Shown piece by piece: positions 1 to 38,029 of a stretch of DNA of 38,029 nucleotides. Numbering within the stretch: position 1 is the stretch's first letter; each line of letters begins with the position of its first letter. The notes under the pieces were generated by a model that worked only from the letters and a program-made list of their open reading frames with translations, ran no database searches and had not been told where the DNA came from. Origin of the DNA: a virus. The position numbers were made by a program, and so were the translations under genes. The DNA is taken from IMG/VR virus record IMGVR_UViG_3300013131_000107, positions 1 to 38,029 of that record; one strand, given 5' to 3'.

Positions 1-65
1 CAATTTGCGCTAAATCCCATAACAGCATTACCCACAGCACGTACTTGTTTAGTGTTTGCAAACAT
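1..65 (-). CDS. Partial CDS, N-terminus of an unidentified phage protein
   Basis: The start codon is at 65 and the gene runs off the left edge, so only about 21 residues are visible (begins MFANTKQVRAVGN). A GGAG ribosome-binding site lies about 7 bases upstream and a consensus sigma-70 promoter lies at 93-121, which makes a real early gene likely. Too little is seen to name a product. Confidence 0.6.
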   Translation of the reverse strand, partial: MFANTKQVRAVGNAVMGFSAN

Positions 66-92
66 TGTGTCGCTCCTATTAACTAAAAACAA

Positions 93-121
93 AGTATAGC
101 ACAGCCTGCCCAAAATGTCAA
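93..121 (-). promoter_or_regulatory. Sigma-70 promoter
   Basis: Reading the minus strand: TTGACA (121-116), 17 bp, TATACT (98-93), with GG before the -35 and TGC before the -10 (extended -10). It drives the partial gene at 1-65. Confidence 0.85.
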
Positions 122-147
122 CCCTGTGGCTTACAGGGTCTTTAGAT

Positions 148-176
148 AAAAAAAGGTGTGGCGTAAAAGCCACACC
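148..176 (-). terminator. Intrinsic terminator
   Basis: On the minus strand an 8-bp stem GGTGTGGC/GCCACACC with a 6-base loop is followed by seven T. It lies about 30 bases downstream of the stop codon at 207. Confidence 0.85.
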
Positions 177-206
177 CCAAGGTCCCCAGATCAGGAGCGA
201 ACTGAC

Positions 207-518
207 TTACTGGGCGACTGCTTCTGCCTTCGCGGCAGTAGCTTTCTTAGCCTGCGGCTTAGCGGCCACAGGATTCTTCTTGGCCACATAAGCTATAGCG
301 TCTGCTACAGCTTCACGGCCTTTGGCGAAATCGATCTCAGACATGTGCTCAGCGATCTCGGCCTTGGTCATCTCGCGGGGAAGATCCACCAACTCTATAT
401 CGGTATGACCGTTCTTGGCCAGGATCTTGATGCGCATGACATCGTTGGCGAAACGTACTTTGGTTTTACCCTGGAGGGTACTAACTCCAGCTACTGCGAA
501 CTTCTTATCGGTTGCCAT
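207..518 (-). CDS. Conserved-type small phage protein with Ala/Lys-rich tail (103 aa)
   Basis: A 103-residue soluble protein with its own promoter (573-602), a GGAG site 7 bases before the ATG, and its own terminator (148-176), so it is a monocistronic unit. The first 75 residues look like a compact alpha/beta domain; the last 25 are nearly all Ala, Lys, Pro and Val, a flexible basic tail like those of small nucleic-acid-binding proteins. I do not recognise the family. DNA or RNA binding is only a guess from the tail. Confidence 0.8.
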   Translation of the reverse strand: MATDKKFAVAGVSTLQGKTKVRFANDVMRIKILAKNGHTDIELVDLPREMTKAEIAEHMSEIDFAKGREAVADAIAYVAKKNPVAAKPQAKKATAAKAEAVAQ

Positions 519-572
519 TATGGCTCTCCTATGTGTGTGTAAAAAACCGAGATCTTTTGGACCTCTACTAGT

Positions 573-602
573 ATTATAGCATCTCTGCTACCAAAGCGTC
601 AA
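573..602 (-). promoter_or_regulatory. Sigma-70 promoter
   Basis: TTGACG (602-597), 18 bp, TATAAT (578-573), with TGC before the -10. The only member of the minus-strand set with an 18-bp spacer. It drives the gene at 207-518. Confidence 0.8.
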
Positions 603-606
603 CCAT

Positions 607-792
607 TCATTTGCCCAAAATAGGTGTCACGCGAATGGTTACCGCTTCTTTCTCGTCAAGGGCGGAGACAAACTCGTCGTCATAGACCAGATCCTGCATG
701 GCCAGATCAATCATTGATTCAACCAAGGTATCGTCAGCTGTGCCCTCTGAGGCACAGATCACTTCAAATTCAAACTTAAAGATTCTCGGCAT
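607..792 (-). CDS. Acidic 61-aa phage protein, unknown function
   Basis: Last gene of a three-gene operon. Its start overlaps the end of the preceding gene (776-1072) by 17 bases, with GGAG about 10 bases upstream. The product is acidic, with alternating strand-like segments at both ends and a central helix rich in Asp and Glu. No family recognised. No terminator is visible after it; the next promoter begins immediately. Confidence 0.75.
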   Translation of the reverse strand: MPRIFKFEFEVICASEGTADDTLVESMIDLAMQDLVYDDEFVSALDEKEAVTIRVTPILGK

Positions 793-1072
793 TTTCCCAA
801 AACTCCTTTTTCAATTGAAACATCACCAATGCTTGCTCTTTGAGATATACGGCACTCTTCTCTGAATCCCAGGCCCACTGAGGTTGGACGCCGTCGAATA
901 GCTCTGGTCGGGCCAGGAATTGTTCGGCACTGGGTCCGAATTGCTGCCACAGCCAGTTGCGCACAGAAATCCACTGCTGGACTCTGTGCTGCCTAGTTCC
1001 GCCGTAGAACTCGACTCGGTGTGTAAACACACCGTAGCCGTTATAGTTCCTGGTCAGTTTAACTATCCTCAC
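776..1072 (-). CDS. 98-aa phage protein of unknown function (GTG start)
   Basis: I place the start at GTG 1072, which forms a GTGA overlap with the stop of the upstream gene, rather than at an ATG at 1117 that lacks a ribosome-binding site and would overlap by 49 bases. The product begins MRIVKLTRNYNGYG and is rich in Trp, Gln and Arg (six Trp). Translation is probably coupled to the upstream Api92-like gene. Function unknown. Confidence 0.7.
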   Translation of the reverse strand: MRIVKLTRNYNGYGVFTHRVEFYGGTRQHRVQQWISVRNWLWQQFGPSAEQFLARPELFDGVQPQWAWDSEKSAVYLKEQALVMFQLKKEFWENAENL

Positions 1073-1689
1073 AGGGTTTTCAATTCGGCACGCTTCTCTG
1101 CACCGTCCTTGATCCATTCTGTGAGCTCTTCTTCTTCCATGGCTTCATACTCACGGATGCTTTCAGCGATGCCAAATGCTTCGTCGATCTCAGGATAGGT
1201 CTGTTCGATCTCGTCGGCACTCATACCACTTAGGCTGAAATCATCACACGATCCATCTTCGTAGGAGCCAGCGAAAGCCATACCACCTTCGTAGAACATG
1301 GCGTTGACTCGGAAGCCCAGAGCCTCTAACTTTGCGTAGGCATTGACTGGAGGGCTCCACGCTGAATCAAAAGTGGTAAACAGATCTTTACCATCATCAC
1401 TGACATCGGCCTGTCCATCACCACCTACATCCCATTTGGTGCCCCACTCGTTGACGCAGAAGTCATACCAGTTAGCGTAGCCATGCTTCTCGACATTGGC
1501 CTTCTGCTGTGCTTCGTGGGCCTCACGCTGATCCTCACCTTTGAAACCTGCAACAGTGTCAGTGAGATCTTTGGGCACAGGAATGAACTCCTGTAGGAAC
1601 TCTCCACGATCCAGTGCTTCTTTAGCACGGGTGATCATTGCAGGGTCATCGTGTTCTAATGCTAGTGTGTTGTTGCACCAATTTGGCAT
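1069..1689 (-). CDS. Api92-like ferredoxin-fold protein (DUF1281 type)
   Basis: A 206-residue acidic protein beginning MPNWCNNTL, with NEWGTKWDVG near residue 81 and a FDSAWSPP motif near residue 107. The MPNWC start, the WGTKWD block and the AWSPP block are the hallmarks of the Api92-like/DUF1281 family of phages and plasmids, whose biochemical role is not known. The C-terminal 50 residues are strongly acidic and helical. It is the first gene of its operon, with GGAG before the ATG and a consensus promoter at 1715-1743. Family assignment is from memory of the motifs. Confidence 0.85.
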   Translation of the reverse strand: MPNWCNNTLALEHDDPAMITRAKEALDRGEFLQEFIPVPKDLTDTVAGFKGEDQREAHEAQQKANVEKHGYANWYDFCVNEWGTKWDVGGDGQADVSDDGKDLFTTFDSAWSPPVNAYAKLEALGFRVNAMFYEGGMAFAGSYEDGSCDDFSLSGMSADEIEQTYPEIDEAFGIAESIREYEAMEEEELTEWIKDGAEKRAELKTL

Positions 1690-1714
1690 GTGTCGCTCTC
1701 CTTAATATGTGTAT

Positions 1715-1743
1715 ATTATACTATCACTGTTTCAAAATGTCAA
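1715..1743 (-). promoter_or_regulatory. Sigma-70 promoter
   Basis: TTGACA (1743-1738), 17 bp, TATAAT (1720-1715). The -35 lies inside the 3' end of the upstream gene 1724-1948. It drives 1069-1689 and the two genes after it. Confidence 0.85.
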
Positions 1744-1948
1744 CCAATTTCTGATTCTGCAGATCTTGGTATTTGCGGTCCATGATGCGATCAAACCGCT
1801 CTAGGCATTGTTGTTCGTAGTTGCTGGCCGCACGATCCGTGATCTGGCTTACGGTCCTAAGGATCTTGGCCCGTTCCCAGATCGCAGGAGACTTTTCCAA
1901 TTCCTCCATGGCCCGTTTTAGATATTCAAATTCTTCTGGGGTCATCAT
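1724..1948 (-). CDS. Helical 74-aa phage protein, unknown
   Basis: The start codon overlaps the stop of the gene at 1945-2205 in an ATGA. The product is almost entirely charged alpha helix with heptad-like spacing (EEFEYLKRAMEELEK near the start) and probably forms a coiled coil. Its 3' end carries the promoter of the next operon. No recognised domain. Confidence 0.75.
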   Translation of the reverse strand: MMTPEEFEYLKRAMEELEKSPAIWERAKILRTVSQITDRAASNYEQQCLERFDRIMDRKYQDLQNQKLVDILKQ

Positions 1949-2205
1949 GCTTCCTTGATGGTCCGTGCTAACAGTTCGTTCTTCTGCTTCTGGGCAGAGC
2001 GTAGCAGTCGCTCACGGATCTCTGCACGACGCTTCTTAGGCAGTTCAGCGATCACATCTCCTAACAGCACCGAGTAGACACCGCAGGCATAGGCATAGGA
2101 ACCATCGTTGTTCTCACGAGCAGCCTTTTCCAGCTCATTGATAGCATCCCGGGTCTCCCGGCACTCCTCTAGGTATTCGTTAAACTTCTCTTGTGCTGAT
2201 TTCAT
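1945..2205 (-). CDS. Helical 86-aa phage protein, unknown
   Basis: First gene of a two-gene operon, with an AAGGAGCGA ribosome-binding site before the ATG and a consensus promoter at 2229-2257. The product is helical and charged, with a central Gly/Ala/Tyr segment (residues 36-50) between two predicted helices. Translation of the next gene is coupled by an ATGA overlap. Function unknown. Confidence 0.8.
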   Translation of the reverse strand: MKSAQEKFNEYLEECRETRDAINELEKAARENNDGSYAYACGVYSVLLGDVIAELPKKRRAEIRERLLRSAQKQKNELLARTIKEA

Positions 2206-2228
2206 AGTCGCTCCTTCATTATGTTATT

Positions 2229-2257
2229 AGTATAGCATCAAAGGACCAAACTGTCAA
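2229..2257 (-). promoter_or_regulatory. Sigma-70 promoter
   Basis: TTGACA (2257-2252), 17 bp, TATACT (2234-2229), extended -10 TGC. It overlaps the last codons of the gene at 2238-2462. Confidence 0.85.
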
Positions 2258-2462
2258 CCGATTTGTAGTCTTTAACCATACGGTACAAAGGGTCTAATTC
2301 TTCAATGTTCTCAAGTTCGAAATCATCGGATAACCAATCGACCCATTCCTCACGAACTGGGTTTTCATCCCGGACCAGGTCACGTGCTTCCTCTTCGGAT
2401 TCTGCCACAACCTCAAAGGTCTCAGCCACGATGCAGTTGCGCCAGAAGGTAAATTTCTTCAT
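2238..2462 (-). CDS. Acidic 74-aa phage protein, unknown
   Basis: Fourth and last gene of the operon 3275-2238; ATGA overlap with the SWIM-domain gene. It has a basic aromatic start (MKKFTFWRN), a beta-hairpin-like segment, then an acidic stretch in which about one third of residues are Asp or Glu. Similar small acidic proteins are common in early regions of large phages. No function can be assigned. Confidence 0.75.
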   Translation of the reverse strand: MKKFTFWRNCIVAETFEVVAESEEEARDLVRDENPVREEWVDWLSDDFELENIEELDPLYRMVKDYKSVDSLVL

Positions 2463-2803
2463 AGAGCCTCTATGTGTTTGCAGTTGCCACGGAATGTGAA
2501 TCCTGGGCAGGTGCAGTTGCGTTCTTCAACATTTACCCTGTAGACGGCACCCTTGCTTCCTTGCACTTCTATAACCATTGGCTCCTTTGACGCTGTGTCA
2601 AAGCCCGTAAAGGGGTTGGGTTCGAGTTTTTCGAACTTGCGACCGCGCCTGTCGATCTTGAGTTTGCCGGAGCATTTGATGACTTCACCTGTGCCCCAAG
2701 GCCTGTAGGCAACCACTCTATCGCCGTCGAGCAGGTAGTCGTGGTTGGGTTGCCGGTAGTCAACACCCGTCCAAACAGTGATTTCACGCACGGCCTCCAT
2801 CAT
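2459..2803 (-). CDS. SWIM-type zinc-finger protein (114 aa)
   Basis: The C-terminus carries C97-x-C99, then C108-x-H110, the CxCx(n)CxH signature of SWIM zinc fingers, which bind DNA or protein partners. The N-terminal 90 residues form a beta-rich region without a recognised motif. The gene is coupled by ATGA overlaps on both sides (with 2800-3009 upstream and 2238-2462 downstream). SWIM fingers occur in transposases, kinases and helicase-associated proteins. Here the finger is nearly the whole recognisable content, so the partner and role are unknown. Confidence 0.75.
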   Translation of the reverse strand: MMEAVREITVWTGVDYRQPNHDYLLDGDRVVAYRPWGTGEVIKCSGKLKIDRRGRKFEKLEPNPFTGFDTASKEPMVIEVQGSKGAVYRVNVEERNCTCPGFTFRGNCKHIEAL

Positions 2804-3009
2804 TCTACCCAGCAGTCGTCGCTACGGACCACGGTGCGGATCTGCCCACCTATGTAGTCACCGTGGAACCCCGCCAGGTTCTCTAGGGTCAGGGCCGCAC
2901 GACCTCGACCATCTTCTGCGATATGAATGATCTGTCCCATCTGCTCCGTGTCTGCCTTGAACGAAACCCAGTCTCCGATCTTTACAGGTTGTCCCTCTAC
3001 AGTAGCCAT
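2800..3009 (-). CDS. Small beta-barrel-like phage protein (69 aa)
   Basis: I use ATG 3009, preceded by AAGGA at good spacing and forming a TAATG overlap with the upstream stop; an in-frame TTG at 3018 is less likely. The product starts MATVEGQPVKIGDWVSFKAD and has the alternating pattern of a small SH3-like or KOW-like barrel (G-D-x-V-x-F, then V-x-I turns). The fold is inferred by eye; function unknown. Confidence 0.75.
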   Translation of the reverse strand: MATVEGQPVKIGDWVSFKADTEQMGQIIHIAEDGRGRAALTLENLAGFHGDYIGGQIRTVVRSDDCWVE

Positions 3010-3275
3010 TATCTCCAATCCTTCTTGTCCCCATGCCGCTCATTGTATTCATAGCCTGCGGCATACTCTCGGACTTCTTCTGGAGTCAAGTTATCCACAC
3101 GCGGACCCGAATCCCCACCTACACCACCATAGTGCGGATCTGAGCCACGACCGTAGTAAGAATCTGCTGAGCCACGATCAAATAGGCACCCGTGCCGCTT
3201 GCGATCAAACTGCCAGCCACGCAGGGCTCGGACGATCTTCTCTTGCTCTGTTTCGGTTTTTAGTTTAATATACAT
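3009..3275 (-). CDS. Phage protein with RGSADSYYGR and KDW motifs (88 aa)
   Basis: Residues 34-43 read RGSADSYYGR, followed by a His/Gly-rich segment and a C-terminus LTPEEVREYAAGYEYNE ending in KKDW. I recall this combination (RGSAD-YYGR, then LTPEE, AGY, KDW) from many tailed-phage and prophage proteins of unknown function. It heads the operon 3275-2238, with a GGAGCGA site and the promoter at 3306-3334. Confidence 0.8.
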   Translation of the reverse strand: MYIKLKTETEQEKIVRALRGWQFDRKRHGCLFDRGSADSYYGRGSDPHYGGVGGDSGPRVDNLTPEEVREYAAGYEYNERHGDKKDWR

Positions 3276-3305
3276 CTTTCGCTCCTTGTCGTTTACTATA
3301 CCTAC

Positions 3306-3334
3306 AGTATACAGTCACCGAGCCAAAAAGTCAA
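3306..3334 (-). promoter_or_regulatory. Sigma-70 promoter
   Basis: TTGACT (3334-3329), 17 bp, TATACT (3311-3306). It drives the four-gene operon 3275-2238 and overlaps the end of 3315-3518. Confidence 0.85.
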
Positions 3335-3518
3335 CCAATTGCTGTTGTAAAAGAGCCACATCCTCGTTGGGCACGTAGAAGTCCGTGGTTGGATCCCAAT
3401 ATTGTCCTGCCCTGGGATCGTAGTACAGGACCTGCCCATTCAGGAATTGGAATGGTCCTTCTAGACCCGTCCTTGCTTCCCATCGCTCTTCCTGCTTACC
3501 AATAACCTTGTATCCCAC
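3315..3518 (-). CDS. 67-aa phage protein, unknown (GTG start)
   Basis: The start is GTG at 3518 with AAGGAG 6 bases upstream; no ATG is available. The product has an aromatic-rich middle (FQFLNGQVLYYDP, then YWDPTTDFY) and a helical end. It follows the 46-aa gene at 3540-3680 in the same operon. No family recognised. Confidence 0.7.
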   Translation of the reverse strand: MGYKVIGKQEERWEARTGLEGPFQFLNGQVLYYDPRAGQYWDPTTDFYVPNEDVALLQQQLVDFLAR

Positions 3519-3539
3519 GGCACTCTCCTTGTGGTTTCC

Positions 3540-3680
3540 TTAGATAGTGTGTAATGGATTGCGGCGGCGTAGATGGGCCAAGGCCTGCTCTCGAGTGTCA
3601 AAGCGCCCGGAGATCGGAGTCTGATGCGGCCCACGCACTATGTACCAACCTCCCAGCAGCCTATTGAAAATCACTTTCAT
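3540..3680 (-). CDS. 46-aa phage protein, unknown
   Basis: First gene behind the promoter at 3706-3734, with AGGAGCGA before ATG 3680. The product reads like a tiny two-strand plus helix domain (GGWYIVRGPHQ, then RFDTREQALAHLRRR), similar in style to DUF2188-type minidomains. Basic end, no membrane segment. Function unknown. Confidence 0.7.
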   Translation of the reverse strand: MKVIFNRLLGGWYIVRGPHQTPISGRFDTREQALAHLRRRNPLHTI

Positions 3681-3705
3681 CTTCGCTCCTTAACAATTAA
3701 TCTAT

Positions 3706-3734
3706 AGTATAGCACCAACCGTCCAATCTGTCAA
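3706..3734 (-). promoter_or_regulatory. Sigma-70 promoter, duplicated at 4310-4338
   Basis: TTGACA (3734-3729), 17 bp, TATACT (3711-3706), extended -10. The promoter and its immediate flanks are identical over 34 bp to the promoter at 4310-4338, including the whole spacer. Confidence 0.88.
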
Positions 3735-3784
3735 CCAATTCGTTCTAACAGGGCGGGGGTCGCTCGCCCACCCTGGCCCAGCGA

Positions 3785-3886
3785 TCAACCTGGGGCTTTG
3801 TCTAGGAAATACATGACCACCGTAGGCCCAAAGATCACCAGTGTGGCACCCACATACATTATAGTTTCTATAGAGATATACATCAT
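3785..3886 (-). CDS. 33-aa single-pass membrane miniprotein
   Basis: ATG 3886 overlaps the stop of the upstream gene in an ATGA. Residues 3-25 form one hydrophobic helix (ETIMYVGATLVIFGPTVVMY), with Asp and Lys after it. A GC-rich imperfect hairpin without a T-run (3749-3775) follows, then the next promoter. It is the last gene of a three-gene operon that also starts with a membrane miniprotein. Confidence 0.65.
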   Translation of the reverse strand: MMYISIETIMYVGATLVIFGPTVVMYFLDKAPG

Positions 3887-4149
3887 GCTGTCTCCAGCAT
3901 GGACAAGGGCACATTCCAGCGGGTGGCACCCACTAGCACCACAGCCTTCTTGATCTTGATCTGCTCAAGAACCCCTACGGTGTAGCCATTGCGGCCATTG
4001 AACGATACCTGCTCACCGATCTTCAGTGTGCGGGCGGCCTTGCGACCGTTCTGTGTGCGAGCATACTTGACCGCTTCGATGATCAGGTTGAGATCATCGT
4101 TGTTCAAGTTGCTGTTACGGATATTAACCAAAATGTCACGGACATCCAT
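3883..4149 (-). CDS. Small phage protein with SH3-like pattern (88 aa)
   Basis: The N-terminal 40 residues are helical and Asn-rich; residues 42-85 read as a small beta barrel (KIGEQVSFNGRNGYTVGVLE, then WNVPLSMLE). I recall very similar small proteins from T4-like cyanophages. GGAG precedes the ATG. The gene sits between two membrane miniprotein genes. Function unknown. Confidence 0.8.
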   Translation of the reverse strand: MDVRDILVNIRNSNLNNDDLNLIIEAVKYARTQNGRKAARTLKIGEQVSFNGRNGYTVGVLEQIKIKKAVVLVGATRWNVPLSMLETA

Positions 4150-4161
4150 TTGTCGTTCTCC

Positions 4162-4278
4162 TTAGCCCAAACCTGCGACGGTGGTAAGACCTGCTGCCAT
4201 GAGGATCAGAGTAGCCTGGATGATGCCAGTAATCCAACCCACATACAAGACTGCGGCAATCCCAATAAGTCTAAACAT
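4162..4278 (-). CDS. 38-aa membrane miniprotein
   Basis: First gene behind the promoter at 4310-4338, with AAGGAGCGA before ATG 4278. Nearly the whole product is hydrophobic (MFRLIGIAAVLYVGWITG, then a second apolar stretch), compatible with one long or two short membrane helices. It is too small for a family call. Holin-like, host-inhibitor or ion-leak roles are possible but unsupported. Confidence 0.65.
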   Translation of the reverse strand: MFRLIGIAAVLYVGWITGIIQATLILMAAGLTTVAGLG

Positions 4279-4309
4279 CGTTCGCTCCTTTCAATGTCTT
4301 AGTGTTATT

Positions 4310-4338
4310 AGTATAGCACCAACCGTCCAATCTGTCAA
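4310..4338 (-). promoter_or_regulatory. Sigma-70 promoter, copy of 3706-3734
   Basis: TTGACA (4338-4333), 17 bp, TATACT (4315-4310). Identical over 34 bp to the promoter at 3706-3734. Confidence 0.88.
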
Positions 4339-4443
4339 CCAAAAATTCCTGACCGCACTCGCCTGTGGCTTCTATACAACACCAGCGTATTAAAGAAGCC
4401 TTTAATATCATGCCCGCTTATTAAAGAACTTTTTGGTTCAACC

Positions 4444-4461
4444 AAAAAGCCCTTACGGGCC
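4444..4461 (-). terminator. Intrinsic terminator
   Basis: On the minus strand GCCC-GTAA-GGGC is followed by TTTTT, 7 bases after the stop at 4468. The T-run continues into a second palindrome (TTTTTGG/CCAAAAA). Confidence 0.7.
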
Positions 4462-4467
4462 TTAGGG

Positions 4468-4812
4468 TCAATCCAAACGTGAACCAGCGTAGGCTTCAAA
4501 GCCATACCGCTTGAACACCTGGGCGGCTGCTTCTGCACCTGCTTCCAGCGTGTCCACGTTCTGACAACCGAACTTTGAGGGGTTCCACATCTGCAGTCCA
4601 CCTTCATAGCTCTTTCGGATTCCCTGTGCGGTCAGTGCCCGGCCCAGTCGGGTGTTACCTTTGACACCGTAGATGTTGACCCAGGCGAAGCCGCAGGCGA
4701 ACTGGTCACGTCCACCTAGGACTTCATGGAAGTAGTTGGTTGCGGCCTGGTGTGCTGCGTCCTGTGCTTCACGGACGATCTGGGGGATCTGCTCGGGGGT
4801 AGCTGTGATCAT
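4468..4812 (-). CDS. Conserved phage protein (114 aa), unknown function
   Basis: The start is ATG 4812 with AAGGAGCGA upstream; a longer reading to 4863 would run through the promoter and is rejected. The product has a helical N-terminus, a CGFAWVNIYGVKG motif near residue 40, GGLQMWNPS near residue 73, and ends YAGSRLD. This CGFAWV, WNPS, SR-D pattern recurs in phage proteins I recall from T4-like and other tailed phages, without known function. It is monocistronic, with its own promoter and terminator. Confidence 0.82.
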   Translation of the reverse strand: MITATPEQIPQIVREAQDAAHQAATNYFHEVLGGRDQFACGFAWVNIYGVKGNTRLGRALTAQGIRKSYEGGLQMWNPSKFGCQNVDTLEAGAEAAAQVFKRYGFEAYAGSRLD

Positions 4813-4842
4813 ATTTCGCTCCTTGTTGTTCACTGTACCCAT

Positions 4843-4871
4843 AGTATAGCACCTTGGGCCCAACCTGTCAA
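4843..4871 (-). promoter_or_regulatory. Sigma-70 promoter
   Basis: TTGACA (4871-4866), 17 bp, TATACT (4848-4843), extended -10 TGC. It drives 4468-4812. Confidence 0.87.
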
Positions 4872-4889
4872 CCGAAATATAGAAAGACC

Positions 4890-5216
4890 CTAGGTTCTTC
4901 TCGGGTATTTGAGCAGTTCTGCTTCCTTGCGCAGTTTGCCCGCCCGCTTATACATCTCGTCGGCGGTACGGCGCATCTCTTCAGACCTGGCATAGGTTAT
5001 ATCAGTCCCACCAAATTCACGTGAAACATAGTATTCAACCAGACGGTTCTTGATCATTGTAGGTAGATCCATACCTATGTCATCGGGCACGATAAAACGC
5101 ACAGGGCATTTGCCCCATCCGTTATAAGTTAAGAACTCTGCGTAATAACGTCTGTGATCCTTATTGCTAGGATCGAATGCGACCAACGGTCGCATTAGAT
5201 ATTCAAGTCTGCTCAT
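4890..5216 (-). CDS. 108-aa phage protein, unknown
   Basis: Starts at ATG 5216, one base after the stop of the upstream gene, with no Shine-Dalgarno sequence. A TATAAATA late-promoter match ends 6 bases before the start. The product has a mixed N-terminal half (MSRLEYLMRPLVAFDPSNKD) and a strongly helical basic C-terminal half. It is last of a four-gene operon that begins at 5647, so it could be read both early by readthrough and late from its own promoter. Confidence 0.78.
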   Translation of the reverse strand: MSRLEYLMRPLVAFDPSNKDHRRYYAEFLTYNGWGKCPVRFIVPDDIGMDLPTMIKNRLVEYYVSREFGGTDITYARSEEMRRTADEMYKRAGKLRKEAELLKYPRRT

Positions 5217-5217
5217 A

Positions 5218-5385
5218 TCAACTATTTATAGTATTATTCGGACTGAATTTATCTTTGTCGATGCCCAATTCGTCCAGTTCCGAATCGTCGATATCGATGG
5301 CAGCAGTAGCCCAATCGTCCTCGTCTATGCAGTTGCCATCATCGTCATAAAAGGGATCTTCGTTGATTCTAGCGAAACGGCTCAT
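5218..5385 (-). CDS. Highly acidic 55-aa protein
   Basis: ATG 5385 overlaps the upstream stop in an ATGA, with GGAG 8 bases before it. Residues 9-47 contain 18 Asp or Glu, so the protein is a small acidic module of the kind that can mimic DNA or bind basic host proteins. That role is speculative. The end of the gene contains the TATAAATA sequence in front of the next gene. Confidence 0.72.
   Translation of the reverse strand: MSRFARINEDPFYDDDGNCIDEDDWATAAIDIDDSELDELGIDKDKFSPNNTINS
5223..5230 (-). promoter_or_regulatory. Candidate T4-type late promoter (TATAAATA)
   Basis: A perfect TATAAATA on the minus strand, 6 bases before ATG 5216. It lies inside a coding region, so chance cannot be excluded. 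Confidence 0.4.
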
Positions 5386-5507
5386 TTAACAGTCTCCTTC
5401 ATTACTTCTTGGGTTTTATTAACGGCCTTGTCAATGGCACTGGCTACTCCAGTGATGCCCACGGTGGCCACGAACATACCTGCGATGAACGCTAAAAGGA
5501 TCTTCAT
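5382..5507 (-). CDS. 41-aa protein with signal-like membrane helix
   Basis: ATGA overlaps on both sides tie it into the operon 5647-4890. Residues 2-25 form a hydrophobic helix ending in an ASA motif that could be a signal-peptidase site, followed by a short charged tail. It may be a membrane anchor or an exported peptide. Unknown function. Confidence 0.68.
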   Translation of the reverse strand: MKILLAFIAGMFVATVGITGVASAIDKAVNKTQEVMKETVK

Positions 5508-5647
5508 AGTTGCTCCTCAAAGGATTCGGGTTTTGGGTCATTGCGAGTTTTCCAACGATACCACAGAGCCTGAGGAATGCCCAGACGCCAAGCCCACATA
5601 AAGTCCATTACTACAAGTCCTAAAACGAATGCGATTAACAGTTCCAT
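5504..5647 (-). CDS. 47-aa single-pass membrane protein
   Basis: First gene of the operon, with GGAGCGG before ATG 5647 and a promoter at 5675-5703. The N-terminal helix (MELLIAFVLGLVVMDFMWAW) spans the membrane; the tail is Trp/Arg-rich and then acidic. The stop overlaps the next start as ATGA. Function unknown. Confidence 0.7.
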   Translation of the reverse strand: MELLIAFVLGLVVMDFMWAWRLGIPQALWYRWKTRNDPKPESFEEQL

Positions 5648-5674
5648 CTTACCGCTCCTTTCTAACTAGCCTAA

Positions 5675-5703
5675 AGTATAGCACCGAAACGATCACCTGT
5701 CAA
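5675..5703 (-). promoter_or_regulatory. Sigma-70 promoter
   Basis: TTGACA (5703-5698), 17 bp, TATACT (5680-5675), extended -10. It drives the four-gene operon 5647-4890. Confidence 0.87.
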
Positions 5704-5824
5704 CCACGCATACGCATAACAGCGGGGCCGTGGCGAAAAAGCCACAACCGCCGGCACTCTGCAGATCGGTATGTGGCGGCAGATCGTAGTCTGTGGGATC
5801 TTCGGGGAATCTAGGTGTGCTCAT
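5693..5824 (-). CDS. Possible 43-aa protein downstream of the VWA gene
   Basis: ATG 5824 overlaps the stop of the VWA gene in an ATGA with GGAG before it, which favours a real gene. The first 24 residues are rich in Pro and Asp; the rest is hydrophobic with three Cys. The second half contains a GTGGC/GCCAC hairpin with a T-rich loop and ends within the next promoter, so this half may be a decayed terminator rather than selected protein. Confidence 0.45.
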   Translation of the reverse strand: MSTPRFPEDPTDYDLPPHTDLQSAGGCGFFATAPLLCVCVVDR

Positions 5825-7032
5825 GCTGTCTCCACTTCACGCTCATAGATCACAGTCTGACCAAAGGGCGCCTGTGCTTCTTTGTTGCCTTTGACGATAA
5901 AGATAGTATCGCAGTAGTCCTCGTCACCCCACGAACCGCAGGGGTAGCCGTCTGTGAACATGATAAACTTCTTGGGTTGGATACCATTCTCTTCCATAAA
6001 GGTCCAGTTGACTTCAAAGTCTGTGCCACCACCACCCTGGGGTTCATAGTCCACCAGCTCATGAGCTTCGTCGTGTGTGATAGTCTTGTGGTTATAGATC
6101 TCTGTGTCAAAGCACCACAGGTTGATCTTGAAGTCCTCGTATTGATCCATGATGCCTTTGATCTCTGAGAGGAAAGCAGTCGCATCCTCGTCACCGATGG
6201 AGCCCGACATATCGATTGATATAGCCACGTCAATGGTAGTGGCTTCTTTCATGCCTGGCAGTATGGCACCTGAGTGCATACTCTTGCGATTAACACGCTG
6301 GAAAGAGTAGTCATTGCGAACGATGCTCTGGATCTCTTGTTGCACCAACTGGCGCCAGTCCATCTTGGGCTCTGTGATGTTCTTGATCATGCGTTGGATG
6401 CCTGCAGGAGTCTTACCTGCGCCTGCGGCCGCGGCACTTTGGATCATAGCGTTCTTGATCTCATCACGGATCTGTTCGGCTTCTTCTTTAGTCAATGAAG
6501 GCTTGCCCTTGCCGTCTTTGGTCTTGTCACTGCCCGAGCCCGCACCTTCTTCTTCTTTGATGTGCTCGTCTAAGAGTTCGCCCAGCTGGCTCAGCAGTTG
6601 ATCCATGGGAATCTTCTCTGCTTTTTCGTAGAGATCATCATAGATCTCTTCCCAGGCCATGCCACGGTATTTTGCATCGTAGCAGATCTTAACTTCAGTG
6701 ATCTTCTCACCAATGCGTTCATCTACGAGGATCTGGTTCACGGCATAGTCCTGTGCGATGTTCGCCAGCATGGGTATGCGTGAACCCAATCGACCAAAGT
6801 GATCGAATATGGCATGACAGATCTCATGTGCGAACAGGAACTCCAGTTTCTTCACAGAGAGTTTCTCTACGAACTTGGCGTTATACATGAAGTCACGACC
6901 GTTGGTTGCGGCAGTAGGACACCAGTCTGAAGCATCAATCAACTTCATGCGGGTGGCCATGTTGCCGAAGAACGGCGCCTTGAGTAAGAGGCCTACTCGG
7001 GCAGTTGTTAGTTTCTCTACGATTGGGTCCAT
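5821..7032 (-). CDS. VWA-domain metallopeptidase-like protein (DUF2201 type), partner of the MoxR ATPase
   Basis: 403 residues. Residues 69-78 read HEICHAIFDH, the zincin HExxH motif with a third His. An acidic, Gly/Lys-rich linker follows (155-185), then a C-terminal von Willebrand A domain with a complete MIDAS (D274-M-S276-G-S278, T337 in GGGGTDF, D361 in FTDGYP). This order is that of the DUF2201/VWA-like metallopeptidases, which are encoded next to MoxR-type AAA ATPases in bacteria and large phages; such pairs act as chaperone or remodelling machines. The MoxR gene lies just upstream (7144-8229) behind a separate promoter and terminator. All key residues are present, so both metal sites are probably functional; the substrate is unknown. 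Confidence 0.9.
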   Translation of the reverse strand: MDPIVEKLTTARVGLLLKAPFFGNMATRMKLIDASDWCPTAATNGRDFMYNAKFVEKLSVKKLEFLFAHEICHAIFDHFGRLGSRIPMLANIAQDYAVNQILVDERIGEKITEVKICYDAKYRGMAWEEIYDDLYEKAEKIPMDQLLSQLGELLDEHIKEEEGAGSGSDKTKDGKGKPSLTKEEAEQIRDEIKNAMIQSAAAAGAGKTPAGIQRMIKNITEPKMDWRQLVQQEIQSIVRNDYSFQRVNRKSMHSGAILPGMKEATTIDVAISIDMSGSIGDEDATAFLSEIKGIMDQYEDFKINLWCFDTEIYNHKTITHDEAHELVDYEPQGGGGTDFEVNWTFMEENGIQPKKFIMFTDGYPCGSWGDEDYCDTIFIVKGNKEAQAPFGQTVIYEREVETA

Positions 7033-7057
7033 TAGTCGCTCTCCTTAGTATGTGTAT

Positions 7058-7086
7058 ATTATAGCATCTATTCGCATACCTGTCAA
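7058..7086 (-). promoter_or_regulatory. Sigma-70 promoter
   Basis: TTGACA (7086-7081), 17 bp, TATAAT (7063-7058), extended -10 TGC. It drives the VWA gene. It begins directly after the terminator of the MoxR gene. Confidence 0.87.
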
Positions 7087-7088
7087 CC

Positions 7089-7127
7089 AAAAAAGGTGGG
7101 CTACGAACCCTGAGGAGCCCGTAGCCC
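7089..7127 (-). terminator. Intrinsic terminator after the MoxR-like gene
   Basis: Stem GGGCTACG/CGTAGCCC with a 14-base loop, then ACC and TTTTTT on the minus strand. Confidence 0.8.
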
Positions 7128-7143
7128 GGCCATGGGCGAGGTC

Positions 7144-8229
7144 TTAGTTCTCCATGGCACTCAAAACATACTTACCAAAACGCTTGTGGAATTCATCGAA
7201 GGATTTCATCTTGGTAGCGTCCAAGGGCAGGTCGTAGTTGGTGAGTGCGGTCTTGGCACCCATCACAACCAGCTCTGTGGGGAAATTGTCCATCATGTAG
7301 CGGAAGAAGCAGTCTGCGTTGTCGTCCCAACCCTTGCTCTTCTTCTCTGCACGGTCCTTGAGCTCATAGCACAATGACACCGTCAATGAATACATCGCTG
7401 ATACTTCCTTGATCTGGAGGTCCTTGACCTTGCCGTCGAGGATGTCACCAGCCTTGGGCAGTTTGCCTGCGATCTTGCGGTGTGCCATAAACTTGGAAGC
7501 CAAGCCGTCACCGATAGCACCTGCGATCAGGGCTGTAAGGGTATCGTTGTCGCAGTCATCGTCTGACAGGAGATCGCTGACGAACACCCACGAGCGTGGA
7601 GTCGCAAACGCCTTAGAGGAACTCTTGGGATCGAAGTCATAGAGGTCCTGCTTGGCAAAACCCACATAACCCACGACCTCTGGATGCACCTTGTTAAGGG
7701 TAGCCCAGTCTTGGAAGTCATCGAAGTCCACTTTCATTTCCAAGTGGATGAAACGGTTAGCCAGGGGAGCAGGCATACGGTATGTGACACCACGGTCACC
7801 TTCACGGTTACCCGCCGCCACGACATCCACGCCCTTGGGCAAATGGTATGTGCCAACTCGGCGGTTAAGGATCAACTGATAGGCCGCGGCTTGCACAGCC
7901 GGAGGAGCAGAGTTCAACTCATCCAAGAAGATGATGGCCTTAGACTCTGGGTCTGTGGGCAGTTCTGCAGGGGGAGCCCAAACCATCTTGCCCTGCTCAG
8001 CATTGTAGTAGGGGATGCCCTTGATGTCTGTGGGTTCCCAGAGGGCCAGTCGAACGTCAATGACTTCGCGACCAGCGTCATCACCGATCTGCTTGACGAG
8101 ATCTGATTTGCCAATGCCTGGAGGACCCCAGAGGAAGGTTGGACGACGCATCTTGATTGCGTGTCGGATCGCTTTTTTGGCACCCTTAGGGCCAACTTGA
8201 CGGACGGATACATCTTGTGCTTTTGCCAT
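7144..8229 (-). CDS. MoxR-type AAA+ ATPase
   Basis: 361 residues. Walker A GPPGIGKS at 35-42, Walker B IIFLDE at 99-104, sensor-1 region AAGNREGD at 138-145. The spacing and the ELNSAPPAVQ segment after Walker B are typical of MoxR/RavA-like ATPases, which act with VWA-domain partners to remodel or metallate proteins. The VWA/HExxH gene lies immediately downstream with its own promoter. The start ATG is preceded by AGGT, a weaker site than in neighbouring genes. Its own promoter is at 8283-8311 and an intrinsic terminator follows at 7089-7127. Confidence 0.92.
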   Translation of the reverse strand: MAKAQDVSVRQVGPKGAKKAIRHAIKMRRPTFLWGPPGIGKSDLVKQIGDDAGREVIDVRLALWEPTDIKGIPYYNAEQGKMVWAPPAELPTDPESKAIIFLDELNSAPPAVQAAAYQLILNRRVGTYHLPKGVDVVAAGNREGDRGVTYRMPAPLANRFIHLEMKVDFDDFQDWATLNKVHPEVVGYVGFAKQDLYDFDPKSSSKAFATPRSWVFVSDLLSDDDCDNDTLTALIAGAIGDGLASKFMAHRKIAGKLPKAGDILDGKVKDLQIKEVSAMYSLTVSLCYELKDRAEKKSKGWDDNADCFFRYMMDNFPTELVVMGAKTALTNYDLPLDATKMKSFDEFHKRFGKYVLSAMEN

Positions 8230-8282
8230 ATTAAGACCTCGCTAGTTAGAACAGTTAAAACAATTAATCTCTCAGTGTCATA

Positions 8283-8311
8283 AGTATAACACCAATTTAC
8301 CCATTTGTCAA
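8283..8311 (-). promoter_or_regulatory. Sigma-70 promoter
   Basis: TTGACA (8311-8306), 17 bp, TATACT (8288-8283). It overlaps the stop of the upstream gene and drives the MoxR gene. Confidence 0.85.
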
Positions 8312-8937
8312 CCAATGACTTTCACATAGTTTAGAGCTGTTGTTTTATCGCCACGCTGGTTCTTGATCTTAGCACGGATCTTGACTGTGCCTTCAAGAGC
8401 GGACCCGAACCAAAAGTCCACGAAGCTCTCGCCCATGCGACCCCGGACCTTGAACCTATTGTAGTCAGAATTGAAACGGGTGTTGATCACAGTGACTTCA
8501 CCTTGGATCCTATCTCCTTCACTGCCTTGGAGCTGTTCCGAGGTATAGATCTCGCGTTTGAGTTCTGCGTTAGCAGCATCACGCACAGCCACTGAGGGCA
8601 GGCATGAGATCACAGCGAAATCATACATGTCGCGGCCTGTGAACTCTTCTTTGGCTGCCAGCTTCATAGCAGTTTCTTGGAACTCGTTGAGTCTGCCAGC
8701 TATGGCCAGCAAGGTGTAGGATTTGAAATGGTTGCGAGCACGGATCCCTTCTGCGGTGTCTGCAGCAGTGATCTGGGAAAAGTTGCCAGACCTCAGCCAT
8801 TCTTTGACCAAGGCTTTGTTGGCTTCTTTTTCTACCACATCCAAGGTCTTGGCATACACGGGCTCTTTGAAGTAGCCGCCGTTGATACGCTGCGCGGCAG
8901 CAGCACAGGCCCAGACTTGATCAGCAGTGAATTTCAT
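8308..8937 (-). CDS. 209-aa phage protein, possible OB-fold C-terminus
   Basis: ATG 8937 has GGAGCGA upstream; an ATG at 8958 is rejected because it would precede this site. The N-terminal 130 residues are helical and Ala-rich. The C-terminal 65 (from GDRIQGEVTVINTRFNSDY) show the strand pattern of an OB-like barrel, with an aromatic pair (FWFGS) that could stack on nucleic acid. A role in DNA or RNA binding is an inference from pattern only. Monocistronic with its own promoter at 8965-8993. Confidence 0.8.
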   Translation of the reverse strand: MKFTADQVWACAAAAQRINGGYFKEPVYAKTLDVVEKEANKALVKEWLRSGNFSQITAADTAEGIRARNHFKSYTLLAIAGRLNEFQETAMKLAAKEEFTGRDMYDFAVISCLPSVAVRDAANAELKREIYTSEQLQGSEGDRIQGEVTVINTRFNSDYNRFKVRGRMGESFVDFWFGSALEGTVKIRAKIKNQRGDKTTALNYVKVIG

Positions 8938-8964
8938 AGTCGCTCCTTGCTTGTTCATGTGTGT

Positions 8965-8993
8965 ATTATAACACTATGTATCCAATCTGTCAA
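8965..8993 (-). promoter_or_regulatory. Sigma-70 promoter
   Basis: TTGACA (8993-8988), 17 bp, TATAAT (8970-8965). It drives 8308-8937. Confidence 0.87.
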
Positions 8994-9033
8994 CCGGTTT
9001 AGGGTGCCGGCGGGTGTGGTTTTTTTACAACAC

Positions 9034-9513
9034 TCAAGCTCGGGCTAAATCTTCAAAACTCTTTACCCTGAAGTTTTCAAAAGAGTTATAGTGATCATTC
9101 CTAGCGTTCCATCTGACACGGAGTCTTTCCTTGTGTTCACTCTTGCCATAAGAACATTCTTTTAGGCGTTGCCAGTCTCTGTACGGCATGTACATATAGT
9201 CAAGAGCCTGCTTGTGTGGGTTGTATATAGTAATACGTAGGGCACCAATCTTAGACTCTACACTGCCAATGGCCATTACATTGTCATACTCCGCTACTGT
9301 GGTAGTCTTGCTGTCGCTATAGTCTGTGAAATCATAACCCGATTCATCTACGAACTCATAAGGACCCACAGCAGCCAAGCTCTCTTCAATCAATCTCTCT
9401 GTGTTAAAGATATCAGGATTCTTGATGCCATAGGCACGTAGATCCTTGCTGATACGGAACTCAGGATGATAAATGCTGATTACATCTCTCATTAACACTA
9501 GACTCTTTGACAT
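9034..9513 (-). CDS. 159-aa phage protein, unknown; nuclease-like motifs possible
   Basis: GGAGAG precedes ATG 9513. The protein has YDFTDYSDSKT near residue 60 and ESKIGALRITIYNP near residue 86, then a basic, aromatic C-terminus. The D..SDSK and E-x-K elements are loosely reminiscent of restriction-enzyme-like cores, but I do not recognise a defined family and would not call a nuclease on this alone. Monocistronic, promoter at 9544-9572. Confidence 0.75.
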   Translation of the reverse strand: MSKSLVLMRDVISIYHPEFRISKDLRAYGIKNPDIFNTERLIEESLAAVGPYEFVDESGYDFTDYSDSKTTTVAEYDNVMAIGSVESKIGALRITIYNPHKQALDYMYMPYRDWQRLKECSYGKSEHKERLRVRWNARNDHYNSFENFRVKSFEDLARA

Positions 9514-9543
9514 GATTCTCTCCTTTTCGTTAACTTAGCCTCT

Positions 9544-9572
9544 AGTATACAACCGAACAACCAAACTGTCAA
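9544..9572 (-). promoter_or_regulatory. Sigma-70 promoter
   Basis: TTGACA (9572-9567), 17 bp, TATACT (9549-9544). It drives 9034-9513. Confidence 0.86.
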
Positions 9573-9578
9573 CCAAAG

Positions 9579-9605
9579 AAAAAGGTGTGGTATTTCTACC
9601 ACACC
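9579..9605 (-). terminator. Intrinsic terminator
   Basis: Stem GGTGTGGTA/TACCACACC, 4-base loop GAAA, then TTTTT on the minus strand, downstream of 9674-9946. The GGTGTGG arm recurs in the terminator at 148-176. Confidence 0.88.
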
Positions 9606-9606
9606 C

Positions 9607-9645
9607 TCAAAGAACGCCCCGGGAGCGAATCGGCTTGTTCTTTGA
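9607..9645. repeat. Inverted repeat in a 3' untranslated region
   Basis: TCAAAGAAC (9607-9615) and its exact complement GTTCTTTGA (9637-9645) could pair with a 21-base loop. It lies between the stop at 9674 and the terminator, next to a short GACCC/GGGTC palindrome, so this mRNA ends in several hairpins. Confidence 0.6.
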
Positions 9646-9673
9646 ACGACCCCATGGGTCGCGAAACAACTGC

Positions 9674-9946
9674 TTAGACTGTGATGCCCATTGCTTTGGC
9701 CTTGTAGCCCAGTGCAACGATCTCACGGCTAGGTTGGCCCATCACGTACTCAGTGACTGTTACGCCGTTGCCAGCTGTGCGGCTGTTTGAATAAACAGCG
9801 TAGCCTGCTTGGCGGATACGGCTGGCTTCTGCGGCCAAATTCTTGACACCAAAACGCTTTTCAGCTTGGCTTTGGGTAAGAGCAGCACCTTTGTACAGTG
9901 CGTGGAAGACTTTGAAAGTCTTGGTTTCAGGATTGAAACGTTTCAT
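9674..9946 (-). CDS. Winged-helix-like phage protein (90 aa)
   Basis: Basic 90-residue protein. Residues 16-55 (ALYKGAALTQSQAEKRFGVK, then NLAAEASRIRQAGY) fit a helix-turn-helix with a wing, where the QSQAEKRFGVKNL segment would be turn plus recognition helix. I recall near-identical small proteins from T4-like phages of marine bacteria. It could regulate transcription or bind packaged DNA. The 5' leader contains a 6-bp hairpin (9971-9987) between the promoter and the start. Confidence 0.8.
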   Translation of the reverse strand: MKRFNPETKTFKVFHALYKGAALTQSQAEKRFGVKNLAAEASRIRQAGYAVYSNSRTAGNGVTVTEYVMGQPSREIVALGYKAKAMGITV

Positions 9947-9970
9947 GGTTTAAGTTTCCTTTGTTAAATG

Positions 9971-9987
9971 GCTGATTTTTTATCAGC
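9971..9987 (-). promoter_or_regulatory. 5' leader hairpin
   Basis: GCTGAT/ATCAGC with a 5-base A-rich loop on the minus strand, in the leader of 9674-9946. It could stabilise the mRNA 5' end. Stem of only 6 bp. Confidence 0.45.
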
Positions 9988-9995
9988 GTGTTATT

Positions 9996-10024
9996 ATAGT
10001 AGCACGAACAGATACGCGGTGCAA
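9996..10024 (-). promoter_or_regulatory. Divergent-type sigma-70 promoter
   Basis: TTGCAC (10024-10019), 17 bp, TACTAT (10001-9996) with TGC before it; TATAAT (9998-9993) overlaps but would need a 20-bp spacer. The weakest match of the set. It drives 9674-9946. Confidence 0.6.
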
Positions 10025-10026
10025 CC

Positions 10027-10224
10027 TCAATCCTTCCGTTTTACATCTACATTCGCCCGAAAGAAGGCACCCAAAAGGATCACAGCACACCACGTCCAAA
10101 ATGTAAACTCTATGGCCAGCACAGGGAACAGTGTGTTCAGCGACCAGATCACCAACCAGGGACCCAGGGCCAACAGCACGATAACCACTATGATGGCCAG
10201 GGATAATTTAAAGATACTATTCAT
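10027..10224 (-). CDS. 65-aa membrane protein, two helices
   Basis: ATG 10224 with GAGG upstream is preferred over ATG 10239. Residues 5-30 and 37-56 are hydrophobic and should span the membrane twice; the C-terminus is basic (NVDVKRKD). A small protein with the same NTLFP and FWTW pattern occurs in several T4-like phages I recall, with unknown role. Last gene of the operon headed by the AAA ATPase at 10447-11538. Confidence 0.78.
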   Translation of the reverse strand: MNSIFKLSLAIIVVIVLLALGPWLVIWSLNTLFPVLAIEFTFWTWCAVILLGAFFRANVDVKRKD

Positions 10225-10447
10225 ATGCTTCTGCCTCATCTAGTTCTTGTTGCTTCTTGAGATCCTCGATCTCTAGTTCGATCATCTTTTCTTTCTTTTT
10301 ACCCGCGATAGCAGTGCCCTTCTTATAGACCACCCAATAGTGATCTCCACAGTAGCTCTTGCCTTCGATAGTCTTGGCTCCACAGTACTTAATCGGATGA
10401 TGCTTCCGCGGGTCCTGATCTGGCCCTATGTATTGGCACCCTGTCAT
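10217..10447 (-). CDS. Small zinc-binding-motif protein (76 aa), GcrA-like Cys/His pattern
   Basis: C4, C22, C33 and H36 (CQYIG, YCGAKTIEGKSYCGDH) resemble the metal-binding C-terminal motif seen in GcrA-type proteins and related small phage proteins. The rest is a charged helix (KKKEKMIELEIEDLKKQQE). The start overlaps the ATPase stop by one base (TAATG). Likely a small zinc or structural motif protein; partner unknown. Confidence 0.75.
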   Translation of the reverse strand: MTGCQYIGPDQDPRKHHPIKYCGAKTIEGKSYCGDHYWVVYKKGTAIAGKKKEKMIELEIEDLKKQQELDEAEAYE

Positions 10448-11538
10448 TATTGGGTCCTCATGATAGTTACCTTGGCCATGTTCTGCCAGTTAGCAGGGAA
10501 GCTCTTGCGCAGGTCTGCACACTTCAAAACAGTGCGAAGGCTCAGCTCACGCAATGTTGCACGATGCTCTTCGATGAACGACACGACCTCATCTTTGGCG
10601 ACGTCTTCGAGCTCGTAACTGTCCAGCATACCATCCTTGACGATCTGCTTGATGCGCAGGACCTTCTCGCGATCAGTGTCCATACGCAGATCGATATAGT
10701 GACAGCGTGACTCTAAGGCACTCAAATGGTCCTGCAGTTTCTTAGAGCGTACATTCTCGAACTTCAAGTTCGTGATAAAGATAGCACCACCCTTGAACTC
10801 AAACTTGTCAGGGATACCCTCAGAGCGCAGGATACGGCTATCGGTGTTCCACGAGATAGTACGCTTCTTGGAACTGTCCAGAGCAGCCTTAAGGATGTTC
10901 AGTGCAATATCGTCCAAAAGAATACTGTCGCAGTCATCGAACACTAGTATGTTCTTAGCGTCCGAAAACTTATAGAGCTTAGAGTACAGGCCGATGGCAC
11001 TCATAGCACCCTTGACGATCTCGTATTTGGGCTTACGCTGACCCATCATGTCAAACAGGTCGTCCTTGGCCAGTACTTCTTCGACGCCAAAGGATTTACC
11101 CACACCCGGAGGGCCTGTGACGATCATAGCTCTGACATCACCCTGCTTGACTGCTTTGGTCATGTCCTTGAGGATCTCAAAGCGCATACGGGTACGCTCG
11201 ATGATCTGCTCATCAGTTTCATGCGCAACGGCACTGTCATGGACCTTGACCTGAGTAAAGTCCGTGACGCCCGCCTGCTCTTTACTGGGCTTCTTCAGCG
11301 CCTGTAGCATGCTGACACCCTGCGGCATTCCTGCACCTGCAGTGATATCTCGTTGATTGCAGTATACCTTACAGGTCTCGCCGCCACCTTTGATGTTCAC
11401 ACCTGAACGGGCACGGATGTAGCCTTCCCACTGATCACGGGGCTCTGCTACAAAGTCACCTACCATGTCCAGCTCGATGCCGGGATAGATCTGGTTTACT
11501 TTGGCGCCGTACTGGCCCTGTGCAAGAGTAATACGCAT
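10447..11538 (-). CDS. AAA-type ATPase
   Basis: ATG 11538 has GGAGCGAC upstream; earlier in-frame ATGs lie in the promoter region and are rejected. 363 residues: an N-terminal domain of about 100 residues without known motifs, then Walker A GPPGVGKS at 142-149, Walker B ILVFDD at 197-202, and an IFITN sensor-1 segment later. The region after Walker B (CDSILLDDIALNILKAALD) resembles clamp-loader or chaperone AAA modules. Comparable ATPases are found in T4-like and jumbo phages without firm function. It heads a three-gene operon from the promoter at 11572-11600. Confidence 0.88.
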   Translation of the reverse strand: MRITLAQGQYGAKVNQIYPGIELDMVGDFVAEPRDQWEGYIRARSGVNIKGGGETCKVYCNQRDITAGAGMPQGVSMLQALKKPSKEQAGVTDFTQVKVHDSAVAHETDEQIIERTRMRFEILKDMTKAVKQGDVRAMIVTGPPGVGKSFGVEEVLAKDDLFDMMGQRKPKYEIVKGAMSAIGLYSKLYKFSDAKNILVFDDCDSILLDDIALNILKAALDSSKKRTISWNTDSRILRSEGIPDKFEFKGGAIFITNLKFENVRSKKLQDHLSALESRCHYIDLRMDTDREKVLRIKQIVKDGMLDSYELEDVAKDEVVSFIEEHRATLRELSLRTVLKCADLRKSFPANWQNMAKVTIMRTQ

Positions 11539-11571
11539 AGCTGTCGCTCCTATTTGTGTTAACATGTGTCT

Positions 11572-11600
11572 ATTATGCATTCAAATAGGGGCCCTGTCAA
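11572..11600 (-). promoter_or_regulatory. Sigma-70 promoter
   Basis: TTGACA (11600-11595), 17 bp, CATAAT (11577-11572) preceded by TG. It drives the ATPase operon 11538-10027. Confidence 0.8.
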
Positions 11601-11633
11601 CCCCTATTTTGAATAGCCCTGGCATCACTAGGG

Positions 11634-12053
11634 TTATTCGTCCTCTGCTATCAGTTTCTCAATGGTGTTAGCTGCCAGGGCGTCACTGAGTGGTACTAGC
11701 CCGCATTTGATCAGCCCAGGGGTGTCGTAGACGCAGCCTGCGTACCACACTCCATCCCGCATCACATAGTAGTACTCACCACCGCAGCCCCGGACCTGAT
11801 CGAGGAACTCTTCGAATGTGTGAGAGACCTGCCAGCTGACATCCGTTTCGCCACGATCCGTGTAGAAGTTCATCTCAGCCAGGGTTTCTTTGACTCCCGA
11901 ATTATCCCCACGTGCGACCAGGGCATTCGCAGCCACAGAGTCGTAATGCTTCTGCAGGATCTCGCCTGTGTATGACAGATAGCCATCGTAGTGGCAGTAG
12001 ACTGATTTGCAGACTGTGCCGTGCATGACAGCTACTCGTGATCGTGTACCCAT
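11634..12053 (-). CDS. Conserved phage protein of the GTRSR type (139 aa)
   Basis: Begins MGTRSRVAVMHGTVCKSVYC and continues with HYDGYLSYTGEILQ. This start, followed by a WDGY/YDGY block, marks a family widespread in phages and prophages whose function is not known to me. The C-terminal half contains YYYVMRDGVWYAGCVYD. AAGGAGCGA precedes the ATG. A weak hairpin without T-run lies after the stop. Confidence 0.85.
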   Translation of the reverse strand: MGTRSRVAVMHGTVCKSVYCHYDGYLSYTGEILQKHYDSVAANALVARGDNSGVKETLAEMNFYTDRGETDVSWQVSHTFEEFLDQVRGCGGEYYYVMRDGVWYAGCVYDTPGLIKCGLVPLSDALAANTIEKLIAEDE

Positions 12054-12083
12054 TTCTCGCTCCTTGTTGTTAACTTAGCCTCT

Positions 12084-12112
12084 AGTATAGCAGATCAGCT
12101 GCCCGTTGTCAA
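12084..12112 (-). promoter_or_regulatory. Sigma-70 promoter
   Basis: TTGACA (12112-12107), 17 bp, TATACT (12089-12084), extended -10 TGC. It overlaps the end of 12095-12574 and drives 11634-12053. Confidence 0.86.
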
Positions 12113-12574
12113 CCTCAGATGATGTGGCTTATCTGCCACAGGTCGGAAGGCTTCGATAAAGCAGTGGTGGCCATCATCCGACCTCCTGATCGCAGCATCA
12201 GCAGCCACGTAGAGATCAGCCCAGGTATCACCCCGGATCTCTTGCACCACTTCGCCACCGTCGCCCCAATGCTCGTCATAGACCACGTACTGGGCTCCAT
12301 CGTAGGGATGCATCGTACCGAGATCCTGTACTTCATAGATGCTCCACACGGTCTGCAGCCCCAGCCGCTGCTTGGCCCGGTCGTAGTGTTCATGCAGCCG
12401 ATCAAAGGCCTCTGACTCTTGTTTGTAGGCACTCTCAAGACCCCGCTCGAACTTGGCCACTAGCTGTTCTATCTCTTCAGGGTCTACCCGGTTGCGCAGC
12501 GTGAGGTGCCGCAGCTCGCAGAGTGTGTTGTGTACAGTCTTAAAGTCTTCAGCGTAAAGGGTAACGGTTTGCAT
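12095..12574 (-). CDS. 159-aa phage protein, unknown
   Basis: I use ATG 12574 (TGATG overlap, GGAG 6 bases upstream) rather than a start at 12613. The first 90 residues are helical and charged; the rest mixes strands and helices (VVYDEHWGDGGEVVQEIRGD). Last gene of a three-gene operon. No family recognised. Confidence 0.75.
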   Translation of the reverse strand: MQTVTLYAEDFKTVHNTLCELRHLTLRNRVDPEEIEQLVAKFERGLESAYKQESEAFDRLHEHYDRAKQRLGLQTVWSIYEVQDLGTMHPYDGAQYVVYDEHWGDGGEVVQEIRGDTWADLYVAADAAIRRSDDGHHCFIEAFRPVADKPHHLRLTTGS

Positions 12575-12861
12575 CACATGCTCCAGTAGGTTTCGGTTGA
12601 AGGGTCGCAGCATCGCGGGGTGTTGACACTTTGTGTGAACTCTTTGCCAGTGATAAGATTGCGTTTAGTCTCTGTCTTTTCGACATGCTGATGGAAGTAC
12701 TCAGCATCAGCGTAGCCAAACTGGAACAGGGGACCATCGTGATAGGCGATGCTGCGGGCCAGATGCTGATTATGCTTTCGGGTGATCCAGGCCTTAGCGG
12801 CCCGAGGAGTCTTACAGGTCTTTTGGATCACTGTAGTCGCTTTGTCGTAGACATACCACAT
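12574..12861 (-). CDS. 95-aa phage protein, unknown
   Basis: GGAG precedes ATG 12861, which begins one base after the upstream stop. The product begins MWYVYDKATTVIQKTCKTPR and has a basic helix (RAAKAWITRKHNQ) followed by an aromatic region. The layout (short strand pair, then a KxxxAAxAxxxR helix) resembles the gene at 14902-15150, and the two may be distant paralogues. Function unknown. Confidence 0.75.
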   Translation of the reverse strand: MWYVYDKATTVIQKTCKTPRAAKAWITRKHNQHLARSIAYHDGPLFQFGYADAEYFHQHVEKTETKRNLITGKEFTQSVNTPRCCDPSTETYWSM

Positions 12862-12862
12862 A

Positions 12863-13183
12863 TCAATCTCCTCGTGTATCAGTGTTCAGTGTGGGCTGTA
12901 CCTGCCTGCGGATCTCTACTTCACGGCGATGTGCATCCGCTTTGCCCCGGACGATCTCGTGTACTATGATCTCGATGTCTTCTTTAGATGCTAATCCACG
13001 TAGCGCAGAGCACAAGAGCCACTGTTTGGTCTCAGTCTGGGCACGATAGTAGTGCTTGGCTGCTCTAGCGCGAACGCTCTTATTAACAGTGCTCTCAGTC
13101 TTGGCAGTGACGCCAATGTAGTTGCCCTGCGGCACCCGCAGTTCGTAGATGATGTGATTACGGTCAGTTCTTTTCGCTCTCAT
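12863..13183 (-). CDS. GIY-YIG-like nuclease domain protein (106 aa)
   Basis: IIYELRVPQGNYIGVT at residues 11-26 matches the two strands of a GIY-YIG core (IYEL and YIG), followed by basic residues (R38, R40), a helix, and E88 within AHRREVEIRRQVQPTLNT, the position of the metal-binding Glu. The first motif is IYE instead of GIY, so it may be divergent. Such small GIY-YIG proteins occur in phages as homing or repair nucleases. It heads its operon. The start lies 9 bases after the -10 with no ribosome-binding site, so the mRNA would have almost no leader. Confidence 0.75.
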   Translation of the reverse strand: MRAKRTDRNHIIYELRVPQGNYIGVTAKTESTVNKSVRARAAKHYYRAQTETKQWLLCSALRGLASKEDIEIIVHEIVRGKADAHRREVEIRRQVQPTLNTDTRGD

Positions 13184-13192
13184 AGTTTGTAT

Positions 13193-13221
13193 ATTATAAC
13201 ACCAGGATCAGAGTCTGTCAA
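13193..13221 (-). promoter_or_regulatory. Sigma-70 promoter with near-leaderless gene
   Basis: TTGACA (13221-13216), 17 bp, TATAAT (13198-13193). ATG 13183 follows after 9 bases. Confidence 0.87.
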
Positions 13222-13223
13222 CC

Positions 13224-13257
13224 AAAAAAAAGCGGGTGTTGTGAAAACGCAACACCC
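13224..13257 (-). terminator. Intrinsic terminator
   Basis: Stem GGGTGTTG/CAACACCC, 8-base loop, then GC and eight T on the minus strand, after the gene at 13279-13533. Confidence 0.88.
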
Positions 13258-13278
13258 CCTAAGTCGGTCAGTGCTTAC

Positions 13279-13533
13279 TTAGATCTCGTCCGAGCGCCGT
13301 CCCGTTATGGCATACACTGAGCCCACTAAGTTCTCGTAGTCGAAGTAGGCTGCTTCCAGTCCCTCGCTGTCATAGTAGCAGACGACGCCCCCTACGTCGT
13401 CCCTCTGCAGCCCCCGCAGGTGCTCTGCAGCCTCTGTCTCGAACTGCTCTGTGTAGAACTCCGTAGAGTCAGAATCCCCGTGCAGTCCCTGCTCCCACTG
13501 CGCCAAATAATTGTGCGTATAGCGTTTTGACAT
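13279..13533 (-). CDS. 84-aa acidic phage protein, unknown
   Basis: ATG 13533 has GGAGCGCGA upstream; the longer frame to 13662 runs through the promoter and is rejected. The product begins MSKRYTHNYLAQWEQG and is rich in Asp, Glu and Tyr, with a strand segment VGGVVCYYDSEGLEAAYFD. Monocistronic, with its own promoter and terminator. Function unknown. Confidence 0.78.
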   Translation of the reverse strand: MSKRYTHNYLAQWEQGLHGDSDSTEFYTEQFETEAAEHLRGLQRDDVGGVVCYYDSEGLEAAYFDYENLVGSVYAITGRRSDEI

Positions 13534-13560
13534 TGTCGCGCTCCTCTCATGTAAAAACAT

Positions 13561-13589
13561 AGTATAGCAGCCTTTGTCCAAAATGTCAA
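13561..13589 (-). promoter_or_regulatory. Sigma-70 promoter
   Basis: TTGACA (13589-13584), 17 bp, TATACT (13566-13561), extended -10 TGC. It drives 13279-13533. Confidence 0.87.
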
Positions 13590-13679
13590 CCATCGTGCCG
13601 TGGCTTTTGGACAACGTTTTGGGCTCTGCAGCGGCACTCCCACTGTGAGACCCTTGCAGCACAAGGGTTTTAGCTCAGT

Positions 13680-13709
13680 AAAAAAGTCAGTGAGTGCTTA
13701 CTCTGTGAC
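13680..13709 (-). terminator. Terminator after the tRNA operon
   Basis: On the minus strand GTCA..GAGT/ACTC..TGAC forms a stem with a 2x2 internal mismatch and a 4-base loop, followed by six T. It closes the unit 14300-13754 (protein gene plus two tRNAs). Confidence 0.65.
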
Positions 13710-13753
13710 CCACAGCAGCAGCAGGATCGCGGCGAGGAACACTGCTGCGACTG

Positions 13754-13829
13754 TGGCCCGCCCTGCAGGAATCGAACCTGCGGCCCACAGCTTAGAAGGC
13801 TGTTGCTCTATCCTCTGAGCTAAGGGCGG
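13754..13829 (-). tRNA. tRNA-Arg (UCU)
   Basis: 76 nt with encoded CCA. Acceptor CCGCCCT/AGGGCGG with discriminator G, D arm GCTC..GAGC, anticodon loop CTTCTAA (anticodon UCU, reads AGA/AGG), T arm with TTCGATT. Close to the E. coli tRNA-Arg(UCU) layout. It probably supplies a decoder for AGA/AGG codons, which are common in the plus-strand genes. Lies downstream of the CAU tRNA and is processed from the same transcript. Confidence 0.95.
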
Positions 13830-13837
13830 ATCCGGAA

Positions 13838-13860
13838 ACCAAACGAAAATTTCGTTTGGT
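13838..13860. repeat. 23-bp palindrome between the two tRNA genes
   Basis: ACCAAACGAAA, one base, then its exact complement TTTCGTTTGGT. As RNA it would give a stem of 8 bp or more with an A/T-rich loop, exactly between the tRNAs. It could guide processing of the tRNA precursor. Confidence 0.8.
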
Positions 13861-13866
13861 CGATGT

Positions 13867-13944
<78 letters not shown>

Positions 13945-13958
13945 GGTAACTAGTGTTG

Positions 13959-14300
13959 TCAATCCTTGTCAGTGTGTGGCTGCGTGACTTCTGGATCCCA
14001 CTCCCCTGTGCGCTGCTGCTGTTCAGCATATTCTCTGCACAGCCTGTACAAGGGTTCTATGGGGTTCTTAGTTTCGAAGATGTCAGGCGCTGCTGTAGCT
14101 GCACGATCCATGTCCCAAGATGAAGGATAGTGGCGCAGCACACCGCGGGCACGTTGTCGAATCTCTTTGGGAACCCTAGGAGTGATCTTGGGATCACAGA
14201 GATCCTGTATCAGCCGCTCCGCTGCCAGCACACTACGATATCGTTCATCTGGTAAGGTCATGATCCATCTCGCATCTGATAACCGTTTTTTCTCCTGCAT
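13959..14300 (-). CDS. BPSL0761-like conserved phage protein (113 aa)
   Basis: Contains MTLPDERYRSVLAAERLIQD at 14-33 and PRVPKEIRQRARGVLRHYP at 41-59, the MTLPxERxRAV and VPxxxRxxA..LLRHYP pattern of the BPSL0761-like family found in proteobacteria and T4-like phages; no activity is known to me. The first ATG (14300) begins 6 bases after the -10, so this mRNA would be leaderless; the alternative start M14 (14261) would have a leader with GAGATGG. It is co-transcribed with the two tRNA genes downstream. Confidence 0.82.
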   Translation of the reverse strand: MQEKKRLSDARWIMTLPDERYRSVLAAERLIQDLCDPKITPRVPKEIRQRARGVLRHYPSSWDMDRAATAAPDIFETKNPIEPLYRLCREYAEQQQRTGEWDPEVTQPHTDKD

Positions 14301-14306
14301 CAGTGT

Positions 14307-14335
14307 ATTATACGATCAACTGAGAGCTTTGTCAA
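14307..14335 (-). promoter_or_regulatory. Sigma-70 promoter, start codon at predicted +1
   Basis: TTGACA (14335-14330), 17 bp, TATAAT (14312-14307), then 6 bases, then ATG 14300. It drives the BPSL0761-like gene and both tRNAs. Confidence 0.87.
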
Positions 14336-14498
14336 GACCTAGCAGCGGGGCCTCTATCCAAAATGCCAAAATGATCAACAGCATGCAGCCCACAGTGATC
14401 AGGCAGTGGCGTCGCAGCAGCCAGTGCTCAGTGGTGATGATCTCATAGGTCAAGATCACGAGAAAAGGCAGCAGTACGATTGTTAAGGCCTGGCTCAC
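14316..14498 (-). CDS. 60-aa membrane protein, two helices (GTG start)
   Basis: GTG 14498 has GGAGCGA at ideal spacing; the frame continues upstream to 14540 without a ribosome-binding site. Residues 4-20 and 29-47 are hydrophobic, separated by a charged turn (TTEHWLLRRH). No clear promoter is visible upstream apart from a weak TATACA. Function unknown. Confidence 0.7.
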   Translation of the reverse strand: MSQALTIVLLPFLVILTYEIITTEHWLLRRHCLITVGCMLLIILAFWIEAPLLGLDKALS

Positions 14499-14540
14499 GG
14501 TCGCTCCTCTGTGTATACTGTATATATCACAGGATTTCAC

Positions 14541-14839
14541 ACAGCGGGGCCACCGTAGATGAACCGTACTCGGCTAGGGACTCGGTGGGATCTGGTGAGA
14601 AAATGGTGGATAAAGACCGTTTGAGCAGGGTGGATATCAATTCTACGTGCAAATTTTTTTTGGCAGGGTGGTGGCATGAGAGGCATAGTTAAAATACCAC
14701 ACAAATCCACACAAATCCACACAAAAATACACTTTTCTGCTGCCCCAACCCCTTCTACAGACCTCTACAAGCTGGCCCCTTCACAGCGAACCACACTTAC
14801 TGAGTTGATTGCCTGCAGTTCACGCACTATGCCTACGAC
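14541..14839. other. Gene-poor stretch of about 300 bp
   Basis: No ORF with a convincing start and ribosome-binding site on either strand; a 29-codon plus-strand ORF from 14603 is not convincing. It holds a T-run (14653-14660), a three-copy decamer repeat at 14697-14726, and two of the four copies of CAGCGGGGCC nearby. It may be a decayed gene or a regulatory or replication site. Confidence 0.6.
14697..14726. repeat. Tandem decamer repeat, three units
   Basis: CCACACAAAT at 14697-14706 and 14707-14716, then CCACACAAAA at 14717-14726. The 10-bp period is one helical turn, as in iteron or activator sites. No gene covers it. Confidence 0.75.
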
Positions 14840-14905
14840 CTACAGCGGGGCCAATAGCAGCAGCGCACTATGAATGATCAGCAACAGCCAAAGAATCACT
14901 TTCAT
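14840..14905 (-). CDS. 21-aa membrane microprotein
   Basis: ATG 14905 overlaps the upstream stop in an ATGA with GGAGGA 6 bases before it, one of the best ribosome-binding sites in the window. Almost all 21 residues are hydrophobic (MKVILWLLLIIHSALLLLAP). It should insert as a single membrane helix. The strong translation signal argues that so short a frame is real. Confidence 0.6.
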   Translation of the reverse strand: MKVILWLLLIIHSALLLLAPL

Positions 14906-15150
14906 GACACGTCCTCCTGCTCCACGTGGCCTTGTTCTATGACCCATGTCGCAGTCACTATAGTGCCATCCTGTAGCTCGCACTGTTCCACTTCCCAGTT
15001 GTCAAATGATTCTACTCTTTGGATCCTGCGGCGGAAGCCCAAGAGCCTGTTGCGGGCTCGCTGGGCTATCCTTGCGCCAGCAAGGCTCTTATAGTAACGC
15101 AGTCGTTGACCTGTGTCTTGATGTGTTAGATAGTAAACGGTCTTGTGCAT
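14902..15150 (-). CDS. 82-aa basic phage protein, unknown
   Basis: Begins MHKTVYYLTHQDTGQRLRYY, followed by an Arg-rich helix (AGARIAQRARNRLLGFRRR) and an acidic strand-rich end. It may be a distant paralogue of 12574-12861. AGAGGA lies about 12 bases before the ATG, and a TATAAATC (15191-15184) further upstream resembles a late promoter. Coupled to the microprotein gene downstream. Confidence 0.72.
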   Translation of the reverse strand: MHKTVYYLTHQDTGQRLRYYKSLAGARIAQRARNRLLGFRRRIQRVESFDNWEVEQCELQDGTIVTATWVIEQGHVEQEDVS

Positions 15151-15203
15151 ACACTTATATATTCCTCTAAGCGCCGCGATGCTGATTTATACCCTGTAGG
15201 CAG

Positions 15204-15209
15204 TAAATA
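15204..15209 (+). promoter_or_regulatory. Candidate late promoter (TAAATA)
   Basis: GTAAATAT, 15 bases before GTG 15225. Leader contains GGGAG. Confidence 0.6.
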
Positions 15210-15224
15210 TTACGGGAGCACATC

Positions 15225-15425
15225 GTGGTATACACACTAGACTACTCACTGGAACAGCTGAATCGCATGCAGGATCGGGTTGAATCGGGCCTTCCCTGCC
15301 GTATCATACATCTCATCATCAACGACAATTACCACCTATGGGCTGATCACCGAGTCCAGGAAGATCGTTACATAGTCATCATAGATTGCGATCCAAAAAC
15401 CTATCTTCTGCTATGTCTCATATGA
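15225..15425 (+). CDS. 66-aa phage protein, unknown (GTG start)
   Basis: GTG 15225 has GGGAG 6 bases upstream and a TAAATA late-promoter match before that. The product has an N-terminal helix (LEQLNRMQDRVESG) and two strand-like segments (IIHLIINDNYHLW, IVIIDCDPKTYLL). No family recognised. First plus-strand gene of the window. Confidence 0.62.
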   Translation: MVYTLDYSLEQLNRMQDRVESGLPCRIIHLIINDNYHLWADHRVQEDRYIVIIDCDPKTYLLLCLI

Positions 15426-15501
15426 CTGTCTACTAGGATCTAGCTCTAGGTACACGGCCACTTCTACAGTATATGTGATCGCAGAGGCATACATAACACA
15501 C

Positions 15502-15603
15502 ATGTATGAAGCACCTTTACCCGAAATCACTACCAGACAATTCGTCATAGCACTAGCTGTGGTGCTGATTTTCTGCCTGGTTTTATGGTTTTTCTTCTAC
15601 TAG
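15502..15603 (+). CDS. 33-aa membrane miniprotein
   Basis: ATG 15502 to TAG 15603. The N-terminal 13 residues are polar; residues 14-33 are a hydrophobic aromatic helix ending WFFFY. The ribosome-binding site is poor (AGAGG about 15 bases away), so confidence is moderate. A short hydrophobic C-terminal anchor would be its main feature. Confidence 0.45.
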   Translation: MYEAPLPEITTRQFVIALAVVLIFCLVLWFFFY

Positions 15604-15639
15604 ACAGCGGAATCTGTCGCGCCGCTGCCGCTTCGCGGC
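15603..15639. terminator. Double hairpin between convergent genes
   Basis: GACAG/CTGTC (15603-15618) and GCCGC/GCGGC (15627-15639) lie exactly between the convergent stops at 15603 and 15640. No T-run, so termination is not certain. Confidence 0.4.
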
Positions 15640-16362
15640 CTATTGACTCTGCCTCGTCTGCTGTGCTAGCCACGCCTTGACCGCGGCCCGGAGTTCTCTA
15701 CTGTAGGCAGTTTCGTGTTCACGACCTGCCACAAACAGCCTACTATAGTTGGGATGCTCTACATGATCACCACAGTCAGGTATGCTCACGGGCATCCAGG
15801 GATCATTGACATATCCAATTCGCAGTATAGGCACACGGGGATTGATCTGTACCAGTTGGCATTTCATTGAGCTCAGTATCACACCGGAGATGTCTGCGGT
15901 GTTGACTGCACTGATGGCCCAAGCGCCCTGGCTGTGTCCCATAAGGAATACTTGGCCCGTGCTCCAGCCTGTTTGCTGTATGCGTGTCAGAGCCAATTCC
16001 ACTTCTCTCAGCCTCACCTGTGCTGTACTAAAGCTTTCTCTTCGCCCAGTTCGAGGATCACAGCCGTGGACCCTGCCGGGCTGAGCAAAACTGTCTGGCA
16101 TCACTGTCAAATAGCCCAGGCTCTTGAAGAACTCTGCCCACTGCGTGTCGTTGCCAGTGCTGATACCTCCGCAGCCGTGGAAGTAAAGGATCACGGGGTA
16201 TCTGCGCTCAGAGCGATATGATGCCGCAGTTCTAGGCCACCACGATCCTGGCTCATAGACCCTGGCCTGTTGCCAGGTTTTTTCTAGGTGTTCAGGATCT
16301 AGGGCCCGTGCTGGGCTGACCAGCGTCAACAACAGGATCACTGCGATCAGTGGGATTTTCAT
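15640..16362 (-). CDS. Secreted alpha/beta hydrolase (dienelactone-hydrolase-like)
   Basis: 240 residues with a signal peptide (residues 1-20, cleavage after PARA). HGCGG at 62-66 fits the oxyanion region and GHSQG at 142-146 the nucleophile elbow with S144; D187 and H216 are well placed to complete the triad. The enzyme would act in the periplasm or outside the cell, probably as an esterase or lipase-like hydrolase; the substrate is unknown. It has an early-type sigma-70 promoter (16392-16420) and AGAGG before the ATG. A secreted hydrolase made early rather than with lysis genes is unusual for a phage and suggests altering the envelope or scavenging nutrients. Confidence 0.85.
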   Translation of the reverse strand: MKIPLIAVILLLTLVSPARALDPEHLEKTWQQARVYEPGSWWPRTAASYRSERRYPVILYFHGCGGISTGNDTQWAEFFKSLGYLTVMPDSFAQPGRVHGCDPRTGRRESFSTAQVRLREVELALTRIQQTGWSTGQVFLMGHSQGAWAISAVNTADISGVILSSMKCQLVQINPRVPILRIGYVNDPWMPVSIPDCGDHVEHPNYSRLFVAGREHETAYSRELRAAVKAWLAQQTRQSQ

Positions 16363-16391
16363 ACGGCCTCTTGGTTCAAGTTTAAAACACT

Positions 16392-16420
16392 AGTATACAC
16401 TAAAAGTTCTGCTGCGTCAA
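16392..16420 (-). promoter_or_regulatory. Sigma-70 promoter
   Basis: TTGACG (16420-16415), 17 bp, TATACT (16397-16392). It drives the alpha/beta hydrolase. Confidence 0.82.
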
Positions 16421-16520
16421 CCGAGTTCTGCTCAAATCAAAATCCCAACATGATCACAGTCAGCAATTTTTCCATATTGTCATATTATACCTGGTTCACA
16501 GTGTTTGTCAATCAAAGAAG

Positions 16521-16526
16521 TAAATA
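16521..16526 (+). promoter_or_regulatory. Late promoter (TAAATA), start codon at predicted +1
   Basis: GTAAATAC, then ATG 16532 after 5 bases, no ribosome-binding site. Confidence 0.65.
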
Positions 16527-16531
16527 CTTAT

Positions 16532-16912
16532 ATGAAAATCATTGCCAGCGTTATTCTCACTGTGCTGTTATCGGGCTGTACGACTCTACAGTCGTGGGTA
16601 CCCTCATTCTGGGACGACAATCAATCAGCTCGCATCATAGATGTCAGATCAAGGGTAGAGTCAATAAACTGTGCAGAACCTCAACGCTCACAGGTAGCAG
16701 CAGTGGCTCGAGAGCTGCGCTGGTTTGAAATGTATAGTCAAGCCAAAGGCACATTACAGAAAGATGTGCTTAGAGTAATAGAACCCATGCAGGCCACGAC
16801 CAAAGAGTGGACGGATCGCGGAGAAGGCTCCAAGACCTATTGTGAGTTAAAGAAGAAGCTGCTAATACAACAGGCGGAACGGGCCTCAAAAGTCATCCTA
16901 GGGAGATGGTAA
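16532..16912 (+). CDS. Lipoprotein (126 aa)
   Basis: MKIIASVILTVLLSGC is a lipoprotein signal with lipobox LSGC (lipidated Cys16). The mature part begins TTLQSWVPSFWDDNQSARI and is helical, with a conserved-looking CELKKK..QQAERASK end. I recall T4-like phage lipoproteins with the same PSFWDDNQS motif. Position at the head of a late operon would fit an outer-membrane spanin-type or superinfection protein, but no inner-membrane partner is recognised. The start lies 5 bases after a TAAATA promoter, giving a leaderless mRNA. Confidence 0.82.
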   Translation: MKIIASVILTVLLSGCTTLQSWVPSFWDDNQSARIIDVRSRVESINCAEPQRSQVAAVARELRWFEMYSQAKGTLQKDVLRVIEPMQATTKEWTDRGEGSKTYCELKKKLLIQQAERASKVILGRW

Positions 16913-17145
16913 TGATAGAACAACTGCAATTCCTAAGTACCTGTGGCAGACCATGGGCTGAACAGCGAGCACAATTTGCTCTAGAGATCACAGGGGCCCT
17001 ACAAAAAGGTGAGATATCTCAGTCAGAATACCAGGCTCTGATGGCAGACCTTATCCAATCGGATAAATTAAATGCAGAAGCAGACGACATGGACATAAAA
17101 AATATGTTAGTATCCTGTGTGATGATCGGAGCTAAACTAGCATGA
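16912..17145 (+). CDS. 77-aa phage protein, unknown
   Basis: ATG 16912 overlaps the lipoprotein stop (TAATG) with GGGAG upstream. Begins MIEQLQFLSTCGRPWAEQRA; helical, with KGEISQSEYQALMADLI and an acidic middle, ending in a short hydrophobic segment. Similar proteins seem to follow the lipoprotein gene in T4-like phages (from memory). Function unknown. Confidence 0.8.
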   Translation: MIEQLQFLSTCGRPWAEQRAQFALEITGALQKGEISQSEYQALMADLIQSDKLNAEADDMDIKNMLVSCVMIGAKLA

Positions 17146-17939
17146 AGATCTCTGAAATTCTAGTGGAAAGGACAGCCAAAGAGCCACCGCAGGATAATTT
17201 CACGATTGATGATATCAAACGATTGGAGAAGATCAAAGACATGGAAACCCTACGAGCTCAGGCCAAACAGTTGATCAAAGGCAAACCACAGCGTAGGATG
17301 AAACCAGAAAAGATTGCATACTTCTATAACAAAGTAGATACCCTGACTACCCCTATAAAAATCATCAAATTGATGTACGATCTTCTGTTAGCAGGTGAGG
17401 GCCACAAGGTTGTTGGCGGTCATAACTCAATGACTCCCAATATCTATCGCCAACGATTTGGAGAAAGCCTAGATGAAAACATATTCACCTGCGACTATCA
17501 CAAGGTCATGGATGCTGTGGCACATCTGTACCAAGCACACTATGACATCAACATCTGGGAACGAGCAGATGGTCACGACGAAGCTGCCAAACTGTTGATG
17601 AAGCAGCATCCCACAGATGATGAGTTAGACTACATCATTGACACTGCAGAACTGCCCGAGCGTTTTCTAGATCTAGACTTTCCTTTGAACGACGAGATCA
17701 TGTTTGGCATACAGGATCAAGATCAAGAGCTGGGCGAAGAACCTGCATCACGTGCCCTATGTAAATCGGGAAAGCCTGACAGTGCCCTTGGAGCCAGCCA
17801 GCTTGCTTCTTGCAAGAGCCAAGGCTACAGAGGGCGTGATGGCGGCAAAAGTCATGTGATTGGTTCAGATAGAGTCAAAGTCCGCGGTAAGAAGATCAAG
17901 GGCAAGAAGTACGGTGGCCCCCTGCCTGATTGGTCATGA
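17142..17939 (+). CDS. Late phage protein, candidate head-packaged (265 aa)
   Basis: ATGA overlap with the upstream gene. It begins MKISEILVE, which fits the pattern of T4 capsid-targeting peptides (MKTYQEFIAE cut by the prohead protease after Glu). Residues 20-220 are mostly helical; the end has an ALGASQLASCKSQG motif followed by a Gly/Lys-rich tail ending GGPLPDWS. The tail block is shared with T4-like phage proteins I recall. Packaging into the head is an inference. Confidence 0.8.
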   Translation: MKISEILVERTAKEPPQDNFTIDDIKRLEKIKDMETLRAQAKQLIKGKPQRRMKPEKIAYFYNKVDTLTTPIKIIKLMYDLLLAGEGHKVVGGHNSMTPNIYRQRFGESLDENIFTCDYHKVMDAVAHLYQAHYDINIWERADGHDEAAKLLMKQHPTDDELDYIIDTAELPERFLDLDFPLNDEIMFGIQDQDQELGEEPASRALCKSGKPDSALGASQLASCKSQGYRGRDGGKSHVIGSDRVKVRGKKIKGKKYGGPLPDWS

Positions 17940-18496
17940 TCTCTGTATCTGGTACTGATCTACTGATAGCACCACCGGCCATGCCGGACCCTAGATTTCG
18001 CCGTGCGGTATTAATGCTGACACATGAACATGATTCGGGATCGTTTGCTTTATGCGTGAATAGACTGACCACGCACACTCTACGAGATGTGTTAGAAAGC
18101 AGCAACATTGATGTGATGAATCCTCCAGCTATACCTGTTTACTGGGGCGGCCCTGTTAGCACTAACAGCCTATGGATGTTGCACAGCACAGATTGGGTCA
18201 CTGACGACACTGCTATAATCAGTTCAGCCTGGGCGATGACTTCATCAGAAAGCATGTTCCACAGCATCGCAGATGGTGATACTCCTAGACACTTTAGAAT
18301 AGTCATGGGCTACTGTGCATGGACGCAGGGCCAACTCTCAGCTGAACTCAACGGTAATGGCCCTTGGCAGAAACAGCATTCATGGTTGGTGGCACAGAAC
18401 CTGGGTCCTGAATGGCTATTAGAACAAGATCCGGAAAATCTGTGGGGCTCAGCTACGACTCTGTGCTCGCACCAGGCTGTCGATAGTTGGCTTTGA
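17936..18496 (+). CDS. yqgE: YqgE/AlgH family protein
   Basis: 186 residues from ATG 17936 (ATGA overlap). GTDLLIAPPAMPDPRFRRAV is the typical N-terminus of YqgE/AlgH (DUF179), followed by HEHDSGSFALCVNR, VYWGGPVS and a C-terminal GYCAWTQGQLSAEL block, all in family order and at normal length. The bacterial family is described as a putative transcriptional regulator without a firm mechanism. It is the last gene of the lipoprotein operon and overlaps the convergent zinc-finger gene by 44 bp. Confidence 0.9.
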   Translation: MISVSGTDLLIAPPAMPDPRFRRAVLMLTHEHDSGSFALCVNRLTTHTLRDVLESSNIDVMNPPAIPVYWGGPVSTNSLWMLHSTDWVTDDTAIISSAWAMTSSESMFHSIADGDTPRHFRIVMGYCAWTQGQLSAELNGNGPWQKQHSWLVAQNLGPEWLLEQDPENLWGSATTLCSHQAVDSWL

Positions 18497-18734
18497 ATCT
18501 TTCTGCCAGGGTCTGGCAGCGCACACACATCTGCACACCCGGCACCAGCTTGCGGCGTGCTTCGGGAATAGTTTCTCCACACTCCTCACAGAACTCTGCG
18601 GAAGGCTGCTGACGCTGTAGGGCCAGTTGCTGTTGCACAGCACTCACAGCGTTTTGATTGTTAAGCAGTGTTTGTCTCTGGGCGATCTCTGCTTCTTCTT
18701 CATTGCCGGTGATCGGGGGTAAATCGTTCTGAAT
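18453..18734 (-). CDS. TraR/DksA-type C4 zinc-finger protein with non-canonical start or frameshift
   Basis: AEFCEECGETIPEARR..MCVRCQTLAER gives C49-x2-C52-x17-C70-x2-C73, the TraR/DksA zinc finger that binds the RNA polymerase secondary channel region. The open frame extends upstream to a stop at 18735-18737 with no ATG, GTG or TTG before about codon 30, yet the upstream part (NDLPPITGNEEEAEIAQRQ) looks coding. ATT 18734 has AAGGA at ideal 5-base spacing. Alternatively one A is missing in an AAA run: restoring it would join the frame to ATG 18749. Other starts are GTG at 18647 or 18638. Last gene of the ligase operon. Confidence 0.7.
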   Translation of the reverse strand: MQNDLPPITGNEEEAEIAQRQTLLNNQNAVSAVQQQLALQRQQPSAEFCEECGETIPEARRKLVPGVQMCVRCQTLAERFKANYRQPGASTES

Positions 18735-18780
18735 TTAAATCCTTGCAACATAATAAAAAATTTCTAGATCCTGGCGGCAT

Positions 18781-19347
18781 TTATCTGGATGATGTAAGAG
18801 AAATTTCTGGAATCATGAGATCACATGCTGCTGCTGTCTCAAAAATTTTCACGAGAGTTTCTGCCCAATTGTTAGCCTCCGCAACCCACGGCAATGCCAG
18901 TGATCGGGGGTATACGGCTGCATTCCCGTTACCCGCTAGCGTCTTGCTTGGCCTCACCAATGTTAACTTAAGACTGGTCCTAGTATCACGAATTCGGATT
19001 ATAGCCTCTTCTAGTGCAACTTTCTGCACACGGTACAGCTCTACATCAAAGCCTACAAACTTACCTACATGTCGCGTTGTTATCACAGACCCTATATTCA
19101 CAATATGTTTGTGAGTATCTTGCCATCTTTTGGCCATTTCAACCAAAAGGATTGTTTGTGCAAAGTCTGCATGTGCATTGTTTATAAACATATCGCAGGA
19201 CTCTATTAGATCAGCACAACTGAGCGTATTATGAATATCATGTCCTGTGGTTCGGCTCAGACCAACAATTTCATGGCCACGACTTTGATATGCATCAGCC
19301 AAGGCCTTGCCTATGCCCTTGAGGTGTCCTGTTATGGCTATTTTCAT
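18781..19347 (-). CDS. Short-chain dehydrogenase/reductase-like protein (188 aa)
   Basis: TGHLKGIGK at 6-14 is the SDR nucleotide-binding loop, INNAH at 55-59 the NNAG equivalent, S87 and YRVQK (Y105, K109) the catalytic set. The protein is shorter than the usual 240-260 residues and lacks most of the C-terminal substrate region, as in phage SDR-like proteins I recall. The substrate is unknown. The ribosome-binding site is weak. Part of the ligase operon. Confidence 0.85.
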   Translation of the reverse strand: MKIAITGHLKGIGKALADAYQSRGHEIVGLSRTTGHDIHNTLSCADLIESCDMFINNAHADFAQTILLVEMAKRWQDTHKHIVNIGSVITTRHVGKFVGFDVELYRVQKVALEEAIIRIRDTRTSLKLTLVRPSKTLAGNGNAAVYPRSLALPWVAEANNWAETLVKIFETAAACDLMIPEISLTSSR

Positions 19348-19362
19348 TTGTTTACTTAGTCA

Positions 19363-19725
19363 TTAGATATTCTTAGCCAGCTGTTGTCGCTGTTCATCAC
19401 TCATCTCGGAATCTCTTTGGGCACGATCCGGTTGACGCAGTTGATCATATTTTGGCCGTTCTGGATACTGTTTCTGCACAGTCTTGATCACCAACCAAGT
19501 TATGAACGCCATGCTGACGATGGCCATGTGTCCAAACACATTGTATCCCAGATACCATATCTCGCCCGCATACAATGAAAACGCCAGGGCCCAAAAACAG
19601 GCCAGCATGATGCTGGCGATGTATTTGATCTGCATGGGAGCATTTCTCATACCATTAAAGTTGGGATCCAACAGTTGCCAAAAGGTCTTGAACAGCAGTC
19701 GTAAAAATTTTAATAGTCCTATCAT
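19363..19725 (-). CDS. Membrane protein (120 aa), two or three helices
   Basis: Hydrophobic segments at about 34-52 and 61-82 plus an amphipathic N-terminus rich in Phe/Leu; the C-terminal 35 residues are polar and charged (PERPKYDQLRQPDR). ATGA overlap with the upstream gene. Unknown function; part of the ligase operon with another small membrane protein (19949-20185). Confidence 0.78.
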   Translation of the reverse strand: MIGLLKFLRLLFKTFWQLLDPNFNGMRNAPMQIKYIASIMLACFWALAFSLYAGEIWYLGYNVFGHMAIVSMAFITWLVIKTVQKQYPERPKYDQLRQPDRAQRDSEMSDEQRQQLAKNI

Positions 19726-19952
19726 TCTCCAACTCCAAAATGTTGTTTCAATCTATATGACACAGACTTCGCAGGAAATTCGTTGCCATCTGATTTAATT
19801 AGTTCATGTGCTTTATCAGCACATTCCTTGACAATCAACTCGGCGAACTTTTGCATCTTGAGTTCACCAAACATATACATCTTTTGGCCAGGACCGTTGG
19901 TGGATTCGTCGAAAAACGCTTCTTCGGCCATTTGCTTGAATCGTTCGTTCAT
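19722..19952 (-). CDS. Conserved small phage protein (76 aa)
   Basis: Begins MNERFKQMAEEAFFD and contains KMQKFAELIVKECADKAHEL, a pattern shared by many short phage proteins (MNERFKELAEQA.., FAELIVRECA). Helical, no catalytic motif. ATGA overlaps on both sides. Function unknown. Confidence 0.85.
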   Translation of the reverse strand: MNERFKQMAEEAFFDESTNGPGQKMYMFGELKMQKFAELIVKECADKAHELIKSDGNEFPAKSVSYRLKQHFGVGE

Positions 19953-20185
19953 GCGCTACTCCAATCAGAATTGGTAATTTTTGGTTTGTTTTCTTCTTTT
20001 ACTTTATCGATATGATTCTGTATAGGAAGTTCATATACAGGTTTTTGTTGTTTTCGATGCTGTATTTTTTTGTATATCTCTACAGGCATAGTCCATATGA
20101 GTATATAAATCAATAGACCTGTACCTACAATCGGTCCCCAGACAAACATAAAAATCCATTTGAATATGTCAATTACTTTGTCCAT
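19949..20185 (-). CDS. 78-aa single-pass membrane protein
   Basis: ATG 20185 overlaps the ligase stop (TAATG). Residues 7-35 form a long hydrophobic helix (KWIFMFVWGPIVGTGLLIY); the rest is basic then acidic and cytoplasmic in appearance. The longer frame to 20326 lies inside the ligase gene and is rejected. Function unknown. Confidence 0.78.
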   Translation of the reverse strand: MDKVIDIFKWIFMFVWGPIVGTGLLIYILIWTMPVEIYKKIQHRKQQKPVYELPIQNHIDKVKEENKPKITNSDWSSA

Positions 20186-21504
20186 TAGATCTTTTCTCCG
20201 ATCTTGAAACCACGGAATCGCATGAAACGGGGGAATCTGAGCGAAAATGTTCCATCTTGATTTTGCGTGATAGCATCTGCTCGCACTTCCACAACTTGGC
20301 CTGGTAGCGTATCGCGTGACTCCCAATATTCACGACGGTTACTATCAGTAAAACCTGAGCCAACATTGACCAGGATTTCTCTGCCGTCATCATTACCCCG
20401 GCAAATAACAGCCCCGAGCCTTCCAACATTACGTCCTGTGCCTTCCTCAACATCTGTTATCTCCAATGATACTTCGATAAATGGTTTTTGTTTTAGCCAA
20501 GCAGTCGAACGTTTGCCCTCCCATTTGCCGTTAGGATCTTTGATCATAATTCCCTCAAAGCCTGCTTCGACCATTTGTTTGTTGTAGTCTCGGAACTCAA
20601 TCTCATCAGTAAACACATCTAGATCAAATTCACGTTGTGCGATGATGTCGATGCAGCCCGAGTCTGCGAATATCTTAGAGAAGTTTTCACGCAAGAACGC
20701 ACTGCGGCGACGTTGCCCCATAGCACTCTCACCCAGCTTGAACTCTGACAAAGGAATCACATCAAACAGCATCAGTCGGGCATCCTGTGCCTGTGCGTTT
20801 TCTTTGCGATGTACTTCTTTCATCAAGGCCTGGAACGATGTAGATACCACTTCGCCATCGAAAACGTAACTGCGAGCGAAGTTATCAAGGTTGTCTTCAA
20901 ATGCCTTGACGATATGTGTAAAGTTCACCAGCTCTTTGCCGTTGCGGGTATACATTACAACTGTACGGCTTTCAAAGTCAACCACAGTGACCACACGCAC
21001 ACCGTCTAATTTGGGTTCTACTAGTTTCTTGCCTGTGATCTTAGATTCGTGATTGGCACCATCGTGTGCCAGCATGACTTCAAACACAGGCACAGCATAC
21101 TGGGGTTTCTTCTGCTTCTTGGCCACAGAGTTCACTGACTTTTCACCAAAACCCGCTCGCATGTCTTTGATAAGGATCCTGCGGTACCAATCATTCCACT
21201 GCGCCTTGGTGGCCACATCCATGGCCAATTTGACTGCGTCACGAGCTGCATGTCCTGTGAGCTCTCTGCGATAAAGGGCTTCTGCCAATTCCACGAAGTT
21301 GGTCCACGACAGGCCTTGGCCATCCTGTTCATTGACAGGAACCTGCTTGATGCCAAATGTGTAGAGTTTGTCCAAACCCATCTTAAGACCCTCGAAGAAT
21401 TCATCAAGACCTTCGGTCATGGCTTCTGCAAGTATGGCTTCTTTTGCCAGACGACTGTTATCTGCTTCAAGACGTTGAATGATAGTCTGTGGTTGTGTTC
21501 TCAT
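20185..21504 (-). CDS. ATP-dependent DNA ligase
   Basis: 439 residues. Motif I KLDGVR at 165-170 supplies the adenylated Lys165, followed by YTRNGKE (motif Ia/III region), FDGEVVS, EGIMIKDPNGKWEGKR and WLKQKP (motif V), and a C-terminal OB domain ending in RFPRFMRFRG. The N-terminal 140 residues are a helical domain as in T4 gp30. It seals nicks during phage replication, repair and recombination. Second gene of an operon from the promoter at 21926-21954; ATGA overlap upstream, TAATG downstream. Confidence 0.93.
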   Translation of the reverse strand: MRTQPQTIIQRLEADNSRLAKEAILAEAMTEGLDEFFEGLKMGLDKLYTFGIKQVPVNEQDGQGLSWTNFVELAEALYRRELTGHAARDAVKLAMDVATKAQWNDWYRRILIKDMRAGFGEKSVNSVAKKQKKPQYAVPVFEVMLAHDGANHESKITGKKLVEPKLDGVRVVTVVDFESRTVVMYTRNGKELVNFTHIVKAFEDNLDNFARSYVFDGEVVSTSFQALMKEVHRKENAQAQDARLMLFDVIPLSEFKLGESAMGQRRRSAFLRENFSKIFADSGCIDIIAQREFDLDVFTDEIEFRDYNKQMVEAGFEGIMIKDPNGKWEGKRSTAWLKQKPFIEVSLEITDVEEGTGRNVGRLGAVICRGNDDGREILVNVGSGFTDSNRREYWESRDTLPGQVVEVRADAITQNQDGTFSLRFPRFMRFRGFKIGEKI

Positions 21505-21896
21505 ACGATTACATCTTTCTTAGTTTTACGACGATTGTTATATACCTGATAACTGTGGTGCTCACGGACCCAATCGGCAAAGTTCTGCGGATCACGAGTA
21601 AACCAGACTTTGATCTCTTTTGGTCCTACTAATTCGGTGCTGGTGAACACATAGATCTCATAGTGCCTATGAGCGTTCATCTGTGCTCTAAGGACGAGAT
21701 GCGTGAGCGGAAAACTAAAAGGCTTTTCAACTTTCTTGTTCTGTTTGATAGAATCGAACAAGTGGTTCTTGGCCCAGTTGTCAGGGTGATGTTCTGTGAT
21801 TTCTTGGAAGAACTCTACACCGTCACAGTCCCAACTGACGATATAATAACGAGTACCAGCTTCCATAGGAATTGCATCGTATTGACTTTCTAGCAT
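21501..21896 (-). CDS. 131-aa conserved-type phage protein, unknown
   Basis: AGGAGC precedes ATG 21896. Contains RYYIVSWDCDGVEFFQEITE, then HRHYEIYVFTSTELVGPKEI and a C-terminus FADWVREHHSYQVYNNRRK. Alternating strands with a basic end suggest a small globular protein. It heads the operon that contains DNA ligase, so a role in DNA metabolism is possible but not shown. Confidence 0.8.
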   Translation of the reverse strand: MLESQYDAIPMEAGTRYYIVSWDCDGVEFFQEITEHHPDNWAKNHLFDSIKQNKKVEKPFSFPLTHLVLRAQMNAHRHYEIYVFTSTELVGPKEIKVWFTRDPQNFADWVREHHSYQVYNNRRKTKKDVIV

Positions 21897-21925
21897 TGCT
21901 GCTCCTAATCGTTTATTACCCTAAT

Positions 21926-21954
21926 AGTATAGCATCAAACTGATCATTTGTCAA
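21926..21954 (-). promoter_or_regulatory. Sigma-70 promoter of the ligase operon
   Basis: TTGACA (21954-21949), 17 bp, TATACT (21931-21926), extended -10 TGC. It overlaps the end of the HNH gene upstream. It drives seven genes down to 18453. Confidence 0.86.
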
Positions 21955-22480
21955 CCTGTTGATGACTGACTTCAAAATAAACCCATTTTAAGGCATCTAA
22001 AACAGTACCTTGATTCTTTACTGTGTTGATAAATTGGGTAATCACCTGTATATTAGAAGCATCGCCGAATCGTGGTCCGCCGTTGTTCACAGCGATAATA
22101 TGATCCTGACCGGGATTAAAGTAGGGATTATCAGTCACCCTATTCCTACCCATGCCATAGTCTAATAACACGCCCATAACAGGACAGCGATCTGGACAGC
22201 GTTCATAGAGCTCCATAGGATCCAATTTGTACCTTGAACAATTCACTCGAGCCCAAAGCAATTTAAGATCCTGTTTCTCTACAAATTCTTTATAGAATTG
22301 GGTAGTACCGTGAGTAGTAGGATCGAAAGATCTAATGAACAGATTATCTTGTTTGGCAAGAATCTCTTCTTCTATCTTAGATTGCCCTTGTACTTTCCAG
22401 GCAACAGGATCAAACCCGTTACGCTGGAAAGCCTCGAATATATCTGTACAGAGTTGTTGATACTGTGCCTTAGAAGGCAT
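21944..22480 (-). CDS. HNH-type endonuclease-like protein (178 aa)
   Basis: C95 and C99 (ERCPDRCPVMG), then GQDHIIAVNNGGPRFGDASN with D126-H127 and N143, then QFINTVKN with N152, give the C..C, DH, N, N pattern of HNH/recombination-endonuclease-VII-like proteins found in phages. The N-terminal 80 residues are helical with no known motif. TAATG overlap with the upstream gene. It could cut DNA as a homing, repair or host-degrading nuclease. Confidence 0.75.
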   Translation of the reverse strand: MPSKAQYQQLCTDIFEAFQRNGFDPVAWKVQGQSKIEEEILAKQDNLFIRSFDPTTHGTTQFYKEFVEKQDLKLLWARVNCSRYKLDPMELYERCPDRCPVMGVLLDYGMGRNRVTDNPYFNPGQDHIIAVNNGGPRFGDASNIQVITQFINTVKNQGTVLDALKWVYFEVSHQQVDK

Positions 22481-23871
22481 TATACTTCCTCTGCTACGTC
22501 GTCGTATTGGAGTTCGGTATGATCAAATTTGGTCACTTTAGCAGCAGCATTGTTGCGGTGATACTCACCCTTGCCTTTAGTGTTGAAGCCTTCTGAAAAG
22601 TACGGCACTTCAATTTCAAATTCAATACCATCTTTGTCAGTTATCAAAGGTAGATCTAATTTCAACTTTGTGATATTGCTCTTGCTCTTGTGATAGGCAT
22701 TGTAGTTCAGGATGAGATCACGCAGACCTGCAGCGATTCGATAGTTAGCAGCGATTGAAACACGCCAATCACGGTTCTCGCCCTTCTTTTCTAAAGTGTT
22801 AGTAAATGCACCCACCGAACCCCAAAGTGTACCTGCACCAGTACCACGATTGCTGGTCTTCTTGGTATCAAGATAGGTATCTTTCATTGCTTCTTTGAGA
22901 GCACTGTGGATATCCAGCATCTGCGATTTTGTAAATTTGGCAGCGTTCATCTGTGTCAAGAATTCACAGCAGCCCCAAACAAACTCTCTGCTGAGTTCGC
23001 CATGCGCAGGCCAAATTGCTACGTTAAGTCCTACAGCATTTTTAAAAATTTCTGTGCCATATTGGTTGAAGTCTTTGAACAACTTTTCGCCGTTATCGCA
23101 TTGTCGTGCCTGCACCTTGCTGGTTCCTTTTTCAACCCAAATGCAGTCAAACTGTTGCAAAAGGTTGTAAAAATCAAGATAAGTCTGGTCGTCTTCTTTG
23201 ACAGCATGTCCAGCACTTTGATAGTCCTCTGCTCGATTGACACGAACGTTGGCATTATTTTCCCAGCTAGATGCTAGGTTATGAATATTACGAGAAGCAT
23301 ACATATTAGAGTCCATGCATTCATCGTCGCTGGTAATGCCTTCAATCACTACCTTTTCTGCTCCCATAATTAATCGACCAAAGTTACCATGCTGTTTGTC
23401 GTTGATATTCATGGTCCCGTCGCCTAGTACACGCACATAGGCAGGATCATTGAGATTGTCGTCCCAATCAATTAAAATATCTTTGAGGATGTGCCATACT
23501 TTTACATCACGCTGTACCGGGTAACGCAGGTACATCAGGTTCCAATCGCGTTCTTCTCCGCCGACTCGTCCCGAAGCAATACCCAAAGGAGGTAGTTTAT
23601 ATTCTTTGAAGATACCGCTCTGTTCTAGCATCTTGAGAACTTTAATAGCTACCGCCAAGAATGTAGGGCGCGACACACGACCAAATTCTTCATAGACATC
23701 TAGTTTTCCACCATTCGATAGTCTGCTAATTAGTTCATCAATAGCCGCAGAGTTACCTGAAATACTCTTAAGACTTTTCTTTTTCTTTTGTTCTTCGGGA
23801 GTACCAAAGATGTCACGGAGATCGTTACCGAACTCGTCGATAAGTTCTTGAGGATAAATTCGTGTTGCCAT
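22480..23871 (-). CDS. Large phage protein (463 aa), possible ParB/sulfiredoxin-fold
   Basis: ATG 23871 has AAGG 7 bases upstream; a TTG 21 bases earlier is rejected. Around residues 145-175 VRVLGDGTMNINDKQHGNFG followed by RLIMGAEKVVIEGI resembles the DGQHR-type core of ParB-like and DUF6551-like proteins, but with altered residues. The remainder is mixed alpha/beta without a motif I recognise. Co-transcribed with the HNH-like gene, so a two-component nucleic-acid enzyme is conceivable. Low certainty for the fold; high certainty that the gene is real. Confidence 0.85.
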   Translation of the reverse strand: MATRIYPQELIDEFGNDLRDIFGTPEEQKKKKSLKSISGNSAAIDELISRLSNGGKLDVYEEFGRVSRPTFLAVAIKVLKMLEQSGIFKEYKLPPLGIASGRVGGEERDWNLMYLRYPVQRDVKVWHILKDILIDWDDNLNDPAYVRVLGDGTMNINDKQHGNFGRLIMGAEKVVIEGITSDDECMDSNMYASRNIHNLASSWENNANVRVNRAEDYQSAGHAVKEDDQTYLDFYNLLQQFDCIWVEKGTSKVQARQCDNGEKLFKDFNQYGTEIFKNAVGLNVAIWPAHGELSREFVWGCCEFLTQMNAAKFTKSQMLDIHSALKEAMKDTYLDTKKTSNRGTGAGTLWGSVGAFTNTLEKKGENRDWRVSIAANYRIAAGLRDLILNYNAYHKSKSNITKLKLDLPLITDKDGIEFEIEVPYFSEGFNTKGKGEYHRNNAAAKVTKFDHTELQYDDVAEEV

Positions 23872-23910
23872 GTGTGTGCCTTTCTTTGCCAAAAAAAATA
23901 CTGTGCCTAT

Positions 23911-23939
23911 AGTATATTATAAACACAGTAAATTGTCAA
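23911..23939 (-). promoter_or_regulatory. Sigma-70 promoter
   Basis: TTGACA (23939-23934), 17 bp, TATACT (23916-23911); a TATAAT overlaps 5 bases upstream. It drives 22480-23871 and the HNH-like gene. Confidence 0.83.
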
Positions 23940-23947
23940 CCAATTAA

Positions 23948-25096
23948 TTAACCAAAATCAAACAAAGACTCAAATTCGTTTTGAGCCTGTTGCATTGTTC
24001 CGTAGTCTGTGCGTTCGTGAACTTCGCGAGGAACAAACAATCGATCCATGTATTTTGGAATTTGTTGATGCGTCATACCAATGTTCTTGCCAAAGAACAG
24101 GCCACGTTGAGCTTCGTTGGCAGGCTTACGCACAGCACAGACGCAGACATAATCACGCTCTGCAAAGAAATCGTACAGAGCCTGCGGATCGTATCCATAT
24201 TGCTTGCACTGTTTGGGCACGATCTCGACCTGTACCGCAGGACGACAGCGATCGATGGTGTCCTTTGCTCCGTGAATGACGAATAGTTCTGATCCTTCTA
24301 CATCAATTTTGATAGCGTCTACATCTTCAAAATTAAAACTGTCTATGGTTCTGCAAGGAACCTGGACAATATATTCAGACTTCTTGACGTGTTTCTCATC
24401 ATAGACAGCGAAGTTATGTCCGCCGTGTTCTGGATGATCCTGTATGCCAATTGATCCGATGTTGCGATTAGTCACTGCTGCTTCATGTACAGTGATATTG
24501 CCACGCAGATTCATGCTCTGAGGTATGCCCTTCCAGGTGTACCAACCTACAGTCTGTGAGGGATCTCTATGAATAGAACCTTGAGTTTGATCGCCCTGCC
24601 AATATATGCCATGCAGATTACTTCGCTTGGCGATTTCAATGTTAGCCTTCAGCATGATCAGTGTGGTAGGTGTAGGCTCAAAAGATTCTACATGATCGGC
24701 CCATTCTGCATAGGCGATAGTATTGTTGCCTACGTTAGCACCTACATCGATTATTCTGCGAGCATTAGGGTAAATGGTTCTAATCAATCTACTGTTGTTG
24801 CCCTGATAATAGACATTGACTCCGCTGAACCTAGGTCCTTGCAGATTGTCGATGCTCAATAACCAATAGCATCTTCCAAATTTGTTTATCACTAATCTAA
24901 ATTTTGGATCTTTGAACAGCCCACTAGGTTCATCAAATCCAAATAGTTGTTTAAATTCTTCAGCCGTTATAGTAGCTGTTAATAGTTGCGGCATACTAGT
25001 TCTCCTTCTAATCAGTGTTCGCAATCGTTTTTCTATGAAGAACAGATTATTAAAAATCTGTCGTTTGAGTTGGCGCTGAGCCTTTGATAGCATCAT
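23948..25096 (-). CDS. FkbM-family methyltransferase
   Basis: 382 residues from ATG 25096. RIIDVGANVGNNTIAYAEW is the SAM-binding motif I, followed by ESFEPTP, and late in the protein DAIKIDVEGSELFVIHGAKD, the FkbM signature. T4-like phages often carry FkbM enzymes, presumably to methylate sugars or surface structures. A second start, ATG 24994 (MPQLLTATITAEEF), has its own GAAGGAG site, and its leader is a near-copy of the leader of 25096, exactly 34 codons apart. The intervening N-terminus is a basic amphipathic helix. A TAAATA late promoter (25135-25130) lies upstream. Confidence 0.9.
   Translation of the reverse strand: MMLSKAQRQLKRQIFNNLFFIEKRLRTLIRRRTSMPQLLTATITAEEFKQLFGFDEPSGLFKDPKFRLVINKFGRCYWLLSIDNLQGPRFSGVNVYYQGNNSRLIRTIYPNARRIIDVGANVGNNTIAYAEWADHVESFEPTPTTLIMLKANIEIAKRSNLHGIYWQGDQTQGSIHRDPSQTVGWYTWKGIPQSMNLRGNITVHEAAVTNRNIGSIGIQDHPEHGGHNFAVYDEKHVKKSEYIVQVPCRTIDSFNFEDVDAIKIDVEGSELFVIHGAKDTIDRCRPAVQVEIVPKQCKQYGYDPQALYDFFAERDYVCVCAVRKPANEAQRGLFFGKNIGMTHQQIPKYMDRLFVPREVHERTDYGTMQQAQNEFESLFDFG
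24992..25013. repeat. Direct repeat of a ribosome-binding site region, copy 1
   Basis: The sequence from start codon through AGGAG to TGATTAG is repeated at 25094-25115 with one base missing. Copy 1 lies inside the methyltransferase gene in front of an internal ATG. Confidence 0.75.
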
Positions 25097-25115
25097 ACTA
25101 GTTCTCCTCTAATCA
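25094..25115. repeat. Direct repeat of a ribosome-binding site region, copy 2
   Basis: Near-identical to 24992-25013, at a distance of 102 bp, covering the annotated start and ribosome-binding site of the methyltransferase gene. Confidence 0.75.
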
Positions 25116-25129
25116 ATGTCTGCTATCTT

Positions 25130-25135
25130 TATTTA
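25130..25135 (-). promoter_or_regulatory. Candidate late promoter (TAAATA)
   Basis: TTAAATAA on the minus strand, 33 bases before ATG 25096; leader contains GAGGAG. Confidence 0.55.
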
Positions 25136-25167
25136 ATTACATTACACTGGAGAAGAAAATAAATCAA

Positions 25168-25683
25168 TCATACACCCAAATAGTCTGCCCAGCTGGCATG
25201 TGCCATGTGATATCCTCGAACCCTGCGTTTGGCAACTAGGTCCCAAAATGTAGGTTTGTAAGGAGCAATCTTAGGCTTCATCTTTCCCACGTGCGCGGCC
25301 TTCTTATAGTTACAGGTCCTGCAGGCCGTGGTAGAGTTTTCCCACGTGGTCTTACCGCCCAAGCTCACGGGATGCACATGATCCAAAGTGGCATTGGGTT
25401 CTGTGACTGCTGTGCCACAGTATTGGCAGGTGTAGGCATCACGCAAGAATATGTTGCGCTTGCTGAGACGCATGGTGTGTTTTGGACGTTGATACTCTTT
25501 CAGCATCAAGACCGCAGGCACACGAGTTTCCCAGCGAGCAGAGCGGACGATCCAGTCGTCGTACCATTCCAATACGGTGCATTTATCCAAAACCATGTAT
25601 CGTACGGCCTCCTGCCAATCCACTGTTGACAAAGGTAATAGGCTCACGGGCTGCATGTCTGCGTTTAATAATAGTGTGTGCAT
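25168..25683 (-). CDS. HNH endonuclease (171 aa)
   Basis: Starts at ATG 25683 (MHTLLLNADMQPVSLLPL), the family-typical N-terminus; the longer frame to 25779 is rejected. Core motifs: RNIFLRDAYTCQYCG with C86 and C89, LDHVHPVSLGG with D101-H102, WEN with N116, and CRTCN with C121 and C124: a complete HNH/zinc-finger nuclease of the type widespread in bacteria and phages. The start lies 4 bases after a TAAATA late promoter with no ribosome-binding site. Confidence 0.92.
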   Translation of the reverse strand: MHTLLLNADMQPVSLLPLSTVDWQEAVRYMVLDKCTVLEWYDDWIVRSARWETRVPAVLMLKEYQRPKHTMRLSKRNIFLRDAYTCQYCGTAVTEPNATLDHVHPVSLGGKTTWENSTTACRTCNYKKAAHVGKMKPKIAPYKPTFWDLVAKRRVRGYHMAHASWADYLGV

Positions 25684-25687
25684 GACG

Positions 25688-25693
25688 TATTTA
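25688..25693 (-). promoter_or_regulatory. Late promoter (TAAATA), start codon at predicted +1
   Basis: TTAAATAC on the minus strand, then 4 bases, then ATG 25683. A sigma-70-like TATACT also lies just upstream with a poor -35. Confidence 0.6.
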
Positions 25694-25714
25694 ACAGAGT
25701 ATACACCCAGATCC

Positions 25715-25744
25715 TTGACAACACAATGATTTTTTGCATAAAAT
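25715..25744 (+). promoter_or_regulatory. Sigma-70 promoter (plus strand)
   Basis: TTGACA (25715-25720), 18 bp, TAAAAT (25739-25744), in front of the cupin gene. The only clear consensus sigma-70 promoter on the plus strand. Confidence 0.75.
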
Positions 25745-25763
25745 ACTAGATACGGAGACAACG

Positions 25764-26150
25764 ATGAACCTACAGACACTAGGCAAGATAGACAAAGGTT
25801 GGGGATTTGAAATAATATTCGCCAACTGTGACAAATACTCGGGCAAACTGTTGGTGTTCGAACGAGCAGGTGCCAAAACCAGCCTGGTGTTTCACAAAGA
25901 AAAATCCAAGAGTTGGTTCGTGAATGCTGGGCGTTTCAAACTGACATTCATCGATGTGGCCTCTGGCGAAACCAAAGAAGCAGTGCTAGAGGAAGGTAAG
26001 ACTGTGGACTTTGGCGCTCTGGGTCCTCATCAGCTGGAAGCATTGGTGGCTAATTCAATCATCTTTGAAGTGGGTACCGCAGACTATGTAGAAGATCGTT
26101 TTAGACTTGCACCTGGTGATACGCAAAAGAACTCTTCAGCGCAAGGATAA
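25764..26150 (+). CDS. Cupin-domain protein (128 aa)
   Basis: ATG 25764 has GGAGA 7 bases upstream. Residues 8-14 [10 protein letters not shown], then [20 protein letters not shown] and [12 protein letters not shown] follow the order of mannose-6-phosphate isomerase-type cupins; H44 and H93 (LGPHQLEAL) could bind metal, though not all usual ligands are obvious. T4-like cyanophages encode similar KGWG cupins (from memory). It probably binds or isomerises a sugar; the exact reaction is unknown. Its end overlaps the convergent hemA gene by 50 bp. Confidence 0.82.
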
Positions 26151-27312
26151 GATCCTCTATCATCCCGTCGTCATGGAATGGAGTAGGAGCAAAGCGCAGC
26201 CGTTCAGTGCCAACATCAACGGTAGGATAATTAATACTTTGTACATAGATTGAATGCTCATTAAGTAGGGTATCTGATACTGCCTTACATTTTACAGCGT
26301 CACCGATCAACACAGGAACGATATGTGTAGTAGAACATTCCATAACTTTTATACCGTTATTGTTTAGTCTATGCTTTAGTTTACGGGCTCGTTCTTGATG
26401 TTTGTCTCTGATTTCGTTGTGATCCTTAAGGTACTTAACCGCAGCCAGCGCACCTGCACAGCCCACAGGGCTCATTGACGTTGTGAATATGAACCCAGCG
26501 GCTACTGAGCGTATCGCATCTACGACATCTGCATCGGCGGCAATATAGCCACCTTGAACTCCATAGGCTTTCCCCAATGTACCATTGACTATGTCAATAC
26601 GGGATTCTAGCCCCAGCTCTTCAACCTTCCCACCACCGTGGGTTCCATAGAGTCCTACCGCATGTACTTCGTCGATATAAGTGATAGCACCGTACTTGTC
26701 CGCTAGGTCACATATTCCTCGTATGTCTCCAACATCGCCGTCCATGCTGTAGACTGATTCAAATACTATGCAGGCGGTCTGACCTGCGAGTTTTGCTGAA
26801 CACAGTATGTCTTCGAGATGATTGAGATCGTTGTGTCGGAACACAGTTTTAGGTGCTCGACTGTGTGACATACCTGTGATTAGACTGTTGTGATTGTTGG
26901 CATCTGATATAAAATGTATGTCGGGTATGATCTTTGACAGTGCGATCAAACTCCATTCATTGGCCACATAGGCTGATGAGAACAGCAGTGCCCGGGCCTT
27001 GTTGTGCAGCAGAGCCAGCTCATGTTCTAGGGCCACATGATAGTGGCTGGTGCCACCTATGTTGCGGGTACCTCCAGATCCAGATCCTGTTTGATCCAGT
27101 GCTGTGTGCATGGCATCCAGTACCACCTTGTGCTGCCCCATGCCTAGATAGTCGTTGGAGCACCAATTTACTATGGTTTTGATGTTGTAGGGTCCGTACC
27201 ATATGGCCCTGGGGAAATCGCCGCGCTCACGTATGATATCGTTGAAAACACGGTATTTGCCCGAGTGTTTCATGTCTTTGATCAGCTGCTTGAAGGGTTC
27301 TTTGTTTATCAT
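26101..27312 (-). CDS. hemA: 5-aminolevulinate synthase
   Basis: 403 residues, full length. Joins glycine and succinyl-CoA to 5-aminolevulinate, the first step of C4-type heme synthesis in alphaproteobacteria. Motifs: [20 protein letters not shown] (77-96), [22 protein letters not shown] with D214 and H217, [14 protein letters not shown] with the PLP Lys at K248, [10 protein letters not shown], and [19 protein letters not shown]. All active-site blocks specific to ALAS rather than to other alpha-oxoamine synthases are present. The start lies 5 bases after a TAAATA late promoter without a ribosome-binding site. It stands alone on the minus strand among late plus-strand units. No heme regulatory CP motif is seen at the N-terminus. 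Confidence 0.95.
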
Positions 27313-27317
27313 GCTTG

Positions 27318-27330
27318 TATTTAATAAATA
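27318..27330. promoter_or_regulatory. Divergent late promoters in a palindrome
   Basis: TATTTA-A-TAAATA is a perfect palindrome: TAAATA on the minus strand (27323-27318) lies 5 bases before the hemA ATG, and TAAATA on the plus strand (27325-27330) serves the gene at 27350. Confidence 0.65.
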
Positions 27331-27349
27331 TCATATCGGAGAATAGAAT

Positions 27350-27604
27350 ATGCCATTAGACACCCTTGCTGCATTTCAAAGCGCATTGAATCGCCCCACC
27401 GATCCCACCGATCCCAACGGCATTGCTCATGCCACAGACAGCACAGATACAGGCAATGGGGTTGCTACCAAATCAGCTCGAGCCGCAGCTAAGATAGCAT
27501 GGGCGAACTATACGCAGGACTACAGATTCGCATATAAAGTAGGCGACAGTTCGGGACCCGCAGAATTTCCAGATGGTGGCGAAATAGACTATGCAGACGA
27601 TTAA
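27350..27604 (+). CDS. 84-aa phage protein, unknown
   Basis: GGAG lies 9 bases before ATG 27350. The N-terminal half is low-complexity (Thr, Asp, Pro, Asn); the C-terminal half has TKSARAAAKIAWANYTQDYR and an acidic end. First gene of a late operon 27350-28814. Probably a small virion-associated protein, judged only by position. Confidence 0.75.
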   Translation: MPLDTLAAFQSALNRPTDPTDPNGIAHATDSTDTGNGVATKSARAAAKIAWANYTQDYRFAYKVGDSSGPAEFPDGGEIDYADD

Positions 27605-27613
27605 GGAGCACAC

Positions 27614-27835
27614 ATGAACATCAGAGACATACTAGAAACCTTAGACATCATAGAAACTGGATGCCCAGAATGTGGTGGCCCTATAAAGTTGGCCACAGAG
27701 CTAGATGAAGGTAAAAAAGATGCCTGCTACTACAAGATCAAAGCCTCGGCCAAGGTGTGGCCATCAGCCTATGCATCGGGCCGTTTGGTGCAGTGCCGTA
27801 AAAAAGGTGCTGCCAACTATGGAAAGAAAAAATGA
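27614..27835 (+). CDS. Small basic phage protein with KASAKVWPSAYASGRLVQC block (73 aa)
   Basis: AGGAG precedes ATG 27614. The N-terminus MNIRDILETLDIIE resembles a capsid-targeting peptide. A Cys pair follows (GCPECGG), then DACYYKIKASAKVWPSAYAS and GRLVQCRKKGAANYG, a block I recall as conserved at the ends of many T4-like phage structural and internal proteins. Function unknown; binding to DNA in the head is possible. Confidence 0.8.
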   Translation: MNIRDILETLDIIETGCPECGGPIKLATELDEGKKDACYYKIKASAKVWPSAYASGRLVQCRKKGAANYGKKK

Positions 27836-28209
27836 GAGCACACGAGTTTGTTGTTGAGAAGTGGAGCAACAAATACAAGAAGAACATCAACTGCTCTAGT
27901 CCCAAGGGGTTCTCGCAGAAGGCTCACTGTGCAGGTCGCAAGAAAAATGAGAGTCTAGAAGAAGTAGAAGCCATCGCCGAAGATCTACGCAAGTGGTTCA
28001 AACAGAAATGGGTACGATTTGGCCCTGACGGCAAAATCCGTGGCGATTGTGCTAGAGGTTCCGAAAAAGAAGGCAAGCCCAAATGTTTGCCACAGGCCAA
28101 AGCACACGCTATAGGCAAAAAAGGCCGTGCCACAGCCGCTGCTCGCAAACGCCGTGAAGACCCCAACGCCAATCGTTCAGGTAAGGCCATCAACGTAAAG
28201 ACCAAGTAG
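27832..28209 (+). CDS. DUF5872-like basic phage protein (125 aa)
   Basis: ATGA overlap upstream. It begins MRAHEFVVEKWSNKYKKN, with the SSPKGFSQKAHCAGRKKNE block near residue 22, then EDLRKWFKQKWVRFGPDGK and IRGDCARGSEKEGKPKCLPQ, the DUF5872 pattern known from phages and giant viruses. About one quarter of residues are Lys or Arg. The MRAHEFVVE start again fits a head-targeting peptide cut after Glu. Likely a packaged DNA-binding protein by inference. Confidence 0.85.
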   Translation: MRAHEFVVEKWSNKYKKNINCSSPKGFSQKAHCAGRKKNESLEEVEAIAEDLRKWFKQKWVRFGPDGKIRGDCARGSEKEGKPKCLPQAKAHAIGKKGRATAAARKRREDPNANRSGKAINVKTK

Positions 28210-28211
28210 TT

Positions 28212-28814
28212 ATGTTTATTGATGACAAGGATGTTTGGCCACAGTGTCCTGTAGATTATCTGTGGGTCTATGACAAATTGATATTGTCACGCAAGCAAGG
28301 CTACCTTGCTGGACCAGCAGGCATAGCTGTGCCTAAACCAGGATGGTACATCGTGCGTCCTATTACCAATATCCGTATGATGAGTCGTGGTGCCCGCAAA
28401 GTTTGGCTAACTCCTGCAGACACTGACCTTGTTCCCGATGGATCATTTTGGTCAGAATGCTTTCAAGGACGTCATACCAGCGTAGACTTTTATTATGGCG
28501 TACAACGCCTAGCAGTAGAAGGATTTAGAAACAGTGAAAGGTTAGATCGGTTCAGTCGTTGGGAGAAAATCAACGACAGATACCTGTTTCCTGCGGTGCT
28601 AGGCGATCTATGGCAGTTGACTCCTTGGACCAATGTGGAATATATCGACGACAAGATTATAGAAGTACACCTGCGATGGAATGACGATTTCAGTAATCAT
28701 AACAGCGACGTCATATATCCTGTATGGCGCGATGAATCTTTAGAACAGCCGCCACATACTCGTTGGTACGATAACCCCAGCGGTGATCGATTGGGCTTCT
28801 GGGTCAAAGAATAA
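28212..28814 (+). CDS. Conserved T4-like phage late protein (200 aa)
   Basis: PVDYLWVYDKLILSRKQGYL at 18-37 and PKPGWYIVRPITNIRMMSRG at 46-65 match a protein I recall as conserved in T4-like cyanophages, of unknown function. It is rich in Trp and Tyr, with a C-terminal domain IIEVHLRWNDDF. No catalytic motif. The stop codon is part of the TAAATA of the next gene. Confidence 0.82.
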   Translation: MFIDDKDVWPQCPVDYLWVYDKLILSRKQGYLAGPAGIAVPKPGWYIVRPITNIRMMSRGARKVWLTPADTDLVPDGSFWSECFQGRHTSVDFYYGVQRLAVEGFRNSERLDRFSRWEKINDRYLFPAVLGDLWQLTPWTNVEYIDDKIIEVHLRWNDDFSNHNSDVIYPVWRDESLEQPPHTRWYDNPSGDRLGFWVKE

Positions 28815-28817
28815 ATA
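28812..28817 (+). promoter_or_regulatory. Late promoter (TAAATA), start codon at predicted +1
   Basis: ATAAATAT whose TAA is the stop of the previous gene; ATG 28822 follows after 4 bases. The 14-base context AATAAATATCATAT is repeated exactly at 27323-27336. Confidence 0.65.
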
Positions 28818-28821
28818 TCAT

Positions 28822-29457
28822 ATGAGCTTTCTAGTTGCAAATTTACCACCAGTACATTGTTTCGTAAGACGAGAATTCCTCTACGATTTCAAATCAGGAC
28901 ACGGAGAATACGAACCCTGCATCTGGGTCACAATCAAAAGCCTTCGCAGCCAAGCATTCCGTATTGAAGCGTATCTGCCACGCTATGGAGCACTCTATGA
29001 CAAACTACCTTTATCAGCGTTCGTGTCACGCTCAGAGGAGCTTGACTCTACACAGTTTCTATCTCTAGACACGCTACAGATCTGGGACTGTTTCAGCTAT
29101 GATATAGCAGTGATACAGAAAGCATTTCTGCGCAATCTCACATGTAAGTTCTATGCCAAAGACCAGCAGATGTACCAGGGCAACTATATGTTTACCGTGG
29201 ACAATGCCGCACCCGATCTCAACATCATCGATACCAGCTACGCAGAGTGGCCAGAAGATCACAAGAGCTTTAACTTCATAGCACTAGACAACGGACAGTA
29301 TGCGGCACAGCCCAACAACCGTTGTTTATTCTTCGATGCAGCATCTAATCCCAAAGAAATGCTGTTCCCTGACTTCAAAGTCTGCACCAAGAAGTATGTA
29401 GTAGAGCAGAATCCAAAATGGCGTTTGGGCGACAGCGATACAGTAACCTACGAATAG
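28822..29457 (+). CDS. Conserved T4-like phage late protein (211 aa)
   Basis: Begins MSFLVANLPPVHCFVRREFL, an N-terminus I recall from T4-like cyanophage proteins; this and the late promoter fix the start, and a frame to 28783 is rejected. It contains HGEYEPCIWVTIKS and YGALYDKLPLSAFV. Mixed alpha/beta, no enzymatic motif. Paired with the preceding gene in related phages (memory). Probably virion or assembly related. Confidence 0.82.
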   Translation: MSFLVANLPPVHCFVRREFLYDFKSGHGEYEPCIWVTIKSLRSQAFRIEAYLPRYGALYDKLPLSAFVSRSEELDSTQFLSLDTLQIWDCFSYDIAVIQKAFLRNLTCKFYAKDQQMYQGNYMFTVDNAAPDLNIIDTSYAEWPEDHKSFNFIALDNGQYAAQPNNRCLFFDAASNPKEMLFPDFKVCTKKYVVEQNPKWRLGDSDTVTYE

Positions 29458-29465
29458 GAGCGAAT

Positions 29466-29654
29466 ATGGATAACTTTATAGATGACAATACAGTGTATCA
29501 ACAATTGAAACCCAACTGCAAGTGCGGTTGTTATGCGCACTGCAACCATAGTTGTATGACTGATGACTGCGATTGCACAGAGTGTACCTGTCCTGACTGT
29601 AGCAATAAATACGTTACAGGAGGCAAGATTTTAGGTAACAATACGCTGTATTGA
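29466..29654 (+). CDS. Cysteine-rich metallothionein-like miniprotein (62 aa)
   Basis: AGGAGCGA precedes ATG 29466. Ten Cys fall between residues 18 and 45 (C-x-C-x-C spacing, then C-x3-C, C-x-C-x2-C-x-C-x2-C) with two His. This can hold several zinc ions, either as a metallothionein-like cluster or as small zinc knuckles. The ends are polar. Exact family unknown. Confidence 0.75.
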   Translation: MDNFIDDNTVYQQLKPNCKCGCYAHCNHSCMTDDCDCTECTCPDCSNKYVTGGKILGNNTLY

Positions 29655-29657
29655 CAA

Positions 29658-29663
29658 TAAATA
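29658..29663 (+). promoter_or_regulatory. Candidate late promoter (TAAATA)
   Basis: ATAAATAC, 23 bases before ATG 29687; leader contains ACGAGG. Confidence 0.6.
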
Positions 29664-29686
29664 CAGATATTGTTCACGAGGTTTCT

Positions 29687-30145
29687 ATGTTAAAAGAAAA
29701 ATTAATCTTAGCAATGCTGGGCTTCCTGCTGTTTTTTCCATTGAGCAAACTGGCATTCGCACAAAAAGCACCAAAGGGCGTTACATATGACGCACAGATA
29801 TTGAGAGTGAGTGACGGCGACACAGTTGTGATCGCCGCTCCCTTTTTACCACAGCCGCTTAAACCTGAGCTTGCCGTTAGAATCTACGGAGTCGATACCC
29901 CAGAAAAAGGACACAGAGCTCAATGTCCAGCCGAAGCCCAGCGTGGAGAAATGGCAACTCAATTCACGAAACAGCTCGTGTCGTCAGGACAGAAATTTCA
30001 AGTTATTCTGTACGGTTGGGATAAATTTGGTGGTCGTGTTCTAGGCGACATCATCGTTAATGGACAGAGTGTTCGTGCTGGTTTAATCGCTAATGGTCTA
30101 GCTCGCGAATACTACGGTGATGCCAAACAAAGTTGGTGTAACTAA
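29687..30145 (+). CDS. Secreted thermonuclease (SNase family)
   Basis: 152 residues. Signal peptide of about 25 residues (ending KLAFA), then the staphylococcal-nuclease fold: VSDGDTVVI (41-49), VRIYGVDTPEKGH with R65, D70 and E73, and GWDKFGGRVLGDI with R117, so the Ca-binding and catalytic residues are present. It should hydrolyse DNA or RNA in the periplasm or outside the cell. The longer frame to 29651 is rejected. TAATG overlap with the next gene. Confidence 0.9.
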   Translation: MLKEKLILAMLGFLLFFPLSKLAFAQKAPKGVTYDAQILRVSDGDTVVIAAPFLPQPLKPELAVRIYGVDTPEKGHRAQCPAEAQRGEMATQFTKQLVSSGQKFQVILYGWDKFGGRVLGDIIVNGQSVRAGLIANGLAREYYGDAKQSWCN

Positions 30146-31011
30146 TGCGACCCGAAAGTTATAAACTATTTGCCCAACTCTTAGAGGGCTACGTCAACGA
30201 AGCGTCGACTTCGTTGAGCCTTATCACAGGCACTCCCGGCGGTGAAGAAGTCATAAAGAAACTGCACAAAGACATGCAGTTGGCACACGATCAAGATTAT
30301 AGATCAGTAGAGAAAATATCCTGGAGTGATTTAAAAGGCAGTTATCAAGGTGCTTGGGTGATCATCGTGGGCACGAAAGGCACAGGTGCTATTAAATCAC
30401 TAAATGATACCTATAATGCCTTAGCCAGCGCAGGTGGTGAAGTTCAACAGACCACGGACAGCAGAGGCGGCAACATCCTAGATTTTCTCAAAACCAATAT
30501 TGGTAAACTTCAAAAATTTTATGTAGGTAAGAATACTACCTCAGTGCGGGATAATCAAAGAAAGAGAGCTGATGCCAAAGCAGGTGCAGAAGGCGAGGTT
30601 AGCGTGGATACGCTGACCAAGAAGTTCAAACCATTATGGCAGCGGGCTATAACAGCAGCCATAGCAGATATCAAAGGACACGTGGCCAATCAGATCAAGA
30701 ATGATGCCTTTGAAAAAGCACAGCGTAAATTAGATCAAGTAAAAAGACTGCAAGACATTATGGACCAGATGGATGCTGGTTCTGATGAAACACCAGGTAC
30801 TGTGAAAAGTGCTATTAATTCTGCTGTGCTAATGGCTGCTAGTAATCACTATCCAGACCAGACAGGCTCTATCACCAGAGGATATAGTGGTGGTTATAAT
30901 GCCCAACATTCAGAAGGCCCTAATCAATTATTAAAAGACATCGCCTCGGGCGATCAGAAGAAATTAGGCACAGTGTTAGGATTCTTTAAAAGGACATTGA
31001 TATCAGGATGA
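30145..31011 (+). CDS. Late phage protein, candidate head-packaged (288 aa)
   Basis: Begins MRPESYKLFAQLLEGYVNEA, a hydrophobic helix followed by Glu-Gly that could be a processing site. The protein is mostly helical and Lys/Gln-rich (ADIKGHVANQIKNDAFEKAQ) with a Gly-rich C-terminal part. No enzymatic motif seen. It overlaps both neighbours and is probably co-regulated with the SNase and 31008-32120. Confidence 0.75.
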   Translation: MRPESYKLFAQLLEGYVNEASTSLSLITGTPGGEEVIKKLHKDMQLAHDQDYRSVEKISWSDLKGSYQGAWVIIVGTKGTGAIKSLNDTYNALASAGGEVQQTTDSRGGNILDFLKTNIGKLQKFYVGKNTTSVRDNQRKRADAKAGAEGEVSVDTLTKKFKPLWQRAITAAIADIKGHVANQIKNDAFEKAQRKLDQVKRLQDIMDQMDAGSDETPGTVKSAINSAVLMAASNHYPDQTGSITRGYSGGYNAQHSEGPNQLLKDIASGDQKKLGTVLGFFKRTLISG

Positions 31012-32120
31012 AATTAAATCAGATCGTTCTCGAAGCCAATGTAGCGGCTAAACTAAAAGATCCTAAGACTATAAAGATGTTAGGTATCGCTATGCGACAT
31101 GACGGCACACTGCCTAAGAACAAGGTAGCAGCCTTAGGCACAAAGCCCACAGATGAACAGATAATCAAACTATGGAGTGAACTATTGGATGACAGCCTTC
31201 GCAGCACAGACTACGGCGACATATCCGCAGACGGCAAGTTCGATGAGTGGCTGACAAGATTGTACATAAATGGCGCAGCAGACTATGAGGATATCAACGG
31301 TGAAGGCGGTGATGCCTTAGGCGCTTGGAAAGCATTGAGCATCCGTGGAAAGTTAGCAGAACCTCATCAGGACTTCAACAGATTTAAAACACTGAGGCAG
31401 ATACAGGCCATAATCCAGAACAGAGATTATCGCAACGAATTGTCTCGCATCAAAGACGCAGAAGTAATCGAAAAACACAAGCGTGAAAAGAAAGAAATCA
31501 CTGTCGTGGATGATGAGCGTTATCTAGTGGTAATACCTTTCAATTACGGTAGTTGCTACACATTCAACAATTCTGCAGGATTTCAAGCATCGTTCTGCAC
31601 AGGTTCCAGTTCAGGTGCCCGTTGGTTTGAAAGATATGCACCAGACGGTCCTATCATCAGTGTCATCGACAAAGATAATGTGGATGACGTCAACGGCAAA
31701 TGGCAGATACACGCCCCCACTGATCAGATCAACAACGGCAATCAAACCATACGCAGAGATGAAAAATTTGCAGAACTATTTCCAGGATTGATGAAAAAGA
31801 TCATAGCAGGAATGAAATCTAACGAATCAGAAATCGCTGATGCCAGCAAAGAGATAGCCCGCGGTGGCTATGACATCAGCAAAGCCATTGCTGATCTAAA
31901 ACAAAAGTTTCCTTTATCGTATGCAGCAGGCGAAAAGGAAGCGGAACCCGAAGCAGAACAAGATGCCAATGATGGTCCCGGCACATATCTAGTTACACAG
32001 ACAGCATCAGGAAAGACAGCACGTATCGAAGGTGAAAACCGTGCTGACATTGTTCGCAAACTGACCACACGCTATCCCGATAGTACAGAAGCAGACTACA
32101 CTATCGAGAAGCAAAACTAA
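31008..32120 (+). CDS. Late phage protein, candidate head-packaged (370 aa)
   Basis: ATGA overlap upstream. It begins MKLNQIVLEANVAAK, fitting a head-targeting peptide cut after Glu9. The central region has YLVVIPFNYGSCYTFNNSAG and QASFCTGSSSGARWFERY, which resembles the layout of a Trp/Cys-containing domain found in T4-like phage internal proteins (KWCT-type, from memory). The C-terminal 60 residues contain an acidic linker and a small strand-rich repeat (TARIEGENRADIVRKL). Enzymatic activity cannot be judged. Confidence 0.78.
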   Translation: MKLNQIVLEANVAAKLKDPKTIKMLGIAMRHDGTLPKNKVAALGTKPTDEQIIKLWSELLDDSLRSTDYGDISADGKFDEWLTRLYINGAADYEDINGEGGDALGAWKALSIRGKLAEPHQDFNRFKTLRQIQAIIQNRDYRNELSRIKDAEVIEKHKREKKEITVVDDERYLVVIPFNYGSCYTFNNSAGFQASFCTGSSSGARWFERYAPDGPIISVIDKDNVDDVNGKWQIHAPTDQINNGNQTIRRDEKFAELFPGLMKKIIAGMKSNESEIADASKEIARGGYDISKAIADLKQKFPLSYAAGEKEAEPEAEQDANDGPGTYLVTQTASGKTARIEGENRADIVRKLTTRYPDSTEADYTIEKQN

Positions 32121-32261
32121 CACCTACCTTAGGACGTTATCGTTACTTTAGGTGTCGCCGGCTGCTGGCGTGGATGTTATGGGAGTCGTGCCCCGGAATG
32201 GCATCCTGAAGTGAGCCTAATCTATAATCTCATTTGTAATCTTTTTCCTTAGATATTATTG
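32121..32261. other. Intergenic region with hairpin
   Basis: CACCTA (from 32121) and TAGGTG can pair around a 22-base loop, followed by GC-rich sequence. TGTAATCTTTTT occurs here (near 32235) and again near 32456. No gene seen. Confidence 0.4.
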
Positions 32262-32267
32262 TAAATA
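32262..32267 (+). promoter_or_regulatory. Candidate late promoter (TAAATA)
   Basis: GTAAATAA, 23 bases before ATG 32291; leader has AAGGAGG. Confidence 0.6.
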
Positions 32268-32290
32268 ATAATACAAGGAGGGGCAAGACT

Positions 32291-32449
32291 ATGCGACAGA
32301 AAAAGCTCATAGCGGAATTGTATCAGGCTTGCTTCGACCATGACGCCAAGAAGATGGCAGAACTCCGTAAAGAAGAGTTCCAAAAAATCTTGAAACGCAA
32401 GGCCGAAGGTAAGCATTTTACACACCGTTGGACCGTGGTTCAGATTTAA
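32291..32449 (+). CDS. 52-aa conserved-type phage protein
   Basis: AAGGAGG lies about 9 bases before ATG 32291. The product is a basic helical protein ([20 protein letters not shown], then [15 protein letters not shown]) ending HRWTVVQI. I recall closely similar mini-proteins in T4-like cyanophages. Function unknown. Confidence 0.75.
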
Positions 32450-32482
32450 TCGATCTGTAATCTTTTTAAAATTACACTGCGG

Positions 32483-32488
32483 TAAATA
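32483..32488 (+). promoter_or_regulatory. Late promoter (TAAATA), start codon at predicted +1
   Basis: GTAAATAT, then 5 bases, then ATG 32494 (plcP). A TGTAAT/ATTACA hairpin lies just upstream. Confidence 0.65.
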
Positions 32489-32493
32489 TTGCT

Positions 32494-33339
32494 ATGCAAA
32501 AAACTTATCGCTCTATCTTTATCAGCGATGTCCATCTCGGGGTCAAAGACTGCAAGGCCGAGGCATTAAATAACTTCCTCAAACACAACACCTGCGATAC
32601 CTTATATCTCGTAGGTGATATCATCGATGGTTGGAAAGTTCAACAGAACCGACTGCGATGGAAGCAGAGCCATACCAATGTGGTACGCCGTATCCTGGGT
32701 CATGCCAAGCGAGGTACCCGAGTGATCTATGTGGCAGGCAATCACGATGAGTTCCTGCGCCCTCTCATACCCTACGGACTATCGTTTGGTTCTGTAGAGA
32801 TACACAATCAGACTGAACACATAGGTGCGGACGGCAAGCATTATCTAGTAGTACACGGTGATCTATTCGATGGCATCACTAGACTGGCACCTTGGCTATC
32901 ATTCTTAGGAGACAAAGCCTATGACTTCATACTGGGATTTAATACTACTTTCAATCGTTGGCGGCATCGTCTTGGCCTGGGTTATTGGAGCCTATCTAAG
33001 TATCTTAAACATAAGGTCAAAAAAGCCGTAGATTTCATCTTCGAGTTTGAACGTAATCTCGCTACCTACTGCAAGAAGAAAGGCTACGATGGAGTGATCT
33101 GTGGTCACATACACACAGCAGAAATCAAGACTATAGATGGAGTGATCTACATGAACGATGGTGACTGGACAGAGTCCTGCACCGCATTGGTGGAACATCA
33201 TGACGGTCGGTGGAAGATCATAACCTGGACCAAGGAGAGCGACGATGTGGTTGATGATATTGATAGCGGTGAACATAAACAATCCCGCCGACGTGCCCGG
33301 AAGAGTGATCCTGCAGTTCCCCACACAGGCACAATGTGA
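32494..33339 (+). CDS. plcP: PlcP-like phospholipase C (calcineurin-type phosphoesterase)
   Basis: 281 residues. Metallophosphoesterase motifs: DVH (D12, H14), GDIIDGW (D42), GNHDE (N83, H84), HGD (H121), GHIH (H205, H207). The overall pattern (YWSLSKYLKHKVKKAV, GDWTESCTALVEHHDGR) fits the COG2908 branch that includes Sinorhizobium PlcP, often mis-annotated as UDP-2,3-diacylglucosamine hydrolase. PlcP removes phospho-head groups from phospholipids to give diacylglycerol during phosphate starvation. An agt-like gene two genes downstream supports PlcP over LpxH. The last 30 residues are unusual because they overlap another gene. Leaderless start after TAAATA. Confidence 0.88.
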   Translation: MQKTYRSIFISDVHLGVKDCKAEALNNFLKHNTCDTLYLVGDIIDGWKVQQNRLRWKQSHTNVVRRILGHAKRGTRVIYVAGNHDEFLRPLIPYGLSFGSVEIHNQTEHIGADGKHYLVVHGDLFDGITRLAPWLSFLGDKAYDFILGFNTTFNRWRHRLGLGYWSLSKYLKHKVKKAVDFIFEFERNLATYCKKKGYDGVICGHIHTAEIKTIDGVIYMNDGDWTESCTALVEHHDGRWKIITWTKESDDVVDDIDSGEHKQSRRRARKSDPAVPHTGTM

Positions 33340-33418
33340 ACAAGCCCTCGACAGTATGACTTACTGGTTGAAGTTTGAAAGATTTAAGGTAGAAGGAATC
33401 TGTATCAAAAAATCTTAA
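33245..33418 (+). CDS. 57-aa phage protein overlapping the end of plcP
   Basis: ATG 33245 lies inside plcP in another frame with a perfect AAGGAG 7 bases before it, and the gene overlaps plcP by 95 bp. It has a hydrophobic start (MWLMILIAVN), then GRVILQFPTQAQCEQALDSM and TYWLKFERFKVEG, a pattern I recall from small T4-like phage proteins. Function unknown. Confidence 0.68.
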   Translation: MWLMILIAVNINNPADVPGRVILQFPTQAQCEQALDSMTYWLKFERFKVEGICIKKS

Positions 33419-33428
33419 AGGAGCGATC

Positions 33429-33953
33429 ATGACAACGATTTTGATGATTGGGATTTTACTATTATTGGCATCACCACTCCGTGCGGATCAAATAAGAACT
33501 GCCGGAGATTATCTACAGATAGGCATACCAGCCTATGCCATAGGTAGAGCGGTCGGAGACAGAGATCACGAAGGACTGAGACAGATGGGCAATGGTTTTT
33601 TGACCAACACCTTGACTACAGGTGTGCTCAAAGAAACCACACTACAGCTTAGGCCTGATGGTGGAGATCGCAGGAGTTTCCCTAGCGGACATACTTCAGC
33701 GGCGTTCCAAGGAGCGGCGTTCGTGCATCGTAGATATGGTTTGGAAGAAGCCTGGCCCTTGTATGCGGGAGCCACATTCGTTGGTTATAGTCGTGTTCAT
33801 GCTCGCAGACACTATTGGAGAGATGTCATCGCAGGAGCAGCGGTTGGTATAGGCAGCAGTTGGTTGATGACCGAACCCAAGAAAGACTACCAACTACTGG
33901 TAAACAGCGATGGTAAATCATTGCAGTTATCTTATCATCGCAGATTTGATTAA
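33429..33953 (+). CDS. PAP2-family lipid phosphatase
   Basis: 174 residues with AAGGAGCGA before the ATG. Signal peptide or first helix (1-19), then the PAP2 motifs: K68..RP (75-76), PSGH (85-88) and SR..H..D (S121, R122, H128, D132), all intact. Acts on phosphorylated lipids such as phosphatidic acid, phosphatidylglycerol phosphate or undecaprenyl pyrophosphate at the membrane. Between a PlcP-like and an Agt-like gene, dephosphorylating phosphatidic acid to diacylglycerol is the most economical role (inference). Confidence 0.88.
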   Translation: MTTILMIGILLLLASPLRADQIRTAGDYLQIGIPAYAIGRAVGDRDHEGLRQMGNGFLTNTLTTGVLKETTLQLRPDGGDRRSFPSGHTSAAFQGAAFVHRRYGLEEAWPLYAGATFVGYSRVHARRHYWRDVIAGAAVGIGSSWLMTEPKKDYQLLVNSDGKSLQLSYHRRFD

Positions 33954-33979
33954 AAAATCACTGGGAAGAAAGAAACAAT

Positions 33980-33985
33980 TAAATA
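33980..33985 (+). promoter_or_regulatory. Late promoter (TAAATA), start codon at predicted +1
   Basis: TTAAATAC, then 5 bases, then ATG 33991 (agt-like). Confidence 0.65.
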
Positions 33986-33990
33986 CCAAT

Positions 33991-34992
33991 ATGGTTAAAC
34001 GCATCCTAGTCGTAACAGATAATCTCCAGGATCAGATCAATGGTGTGGTCACAACTTTTAAGAACATCGAGGCGCTGGCTGTTTTGGACGGGTATCGCGT
34101 TCTATACCTTGATCCCGGGCAGTTCTTACATTTTAGTTGCCCAGGCTACCCTGAGGTTAAACTTTCAATTCCTTGGCAGATCGGCAAGAAGATTGAGGCG
34201 CTGGCTCCGGATCATATACACCTCGCCACGGAAGGTCCTATTGGTCTGTGTGCTAGACTTTATCTTGACCAACGCGGCTATCGTTACAATACTAGTTACC
34301 ACACTAAGTTTCCTGAATTCATAAAAAAAATATACGGCATTCCAGAATTCGCCACTTATGCCTATGTACGCTGGTTCCACAAGCATTCAGGTCGTGTGCT
34401 CACAACCACAGATACCATGGTCAACGATCTACGAGCGCACGGCTTTGGTGGAGACATCCATGCCTGGACCCGCGGTGTTGATCGCGGAATATTTGATCCC
34501 AGCCTAAGGAATAGGACTGATGACGAGAAGATCCTGCTGAATGTGGGCCGTGTCAGCAAAGAAAAAGGTCTGGATGATTTCTGCCAGTTAAAGATACCAG
34601 GTACACGCAAGATAGTAGTAGGCGATGGACCTTATAGAGCACAACTGGAGAAAAAATATCCTGATGTCAATTTCGTAGGCGTCAAGACTGGTAGGGCTCT
34701 GGCTGAATACTATGCCAACGCAGATGTGTTCGTTTTCCCTTCAAAGACTGATACATTCGGCGTAGTTATAATAGAAAGTCTGGCAGTAGGCACACCCGTG
34801 GCTGCTTATCATGTTCCTGGACCCAGAGACATATTGGAACCAGGCATCACTGGCTACATGGGCCCATGCCTCGCAGATGCTGTGGAGATCTGCCTAGACT
34901 ACGATAGAGATCGCGTGGTCACTGCCAGCCAAAAGTGGACCTGGGATCGCTGCTGGCAGATATTTCGAGACAATCTAGTAGAAGTCGTTTAA
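33991..34992 (+). CDS. agt: GT4 glycosyltransferase, Agt-like (glycolipid synthesis)
   Basis: 333 residues from ATG 33991 (MVKRILVVTDN); the frame to 33910 is rejected. N-terminal half: NLQDQINGVVTTFKNIEALA, IHLATEGPIGLCARL, YHTKFPEF; C-terminal half: LLNVGRVSKEKGLDDF, VVGDGPYR, FPSKTDTFGVVIIESLAVGT (the EX7E region). This matches the GT4 subfamily that includes the Agt enzyme of marine alphaproteobacteria, which adds glucose or glucuronic acid to diacylglycerol. Sugar and acceptor specificity cannot be read from sequence. It follows plcP and PAP2 and has its own leaderless late promoter. It ends 4 bp into the convergent HAD gene. Confidence 0.88.
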   Translation: MVKRILVVTDNLQDQINGVVTTFKNIEALAVLDGYRVLYLDPGQFLHFSCPGYPEVKLSIPWQIGKKIEALAPDHIHLATEGPIGLCARLYLDQRGYRYNTSYHTKFPEFIKKIYGIPEFATYAYVRWFHKHSGRVLTTTDTMVNDLRAHGFGGDIHAWTRGVDRGIFDPSLRNRTDDEKILLNVGRVSKEKGLDDFCQLKIPGTRKIVVGDGPYRAQLEKKYPDVNFVGVKTGRALAEYYANADVFVFPSKTDTFGVVIIESLAVGTPVAAYHVPGPRDILEPGITGYMGPCLADAVEICLDYDRDRVVTASQKWTWDRCWQIFRDNLVEVV

Positions 34993-35570
34993 CCTACGAT
35001 TATATCGTAGATTTCTTTCCAATTTTTTACTCTAGGAATTAATGGGTTATCGTAATCCATGTTATGTCCATGTTCCATGATCAATGATTTCAAACCTACC
35101 GTATGTCCTACTTCTGCATTGGTAATTTTGTCCTCGATCCAGTAATAGCCTTTATCACGATATTTTTCTAGCACTTCGTCTTTGTCTGCACCTGTGTTTA
35201 AGATGATGATTTTGCTGAACACAGTCTTGCCAAATAATTTGGCAAGATTCATCTTACGCAGTTCCTGTGCGTTTTCGTCTGCGCTCATTGATGTTATACA
35301 ATGGAAGGTAAAGCCGTGTTCTTCGTGCAGTCTTTTCACATAGAACATAGCATCACGTAGAGGTGGTAAGAATCCCATGTGTGCAGATTCATTAAAGATC
35401 TTTATAAGTTTTTTGGCCTGTTCTTTGTCTATGTCATAGCGTTTGCCTATGTCATATTTGAACTGAGAATCCTCTACAGTCCGAAACCCGTGCTGTTCCA
35501 TCCATACTGAGAACGCATATTCCCAGTCCAGTAAAACTCCGTCCGCGTCTGTTAAAATGATTTTTTTCAT
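34989..35570 (-). CDS. HAD-superfamily hydrolase (193 aa)
   Basis: From ATG 35570 (MKKIILTDADGVLLDW): motif I DADGVLLDW with D8 and D10, motif II ITS, motif III Lys, and a GYYWIEDK motif IV. Similar to 5'-nucleotidase/HAD-like proteins I recall from T4-like cyanophages. It may dephosphorylate nucleotides or sugar phosphates. The start lies 6 bases after TATAAT with no ribosome-binding site, so the mRNA is predicted leaderless. It is the only minus-strand gene among the last 10 kb and uses an early-type promoter. Confidence 0.85.
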   Translation of the reverse strand: MKKIILTDADGVLLDWEYAFSVWMEQHGFRTVEDSQFKYDIGKRYDIDKEQAKKLIKIFNESAHMGFLPPLRDAMFYVKRLHEEHGFTFHCITSMSADENAQELRKMNLAKLFGKTVFSKIIILNTGADKDEVLEKYRDKGYYWIEDKITNAEVGHTVGLKSLIMEHGHNMDYDNPLIPRVKNWKEIYDIIVG

Positions 35571-35576
35571 ACTGTA

Positions 35577-35605
35577 ATTATACACTCAGTTTATGACACT
35601 GTCAA
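35577..35605 (-). promoter_or_regulatory. Sigma-70 promoter, start codon at predicted +1
   Basis: TTGACA (35605-35600), 17 bp, TATAAT (35582-35577), then 6 bases, then ATG 35570. Confidence 0.85.
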
Positions 35606-35634
35606 GTCCTGTATAAGACTTTGTTGCTCTGCAC

Positions 35635-35640
35635 TAAATA
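35635..35640 (+). promoter_or_regulatory. Candidate late promoter (TAAATA)
   Basis: CTAAATAC, 23 bases before ATG 35664 (aceA); leader contains CGGAGG. Confidence 0.65.
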
Positions 35641-35663
35641 CCTAACAGATCGGAGGTATCCAA

Positions 35664-36938
35664 ATGGATAAACGTACACAGAGACAGCAGGCTATTCAAC
35701 AGGATTGGACCCTTAATCCTCGTTGGACTGGAATCAAAAGACCCTATACAGCAGAGGAAGTCGTTCGCTTACAAGGCTCAAAGACTTACCCAAATCATTT
35801 TGCTGTTGATCAATCAAAGAAATTATGGCGTATGCTTCTAGAAGAAGATTACGTACACACCTTAGGTGCCCTTACAGGCATGCAGGCCCTGCAACAGGTC
35901 AAAGCAGGATTAAAGGCTATATATTTAAGCGGATGGCAAGTGGCCGCAGATGCTAATCTAGCCGGAGATATGTATCCTGATCAAAGTTTGTATCCGGCAG
36001 ATTCAGTGCCAGCAGTTGTACGCAGGATTAACAACGCATTTGCTCGAGCAGATCAAATACTGTGGAGTGAAGGCAGCGAAAAGGACTTCTACGCACCGAT
36101 CGTAGCAGATGCAGAAGCAGGATTCGGAGGTGTGCTCAACGCCTACGAACTAATGAAGGACATGATTGAGGCAGGTGCCGCAGGTGTGCATTTTGAAGAC
36201 CAACTGGCCAGTGCCAAGAAGTGTGGTCATATGGGAGGAAAAGTTCTTGTACCAACCCGTGAAGCAGTCAATAAACTTGTTGCCGCTCGTCTCGCTGCTG
36301 ATGTTATGGGCGTGCCTACTCTTGTTATCGCACGAACTGATGCCGAGGCCGGTAACCTTATCACTAGCGATATTGATCCTAATGACGTTCCTTTTCTTAC
36401 TGGTGAAAGAACTGTGGAAGGTTTCTATAGAACCAGAAACGGACTCGAGCAAGCCGTCAGCAGAGCAGTCGCTTACGCAAACTATGCCGACCTTGTATGG
36501 TGTGAAACAGTGAAACCCGATCTTGATTTCGCAAGAGAATTTGCAGAACGAGTCCACAAACACCATCCGGGTAAAATGTTAGCCTATAACTGCTCACCCA
36601 GTTTTAATTGGAGGAAGAATCTAGATGCAAGCACAATTAGCCGTTTCCAACGTGAGTTGGGAGCAATGGGTTACAAATTCCAGTTCATCACTCTCGCTGG
36701 GTTTCATAATCTTAACTATCATATGTTTGATATGGCTTATGGCTATGCTAGGGATGGAATGCCTGCGTTTGTGGAACTACAAGAGAAAGAATTCGCAGCA
36801 GCAGATCGCGGGTTCGAAGCAGTCAAACATCAAAGGGAAGTAGGCACAGGTTATTTTGACTTGTTAACTACCACTGTAGAAAAAGATGCTTCTACACAGG
36901 CTCTAAAAGGTTCAACTGAAGAAGAACAGTTTCATTGA
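35664..36938 (+). CDS. aceA: Isocitrate lyase
   Basis: 424 residues, close to the 434 of E. coli AceA. Splits isocitrate to glyoxylate and succinate, the first step of the glyoxylate shunt. Motifs: [54 protein letters not shown] with catalytic C187 in [22 protein letters not shown], and [10 protein letters not shown]. All catalytic blocks are intact. CGGAGG precedes the ATG. No malate synthase gene is in the window. A hairpin (36943-36973) separates it from the desaturase gene. Confidence 0.95.
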
Positions 36939-36942
36939 TAAT

Positions 36943-36973
36943 AGTGGTGTATATCTCAACGGTATACACCGCT
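36943..36973 (+). terminator. Intercistronic hairpin (weak terminator or stabiliser)
   Basis: AGTGGTGTATA/TATACACCGCT, 11 pairs including one G-T, 9-base loop, no T-run. It lies 4 bases after the aceA stop. It may attenuate or stabilise the aceA-desaturase mRNA. Confidence 0.55.
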
Positions 36974-36983
36974 ACATAAAACT

Positions 36984-37694
36984 ATGATAATAATAATTTA
37001 CACCTTGGTGATGGTGCAAATCACCATAGCCTGCGTGACTTTGTATCTACACAGATCCCAGACACACAGGTCGGTTAGTTTCCATCCAGCGGTAAATCAC
37101 TTTATGAGATTCTGGCTTTGGCTGACCACAGGGATGGTGACAAAAGAATGGGTGGCCATACATCGTAAACATCATCAGGCCGCGGACACAGAACAAGATC
37201 CACATTCGCCTAAGTATTATGGTATATGGCGTGTGCTGTTCGGTGGAGCATTCTTATATTATAAAGCCAGCAAAGATCGTATCATGGTTGAAAAACTGGG
37301 AGTAGGCACTCCCGATGACTGGCTCGAACGTAATGTTTACTCCACACACAGTCGCTCGGGTATTCTTTCGATGTTGATCATAGATCTATTGCTCTTTGGA
37401 CCGTGGGGACTGATTGTGTGGGGTATCCAGATGATATGGATACCATTCTTTGCGGCCGGCGTGATCAACGGTGCTGCTCATTGGTGGGGTTATCGAATTA
37501 CCAACACCGCAGACACCAGCAGAAATCTTTGGCCTTGGGCTTTTTTGATTGGCGGTGAAGAATTACACAACGGGCATCACGCAGATGGCTCCAACCCTAA
37601 ATTCAGCAAGCGTTGGTGGGAGTTTGATATAGGATGGATGTATATTAGAATCCTACAGTTTTTTAATTTAGCCAAAATACGCCAGACTACATAA
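36984..37694 (+). CDS. Acyl-lipid/acyl-CoA fatty-acid desaturase (delta-9 type)
   Basis: 236 residues. Three histidine boxes for the di-iron centre: HRSQTH (23-28), HRKHH (60-64), HNGHH (195-199), plus AAHWWGYR (165-171). Hydrophobic segments at 1-22, 40-54, 129-150 and 152-165 make it an integral membrane protein. Shorter than most bacterial delta-9 desaturases because the N-terminal part is reduced to one helix. It introduces a double bond into membrane acyl chains and needs oxygen and an electron donor. No ribosome-binding site is obvious, and upstream CATAAAAC is only a poor late-promoter match, so it may be translated from the aceA transcript. Confidence 0.9.
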   Translation: MIIIIYTLVMVQITIACVTLYLHRSQTHRSVSFHPAVNHFMRFWLWLTTGMVTKEWVAIHRKHHQAADTEQDPHSPKYYGIWRVLFGGAFLYYKASKDRIMVEKLGVGTPDDWLERNVYSTHSRSGILSMLIIDLLLFGPWGLIVWGIQMIWIPFFAAGVINGAAHWWGYRITNTADTSRNLWPWAFLIGGEELHNGHHADGSNPKFSKRWWEFDIGWMYIRILQFFNLAKIRQTT

Positions 37695-37704
37695 GTTTCC
37701 ACAA

Positions 37705-37710
37705 TAAATA
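37705..37710 (+). promoter_or_regulatory. Candidate late promoter (TAAATA) with leader hairpin
   Basis: ATAAATAT, followed by an 8-bp hairpin TATCTGCC/GGCAGATA (37709-37716 and 37730-37737) whose loop holds AAGG and CGAGA and whose last base is the A of the start codon, so it could hide the ribosome-binding site. Confidence 0.55.
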
Positions 37711-37736
37711 TCTGCCTAAGGCAACGAGAGGCAGAT

Positions 37737-38029
37737 ATGGAAGCAAGATACAAAGAACTAGAAACACTGGTAGGCAAGTTTGTTCGAGACGTACCCCAAG
37801 GCCAAGCATACGCAGATAGGCTAGCAGAAGAACTAGAAATCATAGCACGACTAGGTTTCGCCAAACACTTTCTACGAGTAGTAGAGATACTGAATCTCAC
37901 TCGAGACATCCCCCACATAACTAGAGGATCAGCAGGCAGCAGTCTTATCTGTTGGCTGTTAGGCATATCAGATGTAGATCCTATACAAGAAAGAATACCT
38001 TTATCACGCTTTATGAATCCCAAGCGTGA
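37737..38029 (+). CDS. DnaE-like DNA polymerase III alpha, partial, lacking the PHP domain
   Basis: The gene runs off the right edge; 97 residues are visible. RLAEELEIIARLGFAKHFLR and HITRGSAGSSLICWLLGISD followed by VDP and RFMNPKR correspond to the start of the polymerase core of bacterial DnaE (GRGSAAGSLVAY..ITDIDP..FERFLNPER). In DnaE this lies several hundred residues from the N-terminus, after the PHP domain; here it begins at about residue 15. Whether the full catalytic core follows cannot be seen. Confidence 0.8.
   Translation, partial: MEARYKELETLVGKFVRDVPQGQAYADRLAEELEIIARLGFAKHFLRVVEILNLTRDIPHITRGSAGSSLICWLLGISDVDPIQERIPLSRFMNPKR

Follow-up and report, generated by a model that had tools for sequence, protein, structure and literature searches.

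In P. aeruginosa, the conversion of phospholipid to glycolipid by PA3219, PA3218 and PA0842 has been proven by mutants, lipidomics and purified glycosyltransferases (PMC8528852). Bacterial plcP is Pho-regulated, the plcP-agt1 operon (PA3219-PA3218) harbouring a Pho box, and the PlcP/Agt glycolipids protect against polymyxin B (PMC8528852). A review furthermore ties lipid renovation to phage receptors (PMC9804370). Phosphate-starvation phospholipases C of the PlcP type are also described for S. meliloti and for Phaeobacter. Among T4-like phages, Pelagibacter phage Mosig and Synechococcus phage S-SRM01 harbour a PlcP-family gene, which is annotated as LpxH; in Mosig this gene adjoins a PstS-like gene. 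The genome announcement of Mosig mentions neither lipids nor phosphate. Aquatic phages likewise carry phosphate-related host genes, pstS among them.

Here we analysed a stretch of 38,029 bases (47% GC), the IMG/VR virus record IMGVR_UViG_3300013131_000107, which we refer to as the window. Its upstream part holds phage genes, namely those for a DNA ligase (phrog_114), a phage ferredoxin (phrog_3704), HNH endonucleases, phrog_1314 and phrog_1297. The following features were found in its downstream part:

32480..32488, + strand: T4-late-promoter-like motif CGGTAAATA, 5 nt before the plcP start codon
32494..33339, + strand: plcP, predicted calcineurin-type metallo-phospholipase C of the PlcP family (Metallophos E 4.5e-12; identities, motifs, tree)
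33245..33418, + strand: conserved small gene of 57 aa, third member of the cassette, overlapping the plcP 3′ end in frame +1 relative to it
33429..33953, + strand: PAP2-family phosphatase of 174 aa with putative signal peptide (Pfam PAP2 E 1.8e-14), an insertion private to the window contig
33991..34992 (open frame from 33910), + strand: predicted agt-like GT4 glycosyltransferase (GT4 E 4.4e-22; Agt1 homology, tree, model)
34989..35585, − strand: HAD/NT5C-like phosphatase, phrog_420 (E 3.3e-37), syntenic in several cassette phages
35664..36938, + strand: isocitrate lyase aceA (NCBIfam PRK15063, 758.6 bits, cut-off 562)
36984..37694, + strand: DesA-type fatty acid desaturase (NF049918, 398 bits, narrowly missing the cut-off of 400), syntenic in several cassette phages
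37737-38027: DnaE-like gene (short DNA polymerase III alpha), cut by the window end

The initial annotation had described three intact enzyme genes in a row with their active-site motifs, and the + strand open reading frames 32494-33339, 33429-33953 and 33910-34992 (Metallophos, PAP2 and GT4, respectively) bear this out. The locus resembles plcP-agt1 of P. aeruginosa in its homologous enzymes (58% and 40% identity) and in the order, orientation and motifs of the genes. On the phage side there are in addition a small overlapping gene at the joint, an exchange between GT4 and GT2 glycosyltransferases and a T4-late-like motif, whereas the Pho box is a feature of the bacterial operon (PMC8528852). 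The PlcP of S. meliloti shares 47% identity and the same calcineurin motifs, but its gene has no adjoining glycosyltransferase, unlike the phage cassette. The same holds for Mosig and S-SRM01 (50% and 36% identity), in which neither a glycosyltransferase nor the small gene adjoins the plcP-like gene.

The phosphoesterase gene is intact and encodes 281 aa. The protein is 57.8% identical over 237 aa to PA3219 of P. aeruginosa, 46.9% to PlcP of S. meliloti and 50% to the pelagiphage protein of Mosig, as against 24% to E. coli LpxH over 123 aa only. PA3219 was assigned to our locus L188 from the order of its operon, in which plcP is followed by a glycosyltransferase gene and an adenylate cyclase gene, which we take to be cyaB (PA3217). 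The metal-binding motifs DxH, GD, GNHD, H and GHxH are all present and align with those of PA3219 and S. meliloti PlcP, and the window protein and its relatives read GNHDE, as PlcPs do, where LpxH has GNRDF. Both NCBIfam equivalog cut-offs for LpxH were failed (43.7 versus 134 and 34.6 versus 190.35 bits). In a tree that was made by a quick search and has a very long LpxH branch, all sampled phage PlcPs formed one clade (support 99) beside Hyphomonadaceae and Mosig (support 81); because of these properties of the tree, we weighed identities and motifs above its root. Taken together, the protein is well supported as a predicted phospholipase C of the PlcP family, in agreement with the earlier assignment to PlcP, and an identity as LpxH was rejected on its failed cut-offs, its GNHDE motif and its closeness to PA3219.

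Structure prediction had been proposed as a further check. The PlcP model was of moderate confidence (pLDDT 71.9) and had LpxH as its top structural matches; no PlcP structure was found among the matches, so that the model cannot separate PlcP from LpxH. The GT4 model showed a GT-B fold with confidence (pLDDT 89.9) and fits many GT4 enzymes, including BshA, sucrose-phosphate synthase and PimA, such that the fold names neither substrate nor acceptor.

For the GT4 protein, the most likely start is the methionine at 33991 rather than 33910, because relatives start there and the segment 33910-33953 overlaps the PAP2 gene. The protein aligned over its full length with Agt1 (PA3218; 40.4% identity over 332 aa) and was 42% identical to the glycosyltransferase adjoining plcP in Sphingomonas, while matches to E. 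coli WaaG, WaaB, WcaC and WcaI were short or insignificant. It has the D(x7)E motif in common with Agt1, and its catalytic stretch PS-x-TDTFG-x-V-x-IE matches that of Agt1. In bacterial plcP loci of several genera, the same GT4 lies immediately downstream of plcP, and in our tree the phage GT4s formed one clade (support 95) among these plcP-linked bacterial enzymes, a grouping that rests more on distances than on the root, because the outgroup is long-branched. These data strongly support an Agt-like enzyme, predicted to glycosylate diacylglycerol. A grouping with O-antigen or capsule enzymes, which would have spoken against the lipid pathway proposed in the initial annotation, was not seen, and such a role is disfavoured by the remoteness from the Waa and Wca enzymes.

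To see how the genes are arranged in other viruses, we scanned viral contigs and found at least 594 PlcP relatives. Among the best 80 of these, 37 have a GT4 and 42 a GT2 gene downstream on the same strand, and the last lies at a contig edge. Dereplication at 95% PlcP identity gave 99 viral PlcPs, with GT4 next in 42, GT2 next in 56 and one cut by the contig end. A glycosyltransferase thus stands next to plcP in 98 of 98 informative loci, far beyond chance. This set comprises the nearest members of a larger population, and rarer arrangements may exist at greater distance. Searching from the glycosyltransferase side gave the same picture: plcP is directly upstream of GT2 in 77/77 informative loci (three further loci were truncated at the start of their contig) and at most 0.8 kb upstream of GT4 in 21/21. 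The two glycosyltransferases, GT-B enzymes in the case of GT4 and GT-A in that of GT2, belong to different fold classes. That unrelated enzymes replace each other next to plcP is as expected if both act on the PlcP product. GT2 takes the place of GT4 in most relatives; its best NCBIfam hit, TIGR04283, is far below cut-off, and none of the bacterial loci examined has a GT2 downstream of plcP. The enzyme would act on diacylglycerol, but as no close characterised homologue was found, a non-lipid acceptor is also possible.

At a few loci the joint between the two genes is rearranged. At L010:1781-1927, a frame fuses the GT4 start to a C-terminal fragment of PlcP and is followed by a second small open reading frame and an ATP-grasp-like gene, which looks like a relic of rearrangement. 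By eye, homing-endonuclease-like genes were seen between plcP and GT4 at L028:1278-2138 and L095:9387-10007, suggesting that mobile genes target the joint.

The same searches changed the view of the PAP2 gene, which had been taken for a member of the set that feeds phosphatidic acid into the diacylglycerol pool. In GT4-bearing relatives, GT4 directly follows plcP, and it is in the window that PAP2 is inserted between them; no other locus among about 180 viral plcP loci has PAP2. The fixed order therefore concerns plcP and the glycosyltransferase, whereas the order plcP-PAP2-agt is found only in the window. Proteins about 40% identical to this PAP2 were found on only two unrelated viral contigs, in other settings. 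Its motifs KX6RP, PSGH and SRx5Hx3D, read from the sequence, are intact, and it matches LpxE weakly. Its N-terminus reads, by eye, as a signal peptide, which would place the active site in the periplasm, across the inner membrane from a cytosolic PlcP and Agt, and PAP2 would then not be a simple feeder of the cytosolic diacylglycerol pool. As a gene private to the window contig and predicted to be periplasmic, PAP2 was rejected as part of the cassette.

Instead, we found a third cassette gene that the initial annotation had missed. An open reading frame of 56-58 aa starts within the plcP 3′ end and stops before the glycosyltransferase gene in 91 of 100 loci (90/99 after dereplication). It accompanies both GT4 and GT2 cassettes, once per contig, and was not seen away from the cassette; about 80 bacterial plcP loci lack it, as do Mosig and S-SRM01. 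Residues W2, P14, D16, P18, C31, K43 and C53 are invariant. In 70 dereplicated copies, pN/pS of the small frame was 0.38 in its free part and 0.39 within the plcP overlap, while that of the plcP frame in the overlap was 2.0. It is thus the small frame that is under purifying selection, with the plcP tail carried along passively. The gene is thus conserved, coding and phage-specific. A search of Pfam gave no convincing match, PHROG gave weak ones only (best phrog_5579, E 1.5e-4) and a phage collection gave none. From its hydrophobic N-terminus, we would guess that the protein is a membrane-associated partner of both enzymes.

That the contig might be a piece of bacterial chromosome was addressed on its relatives, because no capsid or terminase genes lie within the 38,029-base window. 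Gp23 major capsid genes are present on cassette contigs of 161, 162, 250, 353, 367 and 372 kb, as well as on a fragment of 96 kb, and a terminase was found on those contigs too; such genes were also detected on cassette contigs of 230-349 kb. No Gp23 was found in the cellular control genomes. A contig of 161,938 bases has the gene order of the window (plcP-GT4-HAD-aceA-desA) together with Gp23 and terminase. The carriers of the cassette are T4-like phages: on these relatives the cassette resides in true phage genomes that also encode hallmark proteins, the window itself being without hallmarks. The initial annotation had pointed to a marine alphaproteobacterial setting, but such a host is not supported, and the host hints conflict: the PlcP clade lies near Hyphomonadaceae, whereas the isocitrate lyase of the window is nearest, in a plasmid collection, to Burkholderiales (73%) and the porin in some cassette relatives is also Burkholderiales-like.

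Several neighbours of the cassette deserve mention in their own right. Relatives of the isocitrate lyase, an enzyme of the glyoxylate shunt, were found on 104 viral contigs; several of these contigs also encode Gp23, and many have no plcP in the stretch examined. It is possibly an undescribed phage metabolic gene. In many phages the desaturase gene desA shows synteny with the cassette, frequently near the isocitrate lyase gene, and in several cassette phages a lipase-like alpha/beta hydrolase gene lies beside it (L034:8159-8773; L206 near 9059), whose product could have lipids as substrate too. A short DnaE-like DNA polymerase III alpha gene was also seen in a T4-like context in L082 (L082:3553-5226), where it encodes 558 aa. 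A Gram-negative porin gene, which is unusual on a phage, lies near the cassette in 8 viral loci.

Phage promoters had been noted in this region. No exact copy of the T4 late consensus TATAAATA lies upstream of plcP, and the window as a whole contains 1 match versus 1.27 expected; a sigma-70 scan was below chance as well (4 versus 8.0). What stands is the related motif RTAAATA, which immediately precedes plcP in the window and lies within 50 nt upstream of it in 52/99 viral loci, as compared to 1.6% of random 50-nt segments, a count that is inflated by the shared ancestry of the upstream regions. Judged by its letters, the motif resembles a degenerate T4-type late promoter.

We propose that the cassette is the phage counterpart of the plcP-agt pair with which bacteria remodel their lipids. 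At the cytosolic face, PlcP would cleave membrane phospholipids into diacylglycerol and a phospho-head group, and the adjoining glycosyltransferase would transfer a sugar to the diacylglycerol. The resulting glycolipid would contain no phosphorus and would preserve the integrity of the membrane. For GT4, the sugar would most likely be glucose or glucuronate from a UDP-sugar; in other phages, GT2 would take over this step at the same position, and the 57-aa phage-specific protein could perhaps be a small membrane partner of both enzymes. The infected cell would thereby supply lipid phosphorus for the phage genome, and the changed envelope would be a side effect or a second benefit. We give this reading, in which phospholipid is remodelled via diacylglycerol to glycolipid and phosphorus is freed for the genome, a probability of roughly 0.78. 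A genome of several hundred kb, multiplied by a burst of tens of phages, requires an amount of phosphorus comparable to that in the phospholipid of the cell. In 27 viral loci, a minority, a gene for phage PstS lies no more than 10 kb from plcP; examples of the PstS and porin genes near the cassette are L068:8894-9931 and L050:9005-9910. These loci, together with the adjacency of the two genes in Mosig, lead us to favour phosphate salvage, and we infer that this is the purpose of the cassette. PstS takes up phosphate, whereas the cassette would free phosphate already in the membrane.

The main rival to phosphate salvage keeps the same enzymes and changes the benefit. By modifying the envelope, the cassette could alter charge, receptor access, superinfection or the response to envelope-active peptides and grazers, with phosphate release being incidental. 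This possibility, which we consider unlikely but worth keeping in sight, is in line with the envelope changes and polymyxin B protection conferred by PlcP/Agt glycolipids (PMC8528852), with the link between lipid renovation and receptors (PMC9804370) and with the desaturase often encoded near the cassette, which would point to membrane properties in general. The 27 viral loci with PstS, the Mosig neighbourhood and the Pho regulation of bacterial plcP (PMC8528852) argue against it as the primary purpose, and both benefits may hold together. It is very improbable that the genes form a lipid A or O-antigen module, with an LpxH-type UDP-2,3-diacylglucosamine hydrolase and a glycosyltransferase decorating lipopolysaccharide: the NCBI family name UDP-2,3-diacylglucosamine diphosphatase and the LpxH matches of the PlcP model would suggest it, but the LpxH cut-offs, the GNHDE motif, the 58% versus 24% identity and the Agt-like grouping of GT4 all contradict it. 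Equally slight is the chance that PlcP-made diacylglycerol weakens the membrane or prepares lysis while the glycosyltransferase merely limits toxicity, as the late expression suggested by the T4-late-like motif would allow, since a glycosyltransferase in every informative locus and the GT4/GT2 exchange are more readily explained by synthesis of a product than by a safety valve, and no lysis genes were seen adjoining the cassette.

In the literature searched, which left out preprints and most subscription papers, we found no paper on a phage plcP-agt set, and priority is uncertain. The bacterial plcP-agt pathway is already known; the phage-borne set with its small gene and its exchange of glycosyltransferases appears to be new, although this is not certain. 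A global-ocean survey of auxiliary genes excluded genes on contigs with lipopolysaccharide-island genes, including glycosyltransferases, which, together with the name LpxH, is a possible reason why the cassette was missed.

Returning to the remodelling of lipids for phosphate salvage, a broader picture can be drawn, to which we give even odds. T4-like phages of up to 372 kb would combine a modular PlcP, a phage-invented overlapping partner or tether protein and exchangeable GT4 and GT2 enzymes to make different phosphorus-free lipids, using the host membrane as a phosphorus store, and this would have been overlooked through LpxH naming and glycosyltransferase screens. A misleading name and screens that exclude glycosyltransferases can conceal a common auxiliary function. 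The small overlapping gene adds a new family of phage proteins that is linked to a single pathway, and the 98/98 linkage with the GT4/GT2 exchange makes the function directly testable. Viral takeover of phosphate has so far been studied via uptake genes such as pstS and via nucleotide recycling, and the phosphorus of membrane lipids, salvaged by a widespread phage set, would be a different source. Salvage from lipids would predict a signature in infected cells, with diacylglycerol and glycolipid going up and PE and PG going down.
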